This document shows positions 1 to 64,000 of a DNA stretch of 64,000 nt, one piece after another. The translations under genes and the position numbers were made by a program. How positions within the stretch are numbered: position 1 is the first letter of the stretch; every line of letters begins with the position of its first letter. The DNA lies in the NCBI RefSeq assembly GCF_947623445.1, contig NC_135243.1, forward strand, positions 19,910,479 to 19,974,478, given 5' to 3'. This DNA is from Clavelina lepadiformis. Its lineage: Eukaryota; Chordata; Ascidiacea; Aplousobranchia; Clavelinidae. The notes under the pieces are model-generated. The model saw only the letters and a list, made by a program, of their open reading frames with translations. It did not search any database and had not been told where the DNA came from.

Positions 1-327
1 GCTAAGTTAATTATAAGCGGCTTATTTGATAAGAGATACAACAGGGCGTAGCATGAACTATCGGAAGTTGGGTTTGCCTTATTCAACTTTAAGGTTTATT
101 GAAAATTAAAAAAGCTTAGCAGACTAGCAAGAGCTCTTTCAAGCTTCAAATATCGAGGTTGCAAACTTGTGTTAAGACGTCGACGACATACATGGCCAGC
201 AAAAAGAGTAGGTTGCAAAACCGCTGTTTTCAAACATTTTGCCAAAGTTGTTGGCACGTACGTAAGTAACGTTATAACTTATAAGCTATACTAGTGTGTT
301 GGTGAATTCGGGTGCACAGATATCACT

Positions 328-830
328 ATGGCAGAGTTGTCCGGAGTACATAAATTAGCCGTTAAACTAAAAAGAACAGCTAAGGTATGTGCATTCGGTT
401 TGGTAAAAGGTTGCACCTAAGCGCAGTCAATTTCACATGCACACAAGTCGCTTATAGATCATTTTGGCAAAGGTACCCATGGGCAATTTTACTGTCATGT
501 TGATAGCTTTAACAACAAATTAGACGTTTGAAATCACGAATATGTTATTCTTTCAGCCAACCATGAACTACGTGCAATACAGTATTGAGGGAGAGGGGCA
601 GCTTTTCAGGATTGTTTTAAGTGTCATCGTCCAACAAACAATAAAATTACATCCTCGTCTGACATTTTTTGCTGTAAACGATTGCTAAAATTTGCAACCA
701 GATAAAAGTTTATCCATTTTGACCAGGTTTAAGTCAGCAATTAATGATGTTCCATCAAAAACTGAAATCTACGCCATGCCAGTGTTCTTTTCAAGCCTGA
801 TTCGAGTTCAGCGTTGATAAATTGCACGCA
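328..830 (+). CDS. Candidate small multi-exon gene, unrecognised
   Basis: An ATG at 328 opens a 19-codon exon ending MAELSGVHKL...RTAK at 384, followed by a good donor (gtatgt). A pyrimidine-rich acceptor before 559 continues in the same phase with PTMNYVQYSIEGEGQLFR. After a further acceptor near 726-727 a third stretch reads open to a stop (FKSAINDVPSKTEIYAM...RVQR). The junction between the second and third pieces lacks an obvious GT donor, so either the second piece runs to its own stop near 687 or the third belongs elsewhere. I do not recognise the protein. The composition looks coding, but the segments are short and chance cannot be excluded. It lies upstream of and in the same direction as the copine gene. 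Confidence 0.22.
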
Positions 831-2627
831 ACGCTGACAAACTAGACAGAAAAAATGCTATTTATTTCTCTCTGAGGTTATGTTCGTTTGCCGAAATGTC
901 TGTGCTGTGCTGCAAAAAGTGCCGTCGTAGCAAATAAGAATCTAATAGCTCATAATGAACTCGCAAAAGTGTGATGTTAATGTGCAGAATGCACAGTGCA
1001 TTATGCTGCATAACGAACAGAAAAGTAAACTTGTCCCCCGCCTATTGGCCATTTGAACACTGTTAGATTGATATTTCTACGTCTTGTGACAAGTGTAGCC
1101 GAAATAGACGTTAATATCACATAAAACGTAAAAAAACGCAAGCTACCCCTAAGCTGAAGTTTTACACTGTACAGCGTTTACGCAGTTATACAGCTTCAAA
1201 CTGTGTTGCAAAATACAACCAACTAGAACAAGCAGTACGTAACGCTGCGTGCGTAGCGTATAGTTTGGTGTTAAAAATAACAAAAATACGTCATAGTGTT
1301 GCAATAAAACTATGCGTTAAGTTGTATTTGTCTATCTGCTGCTTTCCGATTAAATAAATGCGGGTTTAAAACTTTGTTTTTTATTCCGATAATGAATAAA
1401 ACGTGACAGGGAACGAAGCAAGTTTAGTTTGGTCAGTTCAAAGCACAATGTTACATTTGAACAGCAAGCTTGTGCTTTTGTTTTCAATGTTAGCAACCCA
1501 ACTGGACGCTGTTCCTGTTGTCATCCATACAAAAATAGCCAAAACAATTGACGGCCATTAATTAGCGCACGTTTGACACCGCATTTGGCGAAGATAAGCT
1601 ATCCGATATGTTGCATCAGTTTTGTTATGTTGATATTAGTTTTCGTGACCCCAGTAGCAACAACTATCACTTTTCTTGCTGAAAGTTGTTTCAGAAGGAA
1701 AACAGCGTTAATATTTTTGATATCCACTTTACATTGTGTACAGCTTTGTGTTAAAGCAACAGAAAAGTTTCATTGTTAGCCAGCTGCATACGCTGATTAA
1801 ACCTTGTATATACAGGTATCGGTAAAGTGCTGATATGATCGTAGGCTACGTATTATATTGAACTTAAAGCGACAAAAGAAGTTGCTCTCTCCAAGTCTGA
1901 ATCGAGCAAGACAAGAATGAAATGAATAATTAAAGAGGATACATTCCAGTCTAAAGATATAGATCCCTTTCTTTTCATGGCAGTTTGATCGTAAACTTGG
2001 GTTCTGGAACAACTTACAAAAAGGCCCAATCGTTTACTGATGCAGGATTAGCCCTTTTCATTGTCCATAGCACTTGTCTACAGATACACGAAAAGAATAT
2101 GTTGGCGTGCTGTGTGGGTTGAAGTCAATTGTGGTAGCCAGAGAAGGCCAAGATTGTGGCATAATATCCGTGAAACATTGTTTCTCGATGTACCCTACCG
2201 TAGGCTTATAAGTTAAATCAAAGAATATTGAATAATACTGTGTATCACAATTATGGACAATAAACGGTTTAAACTTTAAAGTGTACTCTTAGACGTTAAA
2301 TCTGTATGGATTTACGATAGTCCCTAGTGCCCTGGAATTAAAAATTTATGTTTGCAACTGTAGCGACAGCTTTTGTATTTCTGAATTTTCATCTAGGCTT
2401 AAATGATTTAGCTAGAGATATGTGTAGTTTATTGCATGTGAGAGCATTTAAGCAGCTCGATTTGTGCATGCTGTACGGAAGTAAAGTCAGTCTATACTCT
2501 GTTACGCCGTTACTAATATTGCCACGTTTTTCGTATATCGTGATTACAGGTACAGCTGACAGGCATACAATATTTTATTTCATCAATTAGTTTGCTAATG
2601 CGTTAAGTTAACTTTGGTCCTAGTGGC
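831..2627. other. Intergenic region upstream of copine
   Basis: AT-rich sequence with only short open frames that show no recognisable domain. It probably holds the copine promoter and any 5' untranslated exon, but I could not place a TATA box or start site. An in-frame TAA at 2604 precedes the first copine ATG. Confidence 0.4.
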
Positions 2628-10526
<7,899 letters not shown>

Positions 10527-13500
10527 GCTGTGGCTGCTTTTTTGTTATTACCATCACCGCCCTGCCACCTCAGTTGTTTGAAAAACACAATTCGATCAAT
10601 TCGTCCGCATTGCATTACGACATAATTTTTGGCGAAAGTCGTATGACGATTGTTGAACAGCATTGTTTGTCTCATTTTTGCGCTTGCAATATTAACGCAC
10701 TGGCAATGAGGTGAATATTTAAAATCATTTCGATACGTAATTACGTATTGCCCCAATTGTAGTGTAGGCTATTTATGTTCAAAGCAATCTCCTATAAAGT
10801 ATAAAGCTTACACAGTGCTATAAAAACGGGTTTAGGTTTGGTTACTGTACATAGTTTAACTATTTTGATTACCAACACATACACTGTAAGTATACATACA
10901 CTGGAAAAACAAAGTTACAATAATGTTCGTGCAGCAAGACCAAGTACTTTATTGGCATATACGGCTAAGTTCGTTATACGAATTAAATCAGATTGATAAA
11001 AGATGAAACGAATGCCCCCATCCAAGATAGGACGTAAAACGCTTTTATATAATACTTTTTTATTTCTGAACCATGTTTTTGTCTAAACTTTTCCCCATGT
11101 TTTAAATAACGCCTCGGTTCTTCACTTACCTCTATCTTTAAAGTGTAGTCCTCATGATATGCTGGTTCTTCATAAAGCAGCCAGGTAATTTCGTATGTAG
11201 GCCTATGTCACTATTAGTCTACCAATAACTTGAGCGTACACTGCAAAAAATGCGATGATTTCACCGCGAATTTTCTTCATAATGAAAATGAATTTGTTTG
11301 TAACTGCGTGCTTTTTAACGTTACTGCTGAACAATTGAATTGTTTTGTGACACGTTGCGTGTTTGTGCATTTCATGTTGTCATGTGTATATACTGTACGG
11401 TTATAAGCATTTATATCAGAGGTTCTCTTTTTATTTTTCTTTTAACTGAATACAACAACAATAGCATGTGCAGGTGAAATCCAGACGTCGGTTATCGCTG
11501 AAGTTAATGCTTTAGTGGTGAACAAATTGGTTGTATGTTCCATGCAAGTACTGTACTATCATTGGTTACAATCCCTGTTATATGCTGTTTTGAGCACAAA
11601 AATTCTTTTCCTCACCACCGCATCAAAACTAATTTGGCTGGAACACGAGACAGCAGAGTGGCAATTACTCAAGTCGACTCGAGTCCCTTTTTGTAATGAC
11701 TTGACTTGAGTACTTCCCTAGAAAATAACTTGAAATACTTGACTCGAGTCAGTATGTGAAAAGACTCAACTCGGTCCTTGTTGATTTATCTCCGCATTAA
11801 GGTAAAACGATTTTATCTTTTTTTCGTCCCAACTGATTGAAGTGTAACTTTAAACGAAATTTGTTAACGACCGAGTACGGAACCGCAAAAAGAAGTATAT
11901 TTCCATAAATTTTAAACGTTTCTTGTTCAGAGAAACAGGTTTCGAATATCAGTTGACTTGACTTCATTCGAATTTAATTTGTCAAATGACTCGAGTCACT
12001 ACTTCCAAAAGGCTCGACTTGACTTGATTTTTACACTGTAAGGGATTCGACTTGCGTCTTGAGTTTGATTACTTGGTTACGACTCTACAAGACAGGAGCG
12101 TGTGGCAACGGGTAGACACTGGAAACCATGGTAGCAATAAAACGAGGGCAAAGGTCCGACTTAAATCGTATAGGAATATGACCAAAACGCTTTGATCAGG
12201 GGTTATTTTAACCAACCTATACAATTTAACCCTATATTATAGTGATAGTGCATTGTTTGGTGTAAGAGGTTTGGGTGTATGGGGCTTTAAGAAACTGTCT
12301 TCTATTGTAGACCGACCTATTTATCATGCTGATCGAAATCCCAGATATGTTGAAATTCTTCTTGGGTAATGTTTTTCGTGTCTTTAGGAGGTTTAGGTCT
12401 CTGTTGCAGCACCAACATCTGCAAAGAAATAATATTTGTTTAAATTCGTTTATAAATTACGCCAAAAGTTGTTTGGTACTGTATTTGCACATAACCATTT
12501 TCGCATCACTCAGAAGTACTGATATTCAATAGTGGATAAAGATTCGTACTGTAGCCTGCGGCGTGCTGCCATTGACAGAAAATCGCAAAATTTAATAGTC
12601 GCAATACTTCACTTGAATTGCCGCGTCAAAACAACTTTGCTGAGTGATAAGTGATAATTAATCGGCAACTACAGCACCAATTGCTGGAAAATACTTGAAG
12701 GTAATAATATGTTTGAACTACCAACGACGTTAAGGCCATAGTTACGTTTTTCCTCAGAGGAAAGCGGCTTTTGGACTCTAAGCTACTTGCTGTCCGAATT
12801 TTACGCAATACTTTGAAGTGGATGTTAATATACCGAAGAGATAACGGTATTCTAAACCCATCTTAATGTTAGAGTTTATAAGCACTACTGTATCTGTATG
12901 TGAAAAAGAACGGTCTTAATGCTGTGACACGTTGCTTGGAACCCTTAATGCGTGAATGCTTGCATATAAATCTGTGGCTTATACAAACATCTTGCTTATG
13001 GGATTTCCGCATTTTGTATCTTGGATGCCTTTATGTAGGTTGTAGGTAACGGTTTCCTTTCCCCTGTTGATAGACAATTTCCTACTCCGGTTGTCAATAC
13101 GTTGCTTTACAACACTGCAAAAATGATGCTTTGATTGCGCTTACTTTTGGAGGGTGCGAGTTAAAAATACAAAGTCACATACTATAAACCGGAATGAATT
13201 TGCAAGGTTGACCATCTGCATTCATAAATAAGCATACGTTACCGCTCAAGCCATTGATATTGTTGTATGAGTTCACTAACAAAGAGACAACAGATGGGTT
13301 TTACCAAATTTGAAGCAATATTTTCGTATTGACAGCAAGTTATCGATTGCTATACGCTTCGTCGCGTTACCAGGCCATATGTTCTTTGTTATTCTTGTTA
13401 AACGCCCTGACTGGCGAACTTCTCTTTGCATAAACATGGCGTCAAGGGAATGCTGCAGCCTTCACGCAATATTAGTGTACAGCGGTTTACAGCAGGGCGA

Positions 13501-13761
13501 ACCTACGGCAATACAGTATCCTGTGCTTGTCGCAGGTCAGGTTACTTGCGGCAGCTGGCAGAGAAACGGGTTATTCCGTGTCGTTGTATCTAGTCGTTGC
13601 TGATTGAAAACAGTTTTTGCGGCTTTTACCAGTCCTATGAACAAATGCGCATGTCTGGCTGTGCGCATTCGCGTCGTGTTCAGCGATATCGCTCGAGTGT
13701 TTTCGACGATCGTGCAAACTCCTGTTGTTTGTGAGGTTTTGTTTACTTAAACAGACGAATT
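10527..13761. other. Intergenic region between copine and the 13.8-kb small gene
   Basis: No convincing coding exon seen. Short open frames (for example at 13310-13603, 97 codons) show no domain. The stretch contains the MITE-like element at 11655-12086. The part around 13400-13760 is richer in CG dinucleotides than its surroundings and may be the promoter of the following small gene. Confidence 0.4.
11655..12086. mobile_element. MITE-like repeat rich in ACTCGAGTC/GACTTGACTT motifs
   Basis: The ends are imperfect inverted repeats: AGAGTGGCAATTACTCAAGTC on the left, and on the right the reverse complement of a sequence starting AGAGTCGTAACCAAGTAATC. The interior repeats GACTCGAGTC and TGACTTGACTT words in both orientations, a make-up I associate with a dispersed animal MITE family. 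No coding capacity. A smaller related fragment lies near 27670-27720. No clear target duplication. Confidence 0.55.
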
Positions 13762-14142
13762 ATGATGTCATTACGATGTGAGGTATTAAAAAGAAATCTA
13801 TTCCACAAGCACACAGTAGATGTTGAGCAATGGTTTAGAAACGGTGGTAACATTAACCCAGGCCTAGACGTATAGATAGTTGGTTAATTACCATTTGCCT
13901 TGTGATTACGTTAACTGTGTTAGGAACAGTAGAGCATCGAACGCAAATTGATCTTATGAAACCGGCGCTTGTATTTTACAAACTTTTAGGTGATGTTGAC
14001 TTACTTGTACTAGTTTACGCTATAGTTTTCTGGTCTTGCAGACAACCAAGTGAACAGCACAAGGTTTGCTCAAAAGTACCTTAATCCGCATAATCACCGA
14101 TTATATGCAGATATTTTGCTCGATTCCGCTCTAAAAACTTGA
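13762..14142 (+). CDS. Small two-exon gene, unrecognised (61 aa)
   Basis: Exon 1 (13762-13846) starts at an ATG preceded by an in-frame TGA at 13732 and reads MMSLRCEVLKRN...VEQWFRNG. It ends at a good donor (GGTG/gtaaca). Exon 2 (14042-14142) follows a pyrimidine-rich acceptor (tctggtcttgcag) and continues in phase with DNQVNSTRFAQKYLNPHN and ...ILLDSALKT, then stops. The joined frame is 62 codons including the stop, and an AATAAA signal lies near 14204. The product is small, basic and without signal peptide or membrane segment. I do not recognise it. Exon 2 could instead splice on (AG/gtttgc) into 15828, which would merge it with the next gene. Support is splice logic and composition only. 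Confidence 0.42.
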
Positions 14143-14880
14143 TAAAAATATGAATCAGCTGTTTTGTCTGAAGTTTTTGTTGTTTTGTTAATGTTTTATT
14201 GCATAATAAACGCTACGATTTGATGGAGCGGGCTTAGGTACCCGTTCCGAAGTCAAAACGCGCATGATTTTTGTAATGTTTTTGCAGTTGGTTAACATAA
14301 TTAATTGATGGCGTTGCTTTTGTGTTGATTGAGTAATTTACAAAATAGTCTTTTGGGCTGATGGAACCTCTCTATTTTAATGCATATGCAAGCTACGAAA
14401 TCAATTCCGCTTGCTTCTAAAACCACTAGAAATACATGGCCTAACCTGAGCAAGAGTTGATCAAATAATTTTTCAGAGCTCGCAAGTAAATTCCTCTGAA
14501 TAAATCAAAGTCATACGTAAAATGTGCGGTAAATTGTTTGCCAGTAGCAGTTAAATGGCTGTTAACGTGTTTTAAAAACTGACAGAACGCAACCAACACT
14601 TCACTGTGCTGCATTTGCATCAAATGCGAAACACTGACGATATCGAATTAACAGCAACATTACTCACATAACAAATAACTATCCACTGGCGTAGACGGCT
14701 TATGGAAATTAGTCATTCCGCGTCGTATACGTAACAAATCAAAACGCGACATGTATGAAGCAAAACGGCGTTTACGTGCCTATATACAGTACAACAAATA
14801 TTCATACGTTGAGTTATGAAACCTAGAATATTACCAGCGTCACGTATCCTAACAGTAATTTTGTAGTTCACTGAGCAACA

Positions 14881-17321
14881 ATGGGAGCAAATAGACTGGA
14901 TCACTATTCGAGCGTTGAGCAAAAGATACTGGCAGATGTCAACAACATCTGGACGAGGTAAGCTTGTTAGTGCAACGCAAAACGCTTATGGAACAAACCG
15001 CTTATGGAACAAAAAGCGACTGCACGGCGTTATAATTTACTTAGGATAAAATTTCTCTTATGGCCATTTTTGAATGGATATATTCGTTGGGAGTTTTGTG
15101 ATTTGGTTACTGGGTAACGTACTCGTTGCACTGTATCCAATCACCATTATAGCTATATTTTGCCTAATTAATTTGCAAAATGGATGCTTAAGTCAAACTC
15201 ATTCTCTTAAAGTGTGGTGCGCCTACATTAAGTTTGTTACAAATATGTGAAGTAATTTTGAACTAATTTAAACTGGAGGTGAACTTGAAAAAAGAATTAT
15301 GATAGACTTAATGAATTAGCTATTAGTACATTCGTTACGCGTAGACCTAGTTGTAGTCATGTATGATTGAAGGAAAGTGTAGTGTATACTGTATACCATA
15401 TATACTTGCAAAAACGTTATTCGTTTCATAAAAATCCCACATTTACCAAGAAAAATTTGTCACACAGGTAACAACCTTAAATATGACACTTTTCCTTTTT
15501 GCAGTACGGTATGTCTGTGTTTTGCAAAGCAATGCTATTTCTGAGGCCTCATTGTGTACAATATATATTCATTTTTTCATAAAAATATATACATTCACAA
15601 AGTCAGCATGAAATACAAAATTTATTGATGCAGTTTAATTTACGAAACGCAGCTTGTTCACTGTCATTTAATTTCACGATGGTCGGTTGGCTCGCCAACC
15701 ATCACGTTTTCAAGCAAATGACCCGTCAACACAATGTAACTTGGCGCCTACTGACAAGTTGTTGAACGGTCTTGTGGGAAAACGATCGGCGATTGTTTTG
15801 GTGACTTTATACCCTTCCACTTTTTAGTAAACCAGAAGTCGCTGTTTTTTTGCACTCACGAATTTATCATTTGCAATCTACTTCGGCAAACAATTGGTAT
15901 GCAGAGTTGTTTATCGACGATCTATCAGCGGTGCTTAACTTTTTCGGCCGCTTGAACTATGAGTATGAGGTAACAACAACGACCATAACTGAAGGACCTG
16001 TTTGAGCTTTTGAGTATCCTCCCTGCTTTTTAACTTATATCTTATGACAATGTTAGGGAGTTTGTTTAAGACCATGTAACGGTTGATAACAAGCGCAGCG
16101 AACACGTGCCTGTTGGCGCGTCAACAAACGCGACCCAATCGCTACCTCTGCTTGTTTATGCCGGGTTTTTGAAGGCTCTTACGATCATTTCGATAATGCT
16201 AACAAATTTCAATTTGCAGAGCATTCGTCAAAGCGCTCGAAAATCACTTGAGATGTTTTCGCTTAGGTTTATATTTGTTGTACTCGCAGCGCAGGCAGTG
16301 CCAAGCTCTGACGGGTAACAAGCGTTCACTAGCAACAATGACTAAACGTTACAGAGCTTTCCATAACCCGTTTAATTTGAAAATTTTAATACTGTTGCCA
16401 TCCCCTGGGAAGACTCAGCAGGAGTTCACGTAATTAACTCATGAGTATTAGCTGTTAGCTCGGATCCTGGAGCAGATTACAGTGCGCAACATATTTTTGT
16501 CCAAAGTCTGAGCTTTCATGAAAACAGTAAGCTGATTTAATTAAATACATTGCAGCAACAGTGCTTTGGTGTGATTAAATGAAACTATCTCTAGCATGCT
16601 TCAGTATGGAAATAATTAGGCTACCACTATTTCACCGGAAAAAAATCGTAGGTTCAAAGCTATTTTCCATGGTTTCTTGTTAACCAAACTTAAACGGTAT
16701 AACATAGTAACCAAAATTTTCCTTCTGATCTAAGTTTTAACTTTAATTAAACACAAAATAGCTTAATTCGATTTGTTTGCATACCCATTCTCCTAATAAC
16801 GCTAACCTAACTGCCTATCGTTAACAAAGGCCTGCGTAACCTACTTATGGTGAAATTAAAAACATCTTATAAGGTGGTACTCTTGAGGTGAACTTTATTT
16901 TTGATTTTTCTACACGAGCTTTTGTAAACATAAGCTTGCTTCTTCAGATGTACTAAGAAATCAGTAATCAGAAATCAAACCCAATGCAAGAAACATGACG
17001 TCACCCAATGTAAGAAATCAGTGAAATCGTCACTCTGAAATGATTATTACATGATCAGCATTCAAGAGATAATGACGTCATAATTTCTATTCCTGTCTTC
17101 ATAATAGTATACTGTATATCACTGAATTCGATTCGATTGAATTTTGTGAAGTGCTGACTTGTATTAGCCTAGTTTCCCTAGTACGAGAGGTCGAAGAGGA
17201 CAGTACAAGTTGCAGAGTTACTGGTAGAAAATTTGGGTTTTGTGTACAAGTTTACAACCAGAGGATGCCTTTATATACTAGAGTACTAGACCCAAGCTAT
17301 TCAAATAGTGACGTCATCTAG
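14881..17321 (+). CDS. Four-exon gene of unknown function (151 aa)
   Basis: Exons 14881-14957, 15828-15962, 16220-16314 and 17173-17321 join in consistent phase (2, 2, 1) to one frame of 152 codons with stop. The start ATG has an in-frame TGA directly upstream (tga gca aca ATG) and a good Kozak A at -3. Acceptors before exons 2 and 3 have clear pyrimidine tracts. Recognisable stretches are MGANRLDHYSSVEQKIL, KPEVAVFLHSRIYHLQ, WYAELFIDDLSAVLNFFG, AFVKALENHLRCFRLGLYLL and SLVREVEEDSTS. The central part looks helical and amphipathic; exon 4 is more polar. No signal peptide, membrane segment or family motif is evident. Exon 2 has a second donor (GAG/gtaaca), which also gives an open exon 3 but in another frame that does not join exon 4. 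Four short exons staying open and in phase argue for a real gene, but the function is unknown. Confidence 0.5.
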
Positions 17322-18383
17322 TTGTGCACTTGTAAACAAGACCCGAAAATTTGAACTAAGTTACGTCAGCATAAGGTTAAAGCAATTTTACAGAACTAGC
17401 TGCGACGGTAACTTCACATCAGCATTCATATTTGGCGAACGACAGGCTATTGTAATGGTGCGTCTGTGTAATTATAGTAGTCGCAGGCTAAGAACGTTAA
17501 ACTCTTCACACCAGCTGACTGCCTTTTCATTTGCCTGTATGCACTTGCACTTTACTAAGTGGTTTGAGAGACTCGCTCGGAATTAGAGTGTATTTGTCAT
17601 CGTTAAGGCTTACATTTAATCGTTTTGCTTATGCAGTCTGTAAGGGATGTTGAAATCTATGTGCACATTATACATACGGTGCCGGTCACCGGGTACAAAA
17701 AAAATAGCTTTTGTTGCATGGCCGAGAAGGATTTTCGGCCAAAATTTGCAGTATTTCCAATCTCGATCATGTTATAAAAGCTATAAAAATATTATTGGAT
17801 ATAAACCCTTTCAATTCAATGCTAAATACCGGTTTGCTTTGATTGTAATATATCACCGTCCTGTCAGCCTGTACTGCGGATCAATGCAGGTTTCAACTGG
17901 TCTTGTGTGTGCAAAACTATCAGAAGAAACGAACAGCGTTGCGAAAAGTTTGAGCCAAACCTCAAGTTAACACTTATGGACTTTTGCAATTACTTCTAGT
18001 TACAATATATTAAAGCCAGAATTAATGTATAAGTAACTGATAAATTTATATAAATAACTAGCCTATGTAATATAAACATAACTACGCAAAAGTTTCCTGA
18101 GTGTGCCGTAAATAGTCCTACGCTAACTTATTTAAAAAACTGTTAGTCAGCGTATGTATAATTAATCTATATCGGTATATCATGGACATATGTTTTTAAA
18201 CAACAACTATGTAGGCTTTGAACATAATGAATTTAACACAAGAAGTTTGTAACTAGAAAAATTATAATGCACCACAATGATTTTTATGGTTCTTAGATAA
18301 CTGTTATTGTTATAAAAGTGTTTATTAGTTTCATACTGATTTGTGGTACTTAAAGTGATTTTGTATTTTGATCAAACTTCAAA
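17322..18383. other. Intergenic region upstream of NDRG
   Basis: AT-rich. Open frames of 92 and 107 codons (17308-17586, 17647-17970) overlap or follow the previous gene, but lack domains and splice support, so I do not call them. It probably holds the promoter for the first NDRG start exon; no TATA box stands out. Confidence 0.35.
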
Positions 18384-21300
18384 ATGGAACTTCAGGAAGT
18401 CAACATAACACCTGAGCATCCTCTCCTGAACAGCAACCACACTCATTTTGAGGTAAGCCTTTTCTGTTACTTCAAAAAGTAAAGTCATATGAAAAGTATG
18501 ATACAGTAGGCTATAAGGTTTTTGATAAATTGCTGATAAACTTATATAATTATTTTGCTAGTTTTATGCTTGCTTCACCCAAGTTTGGTGTCTGCAATTG
18601 AAATTTTTATCAAAAATTGGCATTTTTCAGGACAGTTAGCAGTACTGTATAATAATTATTTATATATGCAAAATTTATATATGTTGTAAGATATTAATGA
18701 ATAGTGAATTTTTTATTGAATTTTGAAGCATTAGCAATGCTTTTAATTTGTCTTTGGGACATTTTTAAGTACTGTATGTGAAAATTACATACCTTAAAAT
18801 ACAGTCATAGTGTTTATTTTCAACCACATGTCATATTCATAGCCTCGTGATTCACCACCACACATTTTTGCCAACTTGGCATATGTTTGGGATTTATATA
18901 CTTTTCTTACAATTTTTAACTGTTGATAGTTCAAATTGTTTTCCTGTTTTTTAGTTGGAATTCATAGACTATAGCAACGTGTGTAAATTGTTTTTGTCAT
19001 GTGATTTTGTAGATGTTATAAATTTATTTGTTGTTTTTGCGGAGACCATGAACTCTTTTTCCCAGTGTACATCTCACATCCTATTATTAGGCTATTGAAA
19101 GGTTACCTACATGTGACAATTTACGTCTAGGCAGGAAATATCATCAACTTTTCTTCCAGCAAGCCCTTTTGTAGTGCTTATGCAGCAATGCGGTGGCTAA
19201 TATTGCCATGTTGCATGTCATGACTGTAGCACACTGCAGTAATCGTCTGTATATGCCTCTCTTTAAAAGGAACCATAAGTCAGCAAGTTACTTAGCCCTG
19301 TTTTTAATTGCGAAAGTCGAGGAAGTACTGATGTGTGCTGGCAACTCAGCTGTATATATATAGATCAAGCCCTGTACTTAGTCAAGTAAAATCACAGCAG
19401 TAGCGGCCGAGAAGTTTAATTTTCTTTTGTGCAACCTAACAGTATCGTATATTTTATATAATTGTTTTCAATGAACCAAAGCTGGATTAATGCAGTCACT
19501 GTCAATACATGCTTGTCTTCTCTGAATATATATTTATATTGTATAGGCTTATATTTATATATTTGAATACTCTCTAGCTCATGCAGACAGCTACTAAGGC
19601 AGCGGATAGCAATGGGATATCTATTACTTTTATTGTTCGAAAAATTTCAAAATAAATTTGTTGTGAAATTTATAGCTCCACTGTGAAAAGAAGAAATAAT
19701 AAAATCAATAAATATCCTTCTCGTAAATGCACAGGAATGAAGTTAGCAGGAAGTGTTACTTTTATGTCTGTGTGGTAGACCAAACCAGGTGCTTTGAAAA
19801 ATATACTAATGCATATATATATAGCCAGCTACACAGAAAGTTGTAGGTTTCCTGCAATTGATCTTTTTGTATCATTATATATTGCAACTTAGAGAGTTTT
19901 TATTTACCTTGATGATACCTTGATAAAGTTAATGAATCTGAAGATATTGCGATCACAGCATCGAGTAGGAAGTAGAACTAAAGGTTTCTAGCACAATGAG
20001 CTTCCAGTACAAACAAATGCTTGCCAAGGAACGTAGTGGTGATGGAAATATTATTTTAGAAGCACATGACAGTGAGATGTTTGGTTTCCAGGTAACATCA
20101 AAATCACATGACCCTATACATGTGCTAATTCAGTATAATACAGCAATTTTTTCAAATTTCAGTCATTTTTTGCAATTTTATAAAATGTTGATCATTTGAA
20201 GGATAAACTGAAAAGCCAATAAACCAACAATGCTTTTATTTATTATGTAAATGTTTTAAGTTTATTCTTAACTCATTTTTATACTGTATTGAAAATGAGT
20301 TAATAATAAACTCAAACTATTTTCTAATTGAATTGAATACTAATAATTTATTGGCTCTTGTATAAATTCTTCAAAGAACTTACAATTCCCAACACTTTGC
20401 TCCTAGTGTTGATTATCTTTGAAGATTTCTAAAAAGAAATGTTGATTATATATGTATATATTATTTTTTATCTAAAAGTATCATACATATTGTTTTGCTA
20501 ACCCATGCGATTTGGGTTTTTGTATTTGGTATCACTATATTCATAAAATATTTAGAATGATTTGTGTGCACAATACACTGTATCTGAAATTTCCTAAATT
20601 AGAATTTAAAATTTCATGTCATCATTGGGTTTTTTCTTCATGTTAACTTTTACTCATACATATTATGAACAGTGTATACACATTTGTAAACTGTGCATTT
20701 GTAAGTGAACTTTAACTTTTGCTACACATATGAAACTGGACATGTTTTAAAATTATGTTGGCTGAAAATCTTAAAAACACATTCAATGTTAAGATTTCCC
20801 AAGTCTTAATGTCGATTTTCAATTTTAGGACAATGTTGTCGAGTGCTCGTACATCCAGGGTGGCACAACACACAAGACCAAACTCAATGTCACCATTCAG
20901 GGCGATAAGGCCAAGAATCATGCTATGGTCACTTTTCATGATATTGGGCTCAACTGTGAGTTTATAATGTATTGTTGACACAAGCAATTGTCTGGTTGTG
21001 GTTATGTTTGCCAATGGTCTTACGTAGCTACTCAAGTAAAAAAAAAACTAGAATGGTTGATTTTTCGCTGTTTTGGCGATACTTGCTTAACTCTTGCTTT
21101 GCCTTACTGTTTTCTTTTTTGTTGCAGCTGTTTCCAACTTCGGACCATTGATGAACAGTGAATCAATGGGGCCAGTAACACAGAAGTACTGCATCTACCA
21201 TATCGATGCCCCTGGCCAGGAGGAAAATGCTGCGAAGCTTCCAAATGGGTGAGTTTGGCATTTTTGCTGCTGTGTCTAGTTACAACTGATATCTCCTGTT

Positions 21301-24300
21301 CTCTAAATGTAATTTATTAAGTTACAATATCTACACACTACCTATACTTGAGAATAAATAATCCCATTTCTTTGAGTTACAAAAATAAGTTAGTTTTCAT
21401 TTACAGGTTCGTTTATCCTTCCATGGAAAATCTTTCTGACATGATGCCAAAGATATTCTCCCATTTCGGGTAACATGCCACTCTTTCATTTTGTCTGTAT
21501 ATTGTACGTTGTATATAGCATAGCGTTTTTCATTAACCACAATAACTTATTTATGCTGTATATATATAAATTTATATTATGTATTATTATATAACTATGT
21601 ATTTGTGAAAAAAATGTTTAATAAAAACGTATTCTTAGGTTGAAAAATGCCATTTGCATTGGATGTGGCGCTGGTGCCAATGTGTTTACCAGATTTGCGG
21701 TATGCATTCACATGATATAGATATTTGTTGTCATATGCACATCACTTTGCAGTTATCTTTTATACCGCAGCGTCATATCTGTAAGCTTACCTCAGCATAA
21801 TGCCCCATTGTGGTAAAATCATAGTTGATGACGGTAAATGTGTTAGCAATGTCAGTTGACTATTGAGTGAATGAATGCTAAATTTGTTATCTTCAAATTT
21901 TTATTTTTAGTTGAAAAATCCAGGCATGGTTGAAGGGTTAATTCTGGTGAATCCAACCATCTTACCTGTGGGAACTGTGTCATGGATTGGAGAACTGGTA
22001 ATAGATTCACCTATTTCAAAAATGCACTTATCGCGTTGCAACTACTTTGTTTCAGTCAAAGCAGCACATTTTAATACTCTATAATCTCATCAACGTATCA
22101 TGTTTTATTGGTTGTGTTTTGTGTTAGCTGATAAATATTTTCATGTTGGTATGCTTTACTAAGCTGAAAAAATGATGATGTAAGTTGTTGTTGGGTGCTG
22201 AATCATTGAAATCAACTGATGTTATGTAGAGGCAATGTTTTGTTATTGTGTGCTAGCAACCATATTACGTTGTGAACTTTAAAGCCTAATGGCATGAAAT
22301 AAAGTTGTTTTGTGACACTTAATTGACACTAATAGGTAAATATTTTTGCAGATTACTAATTTCACAACGCCCATCAGTGAACAAGTTCTAAACTACCATC
22401 TCTCCAAGGTGACTTTTTGACGTGTGTTACAGAATTAACCAACTTAGCCACTGATAACCATTTCTCAAGAGTCATTGTTTACAAGCTGTTTTATTGCCAT
22501 AGGCTGAGGTTGACAGTGTCAGCCAGGAACTGGTTGAAACTCATCGAAAACACTTCAAGCAAAACATGAATGAAGAAAATGTTCAAACATTTTGGAAGGA
22601 ATATGAACGGTAAAAATGTTATATCAAACAAAAAATAAATGCGTACAGTTGTACACGGTAAAGTTACGTAAACATACCAGCCTATTCAGCATATAACAAA
22701 AACAATATTTTAAGAAGATTCAGTCGATTTATTATCTGCAATGCTTCTTTCACAGACGACGCGAGATCAACTTGGTCAGGCCTATTGACCCTCAGATGCC
22801 TGACAAGACACTCCAGTGCCAGACCATGATTCTTGTCGGGGATTTGTCACCATTTGTTGATGACGCAGTTGAAGTCAACTCACGGCTCAACCCTACGAAG
22901 ACCACCTTTCTCAAGGTACGTTGCATTATAACGGCTTCAAACCTCTGCAGTCAGACTCCGTGATTACTTAAGATTTTGTTAGCAGTGGGGGTTTAGTTAA
23001 GCAGTTATACATGGAGTGAAATATATAATTTTTGATAATAATTTATCAATTTTGTAAGTTTACTTAATTCGATAAGTTACAATCGCTCAGCCTCACTTAT
23101 GAACTGTATTATAATAATATTTTCCCTGATTTCTTGCAGATGGCAGATGCCGGTGGCATGGTTTTGGAGGAACAGATCTTCAAAGTAGCTGAGGCCTTCA
23201 CATACTTCTTGCAGGGATTGGGCCACAGTAAGTTATGACTTGCACATACTTCATGTTCTACTATTACTTATTCTAAAATTGTTGTGAAACTACCATTCGA
23301 TAATGCCTGAATAATCCAATTTCAGTTTTGGTAGTAAATGTAATTACTGTATTTGTAGATTTTAGTTTTTTTGTCGGTATATTTCCTATGTAGTGACATT
23401 ATTCTGGTGTAAATATATTCCCCCTATGTACATCATACGTCCATGTTTTAACTTTGGCAAACATTTTCTATGTAGCGCAAATCTCATGCATGTACAAAGC
23501 AATCGACTTATAGGTTACTTTTATTGATTGGTATACGCAGCATGAACGCCGAATGCGTTTGGTCTTAAATAATGCATGGAAGATGCGACATCCCTCTTGT
23601 TTTGCACAAGGGCATTGACCTTAAATTTAATTGCATACAATAGGCTCACTACAGTGACGTCATTGCAATGTATGTTATGTTGTTTACCATTTTGGTGGTT
23701 TTTCTTAAAAGAAGAGACCGTTTTCATTTTAAAACTAGATTGATGTAGCAGGAAAACCTGTGGTTTGGTATGAAGAAGGCTAAAGCTGGTTTACCGTTTA
23801 GGCAAAGGTTTAATTAAATTTGAGTGACTTTATGTAAAGGTTTAATTAAGTAGCAACTACCAACCAACTAAACAACAAATAAAAAACAATGGTGTGTAAA
23901 CCCATCCTTGATCGTGTTTCATTTACACTTACAATAATATTAAGGCACAAGCTTGCACATTTGCAAGAAACATGAAATGTGCAATTTATTAATTACTTTC
24001 TTTCTGTAAAATCACATTTGTTTTACTGCAAAAGAATACGTATATGAAGATTACTGAGTGATACTTTTTACTTATGGTTAATTTTTCATTTCTTTAAAAT
24101 ATTTTTTCTCACTCATGCAAAAGGCATCCGCTATTACATCCGAGATTCAGGTAATGTTAATCGACATGTGTCATGTTGTCACAACTTGTTTTCGATATTT
24201 GTTGTCGTGTGTTGACCATGTTCTGTGGGACACTGTATACAACATGTTGCCATGTCATTATCAGTGTAGGCCAGATTAATTCTTGTTTTACTGACAAACA

Positions 24301-26068
24301 AACAAAGAAACCATTCCAGTCAGCTGCCACAACATGCTTCCCTAGCCCAGGCTTTGAGTTGATGTACTTTATAATTTTAGGTAATCTGAGAACATGAAAC
24401 AAAAATTGCTGTGGTATTCAGAATATATGTTTTGAGTATAAGATCATTATTTCCACTATTTTTGCAGACCTATGAAATTATGAACACCTTGTACTATGGA
24501 GGTTTTTAAATTGGTTAGAACGTAAACCATATATTTTTGGAATTTGGTTTTGCACATAGCTCAATATTACAAAGTTGATCATGGTAGATGAATTAAGCAT
24601 GTTGCGCTTGCAGACACTGCTATCGTTCTTTACATACCTGGCCTTGATTAGGATTTATTGGAAGGACAGCTATTGTTAATTTGTGCTTTGCAGATAGGAA
24701 CTCTGCATTGGTGGTTAATATTTTGTGTTATATTGATATCTGTAAATAATGATTAGTCCCAGCTTTTGGTAGTTACGCTGGTTTTGAAATCAGACATCTT
24801 TGATTTGTGAATGCATGTTTTCCCAAGAAAAAAAAGTTCTATTCAGAAATCTGAAGCACTCATGACAGTTGTTGTCAACCAAATCCATTATTGTATTTCT
24901 GTGACGTTTGTAAGATTTGTGAATATGCTTGAACGTTTACATTAAACTACATATTTGTTTTAGTATTTACGGTTCAGTCATGTCTGTTCGATATAAATAA
25001 CGGGAGTTAACACTAATAACTCGTACAGCATCATACTAACCTTCATGATTGTTATGTGTGCAGTCCCAGGGGTAATGATGACAAGATTGGCAAGGTCCAG
25101 AACCATTTCCAACAGCTCCACTGGATCAGGTGATGGTGACCGAAAACGTGTACGGACCTTATCTGGAGGATCTGCAGGTATACCTCCACTTTATCCATCT
25201 TAACATTTGTTATGATGCCAAGTAAGAAAGAGAAACTGATAACTTCCTGGAATTTATTCACTGTGTGTTCGTACACGCTTTATAGGGCAGTGAGTAGAAA
25301 AACAGGGTTTGCTTATGTGAGTAGTTTATTATGAATCAGTGCGTTCACAATCCTTAAGCAGATAGCTCGGAAGCACTAACAACCAGCAAAAGTGCACCAG
25401 GATTTACAGAATCTTCCAAACAAGCTGATATGAAGAAGAAAGCAGCCCAATCATCAGTTAGTTCCTCACAGTTACTGAAAAGTGGTAAAAGACTAACAAA
25501 TAGGTGAGGAAGGTTTTGTGGAGGTACTTACAGTCATCTACAACTTGGTTGAGAAGTTACTTGCGAGTGAAATGGATTCGCTTATTTAGAGGACACGGGT
25601 CAGATGTTAAAATTTACCGCTTAACATAACAAGTATAAGTTTGTTGAGCGATGGTGGCACATTTTACATCGATAAACTACATAAGGTAAATCCAAATAAA
25701 TCGGACTAACGTAGTTAGAGAAAGCAGTGAAGTTACTGAGTTAGTTGAAAACTGCAAAAGTTATTGGAAGTTGAGTTAATAAGTTTTTGCTGTAAATGTG
25801 CTTGTGTTTACATGTATTAGCGTTAGAATATTAATTTATCCAATGTTATTAATGCTCTCAATGCAAATTGAGCTTCAGCCACATGTTAGCAATATGATAT
25901 CTGAGTTCCTTGAAATGACGTTGTTGTTTTAATTTCAACATCAATTTATCTTTCACAACATTTAATTATCTGCAAGGTTCTCCGCACCACCACCACGCGG
26001 ATGAAATCATCGACGTACCTGCCAAACACAACGATAAAGCCCAACTTGTCTCAGGCGCTGTCTGTTAA
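18384..26068 (+). CDS. N-myc downstream regulated gene (NDRG) family protein
   Basis: NDRG proteins are cytoplasmic alpha/beta-hydrolase-fold proteins without hydrolase activity, involved in differentiation and stress responses. Exons: 18384-18452 (start 1a), 19996-20091 (alternative start 1b), 20829-20955, 21128-21248, 21407-21469, 21639-21699, 21911-21997, 22352-22408, 22503-22609, 22756-22915, 23140-23227, optional 24124-24150, 25064-25177, 25362-25484, 25977-26068. Form 1a gives 422 aa. Hallmarks are VTFHDIGLNSVSNF, HIDAPGQEENAAKLPNG, the nucleophile-elbow position reading GCGAGAN (no Ser, as in the family), GLILVNPT, CQTMILVGDLSPFVDDAVE, NSRLNPTKTTFLKMADAGG and MTRLARSRTIS. The C-tail has two RxRxxS motifs (RSRTIS, RVRTLS) of the Akt/SGK type. 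The last junction uses donor AGTG/gtaaaa, giving a tail ending SGAVC; reading through instead gives an early stop after NR. AATAAA at about 26464. Confidence 0.95.
19996..20091 (+). CDS. Alternative first exon 1b of NDRG
   Basis: Thirty-two codons beginning MSFQYKQMLAKERSGDG and ending MFGFQ at a clean donor (CAG/gtaaca), phase 0, as in exon 1a. Exon 1a (MELQEVNITPEHPLLN) resembles the acidic N-terminus of vertebrate NDRG3 as I recall it (MDELQDVQLTEIKPLLN), so both starts look genuine. The two are 1.6 kb apart and would need separate promoters. An internal acceptor (cttccag before TAC at about 20008) could also let exon 1a splice into the rest of 1b in frame. Confidence 0.7.
24124..24150 (+). 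CDS. Candidate 27-nt cassette microexon of NDRG
   Basis: The 27 bases between an AG acceptor (caaaag) and a gtaatg donor encode SIRYYIRDS in the phase left by the preceding exon (phase 1) and leave phase 1 again. Inclusion changes GLGH-IPGVMMTR to GLGH-SIRYYIRDS-VPGVMMTR without breaking the frame. From memory, vertebrate NDRG4 has an optional insert at the same place, between the GMGY helix and the SxxMTRLARSRT motif. The acceptor has only a modest pyrimidine tract. Confidence 0.5.
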
Positions 26069-27384
26069 ACTTTTGTGCCTGTATTTGATAACAAAAGTCT
26101 TGGCCCCGATCCGCGACGTTATGCCGCCTGATTTCTCGCCCATTGCTTACAAAAGCATTTTCTAAAACTTGCAGTGTGTTAAGAAGCTGTGATATTACTT
26201 CTGCTTCGTGTCCTTCATTTGTTTACGTTCAAAAAAGTCTACTTTACTAGTGGCAAAGAGTATTATAACGGTATTTTTAGAGGTGTCTGGAATATTATAA
26301 ACCTGCCTATATCCTTCTTGTGTTTGTACATTTTTGCAAGTTACTCTTTGTACAGTGAAGATCTCAACATTTTGTACGTTGTTGTGTAGCTACGTCACAG
26401 CTTTCTTGAACCATTCTTAAAAATTCAATAAGCATCAGCAGTAGTTAAGGCTGAATTGTACAGTAATAAATATCTTGTCTGAAATATCTTCCCGAAAGCC
26501 AGATAGTAACAATTTGAATTCATCACGCGGTGCATGCTTTGTCGTTTATGATCTACGAATTCGATTACTGTGTTTTGACGAATCGCACGAATTGTTTATT
26601 TTGAACTTCACATTCGCCCTTTCTTGACGCATTCAAAACTACAGCATCAAAACCAAAATTAGGTTGTGTTTATACGATTGCAATTCATGAAAGAACTATC
26701 GAAATTGTTTTGTAGTGACGTGCCGTACTGTCAGTAGTGATCGATCAGTACACCATACATTGTAATCTTTGCCAGGTCGTTCGTACTTACGGTACTACCT
26801 ACGGTATTGTAGACTTAATTGAGAAGTAGTGGTAAACTACCTGTGTCCTTCCTAATTCATTAATTTTGTGAGTGATTGATGTTTGTTTTGTTTTCGCCGT
26901 TGCTTCAATGTATTAAAATTGTTGATACATGATTTTGTATAGCGAAGCTGTTGACGCAGTAGATGCCAGAATACTCAGCTGCCTCTGTTAGATTAAGCCA
27001 AGTTTTCTTCGATAAACATTTTGTTTCATGACGTGGTGGTCCTCTTTCGCTGTGATGCTTTAATCGCGTGCTTAGTTTGCTTACGGATGAATATCAGCCT
27101 TGGTTCTTTTCTCGTAGTAGTTCCTGAAAATGTTCTAATTATGGAGCCGATAAGAAGTATGTTAATTGAGGACTACACCCGCCACACATAATGTAGGCTG
27201 AAATCCTATAAAGTTCAGTTTTTAGGCCTATTTTCGTCCCTAATCTTATGTGTAATGTAGACTTGCGGATAAAGTACTGCCAGCGGCAATGCTAACTCGC
27301 ATTGGCCTAAAGCCGACCGTAACAGCACAACTTGGCTTTTCTTCTGGTAGACGTATTAAGCAGTTTCTATCTTTACATGTGTAG

Positions 27385-27527
27385 ACGTACGTTTCTGCTC
27401 CATTTTCATTGTTGCCTTCTCTTCCGAAAGATGCATTTCAACTCTTGACACTTTTACAACCTCACATCAACAGGTTGATACATGATGTTAGCCAGGACGA
27501 TGAGTTTATTTCAGCTGCTTTTAAGAA
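27385..27527 (+). pseudogene. Isolated duplicate of glutathione synthetase exon 2
   Basis: Reads TYVSAPFSLLPSLPKDAFQ and on through [19 protein letters not shown], ending AFKK. This is nearly the same as exon 2 of the glutathione synthetase gene at 32596-32741. Acceptor (tgtag), open frame, phase-2 end and donor (AA/gtgaga) are all preserved; it is one codon shorter. No partner exons were found around it, so it is either a remnant of a tandem gene copy or an exon used with an unseen alternative first exon. The intact frame and splice sites suggest recent origin or continued use. Confidence 0.75.
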
Positions 27528-29204
27528 GTGAGAACTGTGAAAAGTTTAAAAAATATTTGTTTACGTTGTGGCCTTCTTTTTAAAAATAAGTTTCAATAGA
27601 TCCGAATAATTCTGTATAAAAACGTTGTAGAGCTCAGCAGGACCCACATTGTGACAATTGATCAGTGTTGTAATGACTCGTGTCATTTAGTAGCCAAAAT
27701 GACTTGACTTGGTTTGAGTTTATGAGCGTAAACCAAAGCTTCTATGGTGTCTACATTGCAGGTGCCGACAGTCTAAATATCCATTTGTTGCGTCGCGACA
27801 TTATGTGCTATGCTCTCTGAACATTCTAACGGGTTACGAAGCTGTTTTTAAAACAATCAAATGTGACTAATAAATGTAAAAAATAAATAAATAAATGTGA
27901 CTAATGCTGAAATTATTTCCTTAAAAATTTGAAATTGCTTAATAGTGTTGCAATAGACCGCTTGAACGTTTACTTTTGTTGTGAACATCATTGCATTGGA
28001 AGGCGTTTTGCATGTACTGTTATTTACTGTTTTTGTTCTAAGCTTGAAAGGAAATGGAAAGAAAATTTCATTTCACAGAGATTCAGCGACCTCATGCTGA
28101 TGTATTACTGCAAGAAAGGTTATATACAAACCCAGATTAGTGTTAGAATACAGCAGGTTGAAATAAGATTGCATTGCACAATGCTTTACAAATTAAAAGT
28201 TAATTTCGTATCGTGATAAGCCCAAGCTTGCAATGCAGGATTTTCTTTTTGCCAAGACTTTCACAGGTACAATCTTGCTTTGCATTTTGGCGATATATTG
28301 TACCTGTGGGGTGCCAGGCCTTTTCAACCAAAAAATACTTCAGGTTATGGGCTAAAAACTTCATTACAAAGTACTAACAAATACAACTATAAACTTGTAA
28401 CGATGCAGTCCACCGAGAAAGTCATTATAAAAGAAAAGCCTTCCGCCTTGGAAAAGTTGTGTTGATGACGTCACAGCATCCAGACGCAAGCGGACATTCT
28501 CGCCACGCTTGAAATTAGGTTGAGCGGCTTCTCCAAATTTTGAATGTTTAATTTTTCGGTAAAACCTGAACCGAATATTATAATTTTGATGCTATTATTT
28601 TCAGCACAACAAACTTGTAATGAAATGGAGGTTTATCGTTCCTTTGCCTGTAAGAACGACCACTTCAATTACAATGTTTGTCTGTAGAATTGCTTAATGT
28701 CCTCGAAGTGAAATGAGTCTCAGGTCGTTGTTTCGCTTCTCTTAATCTTAGAATCAATTGTACACCTCGACAACTGTATAATCTGGTTATATTGGAGTTT
28801 CATTGAACGAACAAATCAAGATAGAACATTGTGACAGCAACAGCACAAAGACATGTTGCGGCGTTGAACGTAGAAACCAAAAGAGACTGAATGAATCAAA
28901 ATGCACGCACAGTAAGAGGGAAGCATCGATTACGTCACGCAGTGTTATGCTTCGCTGATTCGATAGACGAGAATTCTATGTCGTACACAATTTTATATTA
29001 TATTAAGTGATATATTTATCACAAACTCTTTCAAACTAAGAATTAAATAAATTGTGTGTTAACTTTTATCCCCATGCCGATCATGATCTTAATCCGTTTG
29101 TGCCTGCCCGTCTAACTGCTCATCCTTTGCGGCCAAGTTTTTTACGTGATGTCGCAGGGCCGTATCACATTCAGTTTTAAAGTAAATAATGTAAAGTAAT
29201 TGGG

Positions 29205-29515
29205 TGATGAACAGAGGTATGAAGAGTTGAAAATCAATAGTGAAATAAACGATTAAATGAAATTATGTAGGCTAACTTTAGTAACCATGTTTGTATTACT
29301 TGTATTACTTGTAAGACATAATTTTCCTAGAACATATGGTATAATATCTCGTTTCTCTTAAACAGCCTGCAAACAATTTCTTGTCAAACGTTTACACTGG
29401 CGTTTCGTGTCGCTATTACGTTTATTTCTTTATAACGTGTATTCTTGCACTAACCAGAAAAGTTGTGTATATTAACTATGGGTTGACGCCCAAAGTAACT
29501 CATTATTATTACTCT
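29205..29515 (+). repeat. Dispersed repeat B, copy 1
   Basis: Matches 47915-48190 in the same orientation with moderate divergence. Shared landmarks in order are TATGAAGAGTTG, GACATAATTTT, CCTGCAAACAATTTC and GTTGACGCCCA. Non-coding; no terminal repeats recognised. Confidence 0.7.
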
Positions 29516-31520
29516 TCTAGTAGGCTATAACCCAGTCTAATTTGGACTTTTGTTAGTTCAATGCTCAAGCCATTGTTTCGTGATGTTGTTCTAGTCTTTA
29601 GCGGAATTGGAATATATTGCGATGTAAGTAAACAAGAACATTTATATGGACAAAGTCAGTCGAATTGAATGCAAGTTTAATTATATGAGAATTTTAGTTG
29701 CGGAAGATTTCACGGCCGATAGATACGAGACTCATTGAATATAGTCAGAACAACTCACGTTATAACCTTGTAACCATGAATTATAAGTGTAACTCCATAA
29801 CAACCGAAGTACTCCTAAGGGTTACAACATTTGGTCACAATAACTAAAAAACCTTTGATATAATAATTGCTTTATTCAGATACATATGTGAGTCAATAAA
29901 ATCTGCAAAATTCTTGAAAAAATAAGCTACTGTAGCCTATAACTTATATAAAACCACCGCTTACTTTTAGGGATGTATCCAGCAACTTGAACTGGCCCTA
30001 AATGTGATTTCTGGAAGTAAGATTATAAAACTAAAAACACGGCCCACACTTGAGCTAACTAATTCCGCGAGATTAACATGCTTGGTGCAGAGACTAAAAT
30101 ATTTTCATTTACCGATCCTTGTATGGATTCGAATAGCAACGGAACGTTCTATTTCTTTTTAGTTTTAATATAGTTGGTAAAATTCGCAAATCAAATCAAA
30201 ATTCGTGACCTCTGCTCATCCAAAAATGTAGATTGTTGGTTGCAAAACACGTTTTACTTCACTATTTCTTTTGCAGTGGCTTTGACGCCGCTAATTTTGC
30301 ACAGGAAGCATAAGCACAAAAACGTGAGAAACCGCTTTGCCCTGTCCCCTCCTACTACTACATTATAGCTCACTAGTAAGTAGTAAGGCATCTGTTCGTG
30401 GACCCCGGTTGAGAAACCCTAGTCTAAACAAAGCAGCAGCCACAAGAAATAAAACGTCTGTGGGTGGGAACGCTAGGAACACAAATGCTGAATCATGGTG
30501 ACAATTAGAGCAGCAGTTTAATAGGGACTTGCCCTACAACGAGACAAAAGCTAAACTTGGGATTAAAGTTGGTTTCAGCTGAAAAGGCGCTACAATTCTT
30601 TGACTTTACTCGGGGATGCTCTGTAGGTTAGGAGTATCAGTATGCAAAAAGTTGATTTTAGCTATTTAGGTTTTGTTGAAGTTAATGAAAAATAACTTCG
30701 AACGTACGAACGGTGAAATAGGCCATAACCATAGCAGAAAGCGTGGCACCTGCACGCAAAAAATTCATCAACATGTAGGTCACGATCTGAACGCCCATTT
30801 TAAATAAATAAACAATGAATTGAGCTTTCAGTTCGCGTCATTACGCCAAAATTTGCGATTTTACACGTACGATTTGTCATCGAAACCTGCCGTACTTCCC
30901 AGTTAAGGAAATAGGCTAGTGGCAGCCTGTAGGTTATCCGGTACTCGACATGCGAAATATGGACTACCAGGTTCAAGATTGCTGGATTTTTATTTCAGAG
31001 GTTTCACTTGATGAATGCTGGATGGCAACCTAAAGCCTAGACGAGAATGGCTGCCTGAGTGCTTGGATTTTATTAACTTTTATGTAGGCTAATGTGCCTT
31101 AGTGGAAAGAGTCACAACTGCAAACCCACTTGAGATATTTTAAGCTTGCTGCATCCCAATGTCAGCTGTAAGAAAAGTGCGACCTTTCGTTGATCTAGAC
31201 TCGTAAACATTTTAAGACCACTTGAACACACTGATTAAATGGACGATTCTATAAGTTCCCATTTATTTAGTTTGTTTTTCATTCTTTTGATGATTGTAAG
31301 CTTCAAAATTGCACCCAGTGCTCCCCAATTTCTGTCATCCTGCACCTCTAAGATCTCTTCAGAAAAGTTTTCAAAAATTTAATTTATAAACCCGTGCTTG
31401 GGTAGTTTTTAATGTTACATTGTTGTGAAGCAGAAGTAAAAAAATTTGATTAAGTATATGTTAGTACAGAAGTACCATTGTTATATCAGTGTAATGCACA
31501 AGTTACTTAACGGACAAAAC

Positions 31521-34500
31521 ATGATACCATTATTCACAAAACTGCAAGAAGAAAACTATGACAACTTGGCTGGAAACGCTCGTGATCATTCTGTTTCTAA
31601 AGGAATTGTTATTTTATGTAAAGACGACCAATCTTCTGTTAAGGTTTGCATTTTAATCCTGTTTTTGGTGTATTGCAACCTCACAATAGTTATTCTACAT
31701 AAATGATATCTTTGCTTAAAATATATTTAAGCTGTAAACAAATGAGATTAATTATGTTATCTGCCACACACTTAGTTATCAATTGACTCTGAATACGTTT
31801 ACCACTTTCTGTTCTTAGGCTACTTTTCATAGTTGTTTCATGTGTTATATATACCGGTACCTATCATAAGTTGCTTTATGCGCAGCCGTATACAACTTAG
31901 TAGTTAAAATCCCAACAATATAACAAAATGTACGAATACATATGGCTTTTAATATTAAACACAGCTTTATTTCAGAAATGATGAAGTTCTTCACATTTAA
32001 GCTAATACTTACTTATTGAATATATCAATTTTAAAAAATTTTTAGAATGGTAATGTTTGTAACTTTATTGGGAAAAATTGTACAGTTAGGACATTTTTTC
32101 TTGCTTAAGCATTACTTAACTCAATGTTTCCTCAATCTATTCCTTAAATTGACTTAAATCTTAATCCAACCTTTACTTATGAAGTTTAACTGGTTGCAGT
32201 TTTTCTATGGTATACAGCTGCCCATCTTTGAAACAATTTCTACAATGCCACCTGCTAGTGATATAGTCACTGCATTTTATTTTAACCTAGTTACAAACTA
32301 TTATTAGTATTAGTGGTAGTACTAGTAGTAGTATAGTAAATTACTTTACAGCTACCTGTTCCTCACAGTATTCAGCATTATTCAATCAAGCATAAACTTA
32401 CACACAAAATTTGTACCTGCATATAAAACACAAACACAATGTATTTTGGTACTAAAATGGCTGTCAATCAACCACATAACAAGTTGAAATGTGCTGTTCC
32501 GCTATTCCTCAGCTACTCCTAATTTTAAGTTTTTGTTATCTCACTTGAATGCTAGTGGCGCATGGTTATATCAGCTTGTTACTTTGCAATTGTAGAGATA
32601 TAAATGTGCTCCTTTTTCTTTGTTTCCATCCCCGATCACAAAAGATGGATTTCAACTTTTGACATTTTTACAACCTCACATTAATAAGTTGATCCATGAT
32701 GTTAGCCAGGACGATGAATTTATGTCATCTGTCTTTCAGAGGTGAGAATATTTGTATCTGTTCTTTAGTATTAAATGATTTAATCATTCCAATGCAACGA
32801 TACATGGAATGTTGTAAATGAAAGCTGCAGTTTTAAAGATTTAATTTTTACAGTGTTATCAAAGTTGATGATTTCACCAAGAAGTTATATAACATTTATA
32901 AAGCTTCAAAAACTTCTGTGAAGCAGGTAATTATTCTGATGATTTGGAAAATTTGTAATTGAATCTATAATATATATAAATAGATTTACATTTTTTTGTC
33001 ATAGCGGCGCATTTGTGTGTTAAGTTCTAATTCCTCTCATTGTCATAAATGCCTAAGTAACATACCTAAATTTTTTGTTTACTTTTTGATGGTTTTGTTT
33101 TATTTCATATTTTAATTTTATCCTTGATTAAAAATATTATAAAAACTTGATTTTGTTATATTTTACCTAGCAGTTACAGTTGGGAATTTTTCGCTCTGAT
33201 TACATGTTTGATTGTGTCATCGAAAAAAATAGGACGGAAACGAACAATCCGAAGCAAATTGAAGTGAATACCATTGCTGCTAGCTTTATTGGACTTGGCA
33301 GTCGAATTAACTCTGTCCATTGCAAGGTCTTGAAAGATGCCAAAATGAAACCTCTGACTACACAAATGCCTAAAAATGAAGCATTAACTAAAGTTGCACA
33401 TGGTTTGGTCGCTGCTTGGGAGACTTACGGAAATTCAGATGCAATTGTTGTATTTCTAGTCGAGGAAAATGAAGCAAATTTCTTTGATCAGCGGGCACTG
33501 GAATACGCTATTCATGAAATTAATGAAAGCATCATTGTGAAAAGAAAAACATTCACAGAACTTCTTAAAAGTATTGTGTTGTCTTCTGATAGGAAAATTA
33601 CAATGTAAGATGTGAACATTCAGCGAATTATGTTTGCAATGTTCTTAACAACAAGTCATAAACATGACATGTTCTGTATTTTCATTACTTCACTAGGAAT
33701 GATGAAGAAGTTGCCGTTGTTTACTTTCGCACTGGTTACACCCCCAATGATTACACTAATGAGCAGGTATTGTTGTAGAAAATTTTTGTATAAAGGAAAG
33801 TTTGGTCTTACAGGCTTCAACATACGGCAAACGACTCGTTGCAGCTAAACTATTTTGATTGTAGTTCTGGGATGTCCGTCTTAAATTGGAGAAGAGTTGT
33901 GCCATACTTTGTCCCAGTGTTGGCTACCAACTTGCTGGATGTAAGAAGATGCAGGAAGTGCTGGCACAACCTAATGTCCTTGAGAAGTTCATTGACGATG
34001 AAGATGTTGTTCAAAAAATGAGGAGCACTTTTGCTGGACTTTATGCACTAGATATGGTAAATTCATTGTTGTGTTGACCTCTTAGGAAGTCATCGTAGAA
34101 TGAAGAACATTCTTTGGGTGATACAACGTTGAAGGCAATTGCATTCAGCTGGATCAAATGATCACTCAGTTTGACGTAGTCTTTTTTAAATTAAAGCTTC
34201 CCAATTTTTTACAATCCTGTTAAACAGTTTTTATTTTTGCATTTTAATCATAAATCTTACACGATTCAATTTTTATGGGCTGTCTATTAATATCCTAAGT
34301 TTATGACACTCAAGTTATTTTCATAACACAGAATTCTGATGGTGACAATGCTGTACAAATGGCTCGTACAAATCCTGACCACTATGTTCTGAAACCACAG
34401 CGTGAAGGGGGAGGTAAAAGTAGTTTCACTGAATTAGAATACTTTTAAAAAACTTTCTGGGAGTACTCAATAATATAGAAAGTGTTTTTATTCATATTTT

Positions 34501-34963
34501 TTATCAGGCAACAATGTCTATGGTGAAGATATAGTGACTTTACTCAGTGAGATTGGCAATGATGAAAGACGATGTGCTTATATTTTGATGGAAAAAATAT
34601 GCCCAAAACCATTGGATAATATATTTGTTACGGCTAGTGGTCACCAAAAAGTAAATGCCATCAGCGAATTTGGGACTTACGGAGTTATACTGACGTAAGT
34701 TTGTCTGTGTTGTTCTTATTTTCTCAACAGAACTCAGTTTATTTTATTTTTTTTAAATACAATAAACTTATTTTGTAATTAGACCTACTATTTTTTCAAT
34801 GACCGAAATCGTAGAAAATTAACTTCTTCTCCATTGCAGCCGTGGAACTGAAATAATTGAAAATTATTCTGCCGGCCATCTTCTGCGTTCGAAGTCCCAC
34901 GAACATAATGATGGCGGCGTCGCCGCCGGAGTTGCCGTCCTAGATTCACCATTGCTTGTTTGA
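31521..34963 (+). CDS. GSS: Glutathione synthetase (eukaryotic type)
   Basis: Joins gamma-glutamylcysteine and glycine with ATP to make glutathione in the cytosol; it works as a homodimer in the ATP-grasp fold. Nine exons in phase: 31521-31643, 32596-32741, 32854-32926, 33171-33604, 33697-33766, 33865-34056, 34332-34413, 34508-34694, 34840-34963. Total 476 aa (human 474). Key stretches are [20 protein letters not shown] helix, [48 protein letters not shown], the ATP-binding [21 protein letters not shown], and the substrate-binding loop [13 protein letters not shown] at the C-terminus. The ATG at 31521 gives the usual N-terminal length; another in-frame ATG lies 30 bp upstream at 31491. Exon 4 has a TAGCAG tandem acceptor (33168-33173). 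AATAAA lies at 35000-35005. Confidence 0.96.
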
Positions 34964-36697
34964 AGGCTGCAATTACAACTGACCGCACAAGCAAACAGAA
35001 ATAAACTCACATACCAATTGTCAGCCGCCGTTGTTTGCGAACCACCCTCGATTGTAAGCCGCACTGGAACATGATGTACATTGTACAGTAAGCTCCTGCA
35101 GTATACTCTCTATGCTCTACGACAGTGTCGCATACAGAGAAATAAAAGAACAAAGACAGTTATTATTATTGATAAATTGTGGGCGTGTGGCTAACATGAA
35201 AGCACCGGATGAAATTTTGGTTTGATAAAAACAAAGAATTCGCAAAAGTATTAATAAAATAATTTTACAAGCCGTGGCTGACAATCGAGTAATTATGTAC
35301 AATACATGTAGAAAATTAAGAACGAAAAGCGTATTTCTACGTAGTAATATAGTCCAAGTAGCTTAGTTCAACATTGGCCTATCGTCATTATATTTGCGCT
35401 ATTGTATCTATTATGCGGAATCGCGTAATTCCTGAAAGACTAAGAGAGTCTGTCGCCAACGATTGGCTGTCCACGGAAGAGTTGAAAGCTGTATATTAAA
35501 AGCTGTTTTAATTGCAAATGTGTATGTGCAATTTATCTGTTGAATTTCGTTCGACTGAATCCTCATTAATTACAAGTTTTAGTCCCGTTTTAATAGGCAA
35601 GGAAAAATGCAGGAATTCTACGCCTAGTTAATTCGAAGACCGTGTCAGGTCCCGGCTGGTCTGCCAATCTATGATGTCTATTACCACTTCTGCTTAATGT
35701 GGAAAATCCCTTGCTTTCAAAAATCACATATGCTGTGAGGCTGAGTTGATTTTTCCTTATCCGATTTTCAATCTTGATTTTTTCACCTTGTGCTACGTCC
35801 GTCGCGATGCAAAGTTTAATGAAATTGATTTTTGTTTTTTTTTCTTTGCAAGTACTTCCGAGCGAATTCCGCGGGCTATGCAATAATTAAGTTATATTTT
35901 TCAATAAATGTTCCAATGAAAGACGTAACTCTGTCCTAAACTATAGTTATTGATGTAATAAAATCGCTTACATACCTGCAATATGTTTATTGCGCTGCTA
36001 TTAGAAAGGTCCTGGTACACCATTTGCTGTTAATTATGATCATCAATTTGTCATGATCATCCTGAGTCCCGGCTAGACGTTGTCTACGTACACACATGTT
36101 TATTAGGCAACTCCTGAATACTGGAGAACTATTGATCATGGAAATCCCTGCCCTGCTTGTGTTTGAACTTTGAATATCCTGCTGCCTGTTTCAGAAACAA
36201 AAACTTCAGCGTAGTTTTTCCTACAGCAAAATGACATCATTTGTGCGTTGCCAGAGTTTTTACGATATTTCTTCGAATATAAGACTGTTAGCTACATTAT
36301 TTCTGAAATCAGGGAGCCTTTAGGCTCTGTAAATGTCAGTGGAGACCGTAAGGTACGCTTTTTCTCGAGCGAAAGTTTGACATCGGTATGCTCAGCTTAC
36401 TTCATTTGTACATGCATGAGCTGATGTCAGCATAATCTATGACAAAACAATTGGACTTGCATAGTCCGACTACAGCGACCGAGAAATAAATCCGAGCAGC
36501 AGCCACAGCAAAGCAATCTCGACATTCGGAATCAATTGCCGTAGGTAATTGCTTGATAAACTTTATCTTTATCACCCACCAATAGAGCTCCATCACTCAC
36601 ATCTCTCTTTACTTCAAATTATTTATTTCAGCAATCACTGTTCACAAAAGAATTAAAGAAAAGGCAGACCGATCAACATATAAACACACATGTTTAG
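34964..36697. other. Convergent intergenic region between GSS and cPLA2
   Basis: Lies between the 3' ends of two convergent genes. It contains the GSS poly(A) signal near 35000 and, on the other strand, the cPLA2 signal (TTTATT at 36622-36627). No exon or clear repeat recognised in between. Confidence 0.5.
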
Positions 36698-39600
36698 TCA
36701 ATGCTTCATGATTCGTCGTCGTTTTCTCTCAATTGCTTCCTGCAGAGCAGCGTGGATTTCCTGTGAATATTTTTTTTCATGAAATTTTCCATCTCCTTAT
36801 AGTTTTTACAGTTGCCAGTCATTCTATATATTGCTGATTTATTAAGCTCGCAAAAAACTTACCTCTTTGTGGCTTGTCACGTTGTGGTACATCAACTCAC
36901 GTAACCGGTCAAAGTCGAGTTTGTTGTATTGGAACTTGAAAGTGCTGTAAGCAGATCCATCACTGAGCACTGGGAAGTCATTGAATTTGCTTCCATCTGT
37001 GAAATTACAAATGTATTAGAATCGAAAAACTTTCAAAAATTCCAACAAAAGCTTTCCAAAAACATTAAAAAAATACCAGAAGGCCTTTCGTTCGATCTTG
37101 GTTTGTAATTGTTTAAGTTTTTAAATGCTTTGTTGGACAAGGTGAACCATAGAACGGTCGGGCAGTCATCGTGGTCGCTTGGGAAGATGAGAAACTCTTT
37201 GGGTGGAAGATTTGTGAGTTCTTCGAAATCAACTGGAGGAAAATGAAGACCAGCTCTCCACGCATGCGCAGCAGCAGATAAAATGGTCTGTATGTGTGTT
37301 AAATTGAAAAATAATTCAACTTTTAAAATTATAAAAGTCTTTATTTTTTACGTATACAGTAGAGAGTAGATATTAACATCAATAAAATGGTAACTGTTTG
37401 GAATGTTAACCGATTATAAAAACAAACTCTTTTAAAGCCTATATATATATAGGCTTATTATTATATTATATATATATATAGGCTTATATTACTATATATA
37501 GGCTTATAGGCCTATATAGGCCTATTCTCAAAATAATAACCGTATTTAATAGATGTTTTTCTTATAAAAGTTATCTAAAAAAATACTGCGAACAATTAGG
37601 AAAAAATTTGAAACAATGAAAATATTTTGGACATAAAATCGATTTTTCATATTTCAGTTCATGAAAGAAACACTAATTTATTCAAGTTCAGTTACCGAAT
37701 AATTGAATGTGTCATCAGATTCGTACGCCGTGAAATCCATGACAATCATCAAGTCAAGGCATCTCTGAGGTCGTAGAACTATGCTGGTAGGAGTATTGAA
37801 GAGAATGCCTGTCACATGAAGCAAGTTGAGGTTGTAACAATGTAATTAGCACTTTAAATGCAACTTGATAATGATAATACCAAACAGACAAGACTAAAAT
37901 TCTAGAAGATGAATTTCTATCACCCATAAAATAGTGACAGCCTGTTTTAGAACAATTGCATAGGATTACCTGCGTCAACAATTGATATAGTTTTCTTTTT
38001 AACTGACATCATAATCGTGGGTTTTTGTACTCCTAGTTCTTCTATAAGTTCCTCTCTTTGACCTGCGTCAAAGAGAAAACGGCTATTAAGCCTCTGTTTA
38101 ATCAAATTTCTTAACGTTATGTTTTTAGTAGCAGAGTTTCATCTTTAAACTTACCGCAGCTGTGCGATTCCTGGCTAGCCAATGGATTTAAGGGTACTCT
38201 CACCAATGAATGAAATCCATGAACAAAGTTGTGTAGTTTTGCTGACCGGCCGACGAAAGCGTTACGATCGGTAAAAAAACTCGTTCCAGTAAGTATCGTT
38301 CTGAGACCAACTCAAGCCTTTTCATTCTTTGAAAAGTGATTTTCGATTTAAAAATAAGAACTTACTTCATTGAATCCATCCACCCTCTTTCGGGCTTTAC
38401 ACGCAGGACATTCCTTTCTTCCTCTTTAAGTACAGTGACTAGAAAGAAGTTTAAAATGATTTTTTTTTACTTTTCAAAACACAAAATGTTTAAATAATGT
38501 TGAAATGTTATATGCGTACATTAGTCTTTAATTTAAAAATCAAGTCAACTAATTGTGAATAATAACGAGGTGCATGCTTACAAATGGAACGAAATAATGG
38601 GCACCAAAATTAATGTCATCAAAACAATAAATTGATTAATTCTCAAAGTGCTGGTTTAGGTAATTCACTGACACAAATAGTGGTATCCCGTGTGTTTGGA
38701 TAACAATACGCAAAAATAGCTTTAAAAGTATTTTACCTGGTTCTTCATCGTCCTCGAACTCTGTGTCTGATCCATCAGATTCGATCTGAAACAAAACCTT
38801 TGCTCAAAAACTGTCCAATAAATTCTTTAAAGTAAAGAAGTAAATTTTTTTATCGTTTGACCTCGACTTCACGATTTTCTTTGCGTCTTCTACCGTTGAT
38901 TCGTTCTGACTCTTTAAAAACATTCAGTTTTTAAACTTGTTAAATATTTTCATTGTTTTTGGTAAATAATAAAACAAAAAGAATCCAAAAATTATTCTAC
39001 ATTTGCGTACAATTAAAATACACATATTAAATTTATTTACCAATAAATTTGCTCAGTTCAGATGAATTTTCGGTGCCGTTATTAATAAAGGTTTGGAGGA
39101 GGATAGAAAAAGCGCATCCGGTCATTCCCTGGCTAAAGTGAAGCGGCATTTCCGGTTTTCTATAGGCCAGGAATCCTCCACACCAGCTTGATCCCAACGT
39201 GTCCGGAGGTAGACCGACAGCAAACTCGGGAAGAGAGATTTCGAATGGGGTTTCTTCAAGATAAGCTGTGTAACAAATAACACTTCAATCTGTTGTAAGT
39301 TTTTGATCCCTGACACTTGGCTACAGAGGCAGGACTAACCATGAAACTTGGACGCCCGGACGTTGCTTTTAACGTGCAAAGATGCGAAAATTGGTAGTGG
39401 CACTTTACCGTCATTAACGTAATCTTTCAAATCGCTCAGCCGGGTATCAATGTTCTAAGTATTCATTTCAATGTTAATACAATCGATTGACTTCACAGGC
39501 AGCTAATTAAGTTTAGATTGTTTTGAAACCGATGTTTGGGTGACGTAAGAAGTTGCAAGTTTGTATTCAAATATGGGTCAAAAATTTGTAACTTTTTTGT

Positions 39601-42600
39601 TTTGTAAGATCTTGCTACCTTTTCGCCTAACATGTGTTTGCCCACCAAGAAACCAGGAAAGTAATCAACGAAGCTATATGGTTGTTTATATTTATCTTTT
39701 GACTTTGCCAGATACGCCCTGCAATTTAAAAACAAGATTATCAGAAATTTCCGTGTACAATTAAAATTTTTATATAAAAACAAAGTTTAAACAAATGTAA
39801 ATGCTAATTTTTAAGATAAAATAAAGAATTTTTAACATATGTACAGTAACAAACTTTTTAACACCATAACTGTTTCGACAAACCTGTATTCAGAAAAAGT
39901 ACAAGGGTTCACCATGTCCAAGAAAAGATTGTTTTCAAACCTTTCCCTTAAGCCTTTGTGAAATTCTGTCTGTTCTTCTGAGAGCATTCCTTTCAGTGCG
40001 TAAGCGCTCATAAGATACCTGGTACATTAATGGGTTGAAGCAAGATTCGGGTTAAAACTCAATACAAGTTATGGCGACGTTTAATCATATTTTTGATCAC
40101 GTTTTTGCAAAAAAAGAATTTGAAGACGAATTGTGATGAAAACAGCAAGTTTCTTTTAAAAGGCGAAAACTCCGACATCGAGGTCTAAACATTGATGGTT
40201 TTGATAGTAGGTCTACATAAGTAAAAGCTAACTCACCAAGCCGAGCCGGAAAGGCCAGCGGCGTAGGTGAACATGTCCATCAGTCCTGCGTCGTTTAAAG
40301 CTTCCATAACTCCACACATACCAACTGCTGCGCGATATCCACCGCCAGATGTCACTAAAGATACTACTGGAGTCTAAAAAAACAAAAGACTTGTTTAGCA
40401 ATATTTATGCCACGTTTTGGGTTTGATTTAAAATAAAAAATTTAACTAAGTACATCTTACTTCTTTTAAAGATTGAGGCGATTTTTCATGACCTAGCACT
40501 TTTTTCATATTTTCGAATACGACCTGTAGTCTTCTCTTGCGAAACAATTTCTCTTCTGGATGCATTCCCACGGAATACCGGAAGTCCGGATTAGTCCTGA
40601 AAATTTAATTGCCCAATAAGATAAAAGTTTTTGTTCAAGTAATTGCTGGAAAGTAAATGCTAGTAAATCTTGACAAATTTCTTTGAGTGTGGAAAATTAA
40701 ACGGTGCGCCAAATACAAAATAAACGTTTATTTCGATGTTTTTGTTTAAACGGAAACCTTACCGCTTGGTTTTAATGATTTCTACGTCCAGATATCCGTG
40801 CTAAAAATACATATGGTTAAACAATAATAGCCACTTCAATACTTGAATACCTATTAAATACATCAATTAACAGTTACATAAATGAACAAATAAACATTGA
40901 ACATACTATAATATTTTAATTAAATAAAGAATAAAAAATATTAATTTAAATAAAGTAAATTAAAAAATAAAAATTTTAATAAGGCTACAAATATTTTAAG
41001 AAATTGTCTCAATGATACCATGATGTTTTTTGGAATTACATACACCGTCAAAATCAACTGTTTTCCATGTTGGCGTTCCGAGCTTTACTTCCGACCCGGC
41101 GTTGATTGTTTTCTCGCCAAAGCACTTGTCGAAGAAGTAATTCGTGTCATAAAGTTGAATCTAAAATAAAAATTTATTTGGCTTGTTATTTCCATTGTAT
41201 ATTCCATTGTGTACAAAGCATTCATTCACTAGCGATGAATAGGTGACACTGCACTCTTCTGAGCCTTGAATGTGTTGCACAAGGAAGTAAAGACAAAATT
41301 ATATCTCATTTTACACGTGTTAACAATAGGATAAAAAACGCAGGTTTATATTCACAAATACATAAAGTGCTACATATTCTTACTAAATGGACGCAGACTC
41401 TAGGGCCTCGGTAATCATCAGGCACTTACAGTGGTGCTACAGAATCTGCAGTTAGAGATTTCTATTTTAGTAAATCAAGTCGAATTCGAATTCGTTACTT
41501 GAAATAATATCTTATATTTATTAAGTATTTGAAATTAGCAATCCTTGCTCTTACCCAATAAAAATGCCCAAGTTTAAGACTTAGTTTGATTTTTTTGTTG
41601 GTGACAAGTTTACAATAACAATCTTTCCTGCTTGTAATTATATAAACATTACTGCATAATGAAGTCAAAGATAAAAAGCACAAAACTGATGTCTTTTCAG
41701 GCATAAAAGGTATCTAAAATATTGTGCTAAATGTCGTTTCAACGCAATTGCTTAAATCCAAACTGAGTCAAGTTCCAGTGTTTTTCAAGGTTTGCGGAAC
41801 TATTACTTGATGGAATATAATCATGTCCAGATATTTACCAGCCGTTTGTAAGCATGGAAAATTGGCACGTCGTCTAGGAAGGCGGAATTAACTTGTTGAA
41901 TACCAAAACGGCTTTATATCATCAGAAACAACAGCGTCATTAACTTACGACGACAGGCAAGATGTCTTCATCTTTCAAATCATCCGGAATCACAAATTGA
42001 AACGTTTCGTTGATCTCGCACGTGGGGCAGTCATCTTTCATGTTGAGGGTTTTAAGAACCAAAGAATCAGGAATGGTCGGACAGCTTACTTGGAACTGTG
42101 GGTCCGGTGTATCGACTGAAAATGACATGGTAAGATATTGAAGCAGCGTTTCCAAGAAGATTTAAGTTTACGTTTCTATGGTAGGTTTATATATACGAAA
42201 TGCTTCTTTGACTAATCATTCTGGACTAATCAGTCTCTCAAGAGTAAACATAATAAATTACTATATCAGCGGTTTCCGAGTAAACAACAACATAGTTGTT
42301 CGAGTTGGGTGTAATTCGTGGTCAGCTTACCCATATCCTGAAAGAACGAAATGGACACTTCTCTGCATCGAAGCAACTTTATCGTCAAAACTACCGCAGG
42401 CGTGAAATTGACCTGTATGAATTCATAGGGTATAACGGCACTGTTTTATATGCATCTTATGGCGATTCTTAATCTTACAATGCTTAGTTTTGGTAAAAGT
42501 GTTTCATCGTTTGCTAAACACTTAAAAATGTTTTACGGTTGATTGGTTATCGGCATCAATTATAAATGATACTAATTCCTGAATTGCAAAATTAAACATT

Positions 42601-42760
42601 TTTGAAGCTTTTCAATGACGACAAATGCATTGCAGAAGTAAATATGAGAATAAGTGAACAAAATATTTCACACTTTTACTTTCTTCACCTGATGTTCGTC
42701 AAATGTGCGATGGTGGTCTTCTTCTACTTCGTAGAAATCTGTCAGTTGTGAAGCGGACAT
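36698..42760 (-). CDS. Cytosolic phospholipase A2, group IV
   Basis: Calcium-recruited lipase that releases arachidonate-type fatty acids from membrane phospholipids, feeding eicosanoid synthesis. Twenty exons, listed from the start: 42689-42760, 42331-42412, 41949-42115, 41044-41160, 40763-40800, 40461-40596, 40237-40373, 39884-40018, 39619-39718, 39340-39454, 39041-39265, 38862-38911, 38737-38785, 38366-38438, 38155-38300, 37970-38062, 37696-37808, 37077-37287, 36863-36996, 36698-36760. All phases agree, giving 751 aa (human group IVA 749). The C2 domain (about 20-140) has the calcium loops DMVDTPDPQF and LYDTNYFFDK. The catalytic domain has SGGGYRAAVG (Arg), the nucleophile elbow GLSGSAW (Ser) and IVDAG (Asp of the Ser-Asp dyad). 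An acidic linker (DGSDTEFEDDEEP) and basic C-tail (RKRRRIMKH) follow family layout. The human MAPK-site segment PLSPLS reads PLNPLAS here, so that Ser is absent. Confidence 0.96.
37438..37530. repeat. TA/TAGGC microsatellite in a cPLA2 intron
   Basis: Runs of (TA)n broken by TAGGCTTAT and TAGGCCTATA words, partly palindromic. Simple-sequence repeat, no coding role. Confidence 0.8.
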
Positions 42761-43425
42761 CCTTTGACCAAAGAACAATCTATTCTATTTACACAAATTC
42801 AATAACAGAAATAATACTTTACATACAAACTTCGTAAACTTATTAATTTTTTCGTAATTTATCGTAAAACCTAGAATTTCACTTAAAACGGGAAATAATC
42901 ACATTAAGCGAATAAAAGCACAAACCCAAGCCATTGCCTAATTCAAATTCATAGCGACGTAAGTTTAACGTCGAAGTTTTTAAAAATTTATTACAGATGT
43001 ATTGTATGTGCTTGTGTACAATAGTGGCAAACACCAAAACAACCACCATCTGAACCCTGACGTAACTTCACAACGGCAGTTGCCTGCGACTCATGAAACT
43101 AGTCGACCTACAGTCTATACAAACAAGTGGTAAAAAGTTTTTATCTTTTGTTTACGTGAGCAAAGAAAACGGGCATCACTCAACTTTTCAAACTTTATTG
43201 ATACTAAGGTAAAATTAAAAACGATTGCAAAGATACAGGAATGCAACAAAAACGGTTACGATTTGAACGAGAACAGGCGGGCTTCTACAAAACATGCCTG
43301 GTTCTGGGGCCTATAGCAGGAAATTGCCCATAGCAAGGTTCCGTAGGTACTTTGTTATGCCAAGACATCTTTTGGCAAGTTACACTGGATAAAAGTGAAA
43401 AGTGTTACTTGTAAAGTATTTTGTA

Positions 43426-43777
43426 GGCCAAATGAGACAAAAAACGCGTAATCGCGGACGGTTACGCATTACAGAGAGTGGGGTGGTAGGTTTCGATCGA
43501 TGTTGGCCAAAGTGGATGGAAACATCACGTAGGCTATAGGAATAAAAAAGTTTGCCGTGCACTTGATGAACTCTCTGCCTACAGAAGCTACACTTTCCAG
43601 TATGGACTATATATCGGATATAACAGTAAAACCTAGTCTACTGTATAGCCAATTGTAAGTACATTGCAGCCACTAGCCTCAAAGAGTATAACACTTCCGT
43701 CCAATTTGGGAAACAAACGGTTTCGCTCTTAATTTACGCATAATCGCGGGCGATTACTTGTTTTGTCCCACTTGGTC
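43426..43777. mobile_element. MITE-like fold-back repeat
   Basis: The left end GGCCAAATGAGACAAAAAAC...TAATCGCGG is matched on the right, in reverse complement, by ACCAAGTGGGACAAAACAAG...TAATCGC. This gives imperfect inverted ends of about 40 bp around a non-coding core of about 350 bp in total. No target duplication resolved. Confidence 0.5.
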
Positions 43778-46314
43778 AGTTCAATACCTTACACGTAATG
43801 TTATTCACTTATGTCCGATGTGGTTTGCCATATCTGATTGTCAAAAAAACGTATGTCATACGAACACTTCAGTTGCTTAAATAAACGTTATTGTCGTTCC
43901 ATAAATTTAAAAGGTGCCTGCGGAGAAATTGCCACCTTAAAAATTTTTTTGCAAAAAAATAAAGTTCGAAGGCATCAGTAGCGGATTTCTATAAATCAGT
44001 TTGTTCAAAACTTTGTAATTAAGTCGTAATCAAGGTCTTACTTTTGCTCTCTTGTGCTAACACAAATACTAAATTCTCATGGCATTATGACGGAAAGTCT
44101 AATGCAAAACGCATGAACAACTCTCTATATACAGGCAAACTGTAGACGCCAACTAACAAACTATAGCAAACAAACAAATTTTACTTTGTTTGTGATTTGC
44201 GTGATACAAGTTACGTGCGATTTATTAAACGCATTCTTGTTAATAAACCACAACTAAAAATGTGGGTAAGAAACGTATATATTTGTCGATGCTTTAGCTA
44301 CGTCACATCCTGTGCGTATCAAGAAACCATTGTTTAAGAACAATACAGCAAAAGTTGGTCATGTAAAAAGCGAAATAATAGTAACACTGCTCCGTTGTGG
44401 ACACCATTGTACCAGTGAGATCCTTTTAAAATAGCAACTATCCATAGTAAAGCATAACCATACTCACCATTAGCGTAAAACAATGTAACCGCAGTAAAGA
44501 AAACAAGAAGAACGTCAAAATGCGCAATGCACTGTTTGAATGCAAAGATTGAAAGATTGTGTGATGACGAGAAAATTACTGTACTGTGATACGTCAGTAA
44601 AACTGGAAATGTAAAGTAAATAAGTGATAAATAACAGTTCATGTTGCAATTCAAAATTCAAGCAAATTTACAGAACGCGAATCTCCATGCAATCTGCATA
44701 TGCACGCAATCTACGCGTGGATAAGAATACCGATAGCATCGAGAAACTTTCATCACGCTTTCGGCTATAAACAGACCGCGGCAAATCGAAAGTTTCATAA
44801 TTGCCTATCTCTGTTACTACTTTACCGATTTTAACAAAATTAGTGTTTTTGTTTTCAGTAAAAGTAGAATTTCAAATCAAAAAATAAAATTTCTCCGCTC
44901 TAGTTAGGCTTTAATTCATTCGACTCATAACTCCATTCAGTTAAATATGATAATACTGACTCTTCTGAAATACGTCGTTTTTCTACCATAATAAAATTTG
45001 TTAGAAATACAACAGGTTAAAGGCTTTAATTCGTACCATTATTTTCATTCTACCCGCTTTCCAGTTTAGGCTTACCCTAACACGCCTCGACCATATAAAT
45101 AATGACAAGCAAGTATATCGTAACTGCCGCTAAAAAGTGGTATTGTTTTCTACAAACTACCTTACGAGGAAATAAAGGTTTTTATCGCGTTCCCATAAAG
45201 TTAAGTCTCATTAAGTGTCGCGTTCCCATAAACGATCGAAATAGCCGCAGTAACTTAAAATTTCTACGTTTAATATTTAGCAAACCCTGTGTTAAAGTCG
45301 TTAGTCACATGCTTTATGTATTTGCTCAAACGTCTTTAAACGACTTTCAATACAAACCTCTGAAACTTGTTACCGTTGGTATTTAACTGAACATGCCAGA
45401 ACAAGTATCAGCACAGAGTCTGCAACACAACAAACACGTAAGTGAAGACGATAAGACTTGACCAGATGTCGCAGAGAAGTTATCTGCGTAACGACAACTA
45501 CTTCACTTCGCACATGTACAGTAGGTTCGCTGCACTGGACTATGCTTATTGCACAGGTTAATTGGTTTAAATCGTAGGATATCCTTTTCTTTTTCATACT
45601 TCGGTGTCGCTAATTAGTTCGGTAGTAGCAACACTGCTACATCCTGATTGGTGGACTCAAGAAAGCAAAGTCATGGTTTTTTGCTTCGTATATGCTGTCT
45701 TTTTCTCACTATAGCTTCAGATACACTTTATTGCAGTCACTCACGAAACTCGATTGAAAATTAATGCCTTGCGGTGCTGTATCGTCTGCCTTACTAGATA
45801 GCCTAGGTTAAATAAATGGATTAGTTACTGCTTGACGCTGTGAAATATAATACCTTGATATAACGATTGGTTTTGGCTGTCTTTATCAAACAACTTTATA
45901 TTTTATAGTTTGGTGGTTACTTAACTTTGTCACATACCAAGATGAATCTAATGTATAACCCAGTCTAACTAAATTCTTCATTTTACCTAATATAATGAAA
46001 CTTAATATCATAAATATCTTTTCTCTTAGCCCATAGATGCTTGTTATAAACTATACTAACTGCCTGGCGCAATTTTGGTGAAATAGTCACTTCGGTTCTT
46101 TCATCTGATACCTAACTTATAGGCTAAACAGTATTTACTTGTTGGTTTGTCTCGTTTGCGTTTGCGTCCGCACGAGAATTACCAATGTATGCCTGTAAGT
46201 TCGTTTATGTTTATCAATATAAGATGCTTCCTCGTTAAATTCCACTTGGTATTACGCGCTAGTAATTTCAGGCACGTGAATAATGCGTTAGTGCTTTTCC
46301 GCATCTTTGATGCA

Positions 46315-46520
46315 GCATAGGTTACTTAGAGCTAATCTAAATGCTATAAAAAGCATTGCTGTTGTTTGTTGCAAGTCATAGCCTACGTCATGAGGAAGCA
46401 AAAGTGCTCATTTTATTCGTAGTTGCAATTTTTACAAAACGGCGGTGGCCGCAAGCACAAGAAGCCAAGAAGCTTCGAAAAGGATGCAAGCAAAAGAATT
46501 CAACATTGTATACTGCAGGT
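46315..46520 (+). repeat. Dispersed repeat A, copy 1
   Basis: Shares TAGCCTACGTCATGAGGAAGC and AAAACGGCGGTGGCCGCAAG with 60735-60890 in the same orientation. An older, more diverged copy lies at 47640-47725. Non-coding; length and family unknown. Confidence 0.75.
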
Positions 46521-47639
46521 TTTATATCATACAACCAACATCTAGAGACATTTGAGATAGTGTCGTTGTAAAGTGTATTCTTAATACGCAGATTTGACAT
46601 TCAAAAATATATTTGAGCGGTACCATAACAAATGCCTGTTACAGCAACAATGACCCATTTGATTTCTTTGGCCTGTATCAAAAATTGTACAATTGCAATG
46701 AAATTTCGTAATCGAAGTATTAAATTGTGTGAAATGGCGTTTGGCGTATGTGCATTTTTACTGAACAGTGCAGTTATGGCGAGGTTATGTAGTTGGGTCG
46801 TTGACTGACTCCTGACTCAAGAGGTTACTGTTGTTGACCTCGCTCCAATATAGAATAAATAAAGGTCTTTTGGGCTCAGTAGTTTAATAACGTCACTGTA
46901 CAGTCATAGTATAAGCAGACTGAATCGCAAAACAAACATGAGTCGATTAAATGACACAAGTTTATACAAAATGTGATATTGCTTAAGAGCGCAAGCTAGT
47001 GGCAAACTAGAAAACATCCAACGGCCGCTACACGGTAACTCCTAAAGGTATGTACACTCTCATGTTACAGCCATCATTTTTTGTTTATGTATAAGATACT
47101 GTACAAAAGTGCTTCTTGCAACTGAAAAACCACTGCGTTATGATCCATAATTAAGTTGGAGCTTTATGGATAGTTTTGTCGTCTTCGTCATCTTTTATGG
47201 GCTTATTAAATAAACTTTTAAGCGTTCATTTTATCCTTATACTGCTTTCATATGGATCTTCTTATGACTCAGCCATTTGTTTCTTAATTTTTGGTTATTA
47301 CAGTAACAGGTCCAGTCAATTTATCCAGGTCAATTTCGATTTCTAAGTTTTCAAACTATATTTTCGCAAAAAGTGCATGGGCTAAGCAGTCAATTGACAA
47401 TGCCTAAGTGCAAACCGTCATTATGACACACAGTATATGGACTGAATAGTCCCACGGCCAGCAAATATTCCACTTTAACATCAACATTATGCTCCTACCC
47501 TTTGCTTACAACCTTTTCTAGTTTTATCCGACTTGGTTTTAGGAGCTGACAATTTCATAGATTAGTTCTTAGTTTTTAATTTAATTAATTTTTAGCTCTT
47601 TTGTGCCTCTTTAATTCAGTAGCCTACTGTCTATGGTTT

Positions 47640-47725
47640 TCTTAGAGCTACTCTAGAATGCCATAAAAATCATTTTTATTGCTCTATGCTAACCTTAGGT
47701 CACGAGAAAGTTTAAGTGTTCTTGT
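47640..47725 (+). repeat. Dispersed repeat A, copy 2 (diverged)
   Basis: Aligns to the 5' part of the 46315 copy: an AGAGCTA..CTA.AATGC.ATAAAAA lead, then GGTCACGAGAAAG and CCCAGTTGCCC. Clearly older than the other two copies. Confidence 0.45.
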
Positions 47726-47914
47726 TATTCCCAGTTGCCCTACCGTGAATCCAAACGTGTGTTTCAGGGAAGTATAAGCGCTATAATAAAAGGAAGTTTG
47801 ATCTGTACTTTTTCATCTTTCTCATGTTTTTTAATCTAAAGTGAAGTTTAAATCAAAAACAACGAATTAATTAAATACATTGAATAAGTTAAATGCAATG
47901 AATATGTAATATAT

Positions 47915-48190
47915 AGAGATATGAAGAGTTGCAAACCAACAGTGAAACGAATTTCAAGTAAAATTATGTGACTTTAGTAACTTTGTTTGCATTACTTGCA
48001 AGACATAATTTTTTCAGAATACATGTCGTAATCCTTCAGCGACCTGCAAACAATTTCCTGTTGAACGTTTTCAACAGCTTCGGTTCTGCTCGCTTGTATG
48101 TGTGTTTCGTTGTGTCGTGTTTTGCTGCTGACCAAAAAAAAAGCTGTTGTATATCTCTGTTAGTTGACGCCCAGAATTTTTCATTATAGT
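47915..48190 (+). repeat. Dispersed repeat B, copy 2
   Basis: Second copy of the repeat at 29205-29515, same orientation. Shared words in order are ATGAAGAGTTG, AAGACATAATTTT, CCTGCAAACAATTTC and GTTGACGCCCA. Confidence 0.7.
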
Positions 48191-48743
48191 TCGAAAATAA
48201 TCCAGTCGAGAAAACGTTAATGTTCTGGTTGTCTCGACTCAATGTTTTGTTTTACCAAGTTTAACCAATGAAGAATCAATAAATCAAGATAAATCGAAAT
48301 GACCAATTGTGCTTATTGATGTCGAGACAATTAGACAGCAACTAGCGACAGTTGCATAGGATTTAAGACCAAGCTGATCGTGTTAGCGGTCGAGCTTACA
48401 CAGGCAGTCAAATTACAAACAATACAAACTGAAGTGACTGCTAAAAAATGTCTGTAATCAGACAAGAATAATTCAGCACGAACAGTCGAACTTTTTAGTT
48501 GTGAAATATTTGCACGACCTTGGAGACTCATAATTTAATAATCGATAGAACAGAAGTATCAATCAACTACGTGCTGCAACTTCATGACTTGGTGGTGTGT
48601 TCAACCTATTCAACTACAAGTTTTAACTACAACACTGCACTATTTGTCATAAATAAATCACACAGAATAAATAAAATACATTGAACAAATTATAAATACA
48701 TGAATCTTCCAACAAACGTGAATAACCTGAATCTTCCTCGACT

Positions 48744-49488
48744 CCAATCTTCTGCTGAATATGATATCCCAAATGTTTCAATCAAACTCTGAACATCCCT
48801 ACAATAAACCAGAGTATTTTCTTTACCAAAAAAATTCTGTAAATTCTTTCTCTCTGTGGCGGTACCACGCAAAACTTGTATCCTTTTCAAGGAGATTCTT
48901 TTCCTTTAATCTTGACCCTAAAAGTTATGCAGCTTCTTTTGAAAGATCTAACTCTCCTGTGAGATCATCCAGCTGAGTTTGTGAAAACAGCTTGGGAGAG
49001 TCATCGTTTATTTCTTCCTGATAGTGCTCTACATCGACTGCACTTCTTTCAGAATTAGATTCTGAGGAGCTTTGCTTCACTGTTGAAGGATTCGGCACGG
49101 GAATTTTATCACAATGTGGTACAGGCCTCATTGCTGACTTTAAATTAGGGTACTTGATTTTGGATTTGTTTTTTCTGTTAAACCCCTTAGTGTTCACCAT
49201 ACAAAACTAATAGTCATTGTGGTGGTTTTCTTGCTCCCTCCATACCATAGGGACGTCAAAAGGAAGGCTTTTGAGTTTTTTCTGGTACCACATACTTAGC
49301 TTTGATGCACACGATCTACATGTAACATGTGGGGCGAAGTGTTTATCCTGGTCACCAAGTTTAATGCCAAAATAGGCGTGATAAAGTTTCTTTATATTCA
49401 TTGTTATGCTGCATCTGTCACCTGCAACTGTGAACTCTCCGCAAATATAACAGAAAGAGTTTGGTGAGCTAGTACATTTTCTAGGCAT
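48744..49488 (-). pseudogene. N-terminal half of a dispersed repeat-protein family, decayed
   Basis: Starts with MPRKCTSSPNSFCYICGEFT, a zinc-knuckle-like Cys pattern (C..CG, later C..C), and continues HYAYFGIKLGDQDK-type sequence. I recall this start from a multi-copy protein family in hydra, aphids and other invertebrates, probably transposon-associated. The frame is broken by TAG at 49207 and by TAA at 48925. The second falls where the family has Gln before LGSRLKEKN, so it is a likely CAA-to-TAA change. A frameshift then moves the rest to another frame (NFFGKENTLVYCRDVQSLIETFG). Similarity stops abruptly after ISYSAEDW near 48744, at the same point where the other fragment (58960-59712) begins. 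Dead copy. Confidence 0.65.
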
Positions 49489-50324
49489 TTTGATACTTAA
49501 AGTAATGAAATCTCGTTAGTTTATACTACAAACAAAATCACAGTCACTTGTCTGCGTTATGTTTTATGCGATTTGCGTGTTTGACTCATAACTGACAGTC
49601 TGTAAGTCCTGGTATCATTCAAATTCGTTTGTTTGATAACAACAGTGTAATATAAACAGAAACAAATTGAAGGTTTAAAACACTTTGAAAGCTTAAAACA
49701 CTAAAACACATAAGGTTAGTATCACATCAAAGCTAAACTAAATAACTTGATTACTCGTCCTGAAGTGGAGAAGTTGCTTCAATAGCTGCAGTAATAGAAA
49801 TGTTAACCACAAGCTTAAGCACAAGTAACTATTGATAAAATTGTAACAGATAAGTGCTCCATGTGATAACAAAATTTATCTTGATAAATGATATCCTTTT
49901 GACAACAATGTGGGTAGTAAAACGCAAATACGAAAAATTATACGGTTTTTGACCGTAACTTTAAAACCTGATGTGACAGACCAAAAAAAATGGTATTTTT
50001 GAAATCAGCGCACTAAAATTAGTTAAAAAACGTTGAGATCATACGCAACAAAATTTTCATGCAGACCAGTGAATTAATCTGCTCAAAAGTAGACATATTT
50101 ATGACACCTAGAACATGCAATTTTAGGGCCGGGGCCCATTGGCTTCCCAGCCCCCAGCTAAATACGCTAATGTAAAGAAACAGCTTTACTCGCAAATGTC
50201 GGGTATGTGGAGGCCATGTTCAGCAGCCCATGTAAACAACTGACTTAAAACTTCTCATATGATCCGCAAGTTGATGGCATACCAACTGGTAAGCCTTACT
50301 ACAGGCTGAAAACCACTGAAAAAC
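49489..50324. other. Unannotated stretch left of the inverted repeat
   Basis: AT-rich with no supported exon; short open frames only. Ends where similarity to the right arm begins. Confidence 0.4.
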
Positions 50325-50801
50325 AATGATTGATAAGGGAACTGCTATAATCGTACATTTATTACGTCACAACAGTGGGTTAAAACACGACAGTTATTCA
50401 TATCAGTATTAGGAGAGTATTCAAAACTGGATTCTAGTGACTTTTTATAATCCTAGCAACTGCGCCGGACAGATCGACAAAAGCGACATCACGTGCCCAG
50501 ATAAACGCATAAGTCTGAAATCCCACGACACTCTTTCTTTAGATTAATAAAAATAAGCCCAGAGACTCCAAAAATTGGCAAAGATTGGGGGCGCGAGGGC
50601 TAGAACAAGTTAAAAAATGGCATTTCTGGTTTAAGTCATGCCCAATGTATTAAAAAATACTGCACACACACTTGAGCTTGTACCAAATATTTGTGTAAAG
50701 CTGTAATGTAAAACAAGGCATTATAAAATGGTAAGACATGAGATAATGTCTGGTAAAAATTCTTTCACTACAAAGTTGCTAACTTACAAAAGAAAAATGC
50801 T

Positions 50802-50880
50802 ATATAGGATCGGATCTGTCGTTTAGTCGTTAAAATACTGAATTGTACGATCCAGATTCGATGCTGAGGGGGCTATATTG
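50802..50880 (+). repeat. tRNA-derived SINE-like sequence, left arm
   Basis: Reads like a degenerate tRNA head: a box-A-like GTTTAGTCG, and about 35 bp later a box-B-like GATTCGATGC, ending near the tRNA-length mark. The right-arm partner (about 58160-58228, opposite strand) keeps better box A (GGTGGTTTAGTGG). It does not fold cleanly as a working tRNA. Probably a SINE copy captured before the arms duplicated. Confidence 0.45.
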
Positions 50881-51929
50881 TTGTTATGATGCCCCGGGAA
50901 ACAACAAAAAAGTAATTTTTCTTAAACTAGGTTATGTATAATAGTGTGTTTCACAAAAGCAAACAATCGTAATAAGAGTTCTATTGCTAATGTATTGTTC
51001 TCTATAGTACGTGCAATTAAGTTAAATATACACATTTGTCACACGTCGTAACTTATATACAAGCTCAGAAATGAAGTTTGATTAATTGGATCTGATTTTT
51101 ACGTTTATAAAATGAAAACGCGTAAGTTACAGTGTATAACAAACTAAAAAAGCGTCTAACCTAACTTTGACGCAAATAACTGACGGTAAATGTTACGTTA
51201 TTCCAAATACAAATAATATGCAAATAATAATATACCAAATATACAAATAATGATGAGCAATATACGCAGTGGAACAGGGAATACGTAAATTTTGCGAAAT
51301 ATCAAAACAGGAAAATATTCAAAACAGCAATTTGTTTTCATAATGTATAGAGTGTACGGCGATTTGTGACACGCCATTTCTTTAACGGCGATATTTCATA
51401 ACAACGTCGATTTGAATAACATGCTAACGCCTGTATATGGTATCTATTTTTTTACACATAGAAATATGTTGTAAAAATTTTACTTAAACGTATGTCATAA
51501 CTCATAACCCACAAAATCATGCATATGACAGATCCTAATATACTGTAGAGCTGAGGGTATTGTTTTGCCCTTGACTATGCTAACAGTGAAACCAGCAGTG
51601 AAATGTAGCAGCCGTGCTACTCTGCTAAATCTTTTGAGATATGCTTGTTGTGTCCGTTTGACATTTTGTAATTTTATAACAAAAAGCAAAAAGATTAATT
51701 TAACATTTTTGAATTTAAATTAATTTAATAAGTAGATAATTTAGATGAATGATTTAGATAATTAAAAAACTTTTAGATTAATTGAATTCGTCATTTTATA
51801 TACAACAGGATAGACGTAGCAAACGTCACTCAAAACATCAATAAAATCGCACAGGATCTACGTAAATTACATTACGTAAACGTTTCAAAATATATGTATA
51901 ATTGTGAAATTATCAAACTCGTTTTTTGA

Positions 51930-52030
51930 CGCATGAATCACGCAAGATAATTTCGTCATTTTACGCCACTTGTCGTGAAACATAAGATCCGCTTTCGTTG
52001 ACAACTCGGTATATCCAGTATAAAAGGAGT
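51930..52030 (+). promoter_or_regulatory. TATA promoter of left profilin-like gene
   Basis: TATAAAA at 52019-52025 lies about 270 bp before the ATG. The upstream block GATCCGCTTTCGTTGACAAC, together with AACTCGGTATATCCAG, is almost identical in the right arm (TATA complement at 56224-56230), although the coding exons differ greatly. This fits a shared functional core promoter. Confidence 0.7.
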
Positions 52031-52293
52031 GGTTGTTTCACAAAAGCTAGCTCACGTTACCGCTTGGTAAAGGCAGACGGATAAGTTCTAGCCTACACAT
52101 TTTTCGTCGTTAGTCGTAGTGATTTAGATATTTAGGTATACAGCACAACTATGTTATAGTTTGAAGAAAAATTTAGCAATACATTTCAACGATCACTCTC
52201 GGTTTTATTGTCTTTTGTTATCAGCTGGTAAGCTGAACTTTCTTTTTTAAATTTAATTTTAAAGTGCTTGAAAAGTAGTTCAACTATTAAAAC

Positions 52294-53098
52294 ATGAGCT
52301 TGGGATGGGATTATACTTGTGAAAGTTTTTTGAACAAGAAATCTAACAAAATAGATTACATCTGGATCGGAAATCTAATCCAGATGTGGGGTTCTGCCGG
52401 AATTGAAAGAAACGCCACAGTGAGTAGAATTGGTTATGGGGGGGTTATCAGAAAGAATTACTTCTACTTCTTAAAAATAAAATATCTCTATTTTCTCTTT
52501 TTCTACGTTTTCACTTACGAAATATTTTAATTTTATTGTGTCTTTTGTCGGATGAATTAATTAATTATTCATTTTGTGTAATTAAATTATTTGGATGATT
52601 CATTTAACTCACTTATCAATCTTTCAACTATGGAAAATTTAGAACAAGCAATTATTCTTAACAGCAAAACTGCATTTTAAGTTTTGATTTTATTCACGTC
52701 TGTTCAGTAGCGACTTAACTGTTGCTGTTTTAATTTCACGTAAATTTAGTCGAAGGAAATAGCAGCTCAAAACACAGCAGGGGATTTCGCAGGCGTCACC
52801 TTCCACGGCCTGGAGTATACGTTCTTGCGCAAAGAAGACGATATCACATACTACAAGGCGCATGGAAAGGTGGCCCTTGTTTACAATGCACACGATTGTA
52901 AGTAGAGAATGTCCCATCGAAAACAGTATGTTAGAAATCTATACTAACATATACATACAGAGAATTTGTTATCAGTTATGCTTTTTCCCGTTAGTTACCC
53001 TGGTCGTGTTTGGAAAAGATTCAGTTGAAACCGGTGGAAATTGTCGATATGTTTTGGATTACGCCAAAAGCTGGCTGAACGGGAATGGCTACCATTGA
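52294..53098 (+). CDS. Profilin-like gene, left copy
   Basis: Exons 52294-52419, 52750-52897 and 52995-53098 join in phase (0, 1) to 125 aa, typical for profilin, the actin-monomer-binding protein. Profilin features are the N-terminal Trp helix (MSLGWDY, normally part of the poly-proline site), IWIG and WGSAG as the first strands, then GVTFHGLEYTFLRKEDD (the family's G....G.KY....DD strand), KVALVYNAH strand, and a C-terminal helix ending WLNGNGYH. Identity with known profilins is low by eye, so actin binding is not assured. No signal peptide. Convergent with the right-arm copy, with 3' ends about 2 kb apart; AATAAA at 53310-53315. Confidence 0.72.
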
Positions 53099-53352
53099 TT
53101 GCTTTATTTATTTATTCAGTTAACAGATCTTATTAATCAAGAAATCTTTGTAATGAGAGTATATAGTAGCTGTACTGTATCATTCAAAAATACGTTTATC
53201 AAAATAGGCAGAAAATCTATACATCAAATTAATCTAGGTAAAAATAATGCATTTGGCTGTACATATACTAATTGAAAATACGTTTATTTTTGTTAACATT
53301 TGCATGTTCAATAAAAATTAACACATATAAATTACTTCCATGAGATGTTTGC

Positions 53353-54898
53353 TGTAATTATGCAATAATTTTACTTTAAATCATAGTCGATAAAAATTTC
53401 CTTTCTCCTGTTCGATGTTTCTGGTAAATAATGCTAAATAAAGGCAAGAATACCAAGAAAAGTGTGAACATGCACAAACCACGTTCGTAAAGAATTCCTG
53501 GATAACAATCATGCTAAAAAATCGGTTAAAAAAATTGCTCGCCTTCTTTATATAGCACAAGATAAACTTTACTCGTATTAGCAGTTAAAAAAAATTACGT
53601 TTGTATCATAAAAATAAAAAATGAAACTGAAATGTTTTGAGACTCGTGAACGTATAATATACAGCACATGACGACTTCCATTTGGTGTGGCATTTTATCT
53701 GCTTCAGATTATTATAGAAGATCATATACGAGCATCCTTTCAGTTATATGATGTGACGCGATATACAACACACTGGCCTATAAAACGTACAAAACGTTTT
53801 TTTGTTGCCGAGAATATTTCAAACGTGTTCACCTAATTTTGAGTCACTGATTTTAAAAATGCAATTTGTTTTGTCCTATCTGGTCTAGTTAACTTGCAAA
53901 AATGAACTAATTTCTGAGAAACATTAGGTGTTTTTACTGAAATAGTCCGTCTTAAAATAGTGATGAAATGGTTTTGTCAAAACTGAAATACACATTTATT
54001 TTTCTGACCATTTACCCACAATTCAGTAAAGTGTATTCGATTAGGCAAGGCAGACAAAAATTCCTCATAAAACGTCATACATTAGCCGTAAACTTTTGCT
54101 TTAGTGGTCGCCGAAAACAATATAGCAAGAGAAACAACAAACAACTTTTTTCGTTCCCGGTGTTAACTTATTGCTTGGCATTGATACGCACCGCAAAGGC
54201 ATTAAAACGCTACTTTTTGAAACATTCTGTCATCAAGGCTCGCTTATACGTTTACATAATGCGCTGTGAACGAAATCAATGTCACAATATATCACTTCGA
54301 GCACAAAATAGGATCAACTAGAAGTGCATATGTTGAGACATCAATGTAAAATATTCTTTCATGCTTCATATGCGACATGTCCTGCATCCGGAATAAGATC
54401 AACAAAATAGGGCTTCGCTAAAACTCAGGCTGGTCAACGGGAAAAGTTTAAACTTCTGAACATGCCAAAACGTTCCGAAATCCTCACTGAATTTAGCATC
54501 GTGCTCACTAGCATTGGGTATAATTCGTTTTTAGCGTTGATTTGCTTAACATAAAGACATGTGATTTATTATCACTGCTGCCACTTCGCCTTTACGCACC
54601 AATTTGACGTCTTATTTGCTCTTGTGCGCTTCGAGTATAATTGCTAATTCACGCTTATTGCGAATAATTACTTCCTGATCACTTATTACGCACTCTGCGA
54701 AATATATTCCATTTCTACATTTCCTATGTTACTGTAATTGCGTTTATATTTTTGTATATTTGTGTATCTGCATAGATTGTGTACTGTAGACATATCTTTG
54801 CTCTCAAAAATATTACCTTTAGTGTAATATTCACACGACTAACGTTTTTGTTATATTTCCCAAATTATAAGTACTGTAATCTTTTAATTATGCTCGTA
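53353..54898. other. Spacer of the inverted repeat
   Basis: About 1.5 kb present once, between the arms. A 117-codon frame (53968-54321) is basic and has no domain. A short segment (about 54100-54140, GTGGTCGCCGAAAACAATATAGC) recurs near 60380 with a few changes. No gene called. Confidence 0.5.
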
Positions 54899-55154
54899 TA
54901 GCAAACATCTCATGGAAGTAATTTATATGTGTTAATTTTTACTGAACATGCAAATGTTAACAAAAATAAACGTATTTTCAATTAGTATATGTACAGCCAA
55001 ATGCATTATTTTTACCCAGATTAACTTGATGTATAGATTTTCTGCCTATTTTGATAAATGTATTTTTGAATGATAGAGTACAGCTACTATATACTATCAT
55101 TACAAAGATTTCTTGATTAATACGAGCTGTTAACTCAATAAATAAATAAAGCAA

Positions 55155-55954
55155 TTAATGGAAGCCATTCAAGTCGAGCCAGTATTTGGCTTCTAACAAA
55201 CTTCTTCGACAATATTCACCGGTTTCAACTTCATCTTTTCCAAACACGGCCATGGTAACTAATGGGAAAAAGCATAACTGATAACAAATTCTTTTTATGT
55301 ATATGTTAGTATAGATTTCTAACATGCTGTTTTCGATGGGACATTTTTTCACTTACAATCGTGTGCGTTGTAAATAACCACAACCTTTCCTCGCGCTTTG
55401 TATTCTGATATTTTGTCATCTCCTTGCAAGAACTTGTACTGCAGCCCGTGTAAGGTGGCGCCTTCGTATCTTCCAGCTCTGTTTTGAGCCTTTACTTCCT
55501 CCAACTAAATTTTACGTGAAATTAAAATAGCAACAGTTAATTCGCTACTGAACAAACGTGAATAAAATCAAAAATTAAAATGCAGTTTTGCTGTTAAGAA
55601 TAATTGCTTGTTTTAAATTTTCAATAGTTGAAAGATTGATAAGTGAGTTAAATGAATCATTCAACTAATTGAAATACACGAAATGAATAATTAATTAATT
55701 CATCCGTCAAAAGACACAATAAAATTAAAATGTTTCGTAAGTGAAAACGCAGAAAAAGAGAAAATAAAGACATTATATTTTTAAGAAGTAAAAGTAATTA
55801 TTTATGATCATCCTCCATAACCACTTCAACTCACTGTGACGTTCCTTTCATTCCCGGCAGAACCCCACTTGTAGGTTGGACTACCGAGCCAGATGTAATC
55901 TATGTTGTTAGGATATCTGTTTAGGAAATCTTGACAAAAAGGACTCCAAGACAT
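55155..55954 (-). CDS. Profilin-like gene, right copy
   Basis: Exons 55835-55954, 55357-55504 and 55155-55258 give 123 aa. The N-terminus MSWSPFCQDFLN is closer to the classic profilin MSW start than the left copy. It is followed by IWLG, WGSAGNERN, GATLHGLQYKFLQGDDK, GKVVVIYNAHDF and a C-terminal helix ending WLDLNGFH. Exon 2 and 3 lengths equal the left copy exactly; exon 1 is two codons shorter. Splice sites and introns are conserved. Against the left copy, exon 2 differs at 22 of 49 residues and exon 3 at 13 of 34, mostly by amino-acid-changing substitutions. Both copies are intact, so neither looks like a pseudogene. The left copy's AATAAA reads AGTAAA here. Confidence 0.72.
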
Positions 55955-56223
55955 GTTTTAATAATTGAACTACAGTACTTTTCCAACACTTATTATATTT
56001 AAAAACAAAGTTCAGTTTACCAGCTGGTAACAAAAGACAGTAAAACCGAGAATGATCATTGAAATGTATTGCTAAATTTTTCTTCAAACTATAACATAGT
56101 TGTGCTGTACGCCTAAATATCTAAATGACTACGACTAACGACGAAATATGTGCAGGCTAGAACTTATCCGTCTGCCTTTAACGAGCGGTAACGTGACCTA
56201 CCTTTTGTGAAACAGTTACCTCT

Positions 56224-56330
56224 TTTTATACTGGATATACCGAGTTGTCAACGAAAGCGGATCTTATGTTTTGCGACAAGCGGCGTAAAGGGATGAAACT
56301 ATCTTGCGTGATTCATGCGTCAAAAAACGA
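56224..56330 (-). promoter_or_regulatory. TATA promoter of right profilin-like gene
   Basis: On the - strand, TATAAAA (complement of 56224-56230) follows the conserved block GATCCGCTTTCGTTGACAAC seen in the left arm. The upstream segment with CGCATGAATCACGCAAGATA is also shared. Confidence 0.7.
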
Positions 56331-56503
56331 GTTTGATTAGTTCCCTATTATACATATTTTTTGAAACGTTACGTAATTTACGTAGATCCTGTGCGATTTT
56401 ATTGGTTTTTAATTGACGTTTGGTACGTATATCCTGTTGCATACAAAATGACGAATTCAATAAATGCAAAAGTTTCTTAATAATATAAATTATTAATCTA
56501 AAT

Positions 56504-57146
56504 CAGTGCTTCTCAAACCGGGCCACTTGGCTCACTAAAGGGGGAATTTTTAATTCCAGGGAGGAAATTTTCTCTAGGGAGGAATTGGGGAGGAAAAACT
56601 GTAGATGAAAAAAAACTTTAATTTTTTAATTTTATTTGTAACAGAAAAATCCTCTCGAAAATGTTGTTTAGATGTCTACAATAGTACGCGAGGACAAGCT
56701 CCTTTGACCTTAACTGCAGTGACTGACGTTATAAACGTGTCTGTTTGGTTCATAATGGCTATTGTTTTCTCTTTATTGTTAGTACGGTACTTATAGAACT
56801 AGCTAGTAAGCTAGTGATGAAAAAAAGAGGAACACACGATATTTGCGGAGACCTTCGAGCAAAACTCACACGCTTTTCTCCTCGATTTTCTTTATTAACT
56901 TCTCAACATGAGGCTCACGGTTCTCACTAACAATGAGCAACGATTTGTTTGGTTATTTTGTAAGAGCGTTCTTTTGCAATTTTGAATTTTATTCCTGAGA
57001 TAAATCTTCAAAAGACATCATCCAGTGACAATATTCAGGTAGTGTAAAATTTTGGAAATTATTTTTTTGTGATTTTTTTGGGGGGAGGAATTGACGGTGT
57101 TTTGGTTGGTAAGGGAGGAATCGGAAAAAAACTTTGAGAACCACTG
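56504..57146. mobile_element. Non-autonomous hAT element in right arm
   Basis: Bounded by CAGTGCTTCTCAAACC and CTTTGAGAACCACTG, with the perfect 8-bp target duplication ATCTAAAT at 56496-56503 and 57147-57154. The 643-bp interior has no transposase. The uninterrupted site survives in the left arm (complement at 51739-51746), so the insertion followed the duplication that made the inverted repeat. Confidence 0.92.
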
Positions 57147-57627
57147 ATCTAAATTATCTGCTTATTAAATTAGCCAAAATTATCTGCATGATTTTATGGA
57201 TTATGACATACGTTTAAGCAAAATTTTTGCAAAATTTTTCTATGTGTAAGAAAATAGATACCATATATAGGCGTAAGTATTACTCAAATCGACGTTGTTG
57301 TGAAATATCGCCGTTAAAGAAATGACGCGTAACAAATCGACGTATACTCTATACAATATGAAAGTAATTTTCTGTTTTAAATAGTTTTTCTGTTTTGAAA
57401 TGTCGCAACATTCACGTAATTCTTGTGCCGCTGTGTGCATGGTTATTCATTAGGTGTTTAATTGATAAGGAATAACGTTACATTTGCCGTCAGTTATTTG
57501 CGTCATTGTTAGGTTAGACGCTTTTGTCGTTCTTATCATACTGTAACTTATGCGTTTTGTTTTTAAAAACGTAAAAATCAAATCTAATTTGTCAAACTTT
57601 ATTTCTGAGCTTGTATATAGGCTACGG

Positions 57628-57985
57628 CAGGGGTCGGGAACCTATGGCTCGCGAGCCAGATATGGCTCTTTTGATGACGGCATCTGGCTCGCAGATAAAT
57701 CTAAGGTGGCATTTCTTAGCACAATTGTTACGAATAAAACTTTTCTGTTATTTGTAGTTTTGTAATTTCTGTACCATGCAGCACCAGAAATCGCATTAAC
57801 AGTAAGTAGCATGTTATTAAAGAGTAAATTCAGACATTTACCGTTGTCTAAAATTGTTGGTTTTGCTTAAAAATGCACATGTTAGTTGCATTAAGTGTTG
57901 AAAAATATTATATGGCTCTAACGGAAATAAAATTAACAATATGTGGCTTTCATGGCTCTTTCGCCAAAAAGGTTCCCGACCCCTG
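57628..57985. mobile_element. Second hAT MITE in right arm
   Basis: Ends CAGGGGTCGGGAACCTATGG and AAAGGTTCCCGACCCCTG, with the 8-bp duplication GGCTACGG at 57620-57627 and 57986-57993. The interior carries GGCTCGCGAGCCAGATATGG and related GGCTC words seen in widespread animal hAT MITEs. 358 bp, non-coding. The flanking arm sequence (TTTCTGAGCTTGTATATA) is present without it in the left arm. Confidence 0.92.
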
Positions 57986-58159
57986 GGCTACGGTATGGTG
58001 ACCAATGTTTATTCTTAACTTTATTGCTCGTATTATAGAGAAATATATGGAACTATTATTATGACTATTTCCTCTTGTGAAACACACCATTACATAAGCT
58101 ATAGTTTAAGAAAAATTAATTTTTGTTTGTTTCCTAGGGCATCAAAACAACAATGTAGG

Positions 58160-58228
58160 CCTAGCGCCGACCAGCATAGAATTTGGACCGAACAGTTCAG
58201 TATTTCAACCACTAAACCACCGAGCCGG
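58160..58228 (-). repeat. tRNA-derived SINE-like sequence, right arm
   Basis: On the - strand: GGCTCGGTGGTTTAGTGGTTG (box A) and, about 35 bp later, AATTCTATGCTGG (weak box B). It is the inverted-repeat partner of 50802-50880. Confidence 0.45.
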
Positions 58229-58959
58229 TCCTATATAGCATTTACCTTTTGTAAGTTGGTAGCAATGTAAGCAACTTTGTAGCGAAAAGATTTTTACCAG
58301 ACGCAATTTTAGGCGCTACCCTTTCGTACTATTTTGCTTTACATTCATATTTCCACAGTTATTTGTACAAGCTCATGGTGTATGTTCTTCAAAAATAAAG
58401 GCATAACTGAATGTAGAGATACTATTTCTTCACTTGTTGTAACCCTTGCACGGTTTCACCCCAATGTTTGCAATTATTGAAGTCACTGGGCTTATTTTTA
58501 TTGATCTAAAGTAAGAGAGTTGTGGGATTTCAGACTTACGCGTTCATCTGGGCACGTGATTTCGCTTTTATTGATCTGTCCAACGCTGTTCCCAGCATTG
58601 TAAAAAGTCACTAGAGTCCAGTTTTGAATGCTCTCCTGATACTGATATGAAAATTTTTCATTTTTCAAGAATGCGTTGTGACGTAATAAATAAACGATTA
58701 TAGCTTATTCGATTATCAATCGATTACACAATGGAACACAATTTTCGTTGACTTCGATCTAACAATTGTTTTTGACTAACTTTTGGGCGCTGAATCTAAA
58801 AATGACATAAGTTTTTCTCTATCACGGTAAGTTTTTTAGCTAGGCACCCATCACTTTGTCTCATACATAACCCACAAAAAAGTACAACATTTAAGACATC
58901 TGCGTTTATTGTATAAAACGTTTAAGAACTACAAGCAACTGAAAGTAACTCAATGGTTT

Positions 58960-59712
58960 TCAAATAAACATTTGTAAAGCTCTATTCTGTTCCTTAAAAC
59001 GCATATTGCTTCTGCAGGCCAAATAAAGTGCGTGTTTTAGGTCAAAAATTTTCCTGGCATGTTCCAGCTGTGGGCAGTCTCGCTTAATACTCCAGCAATA
59101 GTCAGCAAGCATATGTAAGTCCCATCTTACCTGATATCTTTTAAATGATAACCACGCATTTTCTTCCAATTCTGACATTGAACCACTGAAACGTTCATCT
59201 TTGATGGGTTGCCGAATTTGTGGACCATCAAATACACCAGCCTTAATTTTTTGTATTGACAGGCCAGGAAAAGCCAAAACGAGGTAATTGAAACAGTTGC
59301 TTTCAGTTAACAATGTTTCAACGAATTGCTTCATTAGGCCGAGCTTTATATGTAGCGGTAGGAAAATAATTTTCTCTCTGTCAACAAGTGGCTGATGTAT
59401 AATATTGGGATCACCAGGTTTAAAGTCAGATCTCGGAGGCCAGTTCTGACCTCGAGCTCTGCTGTCACACATACACAAATAGCAGGGGTACTTTGTGCAT
59501 CGGTGTTGCTGACCAAGAAGAAAACATACCATTTTAAGGTCTACACATATGATCCAATTGTGCTTGTGATATTGCAACAATTCAATGACTCTTTTTACCT
59601 TTCCGTATTCTTCACGAAAACTAACTGAATGTGCAATTGGTACTGCACCGTATAAGTTGCTATTATAGAGAAGGACGCACTTTAAACTCTGCTTGGAGCT
59701 GTCAATGAACAT
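58960..59712 (-). pseudogene. C-terminal half of the dispersed repeat-protein family
   Basis: One open frame of 250 codons with SKQSLKCVLLYNSNLYGAV, KHNWIICVDLKMVCFLLGQQ, CTKYPCYLCMCDSRARG, LPLHIKLGLMKQFVETLL, FPGLSIQKIKAGVFDGPQIR and RWDLHMLADYCWSIKRDCP. I recall these as the conserved core of the same multi-copy invertebrate family as 48744-49488. Relative to the family it lacks its N-terminal half, and about 85 residues appear deleted between AWLSFK and RYQVRW without breaking the frame. Similarity begins at FIDSS, exactly where the other fragment ends. An open frame this long suggests a fairly recent insertion. The biochemical role of the family is unknown to me. Confidence 0.65.
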
Positions 59713-61664
59713 TCAACATTCAGTTGAGTTGTAGATCGGAATTCCCAACTCCCCAGTAAACCCTATTTATCATGCGTAACACAGTCGTCATCTTTTCAAG
59801 GCATTTGATAGTTACTGATGCAAAATTGCGCAATAGTGTGAAATGTTATGAACCTGGAACCACCACTCATCACTCTGCAAGGATAGGAACAGGTATTATT
59901 TTATTGCTTGTCTGTTTTTCCAGGAAAGTACGAATACATACATGGTTAAAAGTGGAAAGCAATTAACTTCAATTTTACCATTCTTATCTAAATTCGTTGG
60001 ATGATTGCATCCTCCAACCAAAAATGGGGGAAAAAGCATCGACCTAAATCGATGCCTGCGCCTTTTTTGCTTAATAATTCAGTAAGCGTGAGTTATGCAC
60101 AGTGGTTCGATGTATTCTTTCAACTAAGATCAACGCTGTTATTCCGTAATTACATTAGCTTTTTCTCTAAATACATTCTAGAATAGTCCATGGTTGTTGC
60201 ATAACGTAAACTAAACTAAACATTTGCTAATAATCACGTTATGATCAGCACAGCACACTGAAATCTAGCGATAAGGTCGCTGCAAAGAGCACAGAACAGA
60301 AATGCGCAACATAATATAGTTAAACACTTGGTGTCGACAAAGCGCAATTAAGATTGCATTGTACATTCATTGCATAGTTTAGTGGTCAACGAAAACAGTA
60401 TAGCAGGAGAAGCGTCACGTTTGGCCAATACTAGTCAACCAGCATGGCGGCGTATCATCTCTATTGGTATCGTACTGTACTTCTATTCCACTAATATATC
60501 GATACAGGCACGTTGAAGCCAACTCCAAAGAATCTTTGGAAAGATTCAGATTCTTGCCAAGTCATTTAAACTTTATTTGTACAACAAGTTTTGGTGATGA
60601 AGAAAGCGATTTATAATTGTCATCTGCAAGGTTAGCATCGCTACCTCACCGTACAATCCCTTCAGTTTGAAGTAAAGATTCCAGCAGCGCAAAGCTTCAT
60701 AAACAATACAGAAACATGAATATCTTTATTGTGTTGGAAATGTAAGTTATAGCCTACGTCACGAGGAAGCGGAAGTGCTCATTTGATTCATAGTTGCAAT
60801 TTTCACAAAACGGCGGTGGCCGCAAGCACAGCAAAGAAACTTTGAGAAGGATGCAAGTAAAAGAATCAAACATTGTTTGCTGCAAGGTTTATTTAAAGAG
60901 TGGTGTGCGGTGTCCTCGTACGTGTATTCAGTGGACAAAAGTTAGATGGAAGTTGAATTTTAAATCTGAGAATAATTGTCAGTTAACATTCCGGTACTGA
61001 AATGGGAATTTTTCAATAACAAATATTATTGCAGTTGTTTGAATCGTGTAGATAAATATAACGTTTCAGTTAAAAGGCAAGAAACGGGTAGAATATATAG
61101 CTAAAGCGAATACTTAAGTACGTAACTGAAAGATCTTGTTTAATAAAGTCTAACCTAACTCACGCTGATGTATTTATATTAAGGATGGTAAATGTTAAAC
61201 TACAGCTTACCAAGCTCAGATTTGGCTGAAGGCGCTATGGCCTAGTCCGATGCAGCTGATTGACTTAGACAAGAATGCTTCATCTTGCGTCATATGCAGC
61301 ATATTCTATAGCTAGAACATGCTGACAGCACAGCAACTTATTTGTAGTATTTATGTTTAATAAACGTCAACTGCAGATAAGCGCCTACCTGTTCAGTCAC
61401 TTTCCATCATTCTAAAAGGCTTTAGTCATTCTACCTAAATATAACGTACCATAATCGGTTCATAAGACAGCCATTTTGATATAACATGGTGACGTCAAAA
61501 TAACCGCTACCTTCGTCGTAATTGCATGATTTGTCAAACGTATTTGGAAAAAACTGCTCAATCACAAAACATGATTGAAATTTTTTACTGATAATTACAA
61601 ACATTTTTTAGACTTGCTTCTCACTTACTAGAATTTATCAAACAAAATTTCGGCTAAAGATAAG
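59713..61664. other. Intergenic region upstream of fucosyltransferase
   Basis: Contains dispersed repeat A (60735-60890), and near 61228 a short tRNA-like stretch (GCGCTATGGCCTAGTCCGATG) that matches a box A but shows no convincing box B. No exon called. Confidence 0.4.
60735..60890 (+). repeat. Dispersed repeat A, copy 3
   Basis: Same orientation as 46315-46520 and close to it in sequence (TAGCCTACGTCACGAGGAAGC, AAAACGGCGGTGGCCGCAAG). Confidence 0.75.
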
Positions 61665-63131
61665 ATGATTAAAAAAGTGTTATTGGCCGCTTTTCTGTAT
61701 TTTGCACTTGCGGTATTGGCTGTTTTCTTATGGTCTGTCTCTAGAACACAGACTACTACACTCTATGAACTTGTTCCCTCAAAAAAGGCACAATTTGTAC
61801 ATCAACCGCAGCCATCTGCACCAAGCACCTTAAAAAAAATCGACCCGCAAAAACCTCCTCTGATTTTATATTGGGGATATCCTTGGCATGATAAAAGCAG
61901 TGGAGAGCCAGAAGGACAAAAGATAGGCATTTGCGACACAACCTATGACCGAAGTAGGATAATTGAAGCAGACGCTATCGCTTTTCATTACACAACCATT
62001 CGTGCAGAAGATTTGCCTTGGAAATATTACAGGTGCTTATATTTGCTTAAAACCTTCCTTATCATAGACGTGACAGAACATGGTTTACTGGTCTTTCGAA
62101 ATTTATGACTTGGAAAACAAATACAAATACTGTAAATAATGGAAAAAATTAACGCCTGTAAATGGTATAAATAACTTAGTCCATGTAGAATGATTTATTT
62201 TTATTGCGTAATTCGAGTAAATTTAGCTTTTCTTACGTTCTATTTTATTTGTTACCATCTAAAATCAAACAAACATAGAGTTTTCGCTTGTAGAGGAAAG
62301 AAACTGTAGAATAAAACTATAAAGTCATTCTACAACAGTAAACTTTTTTCAAACTAGATAAAAAGCATTGCTTTTGCAGCAAATATAGCATAAATTTCTT
62401 ATTTTTCCTTGGATAACTGTAAAACAACTGTTTTCGCGTTTAGGCCAATCCAGTGAAGCGTGCGGTTTGACTTCTGTGTCGTTGGATCTGTTACCGGTCT
62501 ATTTTGTTCTAAACTTCTAAATGCCTCCTCCCCTAATCATATGTGGGACAATTATCATATATGGGGTCGACATCATATGCGGAACATTAATTATAAAAGC
62601 GTGGTTCGAATCTGTAGATTTTGAGAATGACTCATCGGTTCTTATTCTCAACTCATTCGTTTGCAGATTAGTAGCATGTTACATTGACAATGGTTAGTAG
62701 CACGTTGTATTGACTATTTTATTACATACGAACCACGTAGATATAGATTGTACCATTGAAAGAAGATGATCTAAACTTTTTAATCGATAAAGTAAACCAC
62801 ACTTCCAAAAGAATGTTATTAAACGTTGATGAGTTTGACGGTCTTGTGAAGGACAAAACTGTGGTTAATTTGTCAATTTTGTGACGGACATCTATTTGGT
62901 TGCAGAAATCCCAACCAGTTGTTTGTGTGGTGGTCGGCTGAGGGTCCTTCCATTTTGGGTCATGCCGGAATAAAACTAGGAGGCTATGACGGTTTTTTCA
63001 ACTGGACCTGGACCTACCGCCGAGATGCGGACGTTGCGCGTAATTACGGATATCGGGGTCACGTTATCAACTCTGTAGCGAAAGGGAAGAAAGTTGTTGA
63101 TGAGTTGGTCGCGGCAAAAACTGATTTAGCG
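61665..63131 (+). CDS. Alpha-1,3-fucosyltransferase (GT10), 5' part
   Basis: Type II Golgi enzyme that transfers fucose from GDP-fucose to N-acetylglucosamine-containing glycans. Exon 1 (61665-62032) encodes a short basic tail (MIKK), one membrane segment at about residues 5-25 (VLLAAFLYFALAVLAVFLW), a Pro-rich stem, and the start of the lumenal domain (PPLILYWGYPWHDK; EADAIAFHYTTI). Exon 2 (62906-63131) joins in phase (Lys-Tyr-Tyr-Arg-Asn-Pro) and has LFVWWSAEGPS followed by the GT10 hallmark FFNWTWTYRRDADV with YGYRGHV. It ends at a good donor (GCG/gtaagc). The C-terminal catalytic part, with the GDP-fucose motif, must lie beyond the window. The ATG at 61665 fits the family layout. Confidence 0.88.
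62536..62590. repeat. Short tandem repeat in fucosyltransferase intron 1
   Basis: Three imperfect units of about 18 bp, each starting ATCATATGTGG/ATCATATATGG/ATCATATGCGG. Confidence 0.7.
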
Positions 63132-63436
63132 GTAAGCATTTGAAGTTCTTTACATTGACGCAATTGTTTATTGTCATGGAAACTCCACTGAAAGTACTAT
63201 TGTAACCAAACTTTTTCTGATCAGGAATCTTCCCGCTCTAACGGCTAGTCACTAAGCCAGTTCCTGCTCACCTATTTTTACGAGCATTCTTTCAATAAAA
63301 ACAAAGGTCTTTCTTGTATTAAAACCAAAAGTAGACTGATTTAACACTTCTCCTACAAACCACAGCGCAATCAATTAATCATCATTAGCATGCGAGGATG
63401 GAAACTACGGGCGGCGTAACATACCTCGGGGGGAGT

Positions 63437-64000
63437 TGTGGGGCGTAAAACGTATGCGTGTGTAGAAAACTTACAAACAATAAAAGGAGTCACAAGTGAA
63501 ATATCGATGAGTTACTAATACTAAATAAAAACGCAGTCACACATTATGGCCACAACAATACGAGTGAAATACATCTTAATATAAATCTAAAAACACATCG
63601 TGGAATATACAACTAAAACGTATCAATGTGCGGTGCTACATAATAAAACAAGTGTGTAAAGATATTCTCGTGACATCTCCCCCCATCGCGCATTCTTTCC
63701 GTCCCGGAAAGTTACAGGCGGATAAATGACCATCGTTCGTAGCTCTTTGTCAATCGTCTGGCGCTCCGTTGTTGATGAGCAAAACATAACCAAAATCGAT
63801 TGTCCCGCTTGGTGAATATTTCTTCTTTAGTGTCGCCGATGATTTTACTGCCCATAAATCACTTGAAAGGCTTACTTCGTGATTGTACCAGCACAAACTC
63901 ACACCCCAAATAAACTGCTTGCTGGCTGGAGAACTGACACTTGTCACTCTGTTTTGATTGAACTGATGGCGCTTCATCGTTTCATTCATTAATGGCTCTG
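63437..64000 (-). mobile_element. 3' end of an LTR retrotransposon, Ty3/gypsy-like, runs off the right edge
   Basis: On the - strand a coding remnant (63750-63989; KQFIWGVSLCWYNHEV, SGTIDFGYVLLINN) continues past an in-frame TGA to PGRKECAMGGDV. There the GGGGGGAGA polypurine tract (63676-63684) is followed directly by an LTR starting TGTCACGAG. The LTR runs to about 63437, ending CCCCACA (about 239 bp). A reading frame ending GGDV over the polypurine tract is common in animal gypsy-type elements. It lies downstream of fucosyltransferase exon 2, presumably in the next intron. The 5' LTR and target duplication are outside the window, and the superfamily is inferred. Confidence 0.6.

Follow-up and report, generated by a model that had tools for sequence, protein, structure and literature searches.

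Two genes of the ascidian Clavelina lepadiformis, A and B, lie inside an imperfect inverted repeat within the window, the whole stretch of 64,000 bases that was analysed and that contains zero N letters. Arm alignment places arm A at 50344..53356 on the plus strand and arm B, which includes two inserts, at 54897..58704 on the minus strand, with a spacer of 1540 bases (53357..54896) separating them, 106 bases of which match a stretch of L019. Neither insert of arm B has a counterpart in arm A, and the genome match search characterises both as dispersed, MITE-like repeats: the insert at 56504..57160 has at least 41 matching pieces genome-wide including itself (40 of 81 candidates scored), and the insert at 57627..57996 has at least 40 matches including itself (40 of 199 candidates scored), many of them 97–100% alike. 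Structured RNA in the arms was dismissed, since an Rfam scan of the arms gave 0 matches at gathering score. The caveat of a preliminary description of this DNA, that the arms might be mis-joined haplotypes, is unlikely to apply and was set aside because the arms are inverted, the exons differ by 23–28%, the stretch is gap-free and the assembly was built, according to an excerpt of its description (PMC10884593), from 117-fold HiFi reads.

Gene A (LOC143452170, 52294-53098, plus strand) encodes a protein of 125 aa and gene B (LOC143452171, 55954-55155, minus strand) one of 123 aa; both are open, annotated and have GT-AG introns. On the plus strand, the three exons of gene A occupy 52294..52419, 52750..52897 and 52995..53098, its introns 52420..52749 and 52898..52994, and its 3' flank 53099..53356. 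Exons 1 to 3 of gene B lie at 55835..55954, 55357..55504 and 55155..55258 of the minus strand. A putative TATA-like box of gene A, TATAAAAGG, was recognised by eye at 52019..52027 (plus strand), and its putative arm B counterpart, TATAAAAAG, at 56222-56230 (minus strand).

The base-by-base alignment of A and B demonstrates that the exons have diverged much more than the DNA around them: 27.5% in exon 1 (33 of 120 aligned bases), 27.0% in exon 2 (40/148) and 23.1% in exon 3 (24/104), versus 7.6% in intron 1 (25/329), 6.2% in intron 2 (6/97) and 3.9% in the 3' flank (10/258). In the proximal 5' region 23 of 289 bases differ, and the UTR-side DNA shows the same A–B similarity as the introns. Pooled, the differences amount to 97/372 in exons and 31/426 in introns (Fisher p = 4e-13). 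The preliminary description, made by hand alignment, had reported introns differing by about 7–8 percent and nearly identical flanks, which agrees with these values; its counts for exon 2 (40 of 148 bases, 22 changed residues and, in the codon table, 8 silent codons) and exon 3 (24 of 104 bases, 13 changed residues) are reproduced, and the excess of exon over intron divergence withstood the full alignment that it had proposed as a check.

When an exon mask was slid over the inner arm, only 2 of 1494 shifts reached the observed contrast, both of a single base (+1 and -1), so the contrast is greatest when the mask coincides with the coding exons, give or take one base. The segments most likely to be hot lie at 52297-52342, 52751-52879 and 53048-53082; within support, the first begins at the ATG and the last extends to the stop codon. 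The exons are richer in G+C than the introns (0.44 vs 0.28). CpG hypermutation of the exons was set aside, as CpG transitions account for only 5 of the 97 exon differences, and so was an RNA- or cDNA-borne mechanism, because the UTR sides are alike to the same degree as the introns. Adjacent differences within exons are somewhat clustered (33 pairs vs 25 expected, 0.028), so part of the silent changes may have arisen within multi-base changes.

The silent sites bear on the age of the pair, although the counts behind these estimates are small. Codons with identical amino acids carry 15 silent changes on 43.2 sites, compared with 31/426 in introns (p = 1.6e-6), which is a divergence of 0.35 vs 0.073, or about five times the intron value. 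The excess is retained in the identical codons with unchanged neighbour codons (n = 18), where 4 silent changes fall on 10.0 sites (p = 0.005). Fourfold sites (7/27) are distinguishable from introns (p = 0.004) and not from the far arm (182/912, p = 0.46), and the silent sites of the exons have diverged about as much as their replacement sites. Codon likelihood gives a neutral A–B divergence of about 0.3, with a range of roughly 0.2–0.5, and forcing the intron rate on the model worsens the fit by 2dlnL = 21.4, which rejects the intron value.

The arms themselves are not uniform, since their divergence drops toward the centre of the inverted repeat: in ungapped blocks, 139/897 bases (0.155) differ in the outer arms vs 77/1123 in the inner non-coding DNA (p = 5e-10), and over the outer arm as a whole 216/1143 differ. 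The silent estimate of 0.35 exceeds even the outer arm, so either the outer arm was partly levelled too, or the silent sites of the exons change faster.

These data bear directly on the snake-venom reading, by which A and B are a young duplicate driven apart by strong positive selection alone, and introns and flanks give the real neutral rate. It would agree with the dN of 0.30–0.34, which is over four times the intron divergence and on the intron clock would mean a dN/dS of 5.2, with the charge altered by 24 of the 54 A–B residue changes, and with a mixture model that puts 64% of codons at dN/dS 2.24 (null reached in 7/213 simulations). However, a silent exon rate about five times that of the introns, found also away from other changes, together with the higher divergence of the outer arms relative to the inner non-coding DNA, disfavours it; the intron-rate clock is rejected, and dN/dS for the whole gene is 1.00, not above 1. 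We consider it quite unlikely, and the recent pair with an intron clock entertained in the preliminary description does not survive these tests.

The raised protein change of A and B is nevertheless real. Since their duplication dN/dS has been 1.00, compared with 0.26 along the branch leading to paralogue C, a much older copy, and a separate A/B ratio is preferred to a single one by 2dlnL = 12.3. The evidence that some codons are under true positive selection is modest. In exon 1 the replacement changes fall more often on A, in exons 2–3 more often on B; an exon swap between the copies was set aside, because the silent changes of exon 1, judged by eye, lean opposite to the replacement changes.

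A ratio of 1.00 could also mean relaxed constraint, with one or both copies decaying, exon drift at a dN/dS of about 1, and levelling or constraint limited to the non-coding DNA. Differences are flat over codon positions (33, 33 and 31 of 123), which neutral drift of exons would yield too, and copies in this family do die, given that C carries a stop and D, a fragment, also has one. Yet A and B are both open and annotated, with GT-AG introns, 50 residues are invariant across A, B and C, and the mixture model assigns the remaining 36% of codons a dN/dS of 0.03; besides, drift offers no reason why exons should escape conversion. This makes simple decay very doubtful.

Genome searches with A and B, a check that the preliminary description had proposed, gave only A, B, paralogue C, the exon-3 fragment D and two weak hits. 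The weak hits resemble exon 1 and lie on C4 at 3.57 Mb (E 0.24) and 3.77 Mb (E 2.6); they were treated as chance. Homologue searches added to A and B one 90-aa ENA fragment on an 863-base contig, which resembles C (yields: 1 of 2 candidates at E <= 1, 3 of 135 at E <= 10 and 3 of 277 at E <= 0.01). C and D share exons with A/B, but hardly introns: the alignment of introns to C is weak (z 4.5–5.6 vs 23–40 for A–B), so long-term constraint on the introns is not evident.

Such relatives invite the supposition that A and B are young and that conversion from a third paralogue replaced the exons of one of them, the tracts stopping at the exon edges where the donor introns no longer align. The confinement of divergence to exons would be expected from this, and it must be conceded that protein A is equally near to C (57% identity) and to B (56%). 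However, the silent divergence of C from A and from B is near 1, so the genes recovered include no donor whose silent sites are closer than those of A and B are to each other. An import of exons also leaves the outer-to-inner gradient unexplained, and the 5' UTR side, which aligns partly to C, escaped replacement. We therefore regard it as very unlikely.

Most probably, it is gene conversion that evens out the non-coding DNA, and selection that maintains the difference between the A and B proteins. We suppose that the pair goes back to an older inverted duplication of a profilin-derived gene, with an exon silent divergence of about 0.3, and that arm-to-arm conversion would have repeatedly levelled the inner arm, including the promoter, both introns, the DNA on the UTR sides and the 3' flank. 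Selection may have purged converted coding sequence because the two proteins held different jobs, and the exons would have retained their old differences and gained further replacement changes, rather more in B. We infer this conversion from the A–B rate contrasts rather than from visible tracts, and selection against coding conversion, as well as a functional difference between A and B, is presumed along with it. The preliminary description had offered levelling of the flanks by conversion as one of its two explanations, and the silent divergence above that of introns and the outer-to-inner gradient speak for it. Consistent with an older pair, protein A is no nearer to B than to the much older C. 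As intron 2 has only 97 bases between diverged exons, conversion would need short tracts or strong selection. Against the conversion reading, the inner edges of the contrast are unsharp: divergence is lower toward the 3' end of exon 1 and toward the 5' end of exon 3 (6/50 over its first 50 bases), and higher at the start of intron 1 (8/49).

Among the closest known parallels are the primate L/M (red/green) opsins, neighbouring duplicates with exons more diverged than introns, for which the portions of PMC3213168 and PMC3924837 cited here propose conversion in introns and selection against conversion in exons. As in these opsins, both the total and the silent divergence of A/B exons exceed the intron divergence. 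The systems differ in that replacement divergence in gibbon opsins is reported as not significantly above silent (PMC3213168), whereas in A/B dN is about equal to dS; the opsins also have a known functional difference, and the arms of A/B are inverted. In snake venom phospholipases A2 and three-finger toxins (ASSET) strong exon difference likewise accompanies similar introns, as described in sections of PMC2474615 and PMC2711939, but these are secreted multigene toxins, whereas A and B, with N-termini MSLGW and MSW, have no evident hydrophobic leader by eye, and their exon differences are spread substitutions, not the swapped segments of the venom genes. A dN/dS above 1, as in the venom type, is suggested in A/B by the mixture model for 64% of codons (null reached in 7/213 simulations), and the whole-gene value is 1.00. 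In GOT1p1/GOT1p2 of Tigriopus californicus, going by an extract of PMC3728101, divergence islands similarly persist among conversion-levelled stretches, but there are no introns and the islands lie inside one exon.

The A/B pair offers a small natural case of coding sequences that stay diverged against the levelling of the DNA around them, and since the contrast follows the coding exons, it lets one ask which residues selection keeps different. It also allows one to ask whether inverted repeats preserve co-regulation when the proteins of duplicates diverge.

Profilins are usually regarded as a conserved family, and the kinship of A and B to them rests on the predicted fold of B and on gene layout. 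With the Pfam Profilin model (PF00235, cut-off 25), A scores 25.5, narrowly above, and C (20.6) and B (17.4) fall below. Sequence searches of PDB with A, B and C returned 7 weak hits, no profilin among them. The structure model of A is too poor for use (pLDDT 39.5), but that of B (middling, mean pLDDT 63.5) has a profilin-like predicted fold, its best PDB match reaching E 6.3e-4 and TM 0.68; among the best 50 of 1479 matches, this 1 has E <= 0.001, and all are profilins except the Roadblock domain 3kye and the chimera 8bjh, if several entries under allergen names are, as we assume, profilins. C. lepadiformis has profilin genes on C3 and C9. The C3 gene, which passes the Pfam model at 43.3 bits, unlike B and more clearly than A, is only about 26% identical to A and B in protein, and has two introns of phases 0 and 1, as they do, the second at the identical alignment column and the first, by eye, two columns away. 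A literature search found no paper joining Clavelina and profilin.

Most likely, A and B would act as intracellular profilin-fold adaptors whose binding surfaces are specialised for different partners. It is rather unlikely that they serve recognition or conflict (gamete, self/non-self or parasite contact), with positive selection at most codons keeping the two facing copies distinct and palindrome gene conversion preserving the likeness of their shared regulatory DNA, so that the two proteins would be co-regulated but differ in specificity. Residues W5 and W32 of A, which we take to be the aromatic residues of the profilin poly-proline site, are invariant across A, B, C and the C3 profilin.

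The neighbouring profilin-like genes A (52294-53098, plus strand) and B (55954-55155, minus strand), whose proteins are identical to Clavelina lepadiformis LOC143452170 and LOC143452171, respectively, lie in facing orientation in the two arms of an imperfect inverted repeat (50344-53356, holding A, and 54897-58704, holding B), whose spacer is 1540 bases long. The window itself covers C4:19910479-19974478. Each has three exons, with intron phases 0 and 1. In a base-by-base alignment, exons 1, 2 and 3 differ at 33/120, 40/148 and 24/104 bases, as against 25/329 and 6/97 in introns 1 and 2, while 10 of the 258 bases of the 3' flank and 23 of the 289 in the proximal 5' region are changed. The residue and silent-codon counts of the preliminary description for exons 2 and 3 (22 of 49 and 13 of 34 residues changed, with about 8 silent codon changes in exon 2) proved exact by the codon table.

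Within the inner arm (51844-53356), divergence is 0.261 in the coding exons (372 bases) versus 0.069 in the remainder (1123 bases), and when the exon mask was moved circularly through 1494 shifts, this contrast was equalled by two one-base shifts only. By likelihood, the first highly divergent segment starts at 52294-52298, coinciding with the ATG, while the end of the last one, at 53082-53098, coincides with the stop. The inner edges are less tidy: the divergent segments end at 52341-52386 within exon 1 and at 52876-52892 within exon 2, and begin at 53021-53048 within exon 3. Exon 3 carries 6 changes in its initial 50 bases, and the start of intron 1 carries 8 in 49.

With the introns as a clock, exon silent sites are expected to differ at about 0.07. 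The 69 codons that encode the same amino acid in both genes show 15 changes per 43.2 silent sites (0.35; p = 1.6e-6 against introns). The excess persists among the 22 amino-acid-identical codons whose neighbours are both unchanged in amino acid (6 changes per 13.3 silent sites; p = 0.0003 against introns) and the 18 whose neighbours lack any base change (4 per 10.0; p = 0.005). Fourfold sites (7/27) are unlike introns (p = 0.004) and not distinguishable from the far arm (p = 0.46). A codon model on A, B and the older paralogue C gives a neutral A-B divergence of about 0.3, and fixing it at 0.073 costs 2dlnL 21.4. Ungapped blocks of the outer arm differ at 139/897 versus 77/1123 in inner non-coding DNA (p = 5e-10), and arm divergence drops centrewards to 1/100 in the innermost full window. 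Two neutral ages from one duplication imply either later levelling or a mutation rate or constraint that varies between regions; the introns of A and B align weakly with copy C, and an Rfam search of the arms gave no match.

Levelling would be achieved by gene conversion between the facing arms acting on non-coding DNA, with coding sequence, once converted, being removed by selection. Such conversion plus selection explains why silent and replacement differences are old in the exons while introns and flanks are young, why the divergence fits the coding exons and why there is a gradient. Exon silent divergence numerically exceeds that of the outer arm too, an excess that only partial levelling of the outer arm as well would account for. 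Two papers on primate L/M opsins give the same account (PMC3213168; PMC3924837); in gibbons, according to the former, replacement divergence does not significantly exceed silent divergence and the gene is functionally constrained. Unlike the gibbon opsins, the A/B pair has dN (0.30-0.34) about equal to dS (0.25-0.33). We infer the function of A and B, and hence the reason why the two proteins are kept apart.

The branches to A and B have a dN/dS ratio of 1.00 and the branch to C one of 0.26, an improvement of 2dlnL 12.3 over the one-ratio model. A two-class codon model for A/B has a slow class at 0.03 (36% of codons) and a fast class at 2.24 (64%); its gain over a model with the fast class fixed to 1 (5.74) was reached by 7 of 213 simulated null sets. 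This lends modest support to positive selection, and relaxed constraint at many sites may also be compatible with the two-class result. With C as reference, 20 residues changed in B only and 12 in A only, and 22 others differ in all three (exons summed), this polarity being rough because C contains a stop and its silent sites are close to saturation. The A protein shares 56% identity with B and 57% with C, although silent divergence (about 1) makes C much the older copy.

Copy C (C4:20016427-20017306; L017 8428-9307) lies about 50 kb away and has three exons, the first of which is interrupted by an in-frame TGA; the ENA protein fragment P0003 is similar to it, with a few differences. Fragment D (L018, about 1973-2071) comprises exon 3 only, with an in-frame stop. 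Just past it lies a repeat 88-89% identical to 48882-49311 and 49847-50071, left of arm A. A profilin gene on C3 has matching intron phases, its second intron falling in the same alignment column and its first two columns off. A second profilin-like gene about 7 kb from it (L045 5813-6222) is represented by two exons, its third not being found within the fetched stretch. When five Clavelina sequences (one represented by two exons only) were placed in a tree, A, B and C stood apart from two C3 genes (support 0.96). The B sequence falls under Pfam's cut-off for profilin; among the 50 PDB matches listed for its predicted structure, most are profilins. The C9 matches are presumably profilin-4-like. 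The protein database search is limited to relatives that have short exact words in common with the query and, queried with the C3 profilin gene model (L025 816-1985), did not list that gene's own protein; the annotation may differ from our model. Given this miss and the exact-word reach, the failure to find further homologues argues only weakly for a family confined to Clavelina.

Two dispersed, MITE-like repeats are inserted in arm B only, at 56504-57160 (at least 41 matches, self included) and 57627-57996 (at least 40, self included); the latter insertion is probably recent, because it is nearly identical to other copies. A 250-residue open frame adjoining arm B (58960-59712, minus strand) had no Pfam match at E 0.01 and by eye resembles a piece of a mobile element. 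Pfam also identified pieces of a Fucosyltransferase N-terminal domain (61632-62108) and of eukaryotic glutathione synthase (33171-33608). A 90-base direct repeat, 91% identical, flanks the inverted repeat on both sides (46370-46459 and 60741-60830).
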